A stretch of 64,000 nt of DNA from Acidobacteria bacterium RIFCSPLOWO2_12_FULL_68_19. GTDB taxonomy: Bacteria > Acidobacteriota > Vicinamibacteria > Vicinamibacterales > UBA2999. Both the position numbers and the translations under genes were made by a program. Location of the stretch: positions 1 to 64,000 of the forward strand of contig MELF01000008.1 in the NCBI GenBank assembly GCA_001767525.1. The letters are read 5' to 3'. The notes beneath the pieces are model-generated. The model was not told the origin of the DNA. It made no database searches and worked only from the letters and a program-made list of their open reading frames with translations. Below are positions 1-64,000 of the stretch, one piece after another. How positions within the stretch are numbered: the stretch's first letter is position 1; the number at the start of each line of letters is the position of its first letter.

Positions 1-1
1 G

Positions 2-97
2 CTCACGCCGGTGGCGATCGAGAAGGGGAGCCGGTTCGCCATCCGGGAGGGCGGCCGGACCGTCGGCGCGGGCACCATCACGGAGATTGTGGAGTAG
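2..97 (+). CDS. tuf: Elongation factor Tu, C-terminal end (partial)
   Basis: Only the last 31 codons are present; the gene starts left of the window. The peptide ends in [20 protein letters not shown], the conserved end of EF-Tu domain 3, the beta-barrel that contacts aminoacyl-tRNA. EF-Tu carries aminoacyl-tRNA to the ribosome as a GTPase. A tuf gene directly before rpsJ is the usual bacterial arrangement (str operon joined to S10 operon). The gene ends in TAG, and a heptamer repeat array starts almost at once. The GTPase domain cannot be checked. Confidence 0.95.
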
Positions 98-98
98 C

Positions 99-147
99 TG
101 GTAGGCGGTAGCCGGTAGCCGGTAGCCGGTAGCCGGTAGCCGGTAGC
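99..147. repeat. CGGTAGC heptamer array (tuf-rpsJ gap)
   Basis: Six exact tandem copies of CGGTAGC occupy 106-147, preceded by one degenerate copy (TGGTAGG, 99-105). The array fills the first half of the 105-bp gap between tuf and rpsJ. A 7-bp unit puts TAG in all three plus-strand frames over 21 bp, so plus-strand reading through it is impossible. The same unit recurs at about 2164, 14414, 40208 and 44640. Confidence 0.97.
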
Positions 148-202
148 GAGAACCAGGAGCCTCCTACCGATCACCCACCACCGACGACGACTGGAAAAAC
201 CG

Positions 203-538
<336 letters not shown>

Positions 539-541
539 GCG

Positions 542-1225
542 ATGGTGACAGGACTGATCGGCAGGAAGGTCGGGATGACGCAGTTGTTCGACGCGGACGG
601 CACCGTCCACCCGGCCACCGTGCTGAAGGCGGGTCCGTGTGTGGTGGCGCAGGTGAAGGCAGCCGGTCGTGACGGCTACGAGGCGGTGCAGCTCGGACTC
701 GTCGACGTGAAGGCGGGGAAGGAGAACAGGCCGACGGCCGGGCACTTCAAGAAGGCCGGCGTGCCGCCGACGCGCGTCCGCCGCGAGGTGAAGGTCAAGG
801 CGGGCGGCGAGGTGCCGAAGGCGGGCGACCACGTCACCGTGGCGATCTTCGCCGATGGCGAGCGCGTGGACGTCATCGGGACGAGCCGCGGCAAGGGCTT
901 CCAGGGCGTCGTCAAGCGGCACCATTTCAGCGGCGGCCGTGCGACGCACGGCTCGATGTTCCACCGCGCCCCCGGATCGATCGGCGCCTCCTCGTACCCC
1001 TCGCGCGTCGTGAAGGGGATGCGCATGGCGGGGCACATGGGACATACCCGCGTGACGGTGCGCAACCTGAAGGTCGTCCGCGTCGACAGGGACAACAACC
1101 TGCTGCTCGTCGAGGGCGCCGTGCCGGGCGGACCGAACAGCGTCGTCGTGATCCGCAAGGCGGTGGCGGCCAAGCCGATCCGCGTGGTGCAGGCCGAACC
1201 GGCGAAGAAGAAGGGCAAGAAGTAG
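542..1225 (+). CDS. rplC: 50S ribosomal protein L3
   Basis: L3 is an early assembly protein of the 50S subunit; its long loop reaches the peptidyl transferase centre. The 227-residue product starts [17 protein letters not shown], typical of bacterial L3, and carries the conserved central loop with [15 protein letters not shown] and [13 protein letters not shown], followed by GMRMAGHMG. The C-terminus is basic (KKKGKK). Length is normal for long-form bacterial L3. It lies 3 nt after rpsJ and 2 nt before rplD, so translation is likely coupled. Confidence 0.97.
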
Positions 1226-1227
1226 CC

Positions 1228-1848
1228 ATGACCGTTGACGTCGTGAACGCGCAGAACGAGAAGGTCGGCTCGCTCGAGCTGCGGGACGAGGTGTTCGGCG
1301 GCCGGATCAAGACGGATTTGATTCACGAGTCGGTCGTCCGCGCCAATGCAGCCGAGCGCCGCGGGACGCATGCCACCAAGACCCGGGCACTCGTCAGCGG
1401 CAGCGGCAAGAAGCCGTGGCGGCAGAAGGGCACCGGCCGCGCGCGCGTCGGCGAGATCCGCAACCCACTGTGGCGGAAGGGCGGAACGGTGTTCGGACCG
1501 CAGCCGCGCAGCTACGAGTACCAGCTCCCGAAGAAGGTGGAGAAGGGGGCGCTGCGGGCGGCGCTCGCCCAGAAGCTCCGGGATCAGCAGGTCGTGGTCG
1601 TCGACGCGCTGAGCGTGAGCGAGATCAAGACGAAAGCGGCCGCGGAGATGCTCAGGCGGCTCGGCGTCGACGGCAAGGCGCTGCTCGTCGACGTCAAGCC
1701 CGAAGACACCCTGGCGCTGTCGGTGCGCAACATCGAGGGGGTGCGGTTCGTTCCGAGCGGCCGTGTGAGCGCCCGCGACGTGATGGACACGCGGCGTGTG
1801 GTCGTGACCCGGGCCGCACTCGAACGGCTCCAGGCAGCCCTCGGCTGA
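1228..1848 (+). CDS. rplD: 50S ribosomal protein L4
   Basis: L4 binds 23S rRNA domain I and lines the exit tunnel. The 206-residue product contains the long tunnel loop, seen as [20 protein letters not shown] followed by [17 protein letters not shown] and [12 protein letters not shown] (about residues 45-92). In enterobacteria L4 also represses its own operon. No leader structure of that type is seen here; the operon leader holds a heptamer array instead. Length and ends are ordinary. Confidence 0.97.
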
Positions 1849-1864
1849 GGACGGAGAGGCCATC

Positions 1865-2155
1865 ATGAAGCTCACCGACGTCATCCGGCGCCCCGTGATC
1901 ACCGAGAAAACGACGATCCTGCGCGAGGACGGGCGGACGATCGTGTTCCAGGTGGCGACCGGCGCCAACAAGATCGACATCAAGCGTGCCGTCGAGCAGC
2001 TCCTCGGATCGAAGGTCGAGAGCGTCCGCACCTCGGTCGGACACGGCAAGGTGAAGCGCCAGGGCCGCTACGCCGGCCGGCGCCCGGACTGGAAGAAGGC
2101 GTACGTGAAGCTGCGAGAAGGTGAAAAGCTGCCCGAATTCCTGCAGGGGGCGTAA
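1865..2155 (+). CDS. rplW: 50S ribosomal protein L23
   Basis: L23 sits at the tunnel exit and is the docking point for trigger factor and SRP. The 96-residue product begins MKLTDVIRRPVITEKTT, the standard L23 opening. It has the C-terminal RRPDWKKAYVKLREG segment seen in most bacterial L23 proteins. A GGAGAGG ribosome binding site lies 7-8 nt before ATG 1865. It is followed by a 106-bp repeat-filled gap, unusual inside an S10 operon. Confidence 0.97.
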   Translation: MKLTDVIRRPVITEKTTILREDGRTIVFQVATGANKIDIKRAVEQLLGSKVESVRTSVGHGKVKRQGRYAGRRPDWKKAYVKLREGEKLPEFLQGA

Positions 2156-2163
2156 AGGCTGGT

Positions 2164-2250
2164 TGGTAGCCGGTAGCCGGTAGCCGGTAGCCGGTAGCGT
2201 GTAGCCGGTGACAAGGCGCTACCGGCTGCCGCCTACCAGCGACGAGCTAC
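2164..2250. repeat. CGGTAGC array plus inverted copies (rplW-rplB gap)
   Basis: Four exact CGGTAGC units (2171-2198) follow one TGGTAGC copy. After a short spacer, inverted pieces (GCTACCGG, GCCTACC, GAGCTAC) lie between 2218 and 2250. The transcript could fold back on itself just before the rplB start codon at 2262. The array occupies most of the gap between two genes that are normally almost contiguous. Confidence 0.93.
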
Positions 2251-2261
2251 AGGGAACGAAT

Positions 2262-3086
2262 ATGCCGATTCGCAAGTACAACCCGACGTCGCCAGGCTCA
2301 CGGTTTCAGACGGTTCAGACGTTCGACGACCTCACGACCGCCGAGCCGTACCGCCCGCTGACCGAGCCGCTGCACCGATCCGGCGGGCGCAACAATCGCG
2401 GCCAGCTGACGTCCTGGTGGCGCGGCGGCGGCCACAAGCGGCTCTACCGGATCATCGATTTCAAGCGGGACAAGAAGAACATCCCCGGGACGGTATCGAC
2501 GATCGAGTACGACCCCAATCGTTCGGCCCGGATCGCGCTCGTCACCTACGCCGACGGCGAGAAGCGCTATATCCTCCAGCCGGTCGGGGTGAAGGTGGGC
2601 GACACGGTCGTCGCGGGAGACAGCGTCGACATCCTGCCGGGCAACTGCCTGCCCCTCAAGAACATTCCCCTCGGCACGATGATTCACAATGTCGAGCTGA
2701 AGCCGGGCAAGGGTGGACAGATCGCGCGCAGCGCCGGCTCGTCGGTGCAGCTCGTCGCGCGCGAAGGGCAGTACGCGTCGGTGAAGATGCCGTCGGGCGA
2801 GATCCGGAAGATCAACATCGAGTGCGTCGCGACGATCGGCCAGGTCGGCAATCTCGACCACGAGAACGTGTCGATCGGCAAGGCGGGACGCAGCCGCTGG
2901 CTCGGCAAGCGGCCGCACGTGCGCGGCGTGGCGATGAACCCGGTGGACCATCCATTGGGCGGCGGCGAAGGGAAGACGTCGGGCGGACGCCATCCGGTGT
3001 CGCCGTGGGGCCAGCCGGCGAAGGGGTACAAGACGCGGCGGCGCAAGCACACCGACCGCTTCATCGTCCAGAGAAGGACGAAATAG
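2262..3086 (+). CDS. rplB: 50S ribosomal protein L2
   Basis: L2 is needed for subunit association and peptidyl transferase function. The 274-residue product starts [14 protein letters not shown], the canonical L2 N-terminus, and has [19 protein letters not shown] (about 46-64) and the conserved [12 protein letters not shown] loop containing the near-active-site histidine, then [13 protein letters not shown] 54 nt upstream is in frame, but it lies in the repeat and adds a peptide absent from L2 proteins. ATG 2262 is therefore chosen, with AGGGAA 6-7 nt before it. Confidence 0.97.
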
Positions 3087-3088
3087 TC

Positions 3089-3469
3089 ATGAGCCGTTCA
3101 CTGAAGAAAGGGCCGTTCGTCGACACCTCGCTCCTCGAGAAGATCGAGGCGATGAACCGGGCCAACGAGAAGAAGGTCTTCAAGACCTGGTCGCGCCGGT
3201 CGACGGTGATCCCGGAGATGGTCGGCCACACGATGGCGGTGCACAACGGAAGGAAGTTCATTCCGGTGTACGTCACCGAGAACATGGTGGGCCACAAGCT
3301 CGGCGAGTTCGCGCCGACCCGCGCGTTCAAGGGGCACACGACGAAGACCGAGAAGGCTGCGGCCGTAGCCGCCGCGGCGCCGGCCGGCCCGGCGGGTGCG
3401 GGCGCCGGTGGCGGCGGCGGCGCGGGCGCCGCCGCGGGTGCGGGTGGTGGCGGAGGAGCCAAGGCATGA
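3089..3469 (+). CDS. rpsS: 30S ribosomal protein S19 with Ala/Gly tail
   Basis: S19 binds 16S rRNA in the 30S head together with S13. Residues 1-88 are an ordinary S19: [45 protein letters not shown]. Family members usually end near residue 92. This one continues to residue 126 with a tail made almost only of Ala, Gly and Pro (about 90-126), ending AKA. The stop overlaps the rplV start (ATGA, 3466-3469). The tail reads in frame from GC-rich low-complexity DNA and is likely disordered; its function is unknown. Confidence 0.96.
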
Positions 3470-3954
3470 TCGAAGCGGAGGCAACCGCGCGCGGCATCCG
3501 TACGTCGGCCCAGAAGGCGGGGCTCGTCTGCGCGCTGATTCGCGGCAAGGGCGTGAACCAGGCGCTCGCGACCCTCCAGTTCACGCGGAAGATCATCGCC
3601 CGGGAGTTGGCCAAAGTGCTGCGGTCGGCCGTGGCGAACGCGCAGCAGCAGGAGGGGTTCGGCGGCGACGTCGAGCGGCTGTACGTCTTGGCGTGCTATG
3701 CGAACCAGGGGTCGTCGATGAAGCGTGTGCGGCCGGCGCCGATGGGCCGGGCGTTCCGGGTCACGAAGCGGACGGCGCACCTCACGGTGCGCGTCGCCGA
3801 GCGGCCGCTGCAGATCGCGCGGGTGGCCGAGGCGGGCGACGCGGCGGCGCGACAGGTCCGGGGCGGGGCCGGCACGTCGGTGCGTGGACGGAAGGCGGCC
3901 GGAGAGACGGCCCCGGCGAAGCCGCCGAAGGCGCGGAAGACCGCGAAGGCGTAG
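3466..3954 (+). CDS. rplV: 50S ribosomal protein L22
   Basis: L22 lines the exit tunnel and contacts all 23S rRNA domains. Residues 1-112 match the family: [34 protein letters not shown], and the tunnel hairpin region [20 protein letters not shown]. The usual length is about 110-120 residues. Here a basic Ala/Lys/Pro-rich extension runs to residue 162. The start overlaps the rpsS stop by 4 nt, indicating translational coupling. Confidence 0.96.
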
Positions 3955-3966
3955 AAGGAGAGATAC

Positions 3967-4653
3967 GTGGGCCAGAAGGTTCACCCGTACGGATTTCGGC
4001 TCGGGTTCAACAAGACGTGGCGGTCGCGGTGGTACTCCGATCGCGACTACGCGAAGCTGCTCCACGAGGACCTCGCCCTTCGGCAGAACCTGAAGACGCG
4101 GTTCTCCCACGCCGGCGTCTCGCGGATCGAGACCGAGCGCGCCGCCAACAAGCTGAAGATCGACATCTACACCTCGAGGCCCGGGATCATAATCGGCCGG
4201 AAGGGGATCGAGGTCGACAAGCTGAAGCAGGAGATCCAGAAGCGGACCAGCCGCGAGGTCTTCATCAACATCCAGGAGATCCAGAAGCCGGAGCTCGAGG
4301 CGCAGCTCATTGCGGAGTCGGTCGGCATGCAGCTGGAGAAGCGCGTGGCCTTCCGCCGGGCGATGCGCAAGGCGGTGGAATCGGCGCTGCGCTTCGGCGC
4401 CCGCGGCATCAAGGTGCGCGTGTCTGGCCGGCTGAACGGCGCCGAGATCGCGCGCTCCGAGTGGTACCTGCACGGGCAACTGCCGTTGCAGACGCTGCGC
4501 GCCGACATCGACTACGGCTTCGCCGAGGCCAACACGACCTACGGCCAGATCGGCGTGAAGGTGTGGCTCTACAAGGGCGAGCGGCTGGTGCCGCGCACCG
4601 GGCGCGACGAGGAGTATCGCGACCGTGCGCCCCGCCGCCCCGCCAGAGCCTGA
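3967..4653 (+). CDS. rpsC: 30S ribosomal protein S3
   Basis: S3 lies at the mRNA entry channel and has a KH domain. The 228-residue product starts with GTG (read as Met) in the sequence [14 protein letters not shown], the normal S3 opening. The KH motif [15 protein letters not shown] sits at about 72-86, and the C-terminal domain contains [26 protein letters not shown] precedes the GTG. Length is normal. Confidence 0.97.
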
Positions 4654-4665
4654 GGGTGACGTTCC

Positions 4666-5091
4666 ATGTTGATGCCCAAGAAGGTCAAGTACAGGAAACA
4701 GCAGCGCGGGCGCATGACCGGCAAGGCGTGGCGCGGGGCCGACGTATCGTTCGGCGACTACGGCCTGAAGGCGATGGAGCCGTGCTGGCTGACGGACCGC
4801 CAGATCGAGGCGGCGCGCGTGGCGATGACGCGCTTCATCAAGCGCGGCGGCAAGGTCTGGGTGCGCGTATTTCCCGACAAGCCGATCACGAAGAAGCCGC
4901 AGGAAACGCGCATGGGCAAGGGAAAGGGCGCGCCCGAGCAGTGGGTCTGCGTCATCCAGCCCGGCCGCATCATGTTCGAGATGGAAGGCGTCACCGAGGT
5001 CGAGGCGCGCCAGGCGATGTCGCGCGCGGCGGCCAAGCTGCCGATCAAGACGAAATTCGCCGCCCGCTTCGCCCAGGAGAAGGCGTCGTGA
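4666..5091 (+). CDS. rplP: 50S ribosomal protein L16
   Basis: L16 helps place the acceptor arm of A-site tRNA. The 141-residue product begins [17 protein letters not shown], as L16 does, then has [23 protein letters not shown] and the conserved [20 protein letters not shown] loop (about 77-96) that approaches the tRNA. Length is typical. The stop (TGA) overlaps the rpmC GTG start at 5088-5091. Confidence 0.97.
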
Positions 5092-5285
5092 AGCCGGCGG
5101 AGGTTCGCGAGCTGACGGTCGACGACCTGCGCGCCCGCGTGAGGGATCTGGACGACCAGCTGTTCCGGCTGCGCATCCAGAAGGCCATGGGCACGCTGGA
5201 GGCGCCGACCAAGGTGCGTGAGGTCCGCCGCGACCTGGCGCGCATGAAGACGATTCTGCGGGAGAAGGAACGGCAGACGGCATGA
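5088..5285 (+). CDS. rpmC: 50S ribosomal protein L29
   Basis: This small 65-residue two-helix protein lies near the tunnel exit beside L23. It reads [20 protein letters not shown], then [14 protein letters not shown], and ends in a basic helix. The start is GTG at 5088, overlapping the rplP stop. The end overlaps the rpsQ start (ATGA, 5282-5285). Overlaps on both sides indicate tight coupling of L16, L29 and S17. Confidence 0.95.
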
Positions 5286-5536
5286 GCGTCAAATCACAAC
5301 TGACCGGCACCGTGGTCAGCGACAAGATGGAGAAGACGGTGGTCGTCGCCATCGAACGGCAGGTGCGCCATCCCCTCTACGGGAAGAGCCAGCGCAAGAC
5401 CGCGACGTTCATGGCGCACAACGAGAACAACCACGCCAAGGTGGGCGACACGGTCGTCATCGCGGAGTCGCGGCCGCTCAGCCGCCGCAAGCGCTGGGTC
5501 GTGACGCGCGTGGTCGCCAGGGCGCAGGAGATCTAG
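5282..5536 (+). CDS. rpsQ: 30S ribosomal protein S17
   Basis: S17 is an OB-fold primary 16S rRNA-binding protein. The 84 residues contain [39 protein letters not shown] and [20 protein letters not shown], all diagnostic. The length is normal. It overlaps rpmC by 4 nt and is 3 nt from rplN. Confidence 0.97.
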
Positions 5537-5539
5537 GCC

Positions 5540-5908
5540 ATGATTCAGATGCGTTCCATCCTCGACGTGGCCGACAACTCCGGGGCACGGAAGATCGCCG
5601 TCATCAATCCGATCGGGGGGTCCGCGGGGCGCTACGCGCGGCTCGGCGACATCGTCACCGCCTCGGTCAAGGAAGCCACGCCCGACGGCACCGTCAAGAA
5701 AGGGCAGGTCGTCAAGGCGGTGATCGTACGGACCGTGAAGGAGCAGCGCCGGCGCGACGGCAGCTACATCCGCTTCGACCGCAACGCGGCGGTGCTCATC
5801 AACGACCAGCACGAGCCGATCGGCACCCGTGTGTTCGGGCCCGTGGCCCGGGAACTGCGCGAGCGCCGCTTCATGAAGATCATCTCGCTCGCGCCGGAGG
5901 TGCTCTGA
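5540..5908 (+). CDS. rplN: 50S ribosomal protein L14
   Basis: L14 lies on the 50S interface face and contacts L19 and 16S helix 14. The 122 residues, exactly the usual length, begin [22 protein letters not shown], the most conserved L14 block, and include [29 protein letters not shown] near the end. No unusual feature is seen. Confidence 0.97.
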
Positions 5909-5911
5909 GCC

Positions 5912-6244
5912 ATGTCTCGTCTGCAGACCCCGATTCGGAAGAACGACACCGTGATGGTCACGGTGGGCAAGGATCACGGCAAACGGGGGCGCGTGCTGCG
6001 CGTGCTGCCGGAGAAGAACCGCCTCGTCGTCGAGGGCGTGAACATCATCAAACGGCACACGCGGCCCAACCCGCAGCGCAACGTCAAGGGCGGGATCGTC
6101 GAACGTGAAGCGGCGCTCCACGCCAGCAACGTGCAGCTCGTGTGCCCGGAGTGCGGCCATATGACCCGGGTGGGGCGCCGGACCCTCAACGACGGACGCA
6201 GGGTCCGGATCTGCCGCAAGTGCGAGGGAGTGCTCGACAAATGA
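5912..6244 (+). CDS. rplX: 50S ribosomal protein L24 (zinc-ribbon form)
   Basis: L24 is an assembly initiator protein with a KOW motif, seen here as [19 protein letters not shown] (about 11-29). The C-terminal third has four cysteines, C78, C81, C101 and C104 (CPEC and CRKC), so this is the zinc-binding version. The 110-residue length is normal. The stop overlaps the rplE start (ATGA, 6241-6244). Confidence 0.96.
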
Positions 6245-6783
6245 GCCGCTTGAAGGATCGATACCAGAAGGAAGTCGCGCCGGCGCTCAGGAAGGAGTTC
6301 GGCTACGAGAACGTGATGGCGGTCCCGAAGATCGAGAAGATCGTCGTCAACATGGGGCTCGGCGAGGCGACGCAGAACGCGAAGGTCGCCGAGACCGGCG
6401 CCGACGAGCTCGGGCGCATCACGGGCCAGAAGGCGATGGTGCGCCGCGCCAGCAAGTCGATTGCGCAGTTCAAGCTGCGCCAGGGGATGCCCGTCGGCGC
6501 GATGGTCACCCTGCGCGGCGAGCGGATGTACGAGTTCCTCGACCGGCTGATCAGCATCGCGCTGCCGCGCGTGCGCGACTTCCGCGGCGTGTCGCCGAAG
6601 GGGTTCGACGGCCGCGGCAACTATACGCTGGGGCTCCGCGACCAGCTGCTCTTCCCCGAGATCGACTACATGAAGGTCGACAAGGCGCGCGGGATGAACG
6701 TGTCGGTGGTCACCACCGCGAAGACAGACGAAGAGGCCCGGAAGCTTCTTCAGCTGATGGGCATGCCTTTCAGGACGAATTGA
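6241..6783 (+). CDS. rplE: 50S ribosomal protein L5
   Basis: L5 binds 5S rRNA and contacts P-site tRNA. The product is taken as 180 residues starting at ATG 6241: [20 protein letters not shown], then [16 protein letters not shown] and [18 protein letters not shown]. An in-frame extension further upstream is possible but would lie inside rplX and is absent from L5 proteins. It overlaps rplX by 4 nt and is 4 nt from rpsN. Confidence 0.97.
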
Positions 6784-6787
6784 CGAT

Positions 6788-6973
6788 ATGGCAACGACTG
6801 CAAAGATGGCGAAAGAGCTCAAGCCACCGAAGTACCGCATCCGCCTGCGCAACCGGTGCAAGCTGTGCGGCCGGCCGCGCGGCTTCCTGCGCAAGTTCTC
6901 GATGTGCCGGCTCTGCTTCCGTCGGCTGGCGCTCGAAGGCGACGTCACCGGCGTCATCAAGAGCTCGTGGTAG
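6788..6973 (+). CDS. rpsN: 30S ribosomal protein S14, type Z
   Basis: S14 is a late-binding 30S head protein. This is the short zinc-dependent type: 61 residues with C24-x2-C27 and C40-x2-C43 in [27 protein letters not shown]. The usual N-terminus is extended by a few residues ([12 protein letters not shown]). Together with the zinc forms of S4, L24 and L36 it indicates a zinc-ligand ribosomal protein set. Confidence 0.96.
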
Positions 6974-6984
6974 GGACAGGAGCC

Positions 6985-7398
6985 ATGAACGATCCGATTT
7001 CCGACATGCTGACCCGCATCCGCAACGCGGTGATCGCCAAACACACGCGGGTGGATCTGCCGGCAAGCAGGCTGAAGGCGGAGATTGCGCGCATCCTTCA
7101 GGACGAGGGGTACATCCAGGGATTCAGCGCGATCGAGGAGCCTTCGCAGAAGGCCGGGCGGCAGCCGCGGCAGCTCATCCGGCTGTTCCTGAAGTACGGG
7201 CCGAGGGGCGAGCGGGTCATCAGCGGCATCGAACGCATCAGCCGCCCAGGCCGCCGCGTCTACCTCGGCGTCGAGGAGGTGCCGACGGTGCTCGGCGGCC
7301 TCGGCACGAGCATCCTGACGACGTCCCGCGGGGTGATGACCGGCCGCGCCGCCCGCAAGGCCGGCGTCGGCGGCGAAGTGCTCTGTAACGTGTGGTAG
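6985..7398 (+). CDS. rpsH: 30S ribosomal protein S8
   Basis: S8 is a primary 16S rRNA binder and, in enterobacteria, the repressor of the spc operon. The 137 residues begin [20 protein letters not shown] and end in the conserved [25 protein letters not shown] block. GACAGGAG precedes ATG 6985 by about 5 nt. Longer in-frame extensions overlap rpsN and are not part of S8. Confidence 0.97.
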
Positions 7399-7400
7399 GG

Positions 7401-7447
7401 CTTCGGGCCTTCGACTCTTGGCTGTGGGCAGTTCAGAGGGCCCGAAG
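7401..7447. repeat. Inverted repeat between rpsH and rplF
   Basis: The 87-bp rpsH-rplF gap contains CTTCGGGCC (7401-7409) and its exact complement GGCCCGAAG (7439-7447) around a 29-nt loop, followed by GAGCCCGGAACCCGAGGCC. A transcript hairpin is expected. No T-run follows, so it is not a canonical terminator, and the operon clearly continues. Confidence 0.85.
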
Positions 7448-7485
7448 TCCAGAGCCCGGAACCCGAGGCCGACTGGGTTGGTGAT

Positions 7486-8022
7486 ATGTCTCGAATTGGT
7501 AAGAAGCCGATCCCGATTCCGAAGGGCGTCACCGTCACGATTGCGCCCGATGCGGTCGAGGTGGAGGGCCCGAAAGGCCGGCTCCGGCAGCTGCTGCCGC
7601 CGGGCATCGCCGTCGCGCAGGAGAACGGCAGCCTGGTCGCCACGCCGCAGCGCGAGGATCGCGAGCTGGGGAAGTTCCACGGGCTGGCGCGGAGCCTCGT
7701 CGCCAACGCGGTGACCGGCGTGACCGAGGGCTTCAAGAAGGAGCTCGACATCGTCGGCATCGGCTACCGCGCCGAGCTGAAGGGGAAGCAGGTGCACTTC
7801 GCACTCGGGTACTCGCACCCGATCGTGTTCGACATCCCGGGCGGGATCGACATCACGATCGACAAGCAGACGCACCTCACGGTGACCGGCGCGGACCGCC
7901 AGCTCGTCGGCCAGGTGGCCGCCGAGATCCGCCGGATGCGCAAGCCGGACCCCTACAAGCAGAAGGGCGTGCGCTACACCGGGGAAGTGCTGAAGAAGAA
8001 GGTCGGGAAGACGGGGGCGTAG
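7486..8022 (+). CDS. rplF: 50S ribosomal protein L6
   Basis: L6 sits near the factor-binding site of the 50S subunit. The 178-residue protein starts [15 protein letters not shown], the canonical L6 opening, and has two repeated L6 domains. The second ends with [19 protein letters not shown], the conserved C-terminal signature. Length is normal. A 64-bp gap with a strong hairpin separates it from rplR. Confidence 0.97.
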
Positions 8023-8028
8023 GCGTTG

Positions 8029-8065
8029 GGCTCCATGCTCTGGGCTTCGGCCAGAGCCTGGAGCC
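8029..8065. repeat. 15-bp-stem hairpin between rplF and rplR
   Basis: GGCTCCATGCTCTGG (8029-8043) pairs with CCAGAGCCTGGAGCC (8051-8065), 14 of 15 positions, around a 7-nt loop GCTTCGG. The right arm continues into a heptad repeat (AGCCTGG, AGCCTGG, AGCTGGG). No U-tract follows. It lies in the spc operon 22 nt before rplR. Confidence 0.92.
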
Positions 8066-8086
8066 TGGAGCTGGGCAGGATCGACG

Positions 8087-8461
8087 ATGAAGATCAAGAC
8101 CAGGGAGGACCGCCGGACCCGGATCAAGTACCGGATCCGCAAGCGCGTCCACGGCACGGACGCGCACCCGCGGCTGACGGTGTACCGCAGCCTCGCGCAC
8201 ATCTACGTGCAGGTGGTCGACGACATGACCGGACGGACGATCGCGTCGGCGTCGAGCGTCGAGCCGGCGGTGAGGGGCGCGTTCGGCACACAGGCGAAGG
8301 GCGGCAACATGGCCGGCGCACAGGCCATCGGCAAGACGATCGCCGCGCGGCTGCTCGACAAGGGGATCACGCGGGTGGTGTTCGACCGTAACGGGTTCCT
8401 GTATCACGGTCGCGTCAAGGCCGTGGCCGATGCGGCGCGCGAAGCCGGTCTGGAGTTCTGA
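8087..8461 (+). CDS. rplR: 50S ribosomal protein L18
   Basis: L18 binds 5S rRNA and brings it to the 50S subunit. The 124-residue product has [20 protein letters not shown] followed by [17 protein letters not shown] and the C-terminal [28 protein letters not shown], both diagnostic. It follows the rplF-rplR hairpin; rpsE follows 1 nt after its stop. Confidence 0.97.
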
Positions 8462-8462
8462 C

Positions 8463-8987
8463 GTGGGTATGATGAACCGGACGCGCGAGAAGATCGACGC
8501 GTCCCAGCTCGAAATCAAGGACACGGTCGTCTCCATCAATCGTGTCACCAAGGTCGTCAAGGGCGGCAAGAACCTGAGCTTCAGCGCCCTGGTGGTGGTC
8601 GGCGACAACCACGGCGTGGTCGGCTTCGGGGTCGGCAAGGCGAAGGAAGTGCCGTCGGCCATCAAGAAGGGGATCGAGGCCGCGAAGAAGAACCTGATCC
8701 GCGTGCCTCTCAAGGGCACCACCATCCCGCACCAGGTCGTCGGCCGGTTCGGCTCCGGCAGCGTGCTGCTGAAGCCGGCGCCGGAGGGGACCGGACTCAT
8801 CGCGGGCGGCGCGGTCCGCGCGGTGGTGGAATCGGCCGGCATTCAGAACGTGCTGACCAAGTCGCTCGGATCGGCCAATCCGCACAACGTGGTGCGCGCC
8901 ACGTTCGCCGGGCTGATGGCGCTCATGGATCCATCGCAGGTGGCGCGCTTCCGCGGCAAGGACGAAGCGGAGCTCGTGGGAGCCTGA
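8463..8987 (+). CDS. rpsE: 30S ribosomal protein S5
   Basis: S5 controls decoding accuracy and lies at the mRNA entry. The 174-residue product includes the double-stranded-RNA-binding-like domain ([21 protein letters not shown]) and the conserved [21 protein letters not shown] and [20 protein letters not shown] motifs. GTG 8463 is chosen because GGAG lies 7 nt upstream. ATG 8469 or 8472 would shorten it by only two or three residues. Confidence 0.95.
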
Positions 8988-8988
8988 C

Positions 8989-9195
8989 ATGGCGAAGAAG
9001 GCTGCGGAACAGAAGGCGCCGAAGCGTCTCAAGGTCACGCTGGTCCGAAGTACGATCGGCTTCAATGAGACACAGGCGAAGACGGTCGAGGGGATGGGGC
9101 TGCGCCGCATTCGCCACACGGTGGAGCTGCCGGACACGCCGGCGACCCGCGGCATGATTCACAAGGTGCGGCACCTCGTCGAGGTGACCGAGTAG
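8989..9195 (+). CDS. rpmD: 50S ribosomal protein L30
   Basis: This 68-residue protein has the L30 core [21 protein letters not shown], then [29 protein letters not shown]. Its first 12 residues ([12 protein letters not shown]) are a short basic extension compared with the usual 58-60 residues. It starts 1 nt after the rpsE stop. Some bacteria lack rpmD; here it is intact in its usual place. Confidence 0.96.
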
Positions 9196-9230
9196 GGCGG
9201 GTTCCGCACGCGAACCCGCTGGACAGGCAT

Positions 9231-9680
9231 ATGGATCTCAGCAATCTGAAACCGGCCGAGGGATCGAAGTTCTCGCCCAAGCGCGTGGGACGCGGCCCCG
9301 GATCGGGCAGCGGCACGCAGGCTGGCCGGGGCCACAAGGGGGCGAAGTCGCGGTCCGGCTTCAAGTTCAAGCGAGGCTTCGAAGGCGGACAGATGCCGCT
9401 GCACCGGCGGATGCCGAAGCGCGGTTTCCACAACCAGTTCCGCACGGAGTACGCCGTCGTGAACCTCGACACCCTGGCCGAGCGCTTCGAGGCGGGAACG
9501 GTGATCACGCCGGAGCTGCTGCGCGAGCGGGGGCTCGTGCGCAGCCGGCATCAGCGGATCAAGGTGCTGGCGCGGGGCGAGATCGCCAAGACGCTGACCG
9601 TCCGCGCCCACAAGTTCAGCGGCAAGGCAGCCGAGAAGATTGCCGCCTCCGGCGGCGTCGCCGAGGTGCTCGGAGCGTAG
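9231..9680 (+). CDS. rplO: 50S ribosomal protein L15
   Basis: L15 is a late assembly protein spanning the 50S subunit. The 149 residues begin [14 protein letters not shown] followed by the glycine-rich basic block [20 protein letters not shown] and [18 protein letters not shown]. The C-terminus is the globular L15e-like domain. It is 2 nt from secY, as expected for the spc operon. Confidence 0.97.
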
Positions 9681-9682
9681 CC

Positions 9683-11071
9683 ATGGACAACCCGCTCAAG
9701 AACCTGTGGGCCGTCGCCGATCTGCGCAATCGCGTGCTCTTCACGCTGGGGCTGATCGGCGTCTACCGCGTCGGCGGCGTCATCCCGACGCCCGGCGTCA
9801 ACACCGAGGCGCTGGCGATCCTGGCCGAGCAGACCCAGAACACGATGTTCGGGCTGTACAACATGTTCTCCGGCGGCAACCTGTCGCAGATGACGATCTT
9901 CGCGCTCGGAGTGATGCCGTACATCAGCGCCTCGATCATCCTGCAGTTGCTGACGGTGGTGTGGCCCACGCTCGAGCGCCTCTCGAAGGAGGGCGAGCTC
10001 GGTCGCCGCAAGATCACGCAGTACACGCGCTACCTGACGTTCGCGCTCTCGGCCGTCCAGTCGCTCGGCATCGCGTTCTTCCTGGAGCGGCAGACGCAGA
10101 TCGCCGGCGGCCTGCCCCTCGTGTACGACCCGGGCTGGGCGTTCCGTTTCATGTGCGTGGTCACGATGACGACCGGCACGATGTTCGTGATGTGGCTCGG
10201 CGAACAAATCACCGAGCGCGGCGTCGGCAACGGCATGTCGCTCATCATCTTCGCCGGGATCGTCGTCGGCCTGCCGTCGGCGGTGCTCACCACGTTCGAC
10301 CAGATGCGGACGGGGCAGTTGAGCCTGCTGCGGATCGTGTTCCTGAGCGTCATGATGGTGGCCGTGGTCGGCGCGATCATCTTCGTCGAGCGCGGACATC
10401 GCCGGATCACGGTGCAGTACGCCAAGCGAGTGGTCGGACGGCGGCAGTACGGCGGCGCCAGCACGCACATCCCGCTCAAGGTGAACACGGGGGGCGTCAT
10501 TCCGGTGATCTTCGCCTCCTCCATCCTGGCGTTTCCCGCGACGGTCGCCATGATGTTTCAGAGCGGCACGTGGGGACGCGCGGTGGCCGACCAGTTGGCG
10601 TACGGCATGCCGCTCTACAACCTGCTGTACGTGGTCGGCATCATCTTCTTCTGCTACTTCTACACGGCGATCATCTTCAATCCTGATGACGTCGCGGAGA
10701 ACATGCGCAAGTACGGCGGCTTCATCCCGGGCATCAGGCCGGGCAAGCGGACCGCGGAGCACATCGACACGATCCTCGCCCGCCTGACATTGGTGGGCGC
10801 GCTCTACCTGGCGTGCGTCGCGCTGCTGCCGGAGTTCCTGCTGACCGGGTTCCGCGTCGCGCCGATCCCGTTCATCGGCGAGCAGCTCGACGCGATGCTG
10901 CCGGCCTGGTTCACCCAGGGCGCGGGGGTCACCTTCTACTTCGGCGGCACGTCGCTGCTGATCGTCGTCGGTGTCGCGATGGACACCGTCAACCAGGTGG
11001 AGTCGCAGCTCATCATGCGGCACTACGACGGCTTCATGAAGAAGACGCGGATCCGCGGCCGCCGCGGCTAG
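9683..11071 (+). CDS. secY: Protein translocase subunit SecY
   Basis: SecY is the channel of the Sec translocon in the cytoplasmic membrane. The 462-residue protein has the ten expected hydrophobic helices. Motifs include GVIPTPGVN near the N-terminus, the plug-region GGNLSQMTIFALGVMPYIS, WLGEQITERGVGNGMSLIIF, and the C-terminal loop DDVAENMRKYGGFIPGIRPG needed for SecA. It is encoded between rplO and adk, 3 nt before adk. Confidence 0.98.
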   Translation: MDNPLKNLWAVADLRNRVLFTLGLIGVYRVGGVIPTPGVNTEALAILAEQTQNTMFGLYNMFSGGNLSQMTIFALGVMPYISASIILQLLTVVWPTLERLSKEGELGRRKITQYTRYLTFALSAVQSLGIAFFLERQTQIAGGLPLVYDPGWAFRFMCVVTMTTGTMFVMWLGEQITERGVGNGMSLIIFAGIVVGLPSAVLTTFDQMRTGQLSLLRIVFLSVMMVAVVGAIIFVERGHRRITVQYAKRVVGRRQYGGASTHIPLKVNTGGVIPVIFASSILAFPATVAMMFQSGTWGRAVADQLAYGMPLYNLLYVVGIIFFCYFYTAIIFNPDDVAENMRKYGGFIPGIRPGKRTAEHIDTILARLTLVGALYLACVALLPEFLLTGFRVAPIPFIGEQLDAMLPAWFTQGAGVTFYFGGTSLLIVVGVAMDTVNQVESQLIMRHYDGFMKKTRIRGRRG

Positions 11072-11074
11072 CCG

Positions 11075-11770
11075 ATGGCGCTCAACGTCATCATGCTGGG
11101 CCCTCCGGGCGCCGGCAAGGGCACGCAGGCCGAGCGGTTCGCCGCCCGGCACGCCCTGCCGAAGATCTCGACGGGCGAGATGCTGCGCGACGGGATCAAG
11201 CGGGGCCTGCCGCTGGCGCTGAAGGCCAAGGAGAAGATCGACCGCGGCGAGCTCGTCGACGATCGGACCATGATCGGCATCGTCCGGGAACGACTGAGCC
11301 GCGACGACACGAACGCCGGATTCGTGCTCGACGGATTTCCGCGAACGGTCTTCCAGGGACGCGAGCTGGATGCGATGATGGAGGAGCTCGGAAAAGGTCC
11401 CCTCATCGTCATCGACATCACCGTGCCGGAAGAAGAGCTCGTCCGGCGCCTGGCGGCCAGGCGCGTCTGCTCGACCTGCGGCATGAACGCCGAGCCGATC
11501 GGCGAGGTCGCGAGCGTCTGCCGGCGCTGCGGCGGCACGTTCGCTCACCGCGCCGACGATGACGATCGCGTCGTGCGGGAGCGCCTGCGGGTGTACGCGG
11601 AACAGACGAAGCCGGTTGTCGATTACTACGTGGGGCGGCCGACGTTCCGAGCGGTCAACGGCGCACAGCCGCCGGACCGGGTCGCCGACGAGCTGGAGGC
11701 GACGATCGTCGATGCGGCACGGACTCTCGTCGGATTCGCCCTGGGAGCGCAGGGGCAAGCCGGCCGATGA
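11075..11770 (+). CDS. adk: Adenylate kinase (zinc LID form)
   Basis: Adenylate kinase converts AMP and ATP to two ADP. The 231-residue product has the P-loop GPPGAGKGTQA (about 8-18), the AMP-binding STGEMLR and the DGFPRT motif. The LID domain has four cysteines, C132, C135, C149 and C152, so it is the zinc-stabilised long form common outside enterobacteria. The stop overlaps the map start (ATGA, 11767-11770). Confidence 0.97.
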   Translation: MALNVIMLGPPGAGKGTQAERFAARHALPKISTGEMLRDGIKRGLPLALKAKEKIDRGELVDDRTMIGIVRERLSRDDTNAGFVLDGFPRTVFQGRELDAMMEELGKGPLIVIDITVPEEELVRRLAARRVCSTCGMNAEPIGEVASVCRRCGGTFAHRADDDDRVVRERLRVYAEQTKPVVDYYVGRPTFRAVNGAQPPDRVADELEATIVDAARTLVGFALGAQGQAGR

Positions 11771-12564
11771 TCGTCTGCCGATCGAAGGCGGAGATCGAGA
11801 AGCTGCGGCGGGTCAATCGGCTCGTCGCGCGGATTCTGGCCGACATCCGGCGGATGGCGGTGCCAGGGGCGACGACCAGGGAGATCGATGCGGCCGCCGA
11901 GGCGCTCGTTGGCGAGGCGGGTGCGGTGCCGGCGTTCAAGGGGTACCACGGGTACCCGGCCACCGTATGCGCGTCGATCAACGAGCAGGTGGTGCACGGG
12001 ATCCCGTCGAACCGCCGCCTGGCCGAGGGCGACGTCCTCTCGCTCGACATAGGTGCGAAGCTGGACGGCTTCTTCGGCGACTGTGCGGTGACGGTGCCCG
12101 TGGGGCGGGTGTCCGACGATGCCGTCCGGCTGCTCCGCGTCACCGAGGAGGCGCTGTTCCACGGCATCGAGGCGGTGCGGCCGGGCGTCCGCGTCTCCGA
12201 TATCGGCGCCGCCGTGCAGCGCCACGTCGAGGCGCACGGCTTTTCCGTCGTCCGGGAGTTCGTCGGGCACGGTATCGGGACCGCGCTGCACGAGGAGCCG
12301 CAGATCGCCAACTACGGTCCCGGCGGCTACGGGCCGCGGCTGGCGGAGGGGATGGTGCTCGCGATCGAGCCGATGGTGAATCGCGGGGGTCCTGGCGTGA
12401 AGGTGCTGGGCGACGGCTGGACCGCGGTGACGCGCGACGGGAGCCTCTCGGCCCACTTCGAGCACACGGTGGTCGTGACGCTCGACGGCTGCGAGATCCT
12501 GACGTTGCTCGAGGACGACGCGTCGCGGGTGCGCGAGCGCATGGGCGCGGCGGTTCGCTCGTGA
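11767..12564 (+). CDS. map: Methionine aminopeptidase, type I
   Basis: It removes the N-terminal methionine from nascent proteins. The 265-residue product keeps all metal ligands in order: the Asp of LSLDIGAK, the Asp of FGDCAV, the His of GHGIGTALHEEP, the Glu of AIEPM and the Glu of FEHTVVVT. The substrate-site His is in INEQVVHGIPS. No N-terminal zinc-finger extension is present. It is coupled to adk by a 4-nt overlap and followed by infA after 4 nt. Confidence 0.97.
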   Translation: MIVCRSKAEIEKLRRVNRLVARILADIRRMAVPGATTREIDAAAEALVGEAGAVPAFKGYHGYPATVCASINEQVVHGIPSNRRLAEGDVLSLDIGAKLDGFFGDCAVTVPVGRVSDDAVRLLRVTEEALFHGIEAVRPGVRVSDIGAAVQRHVEAHGFSVVREFVGHGIGTALHEEPQIANYGPGGYGPRLAEGMVLAIEPMVNRGGPGVKVLGDGWTAVTRDGSLSAHFEHTVVVTLDGCEILTLLEDDASRVRERMGAAVRS

Positions 12565-12568
12565 CGGC

Positions 12569-12772
12569 ATGGAGCGGCAGGTCGAGGGCGTCGTCGAGGC
12601 GCAGCTGCCGAGCGGCTTGTACCGGGTGTCGATCGACGGCAAGACGGCGATTACCGCGCACATCGGCGGTGGCCTGGAGCGGAACTTCATCCGGCTGCTC
12701 GTTGGCGACAGGGTCGTCGTGGAACTGACGGCGCGCGACCGGACGCGCGGCCGGATCGTGAGGAAGCGGTAA
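12569..12772 (+). CDS. infA: Translation initiation factor IF-1
   Basis: IF-1 occupies the ribosomal A site during initiation. The 67-residue OB-fold protein has VEGVVEAQLPSGLYRVSIDG, HIGGGLERNFIRLLVGDRV and DRTRGRIVRKR, matching IF-1. The usual length is 71-72; the N-terminal acidic leader (MAKEDxIE) is replaced by MERQ. No better start lies upstream in frame, so the short N-terminus appears real. Confidence 0.95.
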   Translation: MERQVEGVVEAQLPSGLYRVSIDGKTAITAHIGGGLERNFIRLLVGDRVVVELTARDRTRGRIVRKR

Positions 12773-12781
12773 GGGCGGCCT

Positions 12782-12895
12782 ATGAAGGTACGAGCATCGG
12801 TCAAGCGAATTTGCGACAAGTGCAAGATCGTGCGGCGGCGCGGTGTCGTTCGCGTGATTTGCACGAATTCGAAACACAAGCAGAGGCAAGGCTGA
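12782..12895 (+). CDS. rpmJ: 50S ribosomal protein L36
   Basis: L36 is the smallest ribosomal protein, 37 residues here, with zinc ligands C11, C14, C27 and H32 ([26 protein letters not shown]). This is the zinc-binding C+ type. It lies in the standard place between infA and rpsM. Its TGA stop overlaps the first unit of a GAGGCCT-like heptad repeat. Confidence 0.96.
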
Positions 12896-12921
12896 GGCCT
12901 GGGGCCCGAGGCCTGGAGCCG
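12894..12921. repeat. GGCCTGA-class heptad repeat (rpmJ-rpsM gap)
   Basis: Four consecutive 7-mers, GAGGCCT, GGGGCCC, GAGGCCT and GGAGCCG, fill the start of the 40-bp rpmJ-rpsM gap. They are partly self-complementary. The same unit family recurs at 45580-45646 and 46961-47037. Confidence 0.85.
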
Positions 12922-12935
12922 ACAAGGATCGACGT

Positions 12936-13310
12936 ATGGCACGTATCGCAGGCATCGACCTGCCGCGCACGAAGCGGATCGAGATCGGGCTGACGTATAT
13001 CTACGGGATCGGCCGGAAGCGGTCGAACGACATCCTGACCTCCGCCGGGGTGAGCCCGGACGTGCGCGTCAAGGACCTGTCGGAAGAGGACGTGCGGAAG
13101 ATCAGCCGCGTGATCGAAGAAGTCGGCGGTGTCGAGGGTGACCTCCGCAAGGAAGTGTCGATGAACGTCAAGCGGCTGATGGAAATCGGCTGCTACCGCG
13201 GCCTTCGGCACCGGCGCAACCTGCCGGTGCGCGGCCAGCGGACGCGCACGAACGCGCGGACGCGGAAGGGCCCGCGCAAGGGCGCGATCGCGAAGAAGAA
13301 GACGGTGTAA
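12936..13310 (+). CDS. rpsM: 30S ribosomal protein S13
   Basis: S13 sits in the 30S head, contacts P-site tRNA with its C-terminal tail and forms bridges to L5. The 124-residue product begins [21 protein letters not shown] and has [28 protein letters not shown] and the basic tail [17 protein letters not shown]. All are canonical. Confidence 0.97.
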
Positions 13311-13313
13311 TCA

Positions 13314-13763
13314 ATGGCCAAGACTGATCCGACTGCGGCGGCGACCGGCGCCGAGACGAAGGCCGAGGGGGCGAAGAAGCCCCGGAAGACGTTCAAGAAG
13401 CGCGGCGAGAAGCGGGTGGTGCACCACGGCTACGTGCACATCCACGCCTCGTTCAACAACACGCACATCACGATCACCGATACCGAGGGGAACGTGATTG
13501 CGTGGTCGAGCGCCGGCGGCATTGGCTTCAAGGGATCGCGGAAGGGGACGCCGTTTGCCGCGACCCAGGCGGCAATCGCCGCCGCCAACGCGGCCAAGAA
13601 CTACGGTCTGCGGACCGCCGAGGTGCGCGTGAAGGGGCCGGGGTCCGGGCGTGAGTCGGCGATCAGGGCGCTGCAGACGATCGGCATCGAGGTGAAGTCG
13701 ATCCGCGACGTCACGCCGATTCCGCACAACGGCTGCCGCCCCACGAAGAGGAGAAGGGTGTAG
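13314..13763 (+). CDS. rpsK: 30S ribosomal protein S11
   Basis: S11 lies on the 30S platform near the mRNA exit. The conserved core starts about residue 38: [39 protein letters not shown], then [13 protein letters not shown] and the C-terminal [11 protein letters not shown]. The first 37 residues are a Lys/Ala-rich extension, making 149 residues against about 129 normally. ATG 13314 directly follows rpsM. Confidence 0.96.
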
Positions 13764-13767
13764 ATCG

Positions 13768-14397
13768 ATGGCGAGATACATTGGCCCCGTCTGCCGCCTG
13801 TGCCGCCGGGAGGCGATGAAGCTGTTCCTCAAGGGCGAGCGCTGCTACGCCGAGAAGTGCGCCATCGAGAAGCGGAACTTCGCGCCCGGGCAACACGGCA
13901 AGACGCGGAAATCGAAACTGGCCGGCTACGGCGTACAGCTGCGCGAGAAGCAGAAGGTGAAGCGCATCTACGGGGTGCTGGAGGATCAGTTCCGCCGCTA
14001 TTTCGAGCAGGCGGAGCGGACGCGCGGGATCACCGGCGAGACGCTGTTGCAGTTGCTCGAGCGGCGGCTCGACAACGTGGCGTACCGGCTCGGCTTCGCC
14101 ACCTAGCGTCCGCAGGCACGCCAGCTCGTGCGGCACGGCCATTTCACCGTGAACGGCCGCAAGGTGGACGTCCCGTCGTACTCGGTGAAGCCCGGCGACG
14201 TCGTCGCCGTCCGCGAGCGCAGCCGGAAGACGCCGTCGATCCTCCATGCCATGGAGGAGGTGAAGGGGCGCGGGATCCCGGAGTGGCTCCAGCTCGACCC
14301 GGAGGCGATGTCGGCCCGTGTCAGTTCGGTCCCGACGCGCGAGCAGATCAACCTGCCGGTACAGGAATCGCTCATCGTCGAGCTGTACTCGAAATAG
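13768..14397 (+). CDS. rpsD: 30S ribosomal protein S4 interrupted by an in-frame TAG
   Basis: S4 is a primary 16S rRNA-binding protein, essential for 30S assembly. The frame encodes a full-length S4 of 209 positions, but codon 113 (14104-14106) is TAG. Zinc ligands C9, C12, C26 and C31 lie in the N-terminus. Upstream of the stop is [15 protein letters not shown]; downstream in the same frame is [20 protein letters not shown], continuing to a normal end ELYSK. S4 proteins normally have Ser or Thr here, so TCG to TAG by one substitution is the simplest cause. TAG is a normal stop for neighbouring genes. GTG 14128 could allow restart, but this would split the S4 RNA-binding domain. Sequence error, suppression, or a second rpsD elsewhere are the options. 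Confidence 0.9.
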
Positions 14398-14413
14398 CGG
14401 GGAGTTCGGAGTC

Positions 14414-14505
14414 GGTAGCCGGCAGTCGGTGGCCGGGGGTGGCTACCGGCCACCACCTACCGGCTACCGGCTACCAGCTACCGGCTACCAGCTACAGACT
14501 GGTTC
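14414..14505. repeat. CGGTAGC-class hairpin and arrays (rpsD-rpoA gap)
   Basis: The 213-bp gap between rpsD and rpoA contains a left arm (14414-14436, starting GGTAGCCGG) and a right arm (14446-14468, ending CGGCTACC) that pair at 20 of 23 positions. Further inverted units (GCTACCG, GCTACCA) follow to about 14505. The rest of the gap to 14610 has smaller GC-rich inverted repeats such as CCGCAG/CTGCGG. Confidence 0.9.
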
Positions 14506-14610
14506 GCACCCGTCGGCCCGCAGCCCTACGGACCTGCGGCGGGAGGCCGGCGGAGACACACTGCAGGTCCGGAGGCCGGAGCTGCCGGCCCGTTCGCGAA
14601 AGGACACACG

Positions 14611-15597
14611 ATGCTCTGGAAAGGATTTCAGCGCCCCAAGCGGCTCGAGTTCGAGCGCGAGACGCTCACGGATCGGTTCGGCCGGTTCTGCGCCCAGCCG
14701 TTCGAGCGCGGCTTCGGCACCACCATTGGCAACGCGATGCGCCGTGTGCTGCTCTCGTCCATCGAGGGCGCGGCGATCACCGCGGTCAAGATCGACGGCG
14801 TGTTGCACGAGTTCTCGCCGATTCCCGGCGTGGTCGAGGACGCGACCGACATCATCCTCAACCTGAAGCAGATTCCGCTGAAGCTGCACACCGACGCGAC
14901 CAAGACGCTCTACCTGCGCGTCGACAAGCCTGGCGTCGTGCGCGCCAAGGACATCGATACCGACGCGGACGTCGAGATCCTCGAGCCCGAAGCGCACATC
15001 GCGACGATCGCCGAGCACGGCACACTGCACATGGAGCTGCGGATGAAGCGCGGCCGTGGGTACGTGTCGGCCGACAAGAACTTCGACGAAGATCTCGGCA
15101 TCGGCTGGATCCCGATCGATTCGGTGCACTCGCCGGTGAAGAAGGTGAACTACCTGGTCGAGGCGGCGCGTCTGGGCCAGACGACCGACTACGACAAGCT
15201 GACGATCGATGTCTGGACGAACGGATCGGTCACCGCGAGCGACGCGGTGTCGCTCGCCGCGAAGCTGATTCGCGACCATCTGAATATCTTCATCAACCTC
15301 GAAGACGCCGACGAGGAAGCCCAGGAAGCCCAGGCCGACCAGCAGCGCGCCGTCGTGGCCAACGAGAACCTCGACAAGAGCGTCGAGGAACTGGAGCTGT
15401 CGGTCCGCTCGTACAACTGCCTCAAGAATGCGAACATCCGCACCATCCGCGAGCTGGTGCAGAAGACCGAGGCGGAGATGCTGCGGACGAAGAACTTCGG
15501 CCGCAAGTCGCTCAACGAGATCAAGGAGATCCTGCACGGCATGGGTCTCAGCCTCGGCATGCGGCTCGACCAGCCGGTCCAGGTGCAGACGGAGTAG
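14611..15597 (+). CDS. rpoA: DNA-directed RNA polymerase alpha subunit
   Basis: Alpha dimerises to nucleate RNA polymerase assembly, and its C-terminal domain binds UP elements and activators. The 328-residue product has the N-terminal domain motif [20 protein letters not shown] (about 31-50). The C-terminal helix-hairpin-helix domain reads [19 protein letters not shown], followed by [15 protein letters not shown]. The linker (about 230-260) is acidic and Gln/Ala-rich. AAAGGACAC precedes ATG 14611. Confidence 0.98.
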
Positions 15598-15609
15598 GAA
15601 GCGCCAGCC

Positions 15610-16197
15610 ATGAGACACAACGTTGCACACCGCAAGCTCGGGCGCGTGACGGAGCACCGGGTGGCGCTGCTGCGCAATCAGGCGATCGCGCTGCTCAGGC
15701 ACGAGCGCATCGAGACGACCGTGCCCAAGGCGAAGGAGCTGCGGCCGTTCGTCGAGCGCCTCATCACCATTGCCAAGCGCGGTGTCGCCTCCGGCGGCGC
15801 CGACGGCAACGCGCTGCACGCGCGCCGGCTCGTCCTGGCCGAGCTCCCCGACACGTCGGTGGTCGGTAAATTGTTCGACATCATCGCGCCCAGGTTCGCG
15901 GAGCGGCCGGGCGGCTACACGCGGATCCTGCGCGTCGGGTTCCGGCGCGGCGATTCCGCCGAAGTCGCCCAGGTCGAGCTCGTCGGCAGCGAGTACAACC
16001 CGCGCGCGGCCGCGGACAAGACGGAGAAGGAAGCCGCCAAGCCGAAGTCCAAGGGCGTCGGCGAGCGGATCAAGGCGGCCGCCCAGCGGATGCGCGGCGG
16101 CAAGAAGGACGAGGCCGCCTCGAAGGCGCAGGCCGGTGGCCAGACCCGGGGCGCCGCGCGCAAGCCGACGACCCCACGGAAGGCCGGCGGGTCGTAG
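15610..16197 (+). CDS. rplQ: 50S ribosomal protein L17 with long basic tail
   Basis: L17 borders the tunnel exit. Residues 1-125 match the family: [40 protein letters not shown] and [15 protein letters not shown]. The family usually ends at 115-130. Here a Lys/Ala/Gly-rich tail continues to residue 195, probably disordered and RNA-binding. It is the last gene of the alpha operon; a GC hairpin follows at 16220-16245. Confidence 0.96.
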
Positions 16198-16219
16198 TCG
16201 GCGCTCATACGGAACGACA

Positions 16220-16245
16220 GAGGCGGGCCCGATAGGCCCCGCCTC
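16220..16245 (+). terminator. Hairpin after rplQ
   Basis: GAGGCGGG (16220-16227) and CCCGCCTC (16238-16245) form an 8-bp perfect stem 23 nt after the rplQ stop. No T-run follows, so termination would be weak or protein-assisted. It marks the end of the ribosomal supercluster. The rest of the 217-bp gap to 16414 shows no clear promoter. Confidence 0.6.
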
Positions 16246-16414
16246 CCCATCGCAGTCGTCGGTCTCCTCTCCCGGAAACCGCGGTTGACGCTGCTCGTGC
16301 CCTCCATCGTTTCCCGTCCCGCACGAGAACTCCAAGTGTCTTCACCTCAATGACTTGGCACAACAGTCCGGGAGCGGCCGGGACGGCAGCGCTGTTGCTC
16401 GCCACCAGGGCGCG

Positions 16415-19012
16415 ATGCGGAGGCTCGGATGGCGGCGGCTGAAGACCGGAGGGGTCGGTGCGGCGGTACTGGCGGCACTCCTCCTCGCGCCAGGCGATAC
16501 CCGGTCGGCAGCGGCCAGAGATCTTCGTCCGATCGCCGCGCTTGCCCCGGTCGACGTGCTCGCATCGGGCTTCGTGGAGCTGTCGGGGGTGGCTGTGGAG
16601 CCCTCCGGCACGATACTCCTGACGGACCGTGCGGCCGGGACGCTGATGCGCCTCCATCCAGGTGGCCGACACGAACCGCTGTTGGATGGTCTGCACGGGC
16701 CGATCGGCGTCGCCCAAGACCGTGCCGGACGGATCGTTGTCGCCGAAGCGGCGGGGCGACGCATCCTGAGGATTACTCCTGGCGGAGCCGTGACGGTGCT
16801 GGCCGCGACGCTGCGGCAGCCGCGCGCCGTGGCGGTCGGGCCAGACGATCGCGTCTTCGTTGCCATGCGGGCCGATACCAAGGCGGAATTCGTGATCGCG
16901 CGGCTGGAGGAGTCCGGCGCGGTGACGGAGGTTGTCTCGGGCTTGAGCGATGTCGAGGCGATCGCCGTCGCCCCTGACGCAATCTACGTGGCGACGAAGC
17001 GTCTCGTGCAGGAGCGCGGCAACCTGCGGACGATCGTTGCGAGAATTCCGATCGACGAGGATGGCGTGGCTGGTGCCGTCGAGCCGCTCATCGGCGGCGC
17101 GCTGCATCGGGCGCTGGCTGTCGGCGTCGATGTGCTGAACGACGTGTTCATCGGCGGCGTCGCCATCGACGGCGGGGACGGCCGTTCCGGCACGATCCTG
17201 AAGCGCCACTCCGAGGGCCGCGTGACGGTGTTTGCCGCGGGACTGACCGATCCCGCTGGACTGGCGCTGACACCGAGTGGAGACCTGATTGCGATCGAGC
17301 GGCGGCATCCGGGCCGCGTGCTGCGCTTTCGTGCGCCTCTCCCGCCGGTGCCGGCGGTGCCTGCGTTCACCAACCAGTCCCCGTTGTCGGTCGCCGGCCT
17401 GTCGGAGCCCGGCGCGCGGATTCAGCTGCTTCAGCCGCCTCGGTCCGAACCACTGGCGTCGACGACGGCCGACACGCTCGGCGACTTCACGCTGCCGGCG
17501 CGGCTCGCTCCCAATACCGCCACCGAGCTCGTATTCCGGGCGACCGCCGCCAACGGGCTCGGACTCACGGGAGCGGCTGCGGTGACGAGCGTCACGCATG
17601 ACGATATCCCGCCTCGCGTGACGCCGCTCGAGCCCTCGCCCGGCATGCACACGCGGATGCCGGTCATACTCCGCGCTCGCGCGGAAGATGAGGGAAGCGG
17701 TCCTGCGGCCGTGACATTCCTGCTCGAGGACAGGGTCGTGGCTGCGGTGACGAACCCGGCGCCCCCTGCGGCGCTGCTCGCCGGGGCGGTGCTTCAGACG
17801 GAGGCAGTCGCCGAAGGACCTCATGGGCTGACCGTCGCGGCGGTGGACCGGGCCGGAAATCAGGCTGCCCTCGCGCAGTTGCTCGTCGTCGATCGCACGC
17901 CGCCCGATACCTGGATTGTCGCCGGGCCCGCGCCCGAGACCGCCGAGCGGAACGTACGCTTCGAGGTGGGCGGCGGCGACCTCTGGTCGCCCACGCTCGA
18001 CTATTCATGGCGTCTCGATGCGGGTGCCTGGTCGCCGTATGATCCGTCCGTCGCGGTTGACCTGGACGGGTTGACCCAGGGGAGGCACCGGTTCGAGGTC
18101 CGGGCGCGCGACCTGGCCGGCAACGAGGATCCGACGCCGGCTGTACAGTCGTTTACCGTGCAGTCGCTGCGTGTCCGCATTCTCGAACCTGCCGACGGGC
18201 AGCTCGTGACGACTGACTCGATCTGGATCCGTGGCGCCGTCGAATCCTCGGACGACATCGTCTCGGTCACCCTGGCGTTGCCGGCCGCGTTCGGCGGCAG
18301 CCTGACGGCATCCGTTGAAGGCGGTACCTTTGCCATGGAAGTTCCCGCAGACCCGGAGCTGACAACCTTCACGGTCGTGGCCGCCGGCCGCACCGGTGCG
18401 ACCGCGCAAGCCTCTGTTTCCGTCGTTGTGGCATCCGATCGGAGCTCCGTGGAATCGCTCGAGGTGTGGCCACCGGGAGGGCTGGCGCCAGTGACCGTTC
18501 GGCTCGGCCTTCATGGATTCAGCGGCGTCCCGGCGGCGATCGATCTCGACGGCGACGGCGTCCTGGAGTTCGACGGTGTCCTGAGTTCGGACGACTTCTA
18601 CGGGACGTATTCACGGGCCGGCATCTATGTGCCGACCGTCTGGATCACGACGCCCGACGGAGAAGTGCGCGCCCGCCGGGCCCTGGTGGAAGTGTACGAA
18701 CGCTCCGTGCTCGACGCCCGGTTGCAAGCGGTATGGAAGGGATTCAAGGACGCGCTGCGCAAGGGCGATATCGACGCTGTCGTCTCGTTCGTCGTGGAGG
18801 AACGGCGCCAGGCCTGGGCGGAGTATTTCCGGGCGTTGCCCGCGGATGCGATGGCCGACGTCGACCAGGTGTTCCCGGCCATCTCACTTGTGGAGGTCGG
18901 CGCCGGCGGCGCGCAGTATGAGATGGTGGCCGAGCGTGACGGTGTGTTGTTCTCCTATGCCATATGGTTCCAGGTCGATGCCGACGGCCGGTGGCGGCTG
19001 TGGCGGTTCTGA
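16415..19012 (+). CDS. Secreted beta-propeller / Ig-like repeat protein
   Basis: The 865-residue protein has an N-terminal export signal (MRRLGWRRLK then a hydrophobic run ending near APGDTRSAAA). Residues about 45-310 contain NHL/SMP-30-like blades such as GVAQDRAGRIVVAEAAGRRI and GVAVEPSGTILLTDRAAGT. Residues about 320-590 look like Ig-like domains (VDRTPPDTWIVAGP, FEVRARDLAGNEDP). A further stretch has IDLDGDGVLEFDG, a calcium-type loop in a PKD-like domain. The last 90 residues resemble an NTF2-like fold. ATG 16415 is chosen because a TTG 60 nt upstream would place 20 polar residues before the signal. The exact role is unknown; ligand or polysaccharide binding is possible. Confidence 0.7.
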   Translation: MRRLGWRRLKTGGVGAAVLAALLLAPGDTRSAAARDLRPIAALAPVDVLASGFVELSGVAVEPSGTILLTDRAAGTLMRLHPGGRHEPLLDGLHGPIGVAQDRAGRIVVAEAAGRRILRITPGGAVTVLAATLRQPRAVAVGPDDRVFVAMRADTKAEFVIARLEESGAVTEVVSGLSDVEAIAVAPDAIYVATKRLVQERGNLRTIVARIPIDEDGVAGAVEPLIGGALHRALAVGVDVLNDVFIGGVAIDGGDGRSGTILKRHSEGRVTVFAAGLTDPAGLALTPSGDLIAIERRHPGRVLRFRAPLPPVPAVPAFTNQSPLSVAGLSEPGARIQLLQPPRSEPLASTTADTLGDFTLPARLAPNTATELVFRATAANGLGLTGAAAVTSVTHDDIPPRVTPLEPSPGMHTRMPVILRARAEDEGSGPAAVTFLLEDRVVAAVTNPAPPAALLAGAVLQTEAVAEGPHGLTVAAVDRAGNQAALAQLLVVDRTPPDTWIVAGPAPETAERNVRFEVGGGDLWSPTLDYSWRLDAGAWSPYDPSVAVDLDGLTQGRHRFEVRARDLAGNEDPTPAVQSFTVQSLRVRILEPADGQLVTTDSIWIRGAVESSDDIVSVTLALPAAFGGSLTASVEGGTFAMEVPADPELTTFTVVAAGRTGATAQASVSVVVASDRSSVESLEVWPPGGLAPVTVRLGLHGFSGVPAAIDLDGDGVLEFDGVLSSDDFYGTYSRAGIYVPTVWITTPDGEVRARRALVEVYERSVLDARLQAVWKGFKDALRKGDIDAVVSFVVEERRQAWAEYFRALPADAMADVDQVFPAISLVEVGAGGAQYEMVAERDGVLFSYAIWFQVDADGRWRLWRF

Positions 19013-19022
19013 GGAGCCGGCG

Positions 19023-19562
19023 ATGATGCGACGGAGCGAGTCGTTCCTGCGGCGGTGCGTGGCGGTGTTGTTGCTGGCGATGGTGACGGCAGGCTGCCAG
19101 AACGGGCCGGACGTGCGCGGTCCGTTCGAGGGACAAATCGTCGAGGCCGAGACCGGGAAGCCCATCGAGGGCGCCATCGTCGTCGTCGTGTGGACGCACC
19201 TGATGAACTACTTCGAGGGTGGGCGTGATGAGATCGACGCGCGTGAGACTGTAACCGACGCAGAGGGGAAGTGGCGAATTCCTGAGCGCCCGACGCCGAT
19301 CTGGGAAGGCGGCATCGCCGGCGTTCGGCGCCGGTTCTACGTGTTTGCGCCTGGATACGACGTCCAGGATCCGGCAGGAACCCCGCGCGATCAGTACGCA
19401 CCGCGCGAAGCGAAGGTGACGACACTTCGACGGCTGATTACGCGCGAAGAGCGCTGCGAAGCCCTCCCTTTCGTGGCGAGCACGATGTCTGTCGCCGCAG
19501 TTGGAAAGAGTCCGCGCTTTCGAGAAGCCATCGCGCGCGACCGAGACACCCTTGGCTGCTAG
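19023..19562 (+). CDS. Lipoprotein with carboxypeptidase-regulatory-like domain
   Basis: The 179-residue product has a type II signal peptide ending VTAGC, with Cys at about 25, so it is probably lipid-anchored. The following part, EGQIVEAETGKPIEGAIVVV and VTDAEGKWRIP, matches the transthyretin-like carboxypeptidase regulatory fold common in Acidobacteriota surface proteins. It starts 10 nt after the preceding gene and is followed 21 nt later by the next, suggesting a three-gene operon of exported proteins. The function is not known. Confidence 0.7.
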   Translation: MMRRSESFLRRCVAVLLLAMVTAGCQNGPDVRGPFEGQIVEAETGKPIEGAIVVVVWTHLMNYFEGGRDEIDARETVTDAEGKWRIPERPTPIWEGGIAGVRRRFYVFAPGYDVQDPAGTPRDQYAPREAKVTTLRRLITREERCEALPFVASTMSVAAVGKSPRFREAIARDRDTLGC

Positions 19563-19583
19563 ACGCCAGAGTAGGAGCGTTCG

Positions 19584-22028
19584 ATGATTATCCGGTCGAT
19601 TGTCGGTCCCGTCACTGCCGTCGCGGTGGTGAGCGCGGCTGTGTCCCTCCAGGCGCTCAACGTCCCGACGCACCGGCTTCTCAACCGCGCCGCGGCTGGG
19701 GAGGGTACATTCGATGCGTATACCGATACATTCGACAAGTACTTGCGCGAGTCTCTCGGTTTGAAGGCTGGTCGAGAGGTGGTCTTGGGCAATCTGGCCC
19801 TGAGCCCCACCGATTTGCTCGCCGAGGGAGGCGCGCGCGAGGATGACGGCCCGCGCTTGTCCACCAAGGCCAGGGTCTACCGTCATTTCCACAATCCGCT
19901 GCTTCCGTGGGACGAGGCGGGCCTGCGCAGCCGATACCCATTCCATCCGCTTGCGCATCAGTACACGTCGTCTGTGCGTTGGATGCAGGCAACCGAGCAG
20001 GCGCTGGACGACGGCGGAGCGGCTGGCGGAGAGTGGGCGTGGCACAACGCACGACGTCTCTATTTCCTGTCGCTGACTACCGAGGACCCACGGGAACGCG
20101 AAGCGAAGACCGCCGGCCTGTTCAGGGCATTGGGGCATCTCATGCACGTCGTCGTCGATGCGTCGGTCCCCGAACACGTGCGCAACGACCCCCACCCGTT
20201 CGGTACGTTCTCCCGCGAGGTGCTGAGAGCGCGAACGGCAGGCAACTACGAGTATTGGATCTCGGATCAGCAGGCGCGGCTCGGCGATACGGCGTTCAGG
20301 GCGCGATACCTGTCCAGACCGATCGGTCCTGGCGTCGGCATGCCCGGCCTCCTGCCGCCCCAAGGCGAGGCCGTTGCGAAGCTCCCGATTGCCAGGCTGC
20401 TCGATACGGACAGATATCAGATGGACGGCGCCGATCCGAACGTCACGTTGAACCAGCCGATCGGAATCGCGGAGTTCGCCAATGCGAACTTCTTCAGCGA
20501 GGACACGCTGTCCGGCGTCGATACCCAGGATCGACGCCTGCCGTTTCCGCGACGGGACGAACTCATCCAGCGCTCCGATCTCGCGCCTATGAGCCCGAGA
20601 ATCCGGGCCTATTACCAGAAGCCGTCCGGCCAGGGGCTCGCAACCAGGTTTGCGCTCGCCGCCTGTCGGCTCGACGGCCGCGCGGCGGTGCTGCCACCGT
20701 ATCCTTGCGTCGACGAGGCCGTGTGGGACGAAACCGCCTCGCACATGCTCCCGAGGGCGGTTGGCTACGCCCGCGGCGTGCTCGACTACTTCTTCCGCGG
20801 CTCGCTGGCCGTGTCGTCGGTCACGTGGAACGCGTCGGGCGTCCTCGTGGAGGTACAGAATACGAGCACGGAGGAGATGGAGGGAACGTTCGAGATCTGG
20901 GCGCGTCACGATCCCGACACGCCGCGGGAGCGACGCACCAGGCTGGCGGTGCTCGGGGATGGCGAACCGGTACGGCTTCGTCCAGGCGATTCGCGGGCGT
21001 TCGAAGGGATCCGGATACCGGCCCCGGCGATCCCGGCAGCCCGGCACATGCTCGTGTTCACCGGTCGCCTCGGCCTCGAAGAGGACGCCGTCATCGGGCG
21101 CGCGTTTACCGTCGCCCGCGTGGAGGTCCGGCAGCGGACCTACGACGCCGAGACGGTACCGTTCTGCACGCCCGTCGCGGCCTCGGGCGCGTCATCGTCG
21201 GGGAGGACCACGTTCGAACTCAGGCGTGAGAGCCTGACATGCGGCTGGCGAATCGCGACGCACCGTGTCACCGGGACGCTGGCGACCAACATGCCGCTCG
21301 ATCCGGCGACCGGCCGTCCCGAGCCGATCATCAGCCGCGTCGAGGCGCGTTGGGTGGGCAGCGCGACACCAGCCCCGCTGGCGCTCGACGGTCGTCCCGT
21401 CGCTGGCGTCTGGCAGCGGCAGGGGAGCGAACCGGATCCGACGACGTTCGAGATCGTGGACCCGACCGAACGCGGGCCGTTCGTCGATCTCTACCTGTTC
21501 GTGTCGTACGAGGGAGGGCGTGGAGAAGTGGCGCGCATGGCCCGGTTTGGCACCGCCTCGGTGGCGCACGCGAAGGCGATGATCATCGATAACCGGGTGC
21601 CGAGCGCTCCGCGCTACCTCGTCACGTCGAGTCGTTCGGCGGCCGGCATGCTGTGGTACGACTGGGCCACCGGGTTCGAGGCGCTCTCGCACAACGCCGT
21701 CGCCGTTCCGACCGATACGTTCACGGCACGCCGGTTCGGCACGTCCGATATCGAAGAGGGGGTGTTCACGAACCAGTTCGTCTATCTGGAGACTGCCATA
21801 GACGACTTCGAGGAATTCACGAGCGGAGCAGCCGCAGAGAGTCTCTTCAAGGCGATTCCGCTGCGAAGCCCGCATCCGTCGGGCCCGCACTACGGATGGA
21901 CGGCGGAGATCCGCCGGGCGTACCGCCCGATGGAGCAGGAGTTCCGGCGGATCTTCGTGGACGCAGACCCTGAGCCGTTCCACGTGCGGCTCACGGGGCA
22001 GGAGAGCGGCGCTGCCGGCACCAGGTAG
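19584..22028 (+). CDS. Exported zinc-dependent phospholipase C-like protein
   Basis: The 814-residue product has an N-terminal hydrophobic segment (about 7-25). It is followed by features of the zinc phospholipase C / P1 nuclease fold: an early THRLLNRAA, then RHFHNPLLPW (about 94-103) and LGHLMHVVVDASVPEHVRND (about 186-205). The HxxxD element is a typical metal-binding site of that family. The C-terminal 500 residues are beta-rich and unassigned. A role in lipid hydrolysis is inference; a structural or adhesion role is equally possible. Confidence 0.6.
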   Translation: MIIRSIVGPVTAVAVVSAAVSLQALNVPTHRLLNRAAAGEGTFDAYTDTFDKYLRESLGLKAGREVVLGNLALSPTDLLAEGGAREDDGPRLSTKARVYRHFHNPLLPWDEAGLRSRYPFHPLAHQYTSSVRWMQATEQALDDGGAAGGEWAWHNARRLYFLSLTTEDPREREAKTAGLFRALGHLMHVVVDASVPEHVRNDPHPFGTFSREVLRARTAGNYEYWISDQQARLGDTAFRARYLSRPIGPGVGMPGLLPPQGEAVAKLPIARLLDTDRYQMDGADPNVTLNQPIGIAEFANANFFSEDTLSGVDTQDRRLPFPRRDELIQRSDLAPMSPRIRAYYQKPSGQGLATRFALAACRLDGRAAVLPPYPCVDEAVWDETASHMLPRAVGYARGVLDYFFRGSLAVSSVTWNASGVLVEVQNTSTEEMEGTFEIWARHDPDTPRERRTRLAVLGDGEPVRLRPGDSRAFEGIRIPAPAIPAARHMLVFTGRLGLEEDAVIGRAFTVARVEVRQRTYDAETVPFCTPVAASGASSSGRTTFELRRESLTCGWRIATHRVTGTLATNMPLDPATGRPEPIISRVEARWVGSATPAPLALDGRPVAGVWQRQGSEPDPTTFEIVDPTERGPFVDLYLFVSYEGGRGEVARMARFGTASVAHAKAMIIDNRVPSAPRYLVTSSRSAAGMLWYDWATGFEALSHNAVAVPTDTFTARRFGTSDIEEGVFTNQFVYLETAIDDFEEFTSGAAAESLFKAIPLRSPHPSGPHYGWTAEIRRAYRPMEQEFRRIFVDADPEPFHVRLTGQESGAAGTR

Positions 22029-22052
22029 CGGCAGGCCGGCGGCGGCCGGTCC

Positions 22053-24149
22053 TTACGCTTCTTCCGCTACCTCCTGGCCGCGCTCGGCCTTGGCGGCGGC
22101 GACGATCTTCGTCTGGAGGTGCTGCGGCACCTCCTCGTAGTGCGAGTACTCCATGTGGTACAAACCGCGGCCGCCGGTCGCCGAGGTCAGGTGCTGCTCG
22201 TAGGTGAGCATCTCGGCCATGGGCACCTGCGCCCGGATGACGGTCATCGACCCTCGCGTGTCCATCCCCGCGATGCGCCCGCGCCGCCCGTTGAGATCAC
22301 CCATCAGATCGCCGGCGAAGTCGCTCGGCGCGTGCACCTCCACCTGCATGATTGGCTCGAGAATCGTGGGGCGCGCCCGTGTCATGGCGTCCTTGAAGGC
22401 GAGCGAGCCCGCCAGCTTGAACGAGAGCTCGTTCGAGTCGACCGGGTGGTAGGAGCCGTCGAAGACCGTCGCCTTGAAGTCGACGACCGGATACCCGGCC
22501 AGGTACCCGCGCAACCGCGCGTCCTGGATCCCCTTCTCCACGGCGGGAACGAACTGCCGTGGAATCGAGCCGCCGAAGATGTCGTCCTCGAACTGGAAGT
22601 CGCTGCCCCGCGGAAGCGGCTCCACGCGGATCTTGCAGTCGCCGAACTGCCCGTGGCCGCCGGTCTGCTTCTTGTGGCGGCCGTGCGCCTCGGTGCTCGC
22701 CAGGATGGTTTCGCGGTACGGGATCCGCGGCAGCTTCAGGTTCACCTCGACGCCGAAGCGCCGCTTCAGCTTCGCCACCGTCACTTCGATGTGCATCTGG
22801 CCCTGCCCGGACAGGAGCAGCTCGGTGGTCTGCGGATCCCGCGAGTAGCCGATCGAGGGGTCCTCCTCGCGCAGCCGCTGCATGGCGGTGCTGATCTTGT
22901 CTTCGTCGCCGCGGCTCTTCGGCTCGATCGCGTACGACAGCACGGGCTCCGGGAACGTGATCTCCCCGAACCGCAGCGGGCTCGCCTTGTCGCCGAGTAC
23001 GTCGTTGGTGCGCGTCTCCTTCAGCTTCGCCACGGCGCCGAGATCGCCCGCTTTGAGCTCCGGCACGTGCGTCTGCGTCTTTCCCTGCAGCACGATCAGG
23101 TGGCCCAGCCGCTCGGCGGCCTCGCTCCGCACGTTCTGGACCGTGGAGTCCGACTTCAGGGCGCCGCTGACGACCCGGAGCATCGTGATGCGTCCGGCAA
23201 ACGGGTCGGCAATCGTCTTCCAGACGAACGCCGCGGAGGGCGCCGTATCCGAGGCCTTGACGGTCGTGTCGGCGCCGCCCGTGGTGAGGGCGGGGAACTC
23301 GCGCTCGGCCGGTGAAGGGACGTTGGCGACGATCGCGTCGAGGAACGGCTGGACGCCGATCACGTGGAGTCCCGACGTGCAGACGAGCGGGAACAGCCGT
23401 CCGGCCATCGTTGCCGCGCGCAAGCCCGACTCGAGCTGGTCCTGGGTGAGCGTCCCCTCGGCGAAGAACGCCTCCATCAGCGCCTCGTCGGCCTCTGCGA
23501 CCATTTCGATCAGTTGCTCCCGCGCCTTGGCCGCCCGATCGGCCAGCGCCGCGGGGATGGCTCCCTCGGTCATGGTGCCGCTCGCGTCGGCGGCGAACGT
23601 CAACGCCTTCATGCGGACCAGATCCACGACGCCGGTAAACTCCCGCTCCTCGCCGAGCGGCATCTGGATCGGCACGATCTCCCGTGCGCAGTCCCGGTGG
23701 AGCGAATCGAGCGTACGCTCGAGGCTGGCGCGGTCGCGCTCGAGGCGGTTGGCCACGACGAGGCGGGGCAGGTTGAGCGCCGCTGCCTCGGCCCAGAGCT
23801 TCTCGGTCTGCACCTCCACGCCCGCCACCGCGTCGACGACGACCACCGCGGCCTCGACGACGCGCAGCGCCGAGCGGGCATCGGTGAGGAAGTTGGCGAA
23901 TCCCGGCGTGTCGATGATGTTGACCTTGGTGTCGCGCCACTCGGCGTAGGCCAGGCTGGAGGAGAGAGTGTGCTTGCGCGCGATCGCTTCCTCGTCGAAG
24001 TCGGTGACCGTCGATCCGTCGTCGACCCGGCCGAGCCGGTTGACGGCGCCGGCGGCGAACAGCGTCGCCGACACGAGCTGGGTCTTGCCGCATCCGGCGT
24101 GGCCGACGACCGCCACGTTGCGGATGCCTGCTGCGTCGTAGACCTTCAT
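22053..24149 (-). CDS. EF-G-like translational GTPase (FusA2 type)
   Basis: The 698-residue protein is an elongation factor G paralogue. G1 is GHAGCGKT (about 15-22), unlike the GHVDAGKT of true EF-G, and G3 is IIDTPGF. The guanine-specificity motif reads NRLE where NKxD is expected. Domain IV/V features are present: KQTGGHGQFGDCKI, then EVHAPSDFAGDLMGDLNGRRG. ATG at 24149 is chosen because AGGAGGGG lies about 8 nt upstream; 29 extra codons upstream have no support. Such proteins are stand-alone paralogues of uncertain role, possibly in ribosome recycling or stress. It is convergent with the preceding gene. Confidence 0.9.
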   Translation of the reverse strand: MKVYDAAGIRNVAVVGHAGCGKTQLVSATLFAAGAVNRLGRVDDGSTVTDFDEEAIARKHTLSSSLAYAEWRDTKVNIIDTPGFANFLTDARSALRVVEAAVVVVDAVAGVEVQTEKLWAEAAALNLPRLVVANRLERDRASLERTLDSLHRDCAREIVPIQMPLGEEREFTGVVDLVRMKALTFAADASGTMTEGAIPAALADRAAKAREQLIEMVAEADEALMEAFFAEGTLTQDQLESGLRAATMAGRLFPLVCTSGLHVIGVQPFLDAIVANVPSPAEREFPALTTGGADTTVKASDTAPSAAFVWKTIADPFAGRITMLRVVSGALKSDSTVQNVRSEAAERLGHLIVLQGKTQTHVPELKAGDLGAVAKLKETRTNDVLGDKASPLRFGEITFPEPVLSYAIEPKSRGDEDKISTAMQRLREEDPSIGYSRDPQTTELLLSGQGQMHIEVTVAKLKRRFGVEVNLKLPRIPYRETILASTEAHGRHKKQTGGHGQFGDCKIRVEPLPRGSDFQFEDDIFGGSIPRQFVPAVEKGIQDARLRGYLAGYPVVDFKATVFDGSYHPVDSNELSFKLAGSLAFKDAMTRARPTILEPIMQVEVHAPSDFAGDLMGDLNGRRGRIAGMDTRGSMTVIRAQVPMAEMLTYEQHLTSATGGRGLYHMEYSHYEEVPQHLQTKIVAAAKAERGQEVAEEA

Positions 24150-24678
24150 CTGGGGTGCCCCTCCTGACCGCTGGCGGGTCGCGACTGCCGTGACGACCGT
24201 CTCGGCATCATAGTCATTGCCCCTCTGGCGCTGCAAGGCGGCGAGCGGCTCTGGGGGGACGGTGCGGCCGAGGGCACCGCCGGATGCGCCAGCTACCTAC
24301 GGTTATGTAGGCATTAGTCATCAATGCGACAAGGTTGTGGGACGCCTCGGCGGAATGGGCCCAGTTTTCACGGGCGCCGGGCCGCCCCCCTGGGAATGCG
24401 GTCGCCCCTCCGGAGTCTTCGGAGCGCCCCTGGAGAATGACTAATCCAGACTATTCTGTCGTAGTTCTTGTTACTTTCGACAACTTTGTAGCAGCGCATA
24501 TCGGCCGCGCCGGTGCCCTCCCGACCAAGTTTCCTTGGGAAATCGCCCATTCGTCCCCCGGCGAGGCCTCCGCCGCGGCTGGCGTCCATCTTGCTCTCTG
24601 GCGGGCGGCGTCCGCAGGCTCGCGGCGCACATCCGACGTTGACGTCGCAGGCGACGAATTTCATCACCGAGGTGAGGA
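24150..24678. other. 529-bp regulatory gap between EF-G-like gene and amtB
   Basis: This gap separates divergent transcription units. It has more AT than its surroundings at 24296-24330 and 24430-24500. ATTAGTCAT (24313-24321) is repeated in inverted orientation as ATGACTAAT (24437-24445), 115 bp apart, perhaps paired regulator sites. A sigma-54-type promoter lies at 24580-24595. No gene is supported here; the open frames have no family resemblance. Confidence 0.7.
24580..24595 (+). promoter_or_regulatory. Sigma-54-type promoter upstream of amtB
   Basis: TGGCGTCCATCTTGCT matches the -24/-12 consensus (TGGC, seven bases, TTGC) with GG and GC exactly 10 bp apart. Transcription would start near 24606, about 73 nt before the amtB ATG. 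Control of amtB by NtrC and sigma-54 under nitrogen limitation is well established in other bacteria. No clear NtrC palindrome was found. Confidence 0.7.
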
Positions 24679-25980
24679 ATGAATCAAGCTGACACCGCAT
24701 GGATGTTGATTTCCACGGCGCTGGTGCTCCTGATGACCCCCGCGCTGGGTTTCTTCTACGGGGGGCTGGTTCGCTCCAAGAACGCGCTCAACACCATGAT
24801 GATGAGTTACATCTCGCTCGGCTTCGTGGGCGTGCTCTGGGCGCTGGTCGGCTACTCTCTCGCGCTGACGGCCGGCAACAACTGGATCGGCGACCTCTCG
24901 GCCACGTTCCTGAGGGGCGTCGGACTCGCCGAGACGGGCGCCATCGTCCCGCTCACCATTCCCCACGTGCTCTACATGGCGTTCCAGGCGACGTTCTGCA
25001 TCATCACGGCCGCGCTCATCTCCGGCGCGATCGTCGAGCGGATGCGGTTCTCGGCCTACGTGGCGTTCATCTCCCTGTGGTCGGTCTTCGTGTACGCCCC
25101 GCTCGCGCACTGGGTGTGGGGCGGCGGGTGGCTCGCCGACATGGGCGCCTGGGACTTCGCCGGCGGCACCGTGGTGCACGTGAACGCGGGCGCCGCGGCG
25201 CTGGCCGCGGCCATTGTCGTCGGCCGACGGTCGGAACACCAAGCGTCCTCCTCGCTGCTGCCGCACAACGTCCCGTTCGTGCTCCTCGGCGCCGGCCTCC
25301 TCTGGTTCGGCTGGTTTGGCTTCAATGCCGGGAGCGCCCTGGCCGCGAGCCCGATCGCCGGACTGGCGTTCACCACGACGATGCTGGCGCCGGCGGCGAC
25401 GCTGGTGGTGTGGACGTTCCTCGACCTGATGCGATCCGGCAAGCCGACGGCCGTCGGCGCGGCCACCGCCATCGTCGTCGGGCTCGTCGCCATCACCCCG
25501 GCGGCGGGATTCATCAGCCCGATGAGCGGCGTGCTCCTGGGCGCAATTGCGGCCGTGCCGAGCTACTTCGCTCTGATCCTCCGCGCCAAGACGTCGCTCG
25601 ACGACTCGCTCGACGTGGTGGCGGCGCACGGCGTCGGCGGCACCGTCGGCGCCCTGCTGACGGGCGTGTTCGCCGAGAAGAGCATCAACGGCGTCTTCGA
25701 CGGCTTGATCGCCGGCAATCCGGGCCAGGTGATGATCCAGGGCGCCGCCGTGCTGACGGCCATCGTCTACAGCGGCGTCATGAGCTTCGTCCTGTTGAAG
25801 CTGATTGGCGTCGTGATTCCGCTCCGCGCCACGTTGGCCGACGAGAGCGTCGGGCTCGACATCAGCCATCACGGCGAGGAGGCATACCTCCATACGGGCG
25901 GCGCGTCGCCGACGCTCCCGATGGCGAGGGAAGCCGCCAGCCCGCAGCCGATGCTGCAGACCGTCAAGACCGACGCGTAG
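24679..25980 (+). CDS. amtB: Ammonium transporter
   Basis: The 433-residue membrane protein has the Amt/Rh fold of 11 hydrophobic helices. It includes ALGFFYGGLVRSKN near the start, the ammonium-site Asp/Gly region DFAGGTVVHVNAGAAA with the first pore histidine, and the second in VVAAHGVGGTVGALLTGVFA. It lacks an obvious cleaved signal peptide. Clustering with glnD and a PII gene means transport is probably gated by PII, the normal partner. A GAGGTGAGGA ribosome binding site precedes ATG 24679. Confidence 0.97.
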   Translation: MNQADTAWMLISTALVLLMTPALGFFYGGLVRSKNALNTMMMSYISLGFVGVLWALVGYSLALTAGNNWIGDLSATFLRGVGLAETGAIVPLTIPHVLYMAFQATFCIITAALISGAIVERMRFSAYVAFISLWSVFVYAPLAHWVWGGGWLADMGAWDFAGGTVVHVNAGAAALAAAIVVGRRSEHQASSSLLPHNVPFVLLGAGLLWFGWFGFNAGSALAASPIAGLAFTTTMLAPAATLVVWTFLDLMRSGKPTAVGAATAIVVGLVAITPAAGFISPMSGVLLGAIAAVPSYFALILRAKTSLDDSLDVVAAHGVGGTVGALLTGVFAEKSINGVFDGLIAGNPGQVMIQGAAVLTAIVYSGVMSFVLLKLIGVVIPLRATLADESVGLDISHHGEEAYLHTGGASPTLPMAREAASPQPMLQTVKTDA

Positions 25981-26029
25981 GACCGTATCCATGGACCGCT
26001 CTATTCGCACTCCGAGGGAGGCACGAACG

Positions 26030-26866
26030 ATGTTGGTGAGATACGCACGACGATTCGTATTCATGGCAGCGGCCGCTGCGGCGGCGGTGACACTGCTTCC
26101 CGCCCCGGCCCTGGCGCAGGACGCGCCTGCGCAGACGCCGGCGGTCTCGGTCACGGGCGGCATCGACTTCGTCAACCGGTACATGTTCCGGGGCATCCGG
26201 CAGCACAGCCGGGGCATGGCGACCTGGCCGTTCCTCGACGTCGGCATCTCCGCGTTCGAGGGGGACGGAGCGCTCAAGAAGGTGGCGCTCAATATCGGCA
26301 CCTGGAACAGCGCCCATTCCAATCCGAGCGGCTGGTACGAGTCGGACGTGTACGGAACGCTGGGGCTCGGGTTCGGCGGCGGAGTGACCGTCGGGACGAC
26401 CTACACCTCCTACACGAGCCCGAACGACAGCTTCACCCACGTCAAGGAGATCGCCGTCAAGCTGTCGGTTGACGACAGCGCCTACCTTGGCGCCGGCGCC
26501 TTGAAGCCGTACGCGCTCGTGGCGTTCGAGATGGCGACCGAGCCCGGCAAGTACCAGGCGGATGGCGGCCTGAACGCCGGCAGGTACCTCGAGCTCGGCG
26601 TGGCGCCCGGCTACAGCGGCGCCCGGGCGTCGATCGCCTTTCCGGTCAAGGTCGGTCTCAGCGTGGGCGACTACTACGAGCTGGACGGCGTCGACAACAC
26701 GTTCGGGTTCTTCAGCACGGCGGGGATCGTCACCGTGCCGATCGGGTCGAACTGGAACGTGCACGGCGGCGTCGAGGTGCAGGCGCTCGGCGACACGACC
26801 GAGGCGCTCAACGGCGGCGACCAGTCGCGGGTCATCGGGTCTTTCGGCGTCGGCTTCGCCTACTGA
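26030..26866 (+). CDS. TorF-type outer-membrane porin
   Basis: The 278-residue product has a signal peptide (to about ALAQ, residue 31) and then alternating hydrophobic strands of a beta-barrel. The opening VTGGIDFVNRYMFRGIRQ is the signature of the TorF putative porin family. The C-terminus ends in aromatic-rich VIGSFGVGFAY, fitting outer-membrane insertion. ATG 26030 follows GGGAGG by 8 nt and is preferred to ATG 25991. It is cotranscribed with amtB and may let ammonium or amines through the outer membrane, which is inference. Confidence 0.8.
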   Translation: MLVRYARRFVFMAAAAAAAVTLLPAPALAQDAPAQTPAVSVTGGIDFVNRYMFRGIRQHSRGMATWPFLDVGISAFEGDGALKKVALNIGTWNSAHSNPSGWYESDVYGTLGLGFGGGVTVGTTYTSYTSPNDSFTHVKEIAVKLSVDDSAYLGAGALKPYALVAFEMATEPGKYQADGGLNAGRYLELGVAPGYSGARASIAFPVKVGLSVGDYYELDGVDNTFGFFSTAGIVTVPIGSNWNVHGGVEVQALGDTTEALNGGDQSRVIGSFGVGFAY

Positions 26867-26932
26867 GCGGGGTCGGGGCGAGTCATTTCCCCGTGCTTGA
26901 CATCCATAGCCGCGACCGGAGATGTTCGCCCC

Positions 26933-29452
26933 ATGTCGATAACGCAGCCGGGCACCGGCTCCGCCCTCAGGGCGGCACTCGACGCGGCACGCCAGGAGCT
27001 TCGAGCGGAGATTGCGGCCGGCGCGGGTGGAGGAGTGGCGCTCGAGCGGCACGCCGACCGCGTCGACGCGCTCCTGCACCAGCTGTACGTTGACGCCGGC
27101 GTCCCCGACCGGCCGGTCGCCATTGTCGCGCTCGGCGGGTACGGCCGGCGGCACCTCTGCCTGCACTCGGATATCGACCTCCTGCTGCTGTTCGGCGGTC
27201 GGATCGGACCGTCCGAGGAGCGGTTCCTGCGCGCCTTCCTTCACCCCTTGTGGGACGTCGGAGTGGTCGTCGGCCACCAGGTGCGGGAACTCGACGAATT
27301 CGTCGAGCTGGAGGAGGACAACCCGGAGTTCCTCCTGGCGCTGCTCGACGCGCGGCACGTGGCGGGCACGCCCGCGCTGTTCGACCGGCTCCGCGAGCTG
27401 TTTCACACGGCGGGCACGCACGCCTACATCCTTCGCGCGCTGCTGACGCTCGTCGAGGAGCGGCACGCCCGCTTCAACGCGACGCTCTATCAACTGGAGC
27501 CCGACGTGAAGGAGGCGCCCGGCGCGCTCCGCGACCTGATGGCGACGCGCACTCTCGCGGCGCTGACCGACCCCCTGCTGCTGCGCCGCGGACCGGCCGA
27601 TCCGGGCCGCTTCGAGGAGGCGGAGGAGTTCCTCCTGCGGGTGCGGTCGATCCTCCACCTCGAATCGGGACGCAACCAGAACGTGCTCAGCCACGAGCTG
27701 CAGGAGCGCACGGCGGAGGTACTCGGCTATCCGGGCGCCGAGCCGCGGCAGCGCGTCGAGCGGCTCATGAGCGACTATTTCCGCCATGCCCGCATCGTGA
27801 GCCGCTCGCTCGAGTGGATGCGGCGGGCGGCGCCGGTGCCCGTCGGGCCGAATCTCGGCCTGTCGCGCGACGGCATCCGCTTCCTCGATCCGGTGCGGGC
27901 GGCGCGGACGCCGGCCTCGTGGATTGGCGCCTTTCAGGCGGCGATCGAGGCCGGCACCGAGGTGACCGACGAGGCGCTCTCGTGCATTCAGCAGCACGTG
28001 GAGCGGTACCGCGCGGAGGACTTTGCGCCAGAGCCGCGCGATCGCGTGGCGCTGCTGCGGCTGCTCCGGCCGCGGGCGGGCCTCTACGCGCGGCTGTCGC
28101 AGATGCACGATTGCGGGCTGATGGGCCGGATCTTTCCCGAGTTCGACGCGATCGCGTGGCGCGTGGTGCGCGACTTCTACCACAAGTACACCGTGGACGA
28201 GCACACGCTGCTCACGATCCGGAACCTCGAGTGGCTGCTGACGAAGGAGGACCCGACGCGCGAGCGGTTTCGGACGGTGGCGGCGAGCCTGTCGGCCCCG
28301 GAGCTGCTCGTGCTGGCGCTGCTGCTGCACGACACGGGGAAGTGGCGCGACGACGAGCACGCCCCGGAGAGCGTCCGGATGGCGGAGGAGGCGCTCGATC
28401 GGCTGCAGTTGCCCCGGGAGGCGCGGGAGACGGTCCTCTTCCTGATCCGGCACCACCTGCAGATGTCGCTCGTCGCCTTCCGCCGCGATACCGACGACCC
28501 GCAGATCGTCGCCGACTTCGGGCGGCTCGTCGGCACCGAGGACCGCCTGAAGATGCTCTGCCTGCTGACGCTCGTCGACGTCGAGGCGGTGAGCCCGGAC
28601 ACGCTCACGCCGTGGAAGGAAGAGTTGATCTGGCGGCTGTACGTCGACACCTACAACCAGCTGACGCAGCGGTACGGCGACGAGCTGATCGATCGGAATC
28701 AGGCCGGGATGATGGAACTGCTCGCGGGGCGGCCCGCCGACCTGCCGGAGGCGGAGGTCGCCCGGTTCGTCGAGGGGCTGCCGCAGCGGTACCTGCAGCT
28801 CTTCCCCCGGGAGGCGATCTACCGGCACGTGCGGCTGGCGCGCGATATCCGGCCGGCGGAAGTGCACCTGTCGCTCGAGCCGAGCGACAGCGTCTGGACG
28901 CTCGCCGTCGTCACGCTCGACAAGCCGTTCCTCTTCTCGAACATCTGCGGCGTGCTGTCGTCGTTCGGCATGGACATCCTCCGCGGCCAGGCGCTGACGA
29001 ACCCGAACGGTCTGGTGCTCGACGTCTTCCAGTTCTCCGACGACGAGCGCTTCCTGGCGCTCAACACGGACGCGCACGCGCAGGTGCTCCACGTCCTGCA
29101 GGACGTCGTGTCCGGACGGGTGGACGTCACATCGCTGCTGCGGGGGCGCGAGCAGAGCGTGCTCCACGCGAGGAGCGCCGCGCGGGTGGTGCCGATCGTG
29201 CGCGCCGACAGCGGGGCGTCGGACCGGTACACCATCCTCGACATCGTGGCAGGCAACGTCATCGGATTGCTGTACCGCATCAGCCGCGTGATCTCGCGGC
29301 ACGGCTGCGACGTCGATCTCGTCCTGATCTCCACGGAAGGCGAGCGGGCGATTGACGTGTTCCACATCACCAAGGCAGGAGCCAAACTCACCGAGGCGGA
29401 GCAGCGAGCGCTGACGTCCGACCTGCAGGGCACACTGGAGGGACCGCAATGA
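26933..29452 (+). CDS. glnD: PII uridylyltransferase / uridylyl-removing enzyme
   Basis: GlnD senses glutamine and adds UMP to PII at low, and removes it at high, glutamine. The 839-residue product has the nucleotidyltransferase core (GGYGRRHLCLHSDIDLLLLF, about 66-85) and a GlnD helical region. It also has an HD phosphohydrolase site (LALLLHDTGKW about 460-470) and two C-terminal ACT domains (WTLAVVTLDKPFLFSNICGV; RYTILDIVAGNVIGLLYRI). ATG 26933 is preferred to a TTG at 26897. It overlaps the PII gene by 4 nt (ATGA), fixing enzyme and substrate in one operon. Confidence 0.96.
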   Translation: MSITQPGTGSALRAALDAARQELRAEIAAGAGGGVALERHADRVDALLHQLYVDAGVPDRPVAIVALGGYGRRHLCLHSDIDLLLLFGGRIGPSEERFLRAFLHPLWDVGVVVGHQVRELDEFVELEEDNPEFLLALLDARHVAGTPALFDRLRELFHTAGTHAYILRALLTLVEERHARFNATLYQLEPDVKEAPGALRDLMATRTLAALTDPLLLRRGPADPGRFEEAEEFLLRVRSILHLESGRNQNVLSHELQERTAEVLGYPGAEPRQRVERLMSDYFRHARIVSRSLEWMRRAAPVPVGPNLGLSRDGIRFLDPVRAARTPASWIGAFQAAIEAGTEVTDEALSCIQQHVERYRAEDFAPEPRDRVALLRLLRPRAGLYARLSQMHDCGLMGRIFPEFDAIAWRVVRDFYHKYTVDEHTLLTIRNLEWLLTKEDPTRERFRTVAASLSAPELLVLALLLHDTGKWRDDEHAPESVRMAEEALDRLQLPREARETVLFLIRHHLQMSLVAFRRDTDDPQIVADFGRLVGTEDRLKMLCLLTLVDVEAVSPDTLTPWKEELIWRLYVDTYNQLTQRYGDELIDRNQAGMMELLAGRPADLPEAEVARFVEGLPQRYLQLFPREAIYRHVRLARDIRPAEVHLSLEPSDSVWTLAVVTLDKPFLFSNICGVLSSFGMDILRGQALTNPNGLVLDVFQFSDDERFLALNTDAHAQVLHVLQDVVSGRVDVTSLLRGREQSVLHARSAARVVPIVRADSGASDRYTILDIVAGNVIGLLYRISRVISRHGCDVDLVLISTEGERAIDVFHITKAGAKLTEAEQRALTSDLQGTLEGPQ

Positions 29453-29778
29453 AATTGATCAAGAGCATCGTCCGGCCCAACAAGGTGGACGACGTCAAGG
29501 ACGCGCTGGCCAAGCTGAACATCTCGGGCATGACGGTGACCGAGGTGCGCGGGCACGGCAAGCAGAAGGGGCACACCGCCATCTACCGCGGCAAGGAATA
29601 CAACGTCAGCCTCCTGCCGAAGATGGAGGTCGAGATCGTCGTCCCCGATTCGATTGCCGACGATGCGATCAAGGCGATCGTGCAGGCGGCACGGACCGGA
29701 GAGATCGGCGACGGCCGGGTGTTCGTCCTCCCGGTGCTCGAGAGCTACCGGATCCGGACGGGAGAACGGGAGTCGTAA
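29449..29778 (+). CDS. Nitrogen regulatory protein PII
   Basis: The 109-residue protein is a PII signal transducer (GlnB/GlnK). The T-loop contains Y51 in YRGKEYNVSLLPK, the tyrosine uridylylated by GlnD. The B and C loops appear as VRGHGKQKGHT and TGEIGDGRVFVLPV. It would bind ATP, ADP and 2-oxoglutarate and block AmtB when unmodified. Linkage to amtB favours the GlnK type, but glnB and glnK cannot be separated by sequence alone. Confidence 0.95.
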   Translation: MKLIKSIVRPNKVDDVKDALAKLNISGMTVTEVRGHGKQKGHTAIYRGKEYNVSLLPKMEVEIVVPDSIADDAIKAIVQAARTGEIGDGRVFVLPVLESYRIRTGERES

Positions 29779-29781
29779 CTG

Positions 29782-29808
29782 GTTCGGATCGTTCGAGTCG
29801 TTCCAAGC
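29782..29808. repeat. 9-bp direct repeats after the PII gene
   Basis: Three tandem 9-mers, GTTCGGATC, GTTCGAGTC and GTTCCAAGC, occupy the short gap before the next gene. Their complement (GATCCGAAC class) recurs as five 9-mers at 31103-31147, on the other side of the hydrolase gene and the 240-bp element. Confidence 0.8.
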
Positions 29809-29813
29809 CGCGC

Positions 29814-30689
29814 ATGATGCTCTCGAGGATCACCGGCCTCGCCGTTGTGGCGGCCGCCGCCTCGGTGGCCTGCGGGCGGCCCGGCGCGGAGGCCCCGGCC
29901 GCGACGCCGCGGCTGTACGTCCTCGACGGCGGCGTGCTCGCCTCGGATCCGGCACGGTACCGCCTGACCGAGGCGGAGGTCCAGGTCACGCCGCTCTCGA
30001 TTGCGGCGTACCTGATCGTGCACCCCAAGGGCGTGCTGGCGTGGGACGCCGGCGCGATCGCCGACGACGAGCGGGGCTCCTCGGCGAGCGGGGTCGAGCA
30101 CCGGGTGCGGCGCGCCGACGGCGACGAGCGCGCGGTCACGCTCGGACCGCCGCTCCGGGAGCAGCTTCGGGCGGGCGGGTACGCGCCGGCCGACGTCACG
30201 CATCTCGCGCTCTCCCACTACCACTGGGATCACACGGCGAACGCGAACGCGTTCGCCCACGCCACGTGGCTGGTGCGGCCCTCCGATCGTGACAGGATGT
30301 TCGCCGAGCCGGCGCCCGGCGCCGCGCGCCCGGCCACCTACGCCGCGCTGAAGGGCGGCCGGTCCGTGACGATCACCGCCGACGAACACGATGTCTTCGG
30401 TGATGGGACCGTGATCCTGAAAGCCGCGCCCGGCCACAGCGAAGGACATCAGGTGCTCTACGTGAAGCTCGCGAAGACCGGCGGTGTCGTGCTCTCAGGA
30501 GACCTCTACCACTACCCGGAGGAGCGCACGCTGAACCGGTTGCCGACCTTCGAGGTGAGCGAGGAACAGACCGCGGCCTCGCGTCGGGGGCTCGAGGCGT
30601 TTCTCATGCGCACCGGCGCGGCGCTCTGGATCCAGCACGATCTCGTCGGTCACCGGACCCTCCGCAAGGCGCCTGAGTACTACGACTAG
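29814..30689 (+). CDS. MBL-fold metallo-hydrolase (AHL lactonase-like)
   Basis: The 291-residue product has the metallo-beta-lactamase zinc site H135-x-H137-x-D139-H140 (LSHYHWDHTAN) and a later GHSEGHQ histidine. The family context, with a YLIVHPKGVLAWDAG-like strand and a distal LWIQHDLVGH motif, resembles the N-acyl homoserine lactonase group. A hydrophobic N-terminus ending ASVACG suggests export; the Cys could be a weak lipobox. Substrate is unknown. ATG 29814 or 29817 are equivalent starts. Confidence 0.8.
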   Translation: MMLSRITGLAVVAAAASVACGRPGAEAPAATPRLYVLDGGVLASDPARYRLTEAEVQVTPLSIAAYLIVHPKGVLAWDAGAIADDERGSSASGVEHRVRRADGDERAVTLGPPLREQLRAGGYAPADVTHLALSHYHWDHTANANAFAHATWLVRPSDRDRMFAEPAPGAARPATYAALKGGRSVTITADEHDVFGDGTVILKAAPGHSEGHQVLYVKLAKTGGVVLSGDLYHYPEERTLNRLPTFEVSEEQTAASRRGLEAFLMRTGAALWIQHDLVGHRTLRKAPEYYD

Positions 30690-30932
30690 CCTGGATGATT
30701 CACGAACGCGTCGTTCACACTGCTGGGTTCTCCCTTCTCCGTTCGTGTTCCGGTTCGGTGCTGCCGTTCCTCGGTCCCCGTCGCGCCGGGTCGAGGGGTT
30801 CCGGCGAGGACGAGCCAGCGGGCAGAGACCTCCGAACCTTGAACCGCGAACCCCGAACACGAACCCTGAACACGAACCGAGAAGCGAGAACCGAGAAGCG
30901 TGAACGACTGATTCATGAAGAGTGCGGGCTAG
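30687..30932. repeat. 240-bp dispersed element, copy 1
   Basis: This region is nearly identical to the reverse complement of 50628-50865, starting at TAGCCTGGAT just at the hydrolase stop codon and ending near GTGCGGGCTAG. Its ends are imperfect inverted repeats (CGTCGTTCAC at 30710 and GTGAACGACTG at 30900). The right third is made of 6-7 bp units of GAACCNN type. It encodes nothing credible. Confidence 0.9.
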
Positions 30933-31148
30933 CGGCGTAGGTCGCGTCCGGCGTCAGCCGAACGTGCGTGCGGGATCTCCGCCATGGCGGCACGTCTCGC
31001 TCTTCGCCGCGTTCCACGTGGCGTTCACCGCTGCCGTTCCGTGGCGGAAGCGTCCCGGCGGCGCGAATCATGGGAACGTTCGGCTGCCGATCGCGGTTGA
31101 CTCGAACGGTCCGAACGATCCGAACTATCCCAACGATCCGAACGAGCG
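30933..31148. other. Gap with 9-bp repeats between element copy 1 and permease gene
   Basis: No gene is seen. The last part (31103-31147) holds five 9-mers of CGAACGATC type, ending at the stop codon of the minus-strand permease gene. The remainder is GC-rich with no recognisable promoter or RNA. With the element before it, the whole non-coding stretch is 459 bp. Confidence 0.75.
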
Positions 31149-32441
31149 CTATTCGTACCGCAGCGCCTCGATCGGGTCGAGCCGCGCGGCGCGAACGGCC
31201 GGCACCATGCCGAAGACGAGCCCCACGCCGGCGGAAAAGAGGAGGCCGAGCAGGAACGACCACCACGGCAGGGAGACCGGAAAGCCCGTGAAGAGGTTCA
31301 CCGCCACGCCGATGCCGCTGCCGAGGGCGATGCCGAGCAGGCCGCCGATCGAGCTGAGCACCGCCGCCTCGGTGAGGAACTGCATCAGCACCTCGCGGCG
31401 CCGTGCGCCGAGCGCCTTGCGCAGGCCGATCTCGCGCGTTCGTTCCGTCACCGAAATGGTCATGATCGCCATCACGCCGATGCCGCCCACCATCAGCGCG
31501 ACCGACGAAATGACGACGAGCGCCAGGAGCGTGGCCTGACTCACCCGCTCCCAGACCTCGAGCGCGGCATCCTGCGACACGAGATCGAAGTCGTTCGGTT
31601 CGTCGACGCGCAGTCCGTGCCGGATGCGCATGATCTCCTGCACCTCCGCCACGAGCCCGTCCCGGGTCGCGCCGGCCCGCGGCGCGGCGGCGATGAGCAC
31701 GCTCTGATGCGTCTCGCTGCCGCGCCGGAAGATCTGGATGCCGAACTGCTTCCGGTACGTGGTCTCGGGGATGACGACGAAGTCGTCCTGGCCGAGGTCG
31801 AACCCGCCCGCGGCGGGGCGTTTCCCGAGGACGCCGATGATGGTGTATTGCACCGGGCCGACGCGCACCGGCTTGCCGATCGGATCGATGCCGGCGCGCC
31901 CGAACAGCGCCTCGAACGGCGCGTAGCCGAGCACCACCACGTTGCGCCGCCGGCTCACCTCCGTTTCGGTGAAGAAGCGGCCGGCCTGCACTTCCAGGAA
32001 GTTGATGCGCGCAAACTCCTCGGTCGTGCCGAGCACCGCCAGCGACTTGGTGCGCTCGCCCCGGTAGCTGATGCGCGTCTGCGTGGGCGGGCCGCCGGCG
32101 CCGAGCCAGACGTCGACGATCCCCGCCGACGGCGCGAGCCGCTCGATCGCGGCGGCGTCCTCGACCCTGAGATTCGGGCGGCGGAGCAGCTCCGTGAAAT
32201 TGCGGCCCGCCGCCACGCTTACGCCGCTGAACTTGGCCACGAAGATCGTGTCCGGGCCGAGCTCGCGGATGCTGTCGCGGAGCGATCGATCGAACCCCCG
32301 GATGAGCGACGTCATGCCGACGATCGCCGTGATTCCGATGACGACGCCGAGCACGGTGAGCGCCGAACGCAGCTTGTTGGCGCGAAGCGTGTCGAGCGCC
32401 AGCAGCACGACTTCACGCAGCAACGCGGCTCGGGAGGTCAT
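31149..32441 (-). CDS. MacB-type ABC transporter permease (second copy)
   Basis: The 430-residue protein has the MacB layout: a cytoplasmic start and one TM helix (LRSALTVLGVVIGITAIVGM, about 24-43), a periplasmic core domain (about 50-290), and a C-terminal FtsX domain with three helices. It ends MVPAVRAARLDPIEALRYE, the typical end of such permeases. In MacAB-like systems the permease couples ATP hydrolysis on a separate or fused ATPase to export. No ATPase domain is present in this protein. It is the last gene of a minus-strand operon, separated from the upstream permease by a 450-bp repeat block. Confidence 0.9.
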   Translation of the reverse strand: MTSRAALLREVVLLALDTLRANKLRSALTVLGVVIGITAIVGMTSLIRGFDRSLRDSIRELGPDTIFVAKFSGVSVAAGRNFTELLRRPNLRVEDAAAIERLAPSAGIVDVWLGAGGPPTQTRISYRGERTKSLAVLGTTEEFARINFLEVQAGRFFTETEVSRRRNVVVLGYAPFEALFGRAGIDPIGKPVRVGPVQYTIIGVLGKRPAAGGFDLGQDDFVVIPETTYRKQFGIQIFRRGSETHQSVLIAAAPRAGATRDGLVAEVQEIMRIRHGLRVDEPNDFDLVSQDAALEVWERVSQATLLALVVISSVALMVGGIGVMAIMTISVTERTREIGLRKALGARRREVLMQFLTEAAVLSSIGGLLGIALGSGIGVAVNLFTGFPVSLPWWSFLLGLLFSAGVGLVFGMVPAVRAARLDPIEALRYE

Positions 32442-32891
32442 CGAACTCTAGCCCACAGGTGCAGATAGTGCGATGGTGCGGGGTGCGACGGTGCGAGGGT
32501 GCGTCCGATGGTGCGACGGTGCGACGGTGCGACCGAGGGGTGCGACGGTGCGACCGAGGGGTGCGACGGTGCGACCGAGGGGTACGACGGTGCGACCGAG
32601 GGGTACGACGGTGCGACCGAGGGGTACGACGGTGCGTCCGATGGTGCGACGGTGCGTCCGATGGTGCGACGGCGCGACCGAGGATGCGAGGGTGCGACGA
32701 TGTCTGGGCAATAGCGCATAGCGACACCGATCGCCGCACCGTTGCACTGTCGCATTCCCGGATGCACCGTCGCACCTCGCACCGTCGCACTCTCGAAGTG
32801 CACCTCGCACCGTCGCACTTCGGAAGTGCACCTCGCACCCTCGCACCATCGGACGCACCGTCGCACCCTCGCACCGTCGCACCCCGCACCG
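32442..32891. repeat. 450-bp GTGCGAC repeat palindrome between two permease genes
   Basis: The left part (32460-32700) is tandem GTGCGACG-type units, with an exact 21-bp period (GTGCGAC, GGTGCGA, CCGAGGG) from about 32531 to 32635. The right part (32740-32890) is the same units inverted (GTCGCAC), with a 28-bp period near 32770-32840. Together they form a very long imperfect inverted repeat. It lies inside an apparent operon and has no start or gene of its own. The copies are short and contiguous, unlike CRISPR. Confidence 0.93.
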
Positions 32892-34112
<1,221 letters not shown>

Positions 34113-34113
34113 C

Positions 34114-35466
34114 TCAGGGACCCGGCGTGGGCGTCTGCGGCGTGACGTCCGCGCCGTCGGCCAGCTCGCGGACCGACGAGAAGGGGCCCGTGATCACCCG
34201 GTCCTGCTCGTTCAGCCCCGAGAGCACCTCGAAGTAGCGCTCGCCGGCGATGCCGACCTTCACCGGGACGAACACGGCGCGGGTGCCGCGCAGCACGAAC
34301 ACCCCTTCGGTTTCACGGCGCGTATGGCCGGGCGGCGGCTCCGGCGGCGCCGGGTTCGGCGCCGCCTCGCGGTCGAACAGGCGAAACCGCGGCGGCGGCG
34401 CCGGGGGCGGCTCGCGGACCAGGGCGCCTGCGGCGTCGTAGAGCAGCTCGCGCACGGTCAGCGCCTGGATCGGCACCGACACGACGTGCGGACGCGTTGC
34501 CGTCGTGATCTCCGCCGTGCAGGTGAACCCGGGCCGCACGTCGGGAATCTGTTCCTCGATCGTGATCACCACCTTGAAATTCGTCGCCTGCGTCGTTGTC
34601 GGCGTCTGCGTGCTCGCCGTCTGAATCGGGCTGTTGCCGATCTCGGTCACCCGGCCGAGGAAGGTGCGATCCGGCACCGCGTCGATGGTGACGCGCGCCT
34701 GCTGGCCGACCCTCACCTCGGGTACATCCGTCTCGTCGACCTCCACCTCGGCTTCGATGACCGACATGTCGGCAATCGTCAGCAGCACCGTTCCGGGATT
34801 GTTCATGGTGCCGACCACGACGTTCTCGCTCTCTTCGATGTTGCGGCGGGTGATGATGCCGTCCATCGGCGACGAAATGATCACCTGGCTGAGCGAATAG
34901 CGGGTGGTGGCGAGCCCCGCCTCCTCCTGTTTGATCTGCTGCTCCCGCGTCTGCACCTCCTGTTCCCGGACTTTGAGCTCGGCTTCGCGCAGCTCCGCCT
35001 CGTTCTCGGTCCGCTCGAGCGTCTCGCGTGAGGTCAGCCCGCCGCTCCAGAGCTCCTGCTGCCGCTTCAGCGTCTGCCGGGCGAGGTCGAGCGTGACGCG
35101 CGTCTGCTCGACCGCCGTGCGCGCCTGTTCGAGCGCCGAGCGGGCGGCGGCGACGTTCGCTTCGCCGCGCTGCAGTTGCCCTTCGAACGACCGCGGATCG
35201 ATCTCGAGCAGGAACTGGCCGGCGCGGACGCGCTGTCCTTCTTCGACCGCCAGCCGCGTCACGCGGCCCATGGTCGTGGCCGACACGTTGACCTGCCGCT
35301 TCGGCTGGATCTTGCCCGACGCCGTGACGATCGCCTCGAGATCGCGCGTGCGGACGCTCTCCACGATGACCGCGGGAAGCTCCGGACGCGTCAGCCAGAG
35401 GACGGCGCCGCCGGCGCCGGCCAGGACGAGGATCGCGGCCGCCGCCAGCAGCCGCCGGCCGCTCAC
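34114..35466 (-). CDS. HlyD/MacA-type periplasmic adaptor
   Basis: The 450-residue product has one N-terminal TM helix (AAAAILVLAGAGGAVLWL, about 6-24), a split lipoyl-like domain (TASGKIQPKRQVNVSA; SPMDGIITRRNI) and a long coiled-coil hairpin rich in Gln/Glu (about 95-180). Beta-barrel and membrane-proximal domains follow. Near the C-terminus a proline-rich insert (about 350-385, PPPAPPP and PAPPEPPPG) interrupts the last domain. GTG 35466 overlaps the upstream stop by 4 nt. It would link the MacB-like permeases to an outer-membrane channel not in this window. Confidence 0.92.
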   Translation of the reverse strand: MSGRRLLAAAAILVLAGAGGAVLWLTRPELPAVIVESVRTRDLEAIVTASGKIQPKRQVNVSATTMGRVTRLAVEEGQRVRAGQFLLEIDPRSFEGQLQRGEANVAAARSALEQARTAVEQTRVTLDLARQTLKRQQELWSGGLTSRETLERTENEAELREAELKVREQEVQTREQQIKQEEAGLATTRYSLSQVIISSPMDGIITRRNIEESENVVVGTMNNPGTVLLTIADMSVIEAEVEVDETDVPEVRVGQQARVTIDAVPDRTFLGRVTEIGNSPIQTASTQTPTTTQATNFKVVITIEEQIPDVRPGFTCTAEITTATRPHVVSVPIQALTVRELLYDAAGALVREPPPAPPPRFRLFDREAAPNPAPPEPPPGHTRRETEGVFVLRGTRAVFVPVKVGIAGERYFEVLSGLNEQDRVITGPFSSVRELADGADVTPQTPTPGP

Positions 35467-36170
35467 GCGGAACCTCCCGTGATTGCGACGGCGAGCGCCG
35501 CCAGGGCGGCCAGCACGATGTAGACGCCCGTGAACGTCACGGCCACGCGGGCGGCCGGCCGCCGGTAGAGCACCGACACCCCGGTAGCGAGCACCACGAT
35601 CCACCAGACGACGAACACGTCGACCATGCCGGCGAATCGTGAGAGGGGGGAGGTCTCGTCGAGCAGTGTGAAGACCGTAGCGAACGTCAGCGGGCTCGCC
35701 AGGGTTTCACGCGCGTAGGTGAGCGGCGCCGCCATCAGCTGCCGGAGCGCCAGGATGACGCCTGCATGGGAGACGACGGCGAGGACCTGGCGGTAGGTGA
35801 CGCTGCTGCCGGCGCCCGGCCGCAGCACACCGACGAGCAGCGCGGACAGGGCGGCGGCCAGGACCGGCCCGTTGATGAGCGCGGTGACGACCGCGTAGGC
35901 GGTCCCGAGCGCGCCCGTCTCCTGCAGGGCGGCGTACTGCCCATTGTCGAGAGGCCGTCCGAGCGCCGTGGCAGTCCTGTCGAGATGATCGACGAGGGCG
36001 AGCCGTCCGATGTCGGTCTCGAGCACGAGCGCGGTCGTGGACGCCGCTGCCAGGGAGGTGACAACCAGCACATCCGCCCAGCGCGGCGCGGCGGCCAGCG
36101 CTTCGAAGGTGGCGCGCGGCGAACGGAGAACCCCCCGAAGTCGGACCGGCAATGGCCAAGCGGTAGTCAC
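35463..36170 (-). CDS. Yip1-family membrane protein
   Basis: The 235-residue protein has about five hydrophobic segments and the order seen in bacterial Yip1-domain proteins. There is an N-terminal RGVLRSPRATFEALA-type motif, then helices around 35-55, 90-115, 125-145, 170-190 and 205-230. It is the first gene of the export operon and overlaps the adaptor gene by 4 nt. Such proteins are often found with MacA/MacB-like genes; their role is unknown. ATG 36170 is the clear start. Confidence 0.8.
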   Translation of the reverse strand: MTTAWPLPVRLRGVLRSPRATFEALAAAPRWADVLVVTSLAAASTTALVLETDIGRLALVDHLDRTATALGRPLDNGQYAALQETGALGTAYAVVTALINGPVLAAALSALLVGVLRPGAGSSVTYRQVLAVVSHAGVILALRQLMAAPLTYARETLASPLTFATVFTLLDETSPLSRFAGMVDVFVVWWIVVLATGVSVLYRRPAARVAVTFTGVYIVLAALAALAVAITGGSA

Positions 36171-36200
36171 TCAAACTCCTGATACGATGAGGGTTCTTCC

Positions 36201-37232
36201 TTGATCCCTAAACTATCCGGCCTGAGGCGGCACTGTCCAGCCATCCGCGTCGCCGTCCTGTGCAGCGCGGTTGGGGTCGCCCCCTCCACGGCCTGGGCAC
36301 AGGTGGTCGAAGTGGTTGGCAGTCGAGCGTCGGGAATGGGTGGCGCGTTCGTGGCGGTCGCCTCCGACAGCAGCGCGACCTGGTGGAACCCGGCGGGCCT
36401 CGCCTCCGGTCCTTTCTTCGACATGGCGCTGATGCGAGGCGTTGTCGATACCGACGACCAATTGCCGGCGTGGCGCCAGCGCATGTCGGGACTTGCGCTC
36501 GGCACCCCGGCGCTCGGCCTGTCCTATTACCGCTTTTGGCTCACAGACATACAGCCGCCCGACCCTACAGCCGAGGAGCGTCCCGGCCGAAACACCGGAG
36601 AGGCAGGGGTGCCGATCCACTCCCTGTTGGCGAGCCAGTTGGGCGTGACGCTCGTTCAGACGCTCCTTCCCGGGGTACATACTGGCGCGACACTGAAGTA
36701 TCTGCGCGGCAGGTTTTCCGCCGGACAGAGCGATGAACCTGCGTCGCCCGGCGAACTCCTGGACCGGGGAGACGGGCTGAGCGGGGGCGATACCGAGGGC
36801 CGGTTCGACCTCGACCTGGGCGTCCTGGCGACGGCGGGCGTGGTTCGGCTCGGCGCCCGGGTGCGAAACGCGCTCGAGGCGACCTTCGGGCCCGTACGGA
36901 TGGAGCGGCAGACGCGCCTCGGCGTGGCGGTCGCGCCGGAGGCGGTCGGCGGCGTGCCGCTGACGGTGGCGATCGATGCGGACGTGGATGCCTATACCGT
37001 CGCGACGGGACGCCGCCGCGTCGTGGCGGTGGGCGGCGAGCAATGGTTCCTGGGGCGGCGCCTTGGCGTCCGCGCCGGGGGGCGCCTCAACACGGTCGGT
37101 GCCCGCGAGCGAAGCGCCGCCGCGGGGGCCAGCGTCGCCGTGCGCACGGGGTGGTACATCGACGGACACGTGGTCCGCGGCGGGGCCGCCGATGAGGAGG
37201 GGTGGGGCGTCGCGGCGCGCGTCTCGTTCTGA
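36201..37232 (+). CDS. PorV/PorQ-like outer-membrane protein
   Basis: The 343-residue product begins with TTG, followed by a signal peptide ending STAWAQ (about residue 34). The mature N-terminus VVGSRASGMGGAFVAVASDS followed by SATWWNPAGLA is the signature of the PorV/PorQ and FadL-like barrel group. The rest alternates as beta strands and ends VAARVSF, a good outer-membrane C-terminus. It lies 9 nt before pilB, but a pilus role is not established. Confidence 0.75.
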   Translation: MIPKLSGLRRHCPAIRVAVLCSAVGVAPSTAWAQVVEVVGSRASGMGGAFVAVASDSSATWWNPAGLASGPFFDMALMRGVVDTDDQLPAWRQRMSGLALGTPALGLSYYRFWLTDIQPPDPTAEERPGRNTGEAGVPIHSLLASQLGVTLVQTLLPGVHTGATLKYLRGRFSAGQSDEPASPGELLDRGDGLSGGDTEGRFDLDLGVLATAGVVRLGARVRNALEATFGPVRMERQTRLGVAVAPEAVGGVPLTVAIDADVDAYTVATGRRRVVAVGGEQWFLGRRLGVRAGGRLNTVGARERSAAAGASVAVRTGWYIDGHVVRGGAADEEGWGVAARVSF

Positions 37233-37241
37233 ACGCACACG

Positions 37242-38987
37242 ATGGCCGTCCGGATAGGCGAGCTGCTCCTCAAGGAGAAGCGCATCACCGTCGAGCAACT
37301 CCAGGAGGCGCTGAATCACCAGCGCCAGCACGGGGGGAAGCTCGGCTTCAATCTGGTGACGCTCGGCTTCGTCAAGGACTCGGAGATCACCGCGCTGCTG
37401 AGCAAGCAGTACGGCGTTCCCTCCATTTCGCTCGCCGATTTCGAGATCGATCCCGCCGTCATCAAGCTGGTTCCCGCCGAGACGGCGCAGAAGTACCAGA
37501 TCGTCCCGCTGGCGCGCGCCGGCGCCACGCTCACGATCGCGATGACGGACCCGACCAACGTGTTCGCGATGGACGACATCCGGTTCATGACGGGCTACAA
37601 CGTCGAGCCGGTGGTGGCGGCGGAGGTGGCGGTCCTCGAGGCGCTCGGGAAGTACTACGGGAAGACGGGCGGCACCGGCGCGGCCGCCACGAGCGCCCTG
37701 GAGCTGGCGAGCAAGGCGCTCGAGCAGATGCCGGTGCCGACCGATACCGACGAGGTCGAGGTGCTGGAGGAGCTCGAGGAGATCAGCGCCGAGACGCTCG
37801 CCAGGCAGGGCGAGGAAGCGCCGATCATCAAGCTGGTGAACGTGCTGCTGATGTCGGCGATCCAGAAGGGCGCCAGCGACATCCACATCGAGCCCTACGA
37901 GAAGGAGCTGCGCGTGCGCTACCGCATCGACGGCGTGCTCTACAACATCATGTCGCCGCCGCTCAAGTTCCGCGACGCGATCACCTCGCGGGTGAAGATC
38001 ATGGCGAAGCTCGACATCTCCGAGAAGCGCCTGCCCCAGGACGGCCGCATCAAGATCCGGTTCCAGGACAACGGCCAGCCGAAGGACATCGACTTCCGCG
38101 TGTCGTGTCTGCCGACGCTCTTCGGCGAGAAGATCGTCATGCGTCTGCTCGACAAGGACAAGCTGATGCTCGACATGACGAAGCTCGGCTTCGAGAGCGA
38201 GTCGCTCGCCAGGTTCGAGGCGGCCATCCTGAAGCCGTGGGGCATGGTGCTGGTCACGGGGCCGACCGGCTCCGGCAAGACCAACACGCTCTATTCGTCG
38301 ATCTCCCGCATCAACACGCCGGAGACCAACATCATGACGGCGGAGGATCCGGTCGAGTTCAACCTGATGGGGATCAATCAGGTCCAGGTGCGCGAGAACA
38401 TCGGGCTGACGTTCGCCGCCGCGCTCCGCAGCTTCCTGCGGCAGGACCCGAACATCATCCTCGTCGGCGAGGTCCGCGACTTCGAGACCGCGGAGATTGC
38501 GATCAAGGCGGCGCTCACCGGCCACCTGGTCCTCTCGACGCTGCATACCAACGACGCGCCGAGCACGGTGAACCGGCTGATGAACATGGGCATCGAGCCG
38601 TTCCTCGTGGCCAGCTCGCTCAACCTGATCTGCGCCCAGCGCCTCGTGCGGCGGATCTGCAAGAACTGCCTGGAGCCGACCCCGACGCCGGCGCCCGCCC
38701 TCGTCCAGGCGGGGTTCTCGAACGAGGAGGCCAGGACCGTCGTGCCGCAGCGCGGCAAGGGGTGCGAGAAGTGCAACAACACCGGCTTCAAGGGGCGCGT
38801 CGGCCTGTACGAGGTGATGGAAGTCACCGAGGAGCTGCGCGAGCTGATTCTCGTCGGCGCCTCCGCGCTCGAGCTCCGGCGCAAGGCGATCGAGGATGGG
38901 ATGATCACGCTTCGGCAGAGCGGGCTGCGGAAGGTGAAGGACGGCGTGACGACGATCGATGAGGTCGTGAGGGAGACGGTGAAGTAA
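37242..38987 (+). CDS. pilB: Type IV pilus extension ATPase
   Basis: PilB powers pilin assembly at the inner membrane. The 581-residue protein has an N-terminal MshEN domain (about 1-145). The ATPase core follows, with Walker A GPTGSGKT (about 343-350), Walker B ILVGEVRDFET and the His box LVLSTLHTND. The zinc site is made of CKNC (RRICKNCLEP) and CEKC (CEKCNNTGFKGR), which separates PilB from PilT. Length and layout are standard. Confidence 0.96.
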   Translation: MAVRIGELLLKEKRITVEQLQEALNHQRQHGGKLGFNLVTLGFVKDSEITALLSKQYGVPSISLADFEIDPAVIKLVPAETAQKYQIVPLARAGATLTIAMTDPTNVFAMDDIRFMTGYNVEPVVAAEVAVLEALGKYYGKTGGTGAAATSALELASKALEQMPVPTDTDEVEVLEELEEISAETLARQGEEAPIIKLVNVLLMSAIQKGASDIHIEPYEKELRVRYRIDGVLYNIMSPPLKFRDAITSRVKIMAKLDISEKRLPQDGRIKIRFQDNGQPKDIDFRVSCLPTLFGEKIVMRLLDKDKLMLDMTKLGFESESLARFEAAILKPWGMVLVTGPTGSGKTNTLYSSISRINTPETNIMTAEDPVEFNLMGINQVQVRENIGLTFAAALRSFLRQDPNIILVGEVRDFETAEIAIKAALTGHLVLSTLHTNDAPSTVNRLMNMGIEPFLVASSLNLICAQRLVRRICKNCLEPTPTPAPALVQAGFSNEEARTVVPQRGKGCEKCNNTGFKGRVGLYEVMEVTEELRELILVGASALELRRKAIEDGMITLRQSGLRKVKDGVTTIDEVVRETVK

Positions 38988-39074
38988 CTCCCAACACGCC
39001 AACTCCCAAGCGAGTTGTGAGAATTTGGGAATCGGGAATTTGGGAATTGGGAATTGGAAGTTGAGGCGGAAGAG
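38988..39074. repeat. TTGGGAA/AACTCCC repeats (pilB-pilT gap)
   Basis: The gap contains CCAACTCCCAAG and then tandem GGGAATT-type heptamers (about 39015-39055), related to the TTGGGAG arrays at 49741 and 52108. Inverted parts could pair weakly. GGCGGAAGAG just before 39075 acts as the pilT ribosome binding site. Confidence 0.8.
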
Positions 39075-40199
39075 ATGACACTCCCGGAACTGCTGCAGAA
39101 GGTGGTCGAGGTCGATGGATCGGACCTGCACCTGGCGACGCGGACGCCGCCCCAGATCCGCGTGCACGGGCACCTCGAACGGCTCGATGGACCGGACCTG
39201 ACGCCCGCCGACACCAAGGCGCTCACCTACAGCGTGCTCACCGACGCGCAGAAGAAGCGCTTCGAGGAGAGCCTCGAGCTCGACTTCTCGTTCGGCATCC
39301 AGGGGGTGGGGCGCTTCCGCTGCAACATGTTCCACCAGCGCGGCGCCGTCGGCGCCGTCTACCGGCTCATCCCCGAGCAGATTCGCTCGTTCCAGGATCT
39401 GGGGCTCCCGCCGGTGCTGGCGACGCTCGCCGAGAAGCCGCGCGGCCTCATCCTGGTGACCGGCCCCACCGGCAGCGGCAAGTCGACGACGCTCGCCGCG
39501 ATGATCGACAAGATCAACCGGGAGCGGCGGGACCACATCCTGACGATCGAGGACCCGATCGAGTTCGTCCACCAGCACCAGGGGTGCCTCGTCAACCAGC
39601 GCGAGGTGCACCAGGACACGCAGGGCTTCGCCAACGCGCTGCGGGCCGCGCTGCGGGAGGACCCGGACATCGTGCTCATCGGCGAGATGCGCGATTTGGA
39701 GACCGTCGAATCGGCGCTGCGGATCGCCGAGACGGGCCACCTGACGCTCGCCACCCTGCACACCAACTCGGCGGCCCAGACGATCAACCGCATCATCGAC
39801 ATCTTTCCGGCCCACCAGCAGAGCCAGATCCGCACGCAGCTCTCGCTCGTGCTCGAGGGGATCGTCTGTCAGGCGCTGCTGCCGAAGATCGGCGGGGGGC
39901 GCGTCGTGTCGCTCGAAATCCTGATCCCGACTCCCGCCATCCGGAACCTCGTCCGCGAGGACAAGGTGCACCAGATCTACTCTGCGATGCAGACCGGGCA
40001 GGAGAAGTTCGGCATGCAGACGATGAACCAGTCGCTCGCCACGCTGTACATGAAGAAGCTGGTGACGCTCGACACGGCCATGAGCGCCTCGTCGAACCGC
40101 GAGGAGCTGCAGGACATGATCAACCGCGGCGCCGGAGTGGTGGCGGGGGCGGGGCTCGGACGCCCCGGCGCGCCGCCGCGGCCCGCGGTGGGGAGGTAG
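39075..40199 (+). CDS. pilT: Type IV pilus retraction ATPase
   Basis: PilT depolymerises the pilus and powers twitching. The 374-residue protein has a short PAS-like N-domain, Walker A GPTGSGKSTT (about 129-138), Walker B VLIGEMRDLET and LATLHTN. It also has the PilT-specific C-terminal AIRNLVRE motif followed by KVHQIYSAMQTGQ. It lacks the PilB zinc cysteines. ATG 39075 follows GGAAGAG; an upstream TTG (39054) lies in the repeat and is rejected. Confidence 0.96.
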   Translation: MTLPELLQKVVEVDGSDLHLATRTPPQIRVHGHLERLDGPDLTPADTKALTYSVLTDAQKKRFEESLELDFSFGIQGVGRFRCNMFHQRGAVGAVYRLIPEQIRSFQDLGLPPVLATLAEKPRGLILVTGPTGSGKSTTLAAMIDKINRERRDHILTIEDPIEFVHQHQGCLVNQREVHQDTQGFANALRAALREDPDIVLIGEMRDLETVESALRIAETGHLTLATLHTNSAAQTINRIIDIFPAHQQSQIRTQLSLVLEGIVCQALLPKIGGGRVVSLEILIPTPAIRNLVREDKVHQIYSAMQTGQEKFGMQTMNQSLATLYMKKLVTLDTAMSASSNREELQDMINRGAGVVAGAGLGRPGAPPRPAVGR

Positions 40200-40207
40200 A
40201 GTTAGAT

Positions 40208-40298
40208 GGGTAGCCGGTAGCCGGTAGCCGGTAGCCGGTAGCCGGTAGCCGGTAGCCGGTAGCACGAACGTTCTTGCTACCGGCTACCGGCTACAAGC
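40208..40298. repeat. CGGTAGC array with inverted arm (pilT-pilC gap)
   Basis: Seven exact CGGTAGC units (40215-40263) follow one GGGTAGC unit. After ACGAACGTTCTT, the inverted units GCTACCG repeat twice (to about 40290). The RNA would form a clear stem. The array fills nearly all of the 111-bp gap between two pilus genes. Confidence 0.97.
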
Positions 40299-40310
40299 TG
40301 GAGTCGCAAC

Positions 40311-41543
40311 ATGGCAACGACGTTCGCCTACACAGGACGATCCCGCGGCGGGCAGACGGTCACCGGAGAGTTCGTCGCCGACACGCTCGACGCGGCGGTG
40401 GCGGCGCTGCGCCGGGAGCAGCAGATCCTCGTCACCCAGATCGGACCCGTCAAGGAGCGGGTGGCGCGGGCGCGCGGCGCGAAGAAGGCGCGCGCCACAG
40501 GGGTCAAGGCCAAGGACCTCGCCGTCTTCACCCGGCAGTTCTCCGTCATGATCGGCGCCGGCCTGCCGCTCGTGCAGTGCCTCGAGATCCTGGGGACGCA
40601 GGCGGAAGACCGGAAGTTCGGCGAGGTCATCCTGGCGGTGCGCGGCGACGTCGAGGGGGGCGCCTCGCTCGCCGACGCGATGAAGAAGCACCCCAAGGTC
40701 TTCGACAACCTCTTCTCGAACATGATCGCCGCGGGCGAGGCGGGCGGCATCCTCGACGCGATCCTGAAGCGGCTGGCCACCTACATCGAGAAGGCGGTCA
40801 AGCTGAAGGGGCAGGTGAAGTCGGCGATGATCTACCCGATCGCCGTCATCGTGATTGCCACGGTCGTGGTCGCCGCGATCCTGTGGAAGGTGATCCCGAC
40901 GTTTGCGACGCTTTTCGCGGGCCTCGGCGCCGACCTGCCGCTGCCGACGCGCATCGTCATTGCGCTGAGCAACGGGCTGGTGGCTTACATGCCGTTCATC
41001 ATCGCCGGGCTGGTGGCGTTCAGCGTCGGCTTCCGGGCGTACTACGCCACGACGGGCGGCCGCAGGGTCGTCGACGGCCTGACCCTCAAGCTGCCGGTGC
41101 TCGGGATCCTGATGCGGAAGATCGCCGTCGCCCGGTTCTGCCGGACGCTGGCGACGCTCCTCTCCTCGGGCGTGTCGATCCTCGAAGCGCTCGACATCAC
41201 CGCGCGGACCGCCGGCAACGCCGTGGTCGAGGCGGCGATCCTGGTCACGCGCAAGAGCATCGAGCGGGGCGACACCGTGGCCGGCCCGTTGAAGCAGACG
41301 GCGGTGTTCCCGCCGATGGTCGTCCAGATGATCGGCGTGGGCGAGGCGACCGGCGCGCTCGACACGATGCTCGCCAAGATCGCCGACTTCTACGAGGAGG
41401 AAGTCGACGTGGCGGTGGCCGGTCTGCTGACGCTGCTCGAGCCGCTCATGATCGCGCTGCTCGGCGGGATCGTCGGCGGCATCGTGATCGCCATGTACCT
41501 GCCGATCTTCTCCCTGATCAGCCAGTTGACCGGAGGAGGCTAG
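40311..41543 (+). CDS. pilC: Type IV pilus platform protein
   Basis: PilC is the inner-membrane platform that couples the motors to pilin assembly. The 410-residue protein has two GspF-type domains (about 70-190 and 275-395) with hydrophobic segments near 172-195, 220-245 and 378-402. Motifs include KDLAVFTRQFSVMIGAGLPL and the related second copy ARFCRTLATLLSSGVSILE. The C-terminus TGGG is followed at once by pilS. Confidence 0.95.
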   Translation: MATTFAYTGRSRGGQTVTGEFVADTLDAAVAALRREQQILVTQIGPVKERVARARGAKKARATGVKAKDLAVFTRQFSVMIGAGLPLVQCLEILGTQAEDRKFGEVILAVRGDVEGGASLADAMKKHPKVFDNLFSNMIAAGEAGGILDAILKRLATYIEKAVKLKGQVKSAMIYPIAVIVIATVVVAAILWKVIPTFATLFAGLGADLPLPTRIVIALSNGLVAYMPFIIAGLVAFSVGFRAYYATTGGRRVVDGLTLKLPVLGILMRKIAVARFCRTLATLLSSGVSILEALDITARTAGNAVVEAAILVTRKSIERGDTVAGPLKQTAVFPPMVVQMIGVGEATGALDTMLAKIADFYEEEVDVAVAGLLTLLEPLMIALLGGIVGGIVIAMYLPIFSLISQLTGGG

Positions 41544-41544
41544 T

Positions 41545-43212
41545 CTGGACCTCCGCGCCCGTCTCGCGGCGCTCATCGCCGTCCGCGTCGTCGTCAGCAC
41601 GGCGCTGCTCGGGTCGGCGGTCCTCATCCAACTGAACCGGCCTGGCGCATTTCCAATCGACCCGTTCTTCTTCCTGATCGGCGTCACTTACGCGCTGAGC
41701 CTGGTCTACCTGGCCACGCTGCGGATCGTCGACCGGTTTCCGTGGCTCGCCGACGCGCAGCTCGCCGTGGACGCGCTGCTCGTCTCGGGCTTCATCGGCC
41801 TGACCGGCGGGGTCGTCAGCTACTTCTCGTCGCTCTACGTGCTGCCGATCATCGCCGCCAGCATGATCCGCTTCCGCCGGGGCGCGCTGCAGCTCGCGGC
41901 GGTGACCGCCGGGCTGTACCTGGCGCTCGTGGGGGCGCAGTACGCCGGCGCGCTGTCGGCGTGGCTGGGCGGCGCCGCGCCGCTGCCGCCGGGGCGGTTC
42001 GCCCAGTACACGATTGCCATCAACGTCTTCGGCTTCCTCGCCGTGGCGCTGCTCTCCGGGTCGCTGGCGGAGCGGCTGCGGTCGGCCGACGCGCGCCTCG
42101 AGCACGCGTCGCACGAAATCGAGGACCTGCGCGCGTTCAACGAGTACGTCATCGACGGCCTCGTGAGCGGCCTCGTCACCTCCGACGCCGCGGGGCGCAT
42201 CCTGACGTTCAACCGCGCCGCGGCGTCGATCACCGGCGTTCCCGCCGAGCAGGCGGTCGATCGGGACGCCGGCGAGGTGCTGCAGGTGCCGGCGGAATCC
42301 CGCGTCCGGTTGAGCACGCTGGCGCAGACGCGGATCCTCCGCGTCGAGTACGAGTACCGCGCCGGCGACGGACGCCTGCTCGACCTCGGCCTGATGGCGA
42401 CGATGATCGCGCTGCCCAACGGCCGTACGGGGTACCTGTTCACCTTCCAGGACGTGACCGAGTTGCGCCGGCTCGAGCGGAGCGCGCGCCTGCAGCAGCG
42501 GCTCGCGGCGGTCGGCGAGATGGCCGCCGGCATCGCGCACGAGATCCGGAATCCGCTGGCGGCGATCTCCGGGTCGATGCAGGTGCTGCGGCAGGAACTG
42601 TCGCTCAACGACGAGCAGGCGCAACTGATGGAGATCGTGCTCAAGGAGTCCGAGCGGCTGAACGACACCATCCGCTCCTTCCTGGCCTACGCGCGCCCGC
42701 AGAAGTTCTCCGTGGCCCGGCTCGACGTCGGCAGGGTCGTCCAGGATGCCGCCGTGCTGCTGCGCAACAGCCCGGAGGCGCGTCCCTCCCACGTGATCGA
42801 CGTGCAGGCGCCGCCCCGGCCGCTCTGGTTCGAGGCGGACGAGAACCAGATCCGGCAGATTGTCTGGAACATCGCCTCCAACGGCCTCCGCGCCATGCCC
42901 GAGGGGGGACGGCTGCGGCTCGCCGTGGACGGATCGACCGGACCAGGTGAGGTGGTGCTCAGCGTCCAGGACGAGGGGCGCGGCATTCCCACCGACGAGC
43001 TGGACACGATCTTCCAGCCGTTTCGCAGCACCTTCGACAAGGGCACCGGCCTTGGCCTCGCGATCGTGCAGCGGATCGTGAGCGACTACGGCGGCAGCAT
43101 CGAAGTGTCCTCGACGGTCGGCATTGGCACGACCATTCGCGTGCGGCTGCCGGTGCGCGGCGAGCCGGCGCCGGAGGGAGCCGACCGCGAGGCGGAGCGG
43201 GCCCCCTCATGA
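41545..43212 (+). CDS. pilS: Sensor histidine kinase PilS, probable CTG start
   Basis: PilS senses pilin and phosphorylates PilR. The 555-residue frame opens at CTG 41545, 5 nt after GGAGGAGG. No ATG, GTG or TTG occurs in frame before GTG 41767, which would cut off the first membrane segments (LIAVRVVVSTALLGSAVLI, PFFFLIGVTYALSLVYL). Six or so membrane helices lead to a PAS domain (about 200-310). The phospho-acceptor is H332 in AAGIAHEIRNPLAAIS, and the HATPase domain (about 440-540) has DEGRGIP and GTGLGLAIV. It overlaps pilR by 4 nt. Confidence 0.92.
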   Translation: MDLRARLAALIAVRVVVSTALLGSAVLIQLNRPGAFPIDPFFFLIGVTYALSLVYLATLRIVDRFPWLADAQLAVDALLVSGFIGLTGGVVSYFSSLYVLPIIAASMIRFRRGALQLAAVTAGLYLALVGAQYAGALSAWLGGAAPLPPGRFAQYTIAINVFGFLAVALLSGSLAERLRSADARLEHASHEIEDLRAFNEYVIDGLVSGLVTSDAAGRILTFNRAAASITGVPAEQAVDRDAGEVLQVPAESRVRLSTLAQTRILRVEYEYRAGDGRLLDLGLMATMIALPNGRTGYLFTFQDVTELRRLERSARLQQRLAAVGEMAAGIAHEIRNPLAAISGSMQVLRQELSLNDEQAQLMEIVLKESERLNDTIRSFLAYARPQKFSVARLDVGRVVQDAAVLLRNSPEARPSHVIDVQAPPRPLWFEADENQIRQIVWNIASNGLRAMPEGGRLRLAVDGSTGPGEVVLSVQDEGRGIPTDELDTIFQPFRSTFDKGTGLGLAIVQRIVSDYGGSIEVSSTVGIGTTIRVRLPVRGEPAPEGADREAERAPS

Positions 43213-44639
43213 AGCAGCCGCTCCCGCAGCCGGAGGCGCCGGGCGCTGCACGCATCCTCGTCGTCGACGACGAGCCGTCGATGCGCGAGATGCTGCGGAT
43301 CGTGCTCCGCCGCGACGGGTACGCCGTGGTCGCCGTGGCCAGCGGGAAGGAGGCGATCGAGCGCCTGCAGGCGGAGCCGTTCGACCTGCTGCTGTCCGAC
43401 ATCCGAATGCCCGACACGAGCGGCGTCGAGGTGCTCCGCGCCGCCAAGCGGATCGACGCCAACCTAGTCGCGTTCATGATGACCGCCTTCGCCTCGACCG
43501 AGAGCGCCGTCGAGGCGATGCGCCTCGGCGCCTCCGACTACTTCACCAAACCCTTCAGCATGGACGAGCTGCGGCTCAAGGTGCGGCAGCACCTCGAGGC
43601 GCGCCGGCTGCGCGAGGAGAACCTGCTGCTGAAGCGGGCGCTGAACAGCCGCTACGAGTTCTCGAACATCCTTGGCCGCAGCGACCCGATGCAGCACGTG
43701 TTCGCGACCATCCGGACCGTCGCCGGCACGAGCAGCACGGTGCTCGTCACCGGCGAGTCGGGAACGGGCAAGGAGCTCGTGGCGCGGGCCGTGCACTTCA
43801 ACTCGCTGCGGTGCGACCGGCCGTTCGTGGCGGTCAACTGCGGCGCGGTGCCGGAGCCGCTCCTCGAATCGGAGCTCTTCGGCCACGTGCGCGGCGCCTT
43901 CACGGGCGCACACGCCGCCAAGAAGGGGCTCCTCGAAGCCGCGGGCGGCGGGACGATCTTCCTCGACGAGATCGGCGAGATGCCGCCGTCGATGCAGGTG
44001 AAGCTGCTGCGCGTGCTGCAGGACCACCGCTTCCGGCGCCTCGGCGGCACCGACGAAGTGCAGGCGGATGTGCGCGTGATTGCCGCCAGCAACCAGGACC
44101 TCACCCGGATGGTGGCCGAGGGGCGGTTCCGCGAGGACCTGTACTACCGCCTGAACGTGCTGTCGATTCCCGTGCCGCCCCTGCGCGACCGGCGGGAGGA
44201 CATTCCGCTGCTCGCCGAGCACTTCCTGCAGCAGTTCGCCTCCGAGATGGGCAAGCGCGTGCGCACCATCGCGGCCGACGCGATGCGGCTCCTCGAGGCG
44301 CACACCTGGCGCGGCAACGTCCGGGAGCTGCAGAACGCCATCGAACGCGCCGTCGCGCTCGAACAGACCGAGGCGATCCTGCCGGAAAGCCTGCCCGACG
44401 AGGTGCGAGGGTTGGCGGGTCCGAAAGGACCCGCCCCACGTGGCGCCCACGGGCCCGCGGAGGGATTTCCGGACTTGGGCGAGGGCTTTGACCTCGAGGC
44501 GCGGGGCGAGGAGTTCTACCGCCACTACATCGCCCTGGCGCTCGCCCGCGCCGGCGGCGTCCAGGTCAAGGCGGCGGAACTGCTCGGCATGAGCTTCCGC
44601 TCGCTCCGGTATTACGTGAAGAAGTACGACCTGCGCTAG
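43209..44639 (+). CDS. pilR: Sigma-54 response regulator PilR
   Basis: PilR activates pilA. The 476-residue protein has a receiver domain with D64 (LLLSDIRMPD), an AAA+ domain with Walker A GESGTGKE (about 182-189) and the sigma-54 contact loop GAFTGA (229-234). A C-terminal Fis-type helix-turn-helix ends VKAAELLGMSFRSLRYYVKK. Between AAA+ and the HTH, a Pro/Gly-rich linker (about 400-425) is encoded by a perfect hairpin repeat (44414-44435). The stop codon is formed at the edge of a CGGTAGC-type array. Confidence 0.96.
   Translation: MKQPLPQPEAPGAARILVVDDEPSMREMLRIVLRRDGYAVVAVASGKEAIERLQAEPFDLLLSDIRMPDTSGVEVLRAAKRIDANLVAFMMTAFASTESAVEAMRLGASDYFTKPFSMDELRLKVRQHLEARRLREENLLLKRALNSRYEFSNILGRSDPMQHVFATIRTVAGTSSTVLVTGESGTGKELVARAVHFNSLRCDRPFVAVNCGAVPEPLLESELFGHVRGAFTGAHAAKKGLLEAAGGGTIFLDEIGEMPPSMQVKLLRVLQDHRFRRLGGTDEVQADVRVIAASNQDLTRMVAEGRFREDLYYRLNVLSIPVPPLRDRREDIPLLAEHFLQQFASEMGKRVRTIAADAMRLLEAHTWRGNVRELQNAIERAVALEQTEAILPESLPDEVRGLAGPKGPAPRGAHGPAEGFPDLGEGFDLEARGEEFYRHYIALALARAGGVQVKAAELLGMSFRSLRYYVKKYDLR
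44414..44435. repeat. Perfect hairpin repeat inside pilR
   Basis: GGCGGGTCC, loop GAAA, then GGACCCGCC form a perfect 9-bp stem within the codons for the pilR linker (residues about 402-410). It looks like an intergenic REP-type hairpin inserted in frame into a tolerant linker. More GC-rich dyads follow to 44460. Confidence 0.85.
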
Positions 44640-44759
44640 CCGGTAGCCGGTAGGTGGTAGCCGGTAGGTGGTAGCCGGTAGGTGGTAGCCGGTAGGTGGT
44701 AGCCGGTAGGAAGAACCGTGAACGTCGAACGTGCTACCGGCTACCGGCTACCGGCTAGC
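44640..44759. repeat. 14-bp CGGTAGC/GTAGGTG array with inverted arm (after pilR)
   Basis: A 14-bp unit (GGTAGCCGGTAGGT, two heptads) is repeated about four times from 44643 to about 44710. A spacer GAAGAACCGTGAACGTCGAACGT follows, then the inverted arm of three GCTACCG units (44741-44759). The RNA would fold into a long stem at the end of the pilR message, upstream of the pilA control region. The whole pilR-pilA gap is 399 bp; its remainder holds the pilA promoter and its leader repeat. Confidence 0.93.
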
Positions 44760-44785
44760 GGCTGACATTTATTGCCAGCCAGGAG

Positions 44786-44800
44786 TGACACATTTTGTCA
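44786..44800 (+). promoter_or_regulatory. Palindrome TGACA-N5-TGTCA, candidate PilR site
   Basis: TGACACATTTTGTCA is a 5-bp perfect dyad with 5-bp spacing, centred about 104 bp upstream of the -24 element of the pilA promoter. A further TGACATTTA lies at 44763. PilR in Pseudomonas binds TGTC-containing sites upstream of pilA, so this is a good candidate enhancer, though unproven. Confidence 0.6.
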
Positions 44801-44896
44801 TGCCTGCCCATAGCCGCCTGGATCTGCCGTCCGGTCTGTTTCTGTAACTAATTGCGGCATAAGTTGCTTATAGGAAAGACCTCAGCTTGGCGGTTC

Positions 44897-44912
44897 GGGC
44901 ACAGCCATTGCC
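44897..44912 (+). promoter_or_regulatory. Sigma-54 promoter of pilA
   Basis: GGGCACAGCCATTGCC matches the -24/-12 consensus GGCAC-N5-TTGC exactly in both conserved blocks. The start would be near 44923, giving a leader of about 116 nt. It is 127 bp upstream of ATG 45039, and the sigma-54 activator pilR lies just upstream. Confidence 0.85.
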
Positions 44913-44932
44913 TATAGGCGAGCGTTCGCTGC

Positions 44933-45020
44933 GTCAGTTGTCAGTTGCCGCCTGTCGCCGGCGTCGCCCGGTCCGATGAGGTTTCTGACAACCGACAACC
45001 GACAACCGACAACTGACAAC
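44933..45020. repeat. GACAACC heptamer repeats in the pilA leader
   Basis: Five heptad units (GACAACC three times, GACAACT, GACAAC) occupy 44987-45020. The left part GTTGTCAGTTG (44937-44947) is the exact complement of CAACTGACAAC (45010-45020). The pilA leader RNA can therefore form an 11-bp stem with a 62-nt loop, ending 9 nt before the GGAGGAG ribosome binding site. Confidence 0.9.
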
Positions 45021-45038
45021 TTTGCGGAGGAGCAAGAG

Positions 45039-45572
45039 ATGAAGAAGATGCAGGACACCAAGGGATTCACCCTGATCGAACTGCTGATCGTGGTGGCGAT
45101 TATCGGCATCATCGCGGCCATCGCGGTGCCGGGGCTGCTGCGCGCGCGGCAGTCGGGCAACGAGGCGTCGGCGATCGGGTCAGTTCGCGCCATCAACAGT
45201 GCTGAAGCGACGTTCGCGGCGAGCTGCGGCGGCGGCGGCTACGCGCAGAGTTTGGAAGATCTCGCTCAGGCGCCGGCTAACGGGGTGCCTTTCGTCAGCC
45301 CCGATCTGGCGACGAACGAGGTAGTGAAGAGCGGCTATGTCATGGGCGTGGATCCTGGGGCCGATACGACCACAGTGCTGGCCGCGGCTAGTACGTGCAA
45401 CGATGCGTCCGCCGACTCCATTTCCACGTATTTTGCGCGCGCCAGACCGGATGCTGTCGGCAGCACCGGCCAGCGGGCATTCGCGAGCGACCAGCGCGGC
45501 ACTATCTACCAGAAGGCTGACGGGTCGAGTGACCTCGCTACGGACATGAGCGACGGCATCATCCTGCAGTAA
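45039..45572 (+). CDS. pilA: Type IV major pilin (prepilin)
   Basis: The 177-residue prepilin has an 8-residue leader then G9, cut before F10: GFTLIELLIVVAIIGIIAAIA. The conserved E14 (Glu5 of the mature protein) is present. The mature head has two cysteines, C63 and C120, a possible disulfide. GGAGGAG lies 8 nt before ATG 45039. It is probably transcribed from the sigma-54 promoter above, as a single gene ended by the terminator at 45579. Confidence 0.95.
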   Translation: MKKMQDTKGFTLIELLIVVAIIGIIAAIAVPGLLRARQSGNEASAIGSVRAINSAEATFAASCGGGGYAQSLEDLAQAPANGVPFVSPDLATNEVVKSGYVMGVDPGADTTTVLAAASTCNDASADSISTYFARARPDAVGSTGQRAFASDQRGTIYQKADGSSDLATDMSDGIILQ

Positions 45573-45578
45573 CACGAC

Positions 45579-45654
45579 AGGCCTCAGGCCCCAGGGCAGT
45601 TCCAGGCCTCAGTGGCTGAGGCCGCAGCCTGAGGCCTGGGGCCTTCGTTTTTTT
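45579..45654 (+). terminator. Rho-independent-type terminator after pilA
   Basis: Nested inverted repeats of GGCCTGAG/GGCCTCAG type (for example GGCCTCAG-TGG-CTGAGGCC at 45605-45623) are followed by a T7 run (45648-45654). The arms are again heptad-like (CTGAGGC, CTGGGGC). This is the clearest terminator in the window. Confidence 0.9.
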
Positions 45655-45680
45655 GGTAGGATGCGGCAGGATCTGAGCCT

Positions 45681-46967
45681 ATGAAGAAGCACGCCCGCAC
45701 GCTCATCGTCGTTCTTGCCGCGCTTGGGTTCGCCGCCTCCGTCGCGGCGCTGTACGTGCACTTCCGGCTGCTCGCCGACCCCTCCTACACGAGCTTCTGC
45801 GACGTGAGCGAGTCGGTGAGCTGCGAGGCGGTGCTGACGAGCCGCTACGGAAGCCTCTTCGGCGTGCCCGTCGCGGTGGGTGGGACGATCTGGTCCGCCC
45901 TCGTCCTGCTCCTCGGGGCATTGGGGATGAAGTCCGCCTCCGCTCCGGCGGAACTGCGGCGGGACAAGCCTGCTTCCGCCAAGGCCTCGGCGGACAGGAA
46001 GGCCGGACCCGCCGTCGCGCCCGACAATCGCCCGGCGCGCGTGGCCGGCTACATCTTCATCCTGTCAACGGTCGGCCTCGCGGCCGTGCTGTATCTCGGC
46101 TACGCGTCGTTCTTCGTCCTGCGCCAGGCGTGCCCGCTCTGCATGGCGATGTACGTCGCGGTGGTCGGCCTCTTCGTCGTGTCAGGCGGAGCCGCCTCGG
46201 ACCTGTCGGCGCTTCCCGGCGCGCTCGGGCGAGACCTGCGCGGGGTCACCTCGAGCCCGCTCGCCTCGACGCTGGCCGTCGTGCTCGTCGCGGCCGGCGT
46301 CGGCCTGGTCGCCTGGTTCCCCCGCGAGGCGCCGGTGGCCGAGACAGCGGCGGCGGCGCCGGCCGCGCCCCCGACCGAGTCGCTCGGCCCCGACGAGACG
46401 CAGGCCTTCGAGGCGTGGCTGGTGGCGCAGCCGCGCGTCGAGCTCGGAATGCCGTCGGGCGGCGCCAGGGTCGTGGTCGTCAAGTTCAACGATTACCAGT
46501 GCCCTGCGTGCCGCCAGGCCTACATCGCGTACAAGGCGATCCAGCAGAGGTACGAGACGCAGTACGCGGGGCAGGTGGCGTTCGTCAACGTCGACTACCC
46601 ACTCGAATCCGAGTGCAACACAGGCGGCGTACACTCGGCCGCCTGCGAGGCCGCCGTCGCCGTACGGCTCGCGCGCGCCAGGAACCGCGCGCCCGCGATG
46701 GAGGAGTGGCTGTTCGACAATCAGCCGGGCATGACGCGGGACACGGTGAAGCGGGCGCTGGCCGACATCGCCCAGGTGACCGACTTCGATGCGCAGTACG
46801 CGAAGGTGCTGGACGAGGTGCGGCAAGACGCGCGGCTCGGGCAGAAGCTGCAGATTGGCGGCACCCCCACCTTCTTCATCAACGGCATCCGCATCACCTC
46901 CACGCTGCGCCCGGCGTACTTCGACGCGGCCATCGCCTGGGAGCTGAAGAGGACCTCTGGCTCCTGA
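45681..46967 (+). CDS. VKOR-DsbA fusion protein
   Basis: The 428-residue protein joins an integral-membrane vitamin K epoxide reductase homologue (about 1-215) to a periplasmic thioredoxin-fold DsbA-like domain (about 245-425). VKOR cysteines are C40 and C48 in the first loop and C151-C154 (CPLC) in the active site; the DsbA site is C274-C277 (CPAC). It would make disulfides in exported proteins and pass electrons to quinones. A 30-residue insertion (about 83-115, including KPASAKASADRKA) is encoded by hairpin repeats and falls in a loop between membrane helices. It follows pilA directly. Confidence 0.92.
   Translation: MKKHARTLIVVLAALGFAASVAALYVHFRLLADPSYTSFCDVSESVSCEAVLTSRYGSLFGVPVAVGGTIWSALVLLLGALGMKSASAPAELRRDKPASAKASADRKAGPAVAPDNRPARVAGYIFILSTVGLAAVLYLGYASFFVLRQACPLCMAMYVAVVGLFVVSGGAASDLSALPGALGRDLRGVTSSPLASTLAVVLVAAGVGLVAWFPREAPVAETAAAAPAAPPTESLGPDETQAFEAWLVAQPRVELGMPSGGARVVVVKFNDYQCPACRQAYIAYKAIQQRYETQYAGQVAFVNVDYPLESECNTGGVHSAACEAAVAVRLARARNRAPAMEEWLFDNQPGMTRDTVKRALADIAQVTDFDAQYAKVLDEVRQDARLGQKLQIGGTPTFFINGIRITSTLRPAYFDAAIAWELKRTSGS
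45933..45994. repeat. REP-like hairpins inside the VKOR-DsbA gene
   Basis: TCCGCC pairs with GGCGGA twice (45933-45938/45947-45952 and 45975-45980/45989-45994), the second around AAGGCCTC. These make an in-frame Ala/Lys-rich loop in the encoded protein. The composition resembles dispersed intergenic repeats rather than conserved VKOR sequence. Confidence 0.75.
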
Positions 46968-47037
46968 GGCCTGAGGCCTGCCCGTCGACTGCGCTCAGGG
47001 CATCCCGGGCGGAGTCGAGGGGAGAGGCCTGGGGCCT
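46961..47037. repeat. GGCCTGA heptads and REP-like dyad
   Basis: The VKOR-DsbA stop codon lies inside tandem CTGAGGC heptads. A dyad with CGTCGACT and GGAGTCGAG follows, and then GGCCTGGGGCC closes the gap. No T-run is present. The ABC gene starts 8 nt later. The central dyad resembles a REP-type dispersed repeat. Confidence 0.75.
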
Positions 47038-47044
47038 TCTGTTC

Positions 47045-48007
47045 ATGGACGCGATCAGCACGGAGAAGCTCACCAAGCATTACCGCGTCGGCTTCTGGCG
47101 TCCCCGTCCCTACGTCGCCCTCGACGCGCTGACCCTCGAGGTCGGCCGCGGCGAGGTGTTCGGCTTCCTCGGCCCGAACGGCGCCGGCAAGACGACGACG
47201 CTCAAGCTGCTGATGCAGCTGATCTTTCCCACATCCGGCCGCGCGGAGATCCTCGGCCGGCCCCTCGGCGACCTCGTGGTCCGGCGGCGCATCGGCTACC
47301 TCCCCGAGAACCCGTACTTCTACGACTACCTCACCGCCGAGGAGCTGCTCGACTACTTTGGGAGCCTGTTCGGGTACGGCGCCGCCGAGCGCCGCCGCCG
47401 AGTGGCGGCGCTGCTCGACGAGGTGGGCATCGGCGCCGAGCGGCGGCTGCAGTTGCGCAAGTTCTCGAAGGGGATGCTCCAGCGCGTCGGCATCGCGCAG
47501 GCGATCGTCAACGACCCGGACGTCGTGTTCTTCGACGAGCCGATGTCCGGCCTCGACCCGCTCGGCCGCCGCGAGGTCCGGCGGCTGATGCTGAAGCTGC
47601 GCGACCGGGGGTGCACCGTCTTCTTCAGCTCGCATGTGCTCTCGGACGCGGAAACGCTCTGCAGCCGCGTGGCGATTCTGGTTGGCGGCCGTCTGGTGGC
47701 GTCCGGACCGCTGTCGAACCTGCTCGCGTTCCAGGTGCAGGGGTGGGAGCTCGTCCTGACTGGCGTGACCGACACCGCGCTCGAGCAGGCGACCCGGTGC
47801 GGCCAGGTCGTCCGCGCGACGCGGCTTGGCGCCGAGCACTACGCCCTCGAACTGCCGGTGACGACGGCGCCCGAGCGCGTGGTGTCGGACTTCACGGCGT
47901 GCGGCGCGCGGCTGGTGTCGCTCACGCCGATGCGTGAGACGCTCGAGGACTATTTCGTCCGGCAGGTGGCGGACGCGCCGCGGAACCGCGAATGGGGGAG
48001 GGCGTAG
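47045..48007 (+). CDS. ABC transporter ATP-binding protein
   Basis: The 320-residue ATPase has Walker A GPNGAGKTTT (about 42-51), signature FSKGMLQRVGIAQAI (a variant of LSGGQ with KGM) and Walker B VVFFDEPMSGLD. The layout matches DrrA/NatA-like exporters. The C-terminal third is a regulatory region without motifs. ATG 47045 is chosen; the frame continues upstream through the repeat but has no family support. Its partner is the permease directly downstream. Confidence 0.93.
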   Translation: MDAISTEKLTKHYRVGFWRPRPYVALDALTLEVGRGEVFGFLGPNGAGKTTTLKLLMQLIFPTSGRAEILGRPLGDLVVRRRIGYLPENPYFYDYLTAEELLDYFGSLFGYGAAERRRRVAALLDEVGIGAERRLQLRKFSKGMLQRVGIAQAIVNDPDVVFFDEPMSGLDPLGRREVRRLMLKLRDRGCTVFFSSHVLSDAETLCSRVAILVGGRLVASGPLSNLLAFQVQGWELVLTGVTDTALEQATRCGQVVRATRLGAEHYALELPVTTAPERVVSDFTACGARLVSLTPMRETLEDYFVRQVADAPRNREWGRA

Positions 48008-48052
48008 GAGAGATATGGAAGGCAGAAGCGCGAACGACGGACGCTTGGACAC

Positions 48053-48859
48053 ATGGCTGTAATCGGTCACATCGCGCTGAACGTGTTCAAGGAGTCGGTC
48101 CGCGACCGCGTGCTGTACAGCCTGGTGGCGTTCGCGACGCTCCTCATCGGTGCCTCGTATCTGATCGGCCAGCTCACGGCGGGGCAGGACGTCAAGATCA
48201 TCAAGGACCTCGGGCTCGCCGCCATTGCGACCTTCGGGTTGTTCATCGCGGTGTTCATCGGAATCGGGCTCGTCTGGAAGGAAGTGGAGCGGCGCAGCAT
48301 CTACAGCCTGCTCGCGAAGCCGATTCGCCGGCACGAGCTCGTCCTCGGCAAGTACGCCGGCCTGGCGCTGACGCTGCTCGTGAATGTCGCGATGATGACG
48401 ATCGCGTTGTATCTGGTGCTGGCGTACCTGAACACGCAGTTCTCCGACAACGCGCGCGCCGTCTGGCCGGCGCCGGCGGTCGATGTCGGGATGCTGCGCG
48501 CCATCGGGCTCATCTTTCTCGAGCTGCTGGTCGTCACCGCCTTCGCGCTCTTCTTCTCCACGTTTTCCAGCCCGTTCCTGTCCGCGGCGCTCACCTTCAG
48601 CCTCTGGATCATCGGCGAGTTCAACCCCGAACTGCGCAACTTCGAAGCCGTCGTGGAGTCTCCGGCCGCCGCCTATCTGGCGCGCGGCCTGTCGTACGTG
48701 CTGCCCAACTTCGCAGCGTTCGACATCAAGACGCAGGTGGTGTACGCCCTGCCGGTTCCCTCCTCGTATCTGCTGACGACCTCCGCCTACGGCGCGGTGT
48801 ACATCGCGCTGCTGCTCACGGGGGCGGTGGCGATCTTCGAGAGGCGCGACTTCAAGTGA
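48053..48859 (+). CDS. ABC transporter permease (ABC-2 type)
   Basis: The 268-residue membrane protein has about six hydrophobic segments (near 20-40, 55-75, 105-130, 150-175, 180-195 and 240-262), fitting an ABC-2 type permease. The cytoplasmic loop WKEVERRSIYSLLAKPIRRHELVLGKY is typical of gliding/ABC-2 permeases. It is paired with the ATPase 45 bp upstream, and overlaps the next gene by GTGA at 48856-48859. Confidence 0.88.
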   Translation: MAVIGHIALNVFKESVRDRVLYSLVAFATLLIGASYLIGQLTAGQDVKIIKDLGLAAIATFGLFIAVFIGIGLVWKEVERRSIYSLLAKPIRRHELVLGKYAGLALTLLVNVAMMTIALYLVLAYLNTQFSDNARAVWPAPAVDVGMLRAIGLIFLELLVVTAFALFFSTFSSPFLSAALTFSLWIIGEFNPELRNFEAVVESPAAAYLARGLSYVLPNFAAFDIKTQVVYALPVPSSYLLTTSAYGAVYIALLLTGAVAIFERRDFK

Positions 48860-49740
48860 GATGGCCGCTCCTCGTCCTTTTGGTCGTCCTGAGCGGCGGC
48901 GTCGTGGCGCTCCAGGCGGTATACGAGCGCCGCGGCGGCGCGCTCGCCGGCTCCACCGAGCAGGTGCTGTACGTGCGCTCTCCCGACGCCGTGAAACGCC
49001 TGGCGCTCTCCTACGACGCGCTGCTCGCAGACATCTATTGGATTCGGGCGGTACAGCACTTCGGCCGCACCAGGCTCTCCACGGAACCGGTCAAGCAGTA
49101 CAACCTGCTCTATTCGCTGCTGGATCTGACCACATCGCTCGATCCGCACTTCAGGGTCGCGTATCTGTTCGGCGCGATCTTCCTGTCGGAGCCGGCCCCG
49201 GGCGGACCAGGCCGTCCCGACCTGGCGGTTGCGCTGCTCCAGCGCGCGCTTCAGGCGTCTTCGCGGCAGTGGGAGTTCGCCCAGGCAATCGGATTCGTGC
49301 ACTACTGGTGGCGCCAGGATTACCAGCAGGCGGCGGCATGGTTTCAGCGGGCGGCGGACTACCCGGATGCGCCTGAATGGCTGGTGCCCTTGGCGGCCAC
49401 GACGCTGGCGCAGGGCGGCAGCCGCGAGTCGTCTCGGATGTTGTGGCAGCAGATTGCCCGCACCGCCGAAGACGACTGGTACCGGAACGAGGCGCTCCGG
49501 CGTCTGCGGCAGCTCGACGCCATGGACCAGCTCGACCGCCTCCGGGCCGTCGTCGAGGCGTTCCGCCAGGCGCGCGGCGGCCCGCCGGCCGACTGGGACG
49601 ATCTGCGGCGGGCGGGGGACCTGAGAGGGACACCAGTCGATCCGACGGGCGCGCCGTATCGGCTCTCCGACGGCGCGGTGTCGCTCGATTCGGCCTCGCC
49701 GCTCAACCCGCTGCCGGCCGAGCCGGCCCGGATCCGATGA
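48856..49740 (+). CDS. TPR-like periplasmic protein
   Basis: The 294-residue product starts at GTG, overlapping the permease stop. It has a hydrophobic anchor (about 3-20) followed by helical repeats with aromatic residues (LADIYWIRAVQHFG, AIGFVHYWWRQDYQQAAAWF), resembling tetratricopeptide units. Coupling to the ABC exporter suggests it belongs to that system. The C-terminal 45 residues are Pro/Asp-rich and compatible with a linker. Function is not known. Confidence 0.75.
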   Translation: MRWPLLVLLVVLSGGVVALQAVYERRGGALAGSTEQVLYVRSPDAVKRLALSYDALLADIYWIRAVQHFGRTRLSTEPVKQYNLLYSLLDLTTSLDPHFRVAYLFGAIFLSEPAPGGPGRPDLAVALLQRALQASSRQWEFAQAIGFVHYWWRQDYQQAAAWFQRAADYPDAPEWLVPLAATTLAQGGSRESSRMLWQQIARTAEDDWYRNEALRRLRQLDAMDQLDRLRAVVEAFRQARGGPPADWDDLRRAGDLRGTPVDPTGAPYRLSDGAVSLDSASPLNPLPAEPARIR

Positions 49741-49826
49741 CGACAACCTCCAACTCCCAAAACGCCAATTCCCAACGCTCCCAAGCGCTCCCTTTGGGAG
49801 TTGTGAAGTTGGGAGTTGGGAGTTGC
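49741..49826. repeat. TTGGGAG heptamer arms (before pilD)
   Basis: CAACTCCC and CAATTCCC units on the left (49745-49790) and TTGGGAG units on the right (49793-49826) form an inverted pair with a short loop. The unit is the same 7-mer as at 52108-52172. The end lies 24 nt before the pilD start, which has its own GAGG. Confidence 0.9.
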
Positions 49827-49849
49827 GTGACGGTCCCACGAGGTGTTCC

Positions 49850-50623
49850 GTGGACGTAGACGGATCGGTGGTCTCTACGGTGGGACTTCTCGGCCTCCTC
49901 GTCGGCAGCTTCCTGAACGTCTGCATCCACCGGCTCCCGCGGGGGGAGTCGCTCGTCCGCCCGGCGTCGCGCTGCGCGGCCTGCCTCCGTCCGCTCGCGT
50001 GGTACGAGAACGTGCCGGTCGTGAGCTGGCTGGTGCTCGGCGGCCGCTGCCGCACCTGTCGCGCGCCGGTCTCGAAGGTGTACCCGCTCGTGGAGCTTGC
50101 GACGGCGGCGGTGTTCGCGGGCGCCGCCGCCGTGTACGGCCTGACGTGGCTGCTCCTGGTGCGCCTGTTGTTCGCGGCGGCGCTCATCGTGCTGTTCGTG
50201 ATCGATCTGCGCTACCGGATCCTGCCGGACGCCATCACGCTGCCGGGCATTGCCGTCGGCTTCGCGGCCAGTTGGTTCCTGCCGCCGGGATGGCTCTCAT
50301 CCCTCATCGGCGCCTGTACCGGAGGCGGCGTCCTGCTGGCGATCGCGGAGGCGTACTCCCGGGTGCGCGGCCACGAAGGGCTCGGCATGGGCGACGTGAA
50401 GATGCTGGCGATGATTGGCGCGTTCCTCGGCTGGCGGCTGGCGATGCTGACGCTGGTCGTCGCCTCGTTCACGGGATCGATCGTGGGGGTAGCGCTCATC
50501 GCATCGGGGCGCGGCAGCATGCAGGCGGCGCTCCCGTTCGGGACGTTCCTGGCGCTCGGCGCGATCGTCGCCGCCGTCGCCGGCGAGCCGATTCTGGCGT
50601 GGTACCTCTCGTTCTACCAGTGA
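49850..50623 (+). CDS. pilD: Prepilin peptidase / N-methyltransferase
   Basis: PilD cleaves type IV prepilins and methylates the new N-terminus. The 257-residue protein has the N-terminal zinc-site cysteines C42, C45, C67 and C70 (CAACLRP, CRTCRAP). The aspartyl protease residues are D119 (VIDLRYRILPD) and D182 (GLGMGDVKM). Eight hydrophobic segments are present. GTG 49850 is preferred, with GAGG 8 nt before; a TTG at 49823 lies in the repeat. Confidence 0.93.
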   Translation: MDVDGSVVSTVGLLGLLVGSFLNVCIHRLPRGESLVRPASRCAACLRPLAWYENVPVVSWLVLGGRCRTCRAPVSKVYPLVELATAAVFAGAAAVYGLTWLLLVRLLFAAALIVLFVIDLRYRILPDAITLPGIAVGFAASWFLPPGWLSSLIGACTGGGVLLAIAEAYSRVRGHEGLGMGDVKMLAMIGAFLGWRLAMLTLVVASFTGSIVGVALIASGRGSMQAALPFGTFLALGAIVAAVAGEPILAWYLSFYQ

Positions 50624-50627
50624 CACC

Positions 50628-50865
50628 CTAACCCGCACTATTGATGAATCAGTCGTTCACGCTTCTCGGTGCGTGGTGCTCGGTTCGTGTTCACGTTCCC
50701 TTCGCGGGTTCGCGGGTCACTGGTCGGAGGTCTCTGGCTCGTCCTCGCCGGAACCCCTCGAACCGGCTCGACGGGGACCGAGGAACGGCAGCACCGAACC
50801 GGAACACGAACGGAGAAGGGAGAACCCAGCAGTGTGAACGACGCGTTCGTGAATAATCCAGGCTA
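50628..50865. repeat. 240-bp dispersed element, copy 2 (inverted)
   Basis: This region matches the reverse complement of 30687-30932 over its full length. The right end runs into the first codons of the following kinase gene, so the element supplies its ribosome binding site, its GTG start and about ten codons. Its left end lies 5 nt after the pilD stop. Confidence 0.9.
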
Positions 50866-52102
50866 CGGCTACGCGCTGCTCGGTCTGACCGCCATCGTTG
50901 CGGTGCTCGTGGGTGTGCTCACCTTCGCCGTACTGAGGATTGCGGCGGCGGCGCGGACGGCCCGTCGATCGCTCGGGGACGGGGGCTCGGAAGCGATGCT
51001 CCTGTCGGCGGCGCTGCAGGAGGCGGTCACGCGGCTCAGGACCGAAGAGCGCGCGATGAGCGCCAGGGCGGCGGCCTCCGAGCAGCTCAGCGCGCAGATC
51101 GTCGAGAGCCTCACGGCAGGGCTCCTCGTGGTTGATGGCGCGGGCCGGGTGACGATGCTGAATCCCGCGGGCCGGCGGCTCCTCGACCTCACCGGCGAGC
51201 CGGTGGGCGTGGACTACGGCGAGCTGCTCGACGGCGTGCCGCCGCTCCGCGACGCGGTCGCCGAGTGCCTCGCCACGCGCCGGCCGATCCTGCGCCGGTC
51301 GCTGCAGGCGCCGCGGAGCGGCCGGCCGGCGCATCTCGGCGTCACCGTCTCCCCCCTCGGCGCGAGTGGCGACGGGGGAGCGATCTGCCTCTTCTCTGAC
51401 CTGACCACTGTCGTCGAGCTCGAGGAGCAGTTGCGGCTGAAAGAGGCGCTGGCACGGCTCGGTGAGCTGACCGCGGGCCTGGCGCACGAGTTTCGCAACG
51501 GGCTCGCAACCATTCACGGCTACAGCCGCCTGCTGGCGCCCGACGCGCTGCCGCCGGCCTACCGGCCGTACGTGGAGGGGATCCGGCAGGAGACCGACAC
51601 GCTCGGCCGGGTCGTGACCACCTTCCTCGACTTCGCGCGCCCGGAGAAGCCGTCGCTCGCGCCGGTGGCGCTCGGCGCGCTCGCCCGGCGCGCGAGCCAC
51701 GAGCTGCGGCACGAGCTGCCGGCCGGGACCGACGTGGCGGTGAGGGGCGAGTTCGCCGACGTGCAGGGCGACGAGGTGCTGCTCAGGCAGATGTTCGGGA
51801 ACCTGCTGCGCAACGCCGCCGAGGCGTGCCAGGCCGCGGGAGTCACTCCCGCCATCGTCATCGACGGCCGCGTCGACCGGGCCCGCGGCGCCTGCTCGGT
51901 CACGGTGTCGGACAACGGGCCGGGCATTCCGGCGGCGGACCGCGAGCGGGTGTTCCAGCCGTTCTTCACGACGCGGACGCGCGGGACGGGGCTCGGGCTC
52001 GCCGTCGTGCAGAAGATCGCGGTGACGCACAACGGCCGCGCGACCGCCGGCGCCTCGGCGGCCGGCGGCGCGGCGATCGAGATCACCTTCCCCCTGCCAT
52101 GA
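50834..52102 (+). CDS. Sensor histidine kinase (NtrB-like)
   Basis: The 422-residue protein has one N-terminal TM helix (YALLGLTAIVAVLVGVLTFAV, about 14-34), a PAS domain (about 90-205), the phospho-acceptor H218 in AGLAHEFRNGLATI and an HATPase domain with DNGPGIP and RGTGLGLAVV. The H-box has Gly in place of the usual Pro (RNGL rather than RNPL). GTG 50834 is the chosen start; upstream codons lie in a dispersed repeat. Its likely partner is the sigma-54 regulator at 58468, with the minor pilin genes in between, which is inference. Confidence 0.85.
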   Translation: MNDAFVNNPGYGYALLGLTAIVAVLVGVLTFAVLRIAAAARTARRSLGDGGSEAMLLSAALQEAVTRLRTEERAMSARAAASEQLSAQIVESLTAGLLVVDGAGRVTMLNPAGRRLLDLTGEPVGVDYGELLDGVPPLRDAVAECLATRRPILRRSLQAPRSGRPAHLGVTVSPLGASGDGGAICLFSDLTTVVELEEQLRLKEALARLGELTAGLAHEFRNGLATIHGYSRLLAPDALPPAYRPYVEGIRQETDTLGRVVTTFLDFARPEKPSLAPVALGALARRASHELRHELPAGTDVAVRGEFADVQGDEVLLRQMFGNLLRNAAEACQAAGVTPAIVIDGRVDRARGACSVTVSDNGPGIPAADRERVFQPFFTTRTRGTGLGLAVVQKIAVTHNGRATAGASAAGGAAIEITFPLP

Positions 52103-52107
52103 ACGCC

Positions 52108-52172
52108 CAACTCCCAATTCCCAACTCCCAACTCCCAAGCTTGGGCGTTGGGAGTTGGGAGGTTGGGAGTTG
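52108..52172. terminator. TTGGGAG inverted repeat between convergent genes
   Basis: The left arm (AACTCCCAATTCCC and repeats, 52108-52139) and the right arm (TTGGGCG, TTGGGAG, TTGGGAG, 52140-52172) pair nearly throughout, with AAGCTT at the centre. The stem joins the ends of two convergent genes. It could terminate both strands, though neither strand shows a T-run. Confidence 0.8.
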
Positions 52173-53525
52173 CTAACGGACCTCGCGCCAGGCGGTGACG
52201 AAGAAGAGATTGGTGCCGAGCGTCCCGTTGTAGTCGATGGTCACGCTCCCGCTGATCGAGTTGTTCTCGACGAGCGGGTCCACGCTCGCCGCATCCTCCA
52301 CGACGAGCTGCCCGCCGAGCGTGGCGTTGCCGCTGATGCTGATCTGCTCGTGGACGAGCATCTGCCCCTGGGCCACGACGTCGGTGTCCACGCCGCCGGA
52401 GATGTCGAGGTCCCCATCGGTGACGAAGAGGAGCTCATCGGTATGCGCGGTCAGGACGGGGCTGCCGCTGATGTCGATCGACCCTTCGGCGATGAGCGTG
52501 ATCGCCAGCGTCGGACTCGAGGAGATTCTCGCCGCGCCTTCGACGTAGAAGGTGCCGCTCAACGGGGTCCCGGCGCTGCCCATCGACCAGCCGTCGGGGC
52601 CGTCGAACTGCCAGCCATAGGCGCCCCGGCAGTCGTTGCCGCTGTTGCCGGAGTCGCACACCGTGCCGCCATAGGCCGTGGCCCCGCAGCCGCCCGACTG
52701 GTTGCACAGGACGAGGCCGTCGTCGGACAGGACGTACTGCGCGTGGTGCTTGTAGTCCTCCGCGCGGATTCTCGGCAGCGGCTTCTCGGGCGCGCCGCCG
52801 GAGCCGCCGGCCGGACCGTCGTATTCGCCCGACGCGGTGAGGTCGCCGGACACCGATGCGCTGCCGCCGTCGACCGTCAGGTCGCCGTTGGAGTGCACGC
52901 TGGCGTGCGCGCCCCCGGTGACGGTGACGCTGCCGGAGATCGTCAAGTCGCCGTCGGTGACGATCGCGCCGAGCTGGACCGGCGCGATGAGCGCCTCGAG
53001 CACCACCGACGTGTTGTTGCGCGCGTGCCCGACCGCGCGGATGACGAGGGTGCGGTTGTTGTCGGTGATCTCGTTGCCGTCCTCGTCGTTGGTCAGGTCG
53101 GCGTCGCCGCCGATGCTGGTCGAGTCCTCACGGTCGGGGTCGTCCTCGTCCATCAGGAGCAGTTCGTAGGTGGCGTCGGGGTCGGCGGCGCCCGGTACCG
53201 CCGTGGACGTCGCAAAGGCAACCCCGGTCAGCGCGCTGGTGTCGACGAGGAGCGAATCGAGCGTGTTCGGAATGTTCACCGGGTCGATCGTGCGCAGGTA
53301 GGTGACGGCCCGCTGGATCGCCTGGTTGAGCCCGGCCTCGGCGGCGACGCGCGCCTGGGCGAGCGACTGATGATTCCGCGCGACGAGCGTCTCGGTGCGG
53401 CCGCTCACGCCGAGGGCGGCGGCGAGCGCGGACATCAGCAGGAGCAGGAGCAGCACTCCGACCAGCGCGGTGCCGCGCTCGCCGGGCCGACCGCCTCCTG
53501 TCGCGTGTGCAGTGATCCGGATCAC
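52173..53525 (-). CDS. PilX-like minor pilin / pilus assembly protein
   Basis: The 450-residue product begins with a PilX-type N-terminus (GTALVGVLLLLLLMSALAAALG). The rest is beta-rich with repeated ISGS/VDGG motifs (DLTISGSVTVTGG, SVSGDLTASG) like a parallel beta-helix. Four Cys lie close together near 270-300, CNQSGGC, VCDSG and DCRGA, likely paired in the periplasm. It is the last gene of the minus minor-pilin operon and overlaps pilW-like by 4 nt. Confidence 0.75.
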   Translation of the reverse strand: MIRITAHATGGGRPGERGTALVGVLLLLLLMSALAAALGVSGRTETLVARNHQSLAQARVAAEAGLNQAIQRAVTYLRTIDPVNIPNTLDSLLVDTSALTGVAFATSTAVPGAADPDATYELLLMDEDDPDREDSTSIGGDADLTNDEDGNEITDNNRTLVIRAVGHARNNTSVVLEALIAPVQLGAIVTDGDLTISGSVTVTGGAHASVHSNGDLTVDGGSASVSGDLTASGEYDGPAGGSGGAPEKPLPRIRAEDYKHHAQYVLSDDGLVLCNQSGGCGATAYGGTVCDSGNSGNDCRGAYGWQFDGPDGWSMGSAGTPLSGTFYVEGAARISSSPTLAITLIAEGSIDISGSPVLTAHTDELLFVTDGDLDISGGVDTDVVAQGQMLVHEQISISGNATLGGQLVVEDAASVDPLVENNSISGSVTIDYNGTLGTNLFFVTAWREVR

Positions 53526-54178
53526 CTGGTTCGCACCCGCACTTCTGTTTCGAGCGTCGTCTCGGTGTTCTCGCCGAGCAAGGCGTTGTACGCCTGCGAC
53601 CGTCCGGTCACCCGCACGCGCACGTAGGTCACCAGATCCGGGTCGGTCGTCACGGTCCGTGCCGAGTTGAGATAGACGAACTCCAAGTCGGCAATGACGG
53701 GCTCGGTCATCACGACCGGTCCGTCGCTGCCGCTCATGTCTTCCCGGGTGATGACCATCTCGTCGGCGTCGAACGCAATCGTGATGTCCTCGCCGTTGTC
53801 GTCCTCGCAGTCAAGGCTGGCGGCGGCGCCTCCCAGCAGGCCATCCGGCGGATTGATGTCCGCCTGGATGCGGATGCTGTCGTCGGTGGGGCTTGCCCCG
53901 TCCGGATTCATGGCGATCGCCGCGAAGGTGCCGGCGCCTGCGCAGGAGCCGGCAAGGCTGTCGAGGGCGTAGGGGTTGCTGCCGGCGTTCCGCAGCGTCT
54001 GGGCGATCCAGTCGAGCGCGAAGCGCACTTCTTCTTCCACCGTGGTGTCGTCGAGCTGCGTGCTGTAGACCTGCTGCAGCTGCGAGGCGAGCACGATCGT
54101 GCCGCCGAGCACGGCGGCCGTGATCGCCGCCGCGATCATCAACTCGACGAGCGTGAACCCGCGTTCGTCCCGCATCAC
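53522..54178 (-). CDS. PilW-type minor pilin
   Basis: The 218-residue prepilin has the class III signal DERGFTLVELMIAAAITAAVLGG with cleavage after Gly and Glu at mature position 5. The head domain includes two Cys (LAGSCAG, SLDCED). It matches the PilW/GspJ position in the operon order pilV, pilW, pilX. It overlaps the preceding gene by 4 nt. Confidence 0.85.
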   Translation of the reverse strand: MMRDERGFTLVELMIAAAITAAVLGGTIVLASQLQQVYSTQLDDTTVEEEVRFALDWIAQTLRNAGSNPYALDSLAGSCAGAGTFAAIAMNPDGASPTDDSIRIQADINPPDGLLGGAAASLDCEDDNGEDITIAFDADEMVITREDMSGSDGPVVMTEPVIADLEFVYLNSARTVTTDPDLVTYVRVRVTGRSQAYNALLGENTETTLETEVRVRTR

Positions 54179-54636
54179 CAGTACCGGATGATCGTGCTCA
54201 GCTCGACCTGGCGGCCGTACTGCTGCGCCCGCAGGTTCTCGACGCGCACCGTCAGCAGGCGCGTGTCGGTGATCGGACCGTCCGCCACCGTCCAGCGGAT
54301 CGTGATTCCGTCGAGGTCGTCCGGGTTCTCCTCGAAATGATCGGCTTCGTTGGACGCCAGGTCGCCGCCAATCGACACCTCGTCGTTCTCGTCGAAGTCG
54401 AGCTTCATCAGCTCGTCGATCTTCGCCTGCGCCAGCCGCGTCGACCGGGCCGCTTCGCGGGCGCCGATGTGCATCTGCGTCGTCACGGCGAGCAGCCCCG
54501 CAATCGCCAGCATGCCCGTGGTGAGGATGAGCACACAGATCAGCACCTCCACCAGCGTGAAGCCGCCTTCGCGGCGTCTACTGCAACTGGACGCGGCCGC
54601 TCGTGGAGACGGTAATCGTTCGGTCATCGTCGGCAT
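54175..54636 (-). CDS. PilV-type minor pilin
   Basis: The 153-residue prepilin has the signal EGGFTLVEVLICVLILTTGML after a long leader (about 24 residues). ATG 54636 or 54627 are both possible. Either start lies inside the end of the GspH/FimT gene, so the two genes overlap by about 50-59 bp. No start lies after that stop before the essential Gly. The head contains the AARSTRLAQAKIDEL helix typical of PilV. Confidence 0.82.
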   Translation of the reverse strand: MPTMTERLPSPRAAASSCSRRREGGFTLVEVLICVLILTTGMLAIAGLLAVTTQMHIGAREAARSTRLAQAKIDELMKLDFDENDEVSIGGDLASNEADHFEENPDDLDGITIRWTVADGPITDTRLLTVRVENLRAQQYGRQVELSTIIRYW

Positions 54637-55042
54637 TGCCGTTGGTCACGGTAATGGTCGCCGCCGTGGTGACGCGCCCGTTGGGCGCGACCTCGACGGT
54701 GGTCGCGGAGTCCTCCCCGAAGCTGATGCCGGTGGGCAGCAGTTGCGCGTCGCCCGCCGGCGTGACGCCGCCGTCCTCGAACACCTGGTACTCGCCGGCA
54801 TCGAGATCGAGCACCACCTCCAGGGTCTGATTCCGGGACACCGCCTGGAACCGGGCCGCGCGGATCGTGCTCGCCACCTGCTGGCCCGCCGAGAGGATGT
54901 AGTACCGGTCCATCGCGCCCGCAACCGTCGGCACGGTCATCGCCGCCATGACCGAGACGACGGCCACGACCAGCAGGATCTCGATGAGTGTGAAACCGGC
55001 CGACTGGCGCATGGTACGAACGGGAAGCGACACAAGATGCAT
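54578..55042 (-). CDS. GspH/FimT-type minor pilin
   Basis: The 154-residue product has the prepilin signal AGFTLIEILLVVAVVSVMAAM and a helix STIRAARFQAVSRNQTLEVVL, as in FimT/GspH. It is the first gene of the minus minor-pilin operon. ATG 55042 is chosen on a weak AGGGG upstream; ATG 55012 is also possible. It is probably driven by a sigma-54-like promoter at 55192-55206. Confidence 0.82.
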   Translation of the reverse strand: MHLVSLPVRTMRQSAGFTLIEILLVVAVVSVMAAMTVPTVAGAMDRYYILSAGQQVASTIRAARFQAVSRNQTLEVVLDLDAGEYQVFEDGGVTPAGDAQLLPTGISFGEDSATTVEVAPNGRVTTAATITVTNGNADDDRTITVSTSGRVQLQ

Positions 55043-55191
55043 TCCCGCGACAACCCCTGTGATTTCGGTGGTTTGTGCTGGACGATGTTGCATTTCGCCA
55101 CATCCGGATTACGGTTCTGGTCATGCCCGGCAAGCCCGGACACCGTACGACATATATGCCACAGGCCCGCTCGGCAGGCACGGCAATTTCT

Positions 55192-55206
55192 GCAACCACG
55201 CCGCCC
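55192..55206 (-). promoter_or_regulatory. Candidate sigma-54 promoter, minus minor-pilin operon
   Basis: Read on the minus strand the site is GGGCGGCGTGGTTGC: GGC and TTGC fit with correct spacing, while AC after GGC is missing. Transcription would start near 55180, about 138 nt before ATG 55042. The match is moderate. Confidence 0.45.
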
Positions 55207-55259
55207 CGAGGTGCTTCCTAAGTCCTTATCGGTCAACAGGTCGCGGCAGTGCAGAGGCC

Positions 55260-55275
55260 TGGCACTCCTGTTGCG
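55260..55275 (+). promoter_or_regulatory. Sigma-54 promoter candidate, plus minor-pilin operon
   Basis: TGGCACTCCTGTTGCG matches the full consensus TGGCAC-N5-TTGC. The start would fall near 55286, only about 3 nt before ATG 55289, implying a leaderless message or a second start. The perfect match argues for use; the very short leader argues for caution. Confidence 0.65.
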
Positions 55276-55288
55276 ACCTCGGGCGGGC

Positions 55289-55747
55289 ATGTGGCGCGTC
55301 CGTGCCCGCCGACCTGTTCGCCGGCGCACCCAGCCCGGCAAGGGACGTCCGAGGAGCGAAGGCGGGTTGTCGCTCATCGAGGCGGTGGTGGCCACCGCCG
55401 TGCTCGTCGTGGGCGTGGCCGCGCTGCTGCACCTGTTTCTCGTGGCCGCCCGGGCCACCTCCGATTCGCGCGACGACACCTACGCGACCGTGCTGGCGCT
55501 CCAGAAGATCGAGGAACTCCGCGCGCGGCCGTTTTCCGCGGTGCCGGAAACGGTTGAGTATCTGGACGCCCGTGGAGCCGCGGTCGCCGGCCCGGCGCCG
55601 GGCCGGCTCTACGAGCGGCGCTGGGTGGTGGAGCCGTTGCCCGCCGACCTCCGGGACGCGGTGGCGATGACGGTCGTCGTGTTCCGGCGGGGCGCCCGGG
55701 ATCGCGCGGTGCGCCTCTCGACGATCAGGACGCGGAGAGACCAGTGA
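55289..55747 (+). CDS. PilV/GspI-type minor pilin
   Basis: The 152-residue product has a long basic leader (about 26 residues) then the prepilin signal GGLSLIEAVVATAVLVVGVAA. It is the first gene of the plus minor-pilin operon. The head has LQKIEELRARPFSAVPETVEYL, similar to PilV/GspI. No better start is available in frame. It overlaps the next gene by 4 nt (GTGA). Confidence 0.8.
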   Translation: MWRVRARRPVRRRTQPGKGRPRSEGGLSLIEAVVATAVLVVGVAALLHLFLVAARATSDSRDDTYATVLALQKIEELRARPFSAVPETVEYLDARGAAVAGPAPGRLYERRWVVEPLPADLRDAVAMTVVVFRRGARDRAVRLSTIRTRRDQ

Positions 55748-56466
55748 GATCACCCGCGGGGTTCACGCTCGTCGAACTGCTCATCGCCATGGTCATCATG
55801 CTCGTCGTGACGGGTGCGCTCGTCGCGCTCGTCGATCCGGCGCGTGGCGTCTTTCAGGCGCAGCCGGAGATGGCGGACATGCACCAGCGTCTGCGTGTGG
55901 CGGTCGACGCGTTGGCGAGCGACCTGCTGAGGGCCGGCGCGGGCGTCGCGCCAACGGTGGCGCCGCCCGTCGTACCGTACCGGATCGGCGCATCCGAGAG
56001 CGACCCTGACCGAGCGGTGTTCTATCGTCCCGATGTGGTGTCGGCCGTGTTCGTTCCGTGGACGGACACCGCAGTCGTCTCGCGGACCTACTACCTGCGG
56101 CGTGATCCCGCGGCAGGGACGCCGCAACTGATGCGGTACGACGGCGGGGCGTCCGATCTGCCTGTCGTCGATCACGTCGTGGGGCTCGGCTTCGAGTACT
56201 TCGACGGCGCCGGGCCGATCGATCCGGCGGCCTTGCAGGATGGTCCCTGGATATCAGGGGGCGCGGTGGCGCCGTTCGATGCGGACCTGCTCCGCGTACG
56301 CCGTGTGCGCGCCACGGTGCGTATCGAGGCGGCGCTCGCGTCGATGCGCGGGCCGGCCGGTGCGCTCTTCGCGCGCGGCGGCACCTCCACGTCGAGCGCA
56401 CGATATGCACCAGACCTGGAAGTCCGAGTCGACATCGCCCTCAGGAACGTGAGCGCGGACAGGTAG
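55744..56466 (+). CDS. PilW/GspJ-type minor pilin
   Basis: The 240-residue prepilin starts with GTG and a very short leader (MRSPAG), then FTLVELLIAMVIMLVVTGALV. The head has the long second helix MHQRLRVAVDALASDLLRAG that is typical of PilW/GspJ. It overlaps the previous gene and is followed by the PilX-like gene after 6 nt. Confidence 0.82.
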   Translation: MRSPAGFTLVELLIAMVIMLVVTGALVALVDPARGVFQAQPEMADMHQRLRVAVDALASDLLRAGAGVAPTVAPPVVPYRIGASESDPDRAVFYRPDVVSAVFVPWTDTAVVSRTYYLRRDPAAGTPQLMRYDGGASDLPVVDHVVGLGFEYFDGAGPIDPAALQDGPWISGGAVAPFDADLLRVRRVRATVRIEAALASMRGPAGALFARGGTSTSSARYAPDLEVRVDIALRNVSADR

Positions 56467-56472
56467 GCGTCG

Positions 56473-57042
56473 ATGCCTCTCGTCATGGTGATGATGTCGC
56501 TGACGCTGCTGACCGGCCTTGCGGCGGCGCTCGTCGTCGGGACGATGACGGAGACCGCGGTCGTGGCAGGCTACCGGTACGGCGTGGAGGCGTTCTACGC
56601 GGCCGAGGGGATCGTGGAGTTCGGGATTCGCGACCTGGCTCTGGCGCCGGACTGGGAGGCGGTCGTGAGCGGCGCCTCGACCTCGGCGTTCGTGGACGGG
56701 CCGGCCGAGGGGCTGCGCCAGGTCGCCGGGATGACCGTCGATCTCGCGCAGGCGACCGCCGACGTCAACGGACTGGCGAGCTCGGGCGCGGACGGGCCGC
56801 TGCGCTTTCGGCTCTATGCGTACGGCCGCTTCGCGGATCTCGCTCCGGCCGTGGGCGCGCCCCCGCACATCTACCTGTGCTTGTGGGTCGCCGAGACGAC
56901 CGCAGGCCTCCGCCTCGTCGGCCGCGCCTGGGGCCCGACAGGCGCCGAGCGCTCCATCGCCGTCTCCCTGGCCCGGGTCGCCGCCGACGATGCTATCGGT
57001 CCGGGCGGCGTCCACGTGCAGTCATGGGAAGAACTGCGGTAA
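56473..57042 (+). CDS. PilX-like minor pilin
   Basis: The 189-residue protein has a PilX-type N-terminus (MVMMSLTLLTGLAAALVVG) with a YRYGVEAFYAAEGIVEF segment, characteristic of PilX (pilus assembly proteins with AEAG-like motif). No canonical prepilin Gly-Phe site is present. It is the third gene of the plus minor-pilin operon, mirroring the gene order of the minus one. Confidence 0.72.
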   Translation: MPLVMVMMSLTLLTGLAAALVVGTMTETAVVAGYRYGVEAFYAAEGIVEFGIRDLALAPDWEAVVSGASTSAFVDGPAEGLRQVAGMTVDLAQATADVNGLASSGADGPLRFRLYAYGRFADLAPAVGAPPHIYLCLWVAETTAGLRLVGRAWGPTGAERSIAVSLARVAADDAIGPGGVHVQSWEELR

Positions 57043-57084
57043 CCGCCCATTGACCATCGCCGGCCTGGGTCCGAGAATGCACAT

Positions 57085-57672
57085 ATGGGGCGCCCGGCCG
57101 TTTCTCTGCTGATCGTACTGGTGCTCGTCGGCGTCGCCGCGCCGCTGGCGGGGCAATCGCTGGCAGAGATTGCCAGGCAGGAAGAAGAGCGGCGCAAGAC
57201 GATTCGGACGCCGGGCAAGGTGTATACGAACGAAAGCCTGCGACCGGAGGCGCCGCCCTCGACGCCGCCGGCCGCGCCGTCGGTGGCGCCGGCCCCGCCC
57301 ACGTCGTCGCCCGTGCCCGAGTCACAGCCGGCACAAGGGCCGGCGCCGGCGTCCGCCGGTCAGGCCGCATCGCCCCAGGCGCCGGCGCCGCAGAACGAGG
57401 CGGAGTGGCGGAAGCGGGTCGCCACCGCGCGCGAGGCGCTCTCCAGGTCGCAGATCTTCGCGGAGGCGCTGCAGAGCCGCATCAGCGCGCTCTCGACCGA
57501 CTTCGTCAACCGCGACGACCCGGCGCAGCGCGACGTGATCGCCGCCGAGCGCCAGAAGGCGCTGGCCGAGCTCGACCGCGTCAGGCAGGAGATCCAGCAG
57601 CAGCAGAAGGCGATGGCGGCTATCCAGGACGACGCCAGACGCGCCGGTGTGCCGGCCGGCTGGGTGAGATAG
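57085..57672 (+). CDS. Exported coiled-coil protein of unknown function
   Basis: The 195-residue product has a signal peptide (to about LAGQ, residue 24), the phrase SLAEIARQEEERRKTIRTPG, a Pro/Ala-rich linker (about 50-110) and a C-terminal helix rich in Glu, Gln and Arg (about 115-185). Similar small proteins are common in Acidobacteriota. Function is unknown; a periplasmic or envelope role is inferred. Confidence 0.7.
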   Translation: MGRPAVSLLIVLVLVGVAAPLAGQSLAEIARQEEERRKTIRTPGKVYTNESLRPEAPPSTPPAAPSVAPAPPTSSPVPESQPAQGPAPASAGQAASPQAPAPQNEAEWRKRVATAREALSRSQIFAEALQSRISALSTDFVNRDDPAQRDVIAAERQKALAELDRVRQEIQQQQKAMAAIQDDARRAGVPAGWVR

Positions 57673-57854
57673 GCGCCTCCGCCTCACGGCTGTGCGGCAG
57701 GTGTAGGATCTGCCGAGATTGGACGCTCAGATCGCGAGTGTCGGATACAGCCGGGAGGACGATCCCGAAGTGTTGGGGATCATATCGGAGATTCCAGTCA
57801 CAACCCCGGGAAGCAACGACGCTGCGCCTGGAGCGGAGAAACGGGAGGTTTTGC

Positions 57855-58274
57855 ATGTCCGAGGCCAACAAGGCTCGATTGCGTCGCTTCTACGATGAGG
57901 TCTTCAACAAGGGCAACCTGGCCGTCATGGACGAGATGGCGGTTGCCAACTTCGTGGACCACAACCCTTCTCCCGGACAGCTGCCCGGATTGGAGGGGGT
58001 CAAGCAGATGTTTGCCGCGATGAGGACCGCCCTTCCCGACATGCGTGTCACGGTCGAGGACATGGTGGCCGAAGGTGACAAGGTTGCCGCTCACGTCACT
58101 CTTCGCGCGACTCATGGAGGCGAGTTCATGGGCATCGCTCCCACAGGGAGAGGGATCACCGCGAGAATTGCCGACATCGTCCGGTTTGCGGACGGCAAGG
58201 CGGTGGAACGCTGGGGCGTCGAAGACATGTCGGACCTGCTCCAGGCGCTGGGCGTCAGCTCGCCGCCCCAGTGA
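57855..58274 (+). CDS. SnoaL-like ester cyclase family protein
   Basis: The 139-residue product is a SnoaL-like alpha+beta barrel. It includes FYDEVFNKGNLAVMDEMAVANFVDHNP, then GLEGVKQMFAAMRTALPDMRVTVEDM and a conserved VAAHVTLRATHGGEFMGIAPTGR strand. Such proteins are often small cyclases or binding proteins; the substrate is unknown. GGGAGG lies about 7 nt before ATG 57855. The 182-bp gap before it has no recognised signal. Confidence 0.85.
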   Translation: MSEANKARLRRFYDEVFNKGNLAVMDEMAVANFVDHNPSPGQLPGLEGVKQMFAAMRTALPDMRVTVEDMVAEGDKVAAHVTLRATHGGEFMGIAPTGRGITARIADIVRFADGKAVERWGVEDMSDLLQALGVSSPPQ

Positions 58275-58467
58275 CGGTCCCGGCCGGATTGACAGGCATC
58301 TGGGACCGGAGAGGTGACGTCCGTGTCCGGATGCCGAGGTGGAACGGCGGGATCGGGCGCGGCCGAGTGAACCCGCCAGCCGATTGCGTGCACGGTCGGT
58401 TCGAGAGCGCACATGCCGAGTGTCCAACTCACTGGGGACTCTCGAGCATGCAGTCGTGACCTCGGTC

Positions 58468-59934
<1,467 letters not shown>

Positions 59935-59966
59935 ATCCCAATACCCACGTCCCGACTCGTTCGTCG

Positions 59967-60036
59967 ACGGGCCACAGAGCCACGGAGAAAGCCAAGACCA
60001 CCTTGGTCTCTGTGTCTCTGTGCCTCTGTGGCCCGT
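59967..60036. terminator. CACAGAG inverted repeat between convergent genes
   Basis: ACGGGCCACAGAG (59967 onward) pairs with CTCTGTGGCCCGT (60024-60036). In between are TCTCTGTG repeats and a small CCAAGACC/CCTTGGTC element. The stem lies between the stops of the response regulator and aroB, so it may terminate both. No T-run is seen. Confidence 0.7.
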
Positions 60037-60060
60037 TGATCGGCGATTCGCGCTCCCGGC

Positions 60061-61164
60061 TCACCGCTTCAGCCCGAGGCGTTCGAGCACGGCCGTGAGC
60101 TCTGCCTCCGTGACGTCGTCGATCGTGATGGTGGCGCCAATCTGGATGGCGATGACGAAGTGGAGCGTGCCGTTCACCACTTTCTTGTCGCGCCGAATCA
60201 CCTCGAGGACGTCGCCGACCCTCAGATCGCCAACGGGCGGGAGCGGGCCGAGCTGGGCGATCAGGCGGGCCAGCGCCTGCCGCTCGCGCTCGGCGAGCGC
60301 GCCGCGCGCCACCGCGAGGTCGGCCGCCGCCAGCATCCCGAACGCCACCGCTTCGCCGTGCCGGTAGCGGCGGTATTTCGTCACCGCCTCGAGCGCGTGG
60401 CCCACCGTGTGGCCGAAGTTGAGGATGCGCCGCAGGCCGCCCTCGCGCTCGTCCCGCGACACGACGTCCGCCTTGATGCGGCACGACTCGACGATGGCGG
60501 GCAGCAGGACCGCCGGGTCGCGGTTGAAGATCGCCGTGGTGTCGCGCGCCACCCGGTCGAACAGGTCGCGGCTGGCGATCATCCCGTACTTCACGACCTC
60601 GTAGAGTCCGGAGCGGAACTCCCGGCGCGGCAGCGTCCCGAGCAGCAGCGGATCGATCAGCACGGCGGCCGGCTGGTAGAAGGCGCCGATCAGGTTCTTG
60701 CCGAGCGTGTGGTTGACGCCGACCTTCCCGCCGATCGCGCTGTCGACCTGGGCCAGCAGCGTCGTGGGCACGTGCGCCAGCGCGATGCCGCGGAGGAACG
60801 TGGCCGCCGCGAAACCCGCCGTGTCGCCGATCACGCCGCCGCCGAGCGCGATGACGGCGCTGCCGCGGTCGGCGCCAGCCCGGATGAGCACCTCGTAGAT
60901 GCGCGACACCGACTGCAGCGTCTTGTAGCGCTCGCCGTCGGGGATGAGGATTGGCTCGGTCCGCCCGACCGCGGGGGCGATCGCCCCGCCGTGAAGCCGC
61001 CAGACGACCGGATTCGACACGACGAAGCGCCGGGGGCCCACCCCCTGCGCGTCGAGTAGCGCGGCGGCGCGTTCGCTCACGCCGTCGCCGATCCAGATCG
61101 GCGAGATCTGCGATCCCCCCCTGACGTCGACGCGAACGGGGTCTTTCAGGAGATCGACAGCCAC
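60061..61164 (-). CDS. aroB: 3-dehydroquinate synthase
   Basis: AroB makes 3-dehydroquinate from DAHP in the shikimate pathway. The 367-residue product has the NAD-binding GGGVIGDTAGFAAATFLRG (about 109-127), and the metal ligands Glu in SGLYEVVKYGM and His in NFGHTVGHALE and RHGEAVAFGM. Length and motifs are standard. It is a single gene, divergent from nadB. Confidence 0.96.
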   Translation of the reverse strand: MAVDLLKDPVRVDVRGGSQISPIWIGDGVSERAAALLDAQGVGPRRFVVSNPVVWRLHGGAIAPAVGRTEPILIPDGERYKTLQSVSRIYEVLIRAGADRGSAVIALGGGVIGDTAGFAAATFLRGIALAHVPTTLLAQVDSAIGGKVGVNHTLGKNLIGAFYQPAAVLIDPLLLGTLPRREFRSGLYEVVKYGMIASRDLFDRVARDTTAIFNRDPAVLLPAIVESCRIKADVVSRDEREGGLRRILNFGHTVGHALEAVTKYRRYRHGEAVAFGMLAAADLAVARGALAERERQALARLIAQLGPLPPVGDLRVGDVLEVIRRDKKVVNGTLHFVIAIQIGATITIDDVTEAELTAVLERLGLKR

Positions 61165-61242
61165 CTCACCAATCTCGAATCATCGATGCCGCTCACGAAT
61201 CGCCAATCACCAGTCGTAGATCGAGTTGATAGGATAACACCC
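61165..61242. repeat. CGAATC heptad-like repeats between aroB and nadB
   Basis: CGAATCA, CGAATCG, CCAATCA and CCAGTCG units lie between 61174 and 61217, partly in 7-bp phase. TTGATAGGATAACACCC follows and contains the nadB ribosome binding site. A promoter is possible but no good -35/-10 pair is seen. Confidence 0.6.

Positions 61243-64000
<2,758 letters not shown>

Follow-up and report, generated by a model that had tools for sequence, protein, structure and literature searches.

The 450-bp palindromic array between two permease genes in the window (the whole 64,000-nucleotide stretch that was analysed) is probably an ORF-less copy of a word-specific hairpin element, which resembles the intervening sequences (IVSs) of 23S rRNA and depends for its dispersal on a cognate S23 protein. 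Each family of such elements consists of inverted arrays of one 7–8-base word, and complete copies add in the loop a gene for S23 (PF05635, also TIGR02436), a four-helix-bundle protein known from the IVSs. Four PF05635 genes were found in the genome that holds the window; all four lie between inverted arrays, and the four arrays are built of four different words (Table 1).

Table 1. Coordinates of the array, its host operon, sister elements in the window and S23 genes elsewhere in the genome (contig:position)
Feature	Position	Strand	Remark
Whole element, ORF-less GTGCGA-type palindromic array	32442..32891	.	direct reading; absent from the gap of the same-genus relative
Left arm, GTGCGANG units	32468..32700	+	outermost units match the family end consensus
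Landmark GTGCGTCCGA of left arm, fifth unit	32499..32508	+	
Local 21-bp higher-order expansion, GGTGCGACGGTGCGACCGAGG	32518..32643	+	
Loop separating the arms, 36 nt	32701..32736	.	
Right arm, TCGCAC units (minus strand: GTGCGA)	32737..32890	-	28-bp expansion 32772-32874
Landmark GTGCGTCCGA of right arm	32849..32858	-	
Upstream permease gene, MacB_PCD + FtsX	32892..34112	-	stop codon adjoins the element
Downstream permease gene, MacB_PCD + FtsX	31149..32441	-	
HlyD-type membrane-fusion protein gene, same operon	34114..35466	-	
Sister element GGTAGCC	2165..2250	.	between rplW (L23) and rplB (L2)
Sister element GGTAGCC	40209..40290	.	with inverted arm
Sister element GGTAGCC	44637..44763	.	with inverted arm
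S23 gene	C13:19045		flanked by GTGCGA arms
S23 gene	C3:29598		flanked by GGTAGCC / GGCTACC arrays
S23 gene	C10:123316		flanked by GTTGTCA / TGACAAC arrays
S23 gene	C13:42516		flanked by GGTTCGG / CCGAACC arrays

Direct reading, tandem-repeat analysis (TRF) and alignment of the inverted arms confirmed the palindromic array that the first-pass annotation had described at 32442–32891, in which GTGCGA units face TCGCAC units. The basic unit is the 8-mer GTGCGANG, from which the 21- and 28-bp periods were built up locally as higher-order expansions. TRF returned 8.8 copies of the 21-bp period for the left arm (32518–32698, 93% match) and, as had been annotated for the inverted half, a 28-bp period for the right arm (3.7 copies, 86% match, 32772–32874). 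The 21-bp period had been called exact; the period itself stands, but it is only near-exact, with GTGCGAC drifting to GTACGAC. Both runs presumably arose later, by slippage, as local expansions. The stretches 32475–32532 and 32833–32890, each of 58 nt, are 86% complementary, and a part of 43 nt reaches 93%. Folding of the minus, gene-sense strand as RNA gave a minimum free energy of -296.7 kcal/mol against -209 ± 6 for shuffled sequences (z = -14), and 129 of the 174 predicted pairs join arm to arm, in keeping with the annotated pairing over more than 100 bp. The array thus displays the inverted terminal sequences and long stem of an IVS, while its loop holds no S23 ORF and its site is not within a 23S rRNA gene. 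GGG tracts in register, the G-quadruplex feature of heptamer repeats, are absent from GTGCGA, and an Rfam search of 31000–34000 matched no family.

In the genome that holds the window (4.21 Mb in 52 contigs), 109 alignments were obtained at about 60 places, and with so many places carrying the motif, a lone operon palindrome, a free-running microsatellite and chance were rejected as accounts of it. In the sampled stretches from which the genome statistics were drawn (about 430 kb, enriched for arrays), 54 of 63 arms were intergenic, dispersed as tandem units of 8 nt. Most arms follow one order inwards from the outer end: four 8-mers, the 12-mer GTGCGTCCGANG with the landmark GTGCGTCCGA, and then more 8-mers. 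The landmark lies at nt 30–33, as the fifth unit, in 41 of the 55 landmark-bearing arms, compared with about 10% under unit shuffling. The same ordered end consensus is present in another genus (G015), and GTGCGA arms without the landmark occur in other genera; in a scan of 84,980 species, from which the window's own genome was perhaps left out, the landmark 26-mer was restricted to Acidobacteria MAGs. Given that the unit order is fixed across arms, the GTGCGA arms are, on sequence grounds, copies of one defined end.

Arms at one locus are as similar to each other as to arms of other loci, which counts against the proposed reading and gives no support to copying of one arm from the other at the same locus. 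The arms also follow a strict polarity regardless of gene direction: among arms lying at least 50 bp closer to one gene than to the other, all 17 plus arms had the left gene as their nearer neighbour, and 21 of the 22 minus arms had the right gene. A DSB-healing (telomerase-like) origin was considered for this polarity and set aside, as one-armed copies would seem to keep their polarity relative to the gene edge. ORF-less GTGCGA loci have interior stretches in common with the S23-bearing element, whereas G018, a genome of the bacterial family, contains a GTGCGA array and lacks S23, a point against the S23 model. The genomes of the bacterial family are all fragmented and apparently metagenome-assembled, so that array lengths are uncertain. 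Arrays lie at or near the ends of contigs C2, C13 and C25, where the assembly breaks at them, and a run of N stands inside a GTGCGA array on C13 (L021, ~18235–18277).

The S23 gene between GTGCGA arms on contig C13 is an ORF of 124 aa that matches PF05635 with E = 7e-24. The enclosure of S23 genes by inverted arrays was quantified by local alignment of each gene's upstream flank with its reverse-complemented downstream flank. The comparison covered 71 S23 genes in the bacterial family, some at orthologous loci and hence not all independent. Their median inverted-flank score was 25, compared with 13 for 120 other genes (Mann-Whitney p = 6e-17), and 47 of the 71 exceeded the 95th percentile of the controls, while about a third did not. 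Flanks compared in direct orientation did not differ from controls (p = 0.63). At the cdd-mtnA locus, S23 was found in five genomes, each with a word of its own; the five words are related, and the two arms had changed together; in G015 (L218) the S23 gene at this locus is apparently reversed relative to its orthologues, with the arm polarity kept. Two further S23 genes (L247 in G001, L272 in G005) have strongly inverted flanks of longer period built around GGTCGGTGCGA. By eye, an apparently broken MazF/PemK-like toxin gene stands beside the GTGCGA-type S23 in the same element (L216, 1045–1405).

In a tree of 37 S23 proteins the words clustered by clade. GTGCGA-associated S23s from three genera grouped together (support 94/93), as did the GGTTCGG and GGTTCAG proteins (100/98), and further clades joined GGTAGCC with GGTAGCC, the GGCAG variants with one another, GGGAACA with GGGAGCA, and GGGGATC with GGGATTA. 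Over 36 loci, with each locus group represented once, S23 phylogeny was correlated with the word (Mantel r = 0.45, p = 2e-4). These comparisons show that S23 and word travel together, and S23 may recognize its own word, although the correlation would also arise from mere joint descent of S23 and arms. The abundance of words followed the presence of S23 as well. GGGAACA was matched 26, 19 and 9 times in the three congeners whose S23 has GGGAACA flanks, compared with 1 and 0 in the two congeners that lack S23. For GGTAG, the three highest of 43 genomes had 199, 158 and 109 matches and the next had 18; these three are the genomes in which a GGTAG-flanked S23 was found, words having been read for part of the genomes' S23 genes, so that such genes may occur elsewhere.

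The mechanism proposed for these elements is as follows. The S23 of a given word would recognize the hairpin of that word, as RNA or DNA, and promote its copying into other intergenic sites, and so would drive the dispersal; a host polymerase, a reverse transcriptase or a nuclease may supply the copying chemistry. The GTGCGA-type S23 of contig C13 would mobilize ORF-less copies in trans, that in the window among them. The transcript hairpin would be tolerated, probably through processing by RNase III or a similar enzyme as for rRNA IVSs, leaving the genes working. A point against this mechanism is that the elements encode no nuclease or polymerase of known type.

The order of events could be the reverse, with arrays arising independently and S23 homing into pre-existing hairpin loops whose word it recognizes. 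The 23S rRNA IVSs are indeed located at helices (PMC4990558; the Azospirillum element described below), ORF-less arrays far outnumber S23-bearing ones, and both the S23-word correlation and the contrast within a genus are compatible with either direction. Nevertheless, such homing is considered unlikely: word arrays are nearly absent from congeners without S23, the fixed 60-nt order of the GTGCGA ends implies that these are copies, and interior sequence is common to S23-bearing and ORF-less copies.

Ordinary microsatellite growth, in which slippage and template switching at neutral intergenic sites build both words and palindromes, would account for the internal 21- and 28-bp expansions, and heptamer repeats are over-represented in many bacteria, for which slippage has been proposed (PMC4692102, PMC4679880). 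As an origin of the elements it is improbable, since the unit order is fixed across about 55 arms, arms at the same locus are not copies of each other, the polarity is constant and S23 is linked to the arrays. Pure slippage is contradicted by the fixed unit order and is largely refuted for the arm ends, while it stays likely for the inner expansions.

Likewise a poor candidate is the relic of a foldback or MITE-type DNA transposon that a DDE or HUH transposase had moved, S23 being a passenger. The inverted ends of iterated short units fit such a relic, and in Drosophila the foldback (FB) transposons have inverted ends of short tandem units; these are eukaryotic elements, and their proteins are unrelated to S23. 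An integrase-core (rve) transposase gene adjoins one GTGCGA array (L047, 3487–4617) and a fragment of a similar gene adjoins another (L029, 2752–3030). However, an association with an IS transposase was rejected, being limited to these two sampled loci and to none of the four S23 elements, and it is S23, not a transposase, that recurs inside arrays across phyla.

The window holds six word families, four of which have an S23 gene between their arrays in this genome. The CCAACTC/TTGGGAG and CACAGAG/CTCTGTG families have the same layout (39021–39057, 49794–49825, 52102–52172 and 60006–60030), and no S23 partner was found for either in this genome, which weakens the case for the S23 model. A GGTAGCC array at 94–147 adjoins the S10 ribosomal-protein operon. 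Within that operon, the gap between rplW and rplB is about 6 bp in most relatives, the ancestral state; it is filled with GGTAGCC in this genome and with GTGATTA, GAATGTC, CAGTTGT, TTGGTAA and other words in other genera. An architecture common across genera with a differing word argues against a conserved operon-specific role.

The same layout was observed outside the phylum. S23 genes were read on plasmids of Nostoc, Calothrix, Anabaena, Trichormus, Pseudanabaena, Geminocystis, Stanieria, Leptolyngbya, Gemmatirosa and Azospirillum, and nearly all of them were, by eye, flanked by inverted arrays of words such as GGGAAAA, GGGAGTA, GGGAACA, GGTGACA and GGGCAGGA. Of 14 plasmid S23 loci, 10 had an inverted-flank score above the control 95th percentile; the controls here were the Acidobacteria genes, which differ in base composition. 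Co-directional genes of one operon enclose several of the plasmid elements (nrd, cas6-cas4), and the S23 elements that separate cas6 from cas4 on an Anabaena sp. 90 plasmid and a Pseudanabaena galeata plasmid have different words (L293, L298). On plasmid AZO_p2 of Azospirillum lipoferum, an S23 element lies inside a 23S rRNA gene (L294, ~1465–1900), and the rRNA model RF02541 spans the element, a classical IVS with heptamer-type ends GAGGACGGATGACAG. This element forms a bridge between rRNA IVSs and intergenic arrays. The company that hairpin elements keep with matching S23 proteins, here and in distant bacteria, suggests that intergenic seven-base repeats and rRNA insertions are one kind of thing. 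A general class is put forward tentatively, its chances being judged slightly below even: word-specific hairpin elements would be a class of bacterial selfish DNA in which each S23 recognizes its own 7–8-base word and spreads hairpins of it, in intergenic sites and sometimes in rRNA, the heptamer repeats of Acidobacteria, cyanobacteria, Xanthomonas and others would be non-autonomous copies, and words would change as S23 evolves.

Several known systems resemble parts of this layout. The 23S rRNA IVS of Coxiella is bounded by inverted ends, carries an S23 ORF and is excised by RNase III; such IVSs are patchily distributed and considered selfish (PMC4990558). The elements described here share with the IVSs of Coxiella burnetii and Leptospira the inverted ends as a stem, the S23 gene in the loop and the patchy distribution, but lie between protein-coding genes, number in the tens, for the most part have no ORF, and have ends of iterated words. 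The GGGAATC and GGGGA(C/T)T heptamers of Xanthomonas and Nostoc are intergenic and follow the same polarity rule, and their function is still to be elucidated (PMC4692102). Together with the cyanobacterial STRRs they are similar in having 7-base tandem words in intergenic DNA near gene ends, some as inverted pairs, with the motif strand running away from the gene edge in the Xanthomonas and Nostoc heptamers as here; no protein partner has been reported for those heptamers, in contrast to the S23 of the present families. REP/RAYT systems likewise combine palindromes scattered outside genes with a protein presumed to be dedicated to them. S23 differs in being a four-helix bundle for which no catalytic site is known, and REP palindromes differ in being short and in not consisting of word arrays; the 20–40-nt form of a REP is not that of the GTGCGA arms.

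A further likeness is to Avd of diversity-generating retroelements (DGRs). The GGTAGCC S23 matched the NCBIfam Avd model (E 2e-12) at 47 bits, below the cut-off of 80, and inspection of the genes at the four S23 loci revealed no DGR reverse transcriptase or variable repeat. S23 is also related to the solved proteins 2gsc, which is S23 XCC0516 of Xanthomonas campestris, and 2rld, and its kinship to Avd, 2gsc and 2rld hints at nucleic-acid binding. Heptamer repeats in bacterial intergenic DNA have been on record since the cyanobacterial STRR work, and S23 proteins are common, with solved structures and without known function. No prior report linking S23 or IVSs with heptamer repeats was found in the open-access literature of PMC, and the unit order and S23 link of the word arrays are new here. 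If the link between S23 and word is true, two puzzles would merge into a single system open to test, in which a small protein binds RNA or DNA, is specific for a word and yields array gain as its measurable product; genus-specific words at the same intergenic sites would be explained, and a protein-word code could be deciphered from sequence alone.

At its own site, the array stands where it had been annotated, between two permease genes transcribed in the same direction in one export-type operon, a MacB/FtsX pair with an HlyD-type gene. Read on the minus strand, the HlyD-type gene precedes both permeases, and the stop codon TAA of the upstream permease (32894–32892) directly abuts the array. 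The permease genes of a same-genus relative (G001) overlap by a few bases without an array, and the 450 bp were thus gained recently. The gap in relatives ranges from -1 to 48 bp, and among them only G010 has a GTGCGA array of its own there, which is short and one-armed. Because the ancestral site is a gene overlap, a clean target-site duplication is not definable; the outer 60 nt of the arms are conserved.

The earlier suggestion that the array serves as an end or uncoupler specific to this operon was not borne out. No intrinsic terminator (G+C-rich stem plus T-run) and no promoter pattern were found in 32300–33000, the array is a recent gain, sister elements lie inside the S10 operon, and the gaps filled by the family are of mixed types (23 co-directional, 9 convergent and 2 divergent). 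Strong termination between rplW and rplB would be costly, which argues against a terminator. A hairpin selected for regulation, whether to end transcription, to protect the mRNA 3' end or to control coupling in the export operon, is very improbable despite the highly stable fold at the stop codon and the enrichment of convergent gaps among arrays (9 of 34, compared with 28 of 329; p = 0.004), considering that a T-run terminator is lacking, nearly all relatives with the same operon lack the array and different genera place unrelated words at the same ribosomal site. As a side effect of its insertion, the array may change permease coupling, 450 bp having been added to an overlapping junction. 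A different palindromic repeat, GGCGGGTCTGCCTCG...CTCGGCGAGACCCGCC, replaces GTGCGA arrays at several sites of the same-genus relative (for instance L185, on contig C35).
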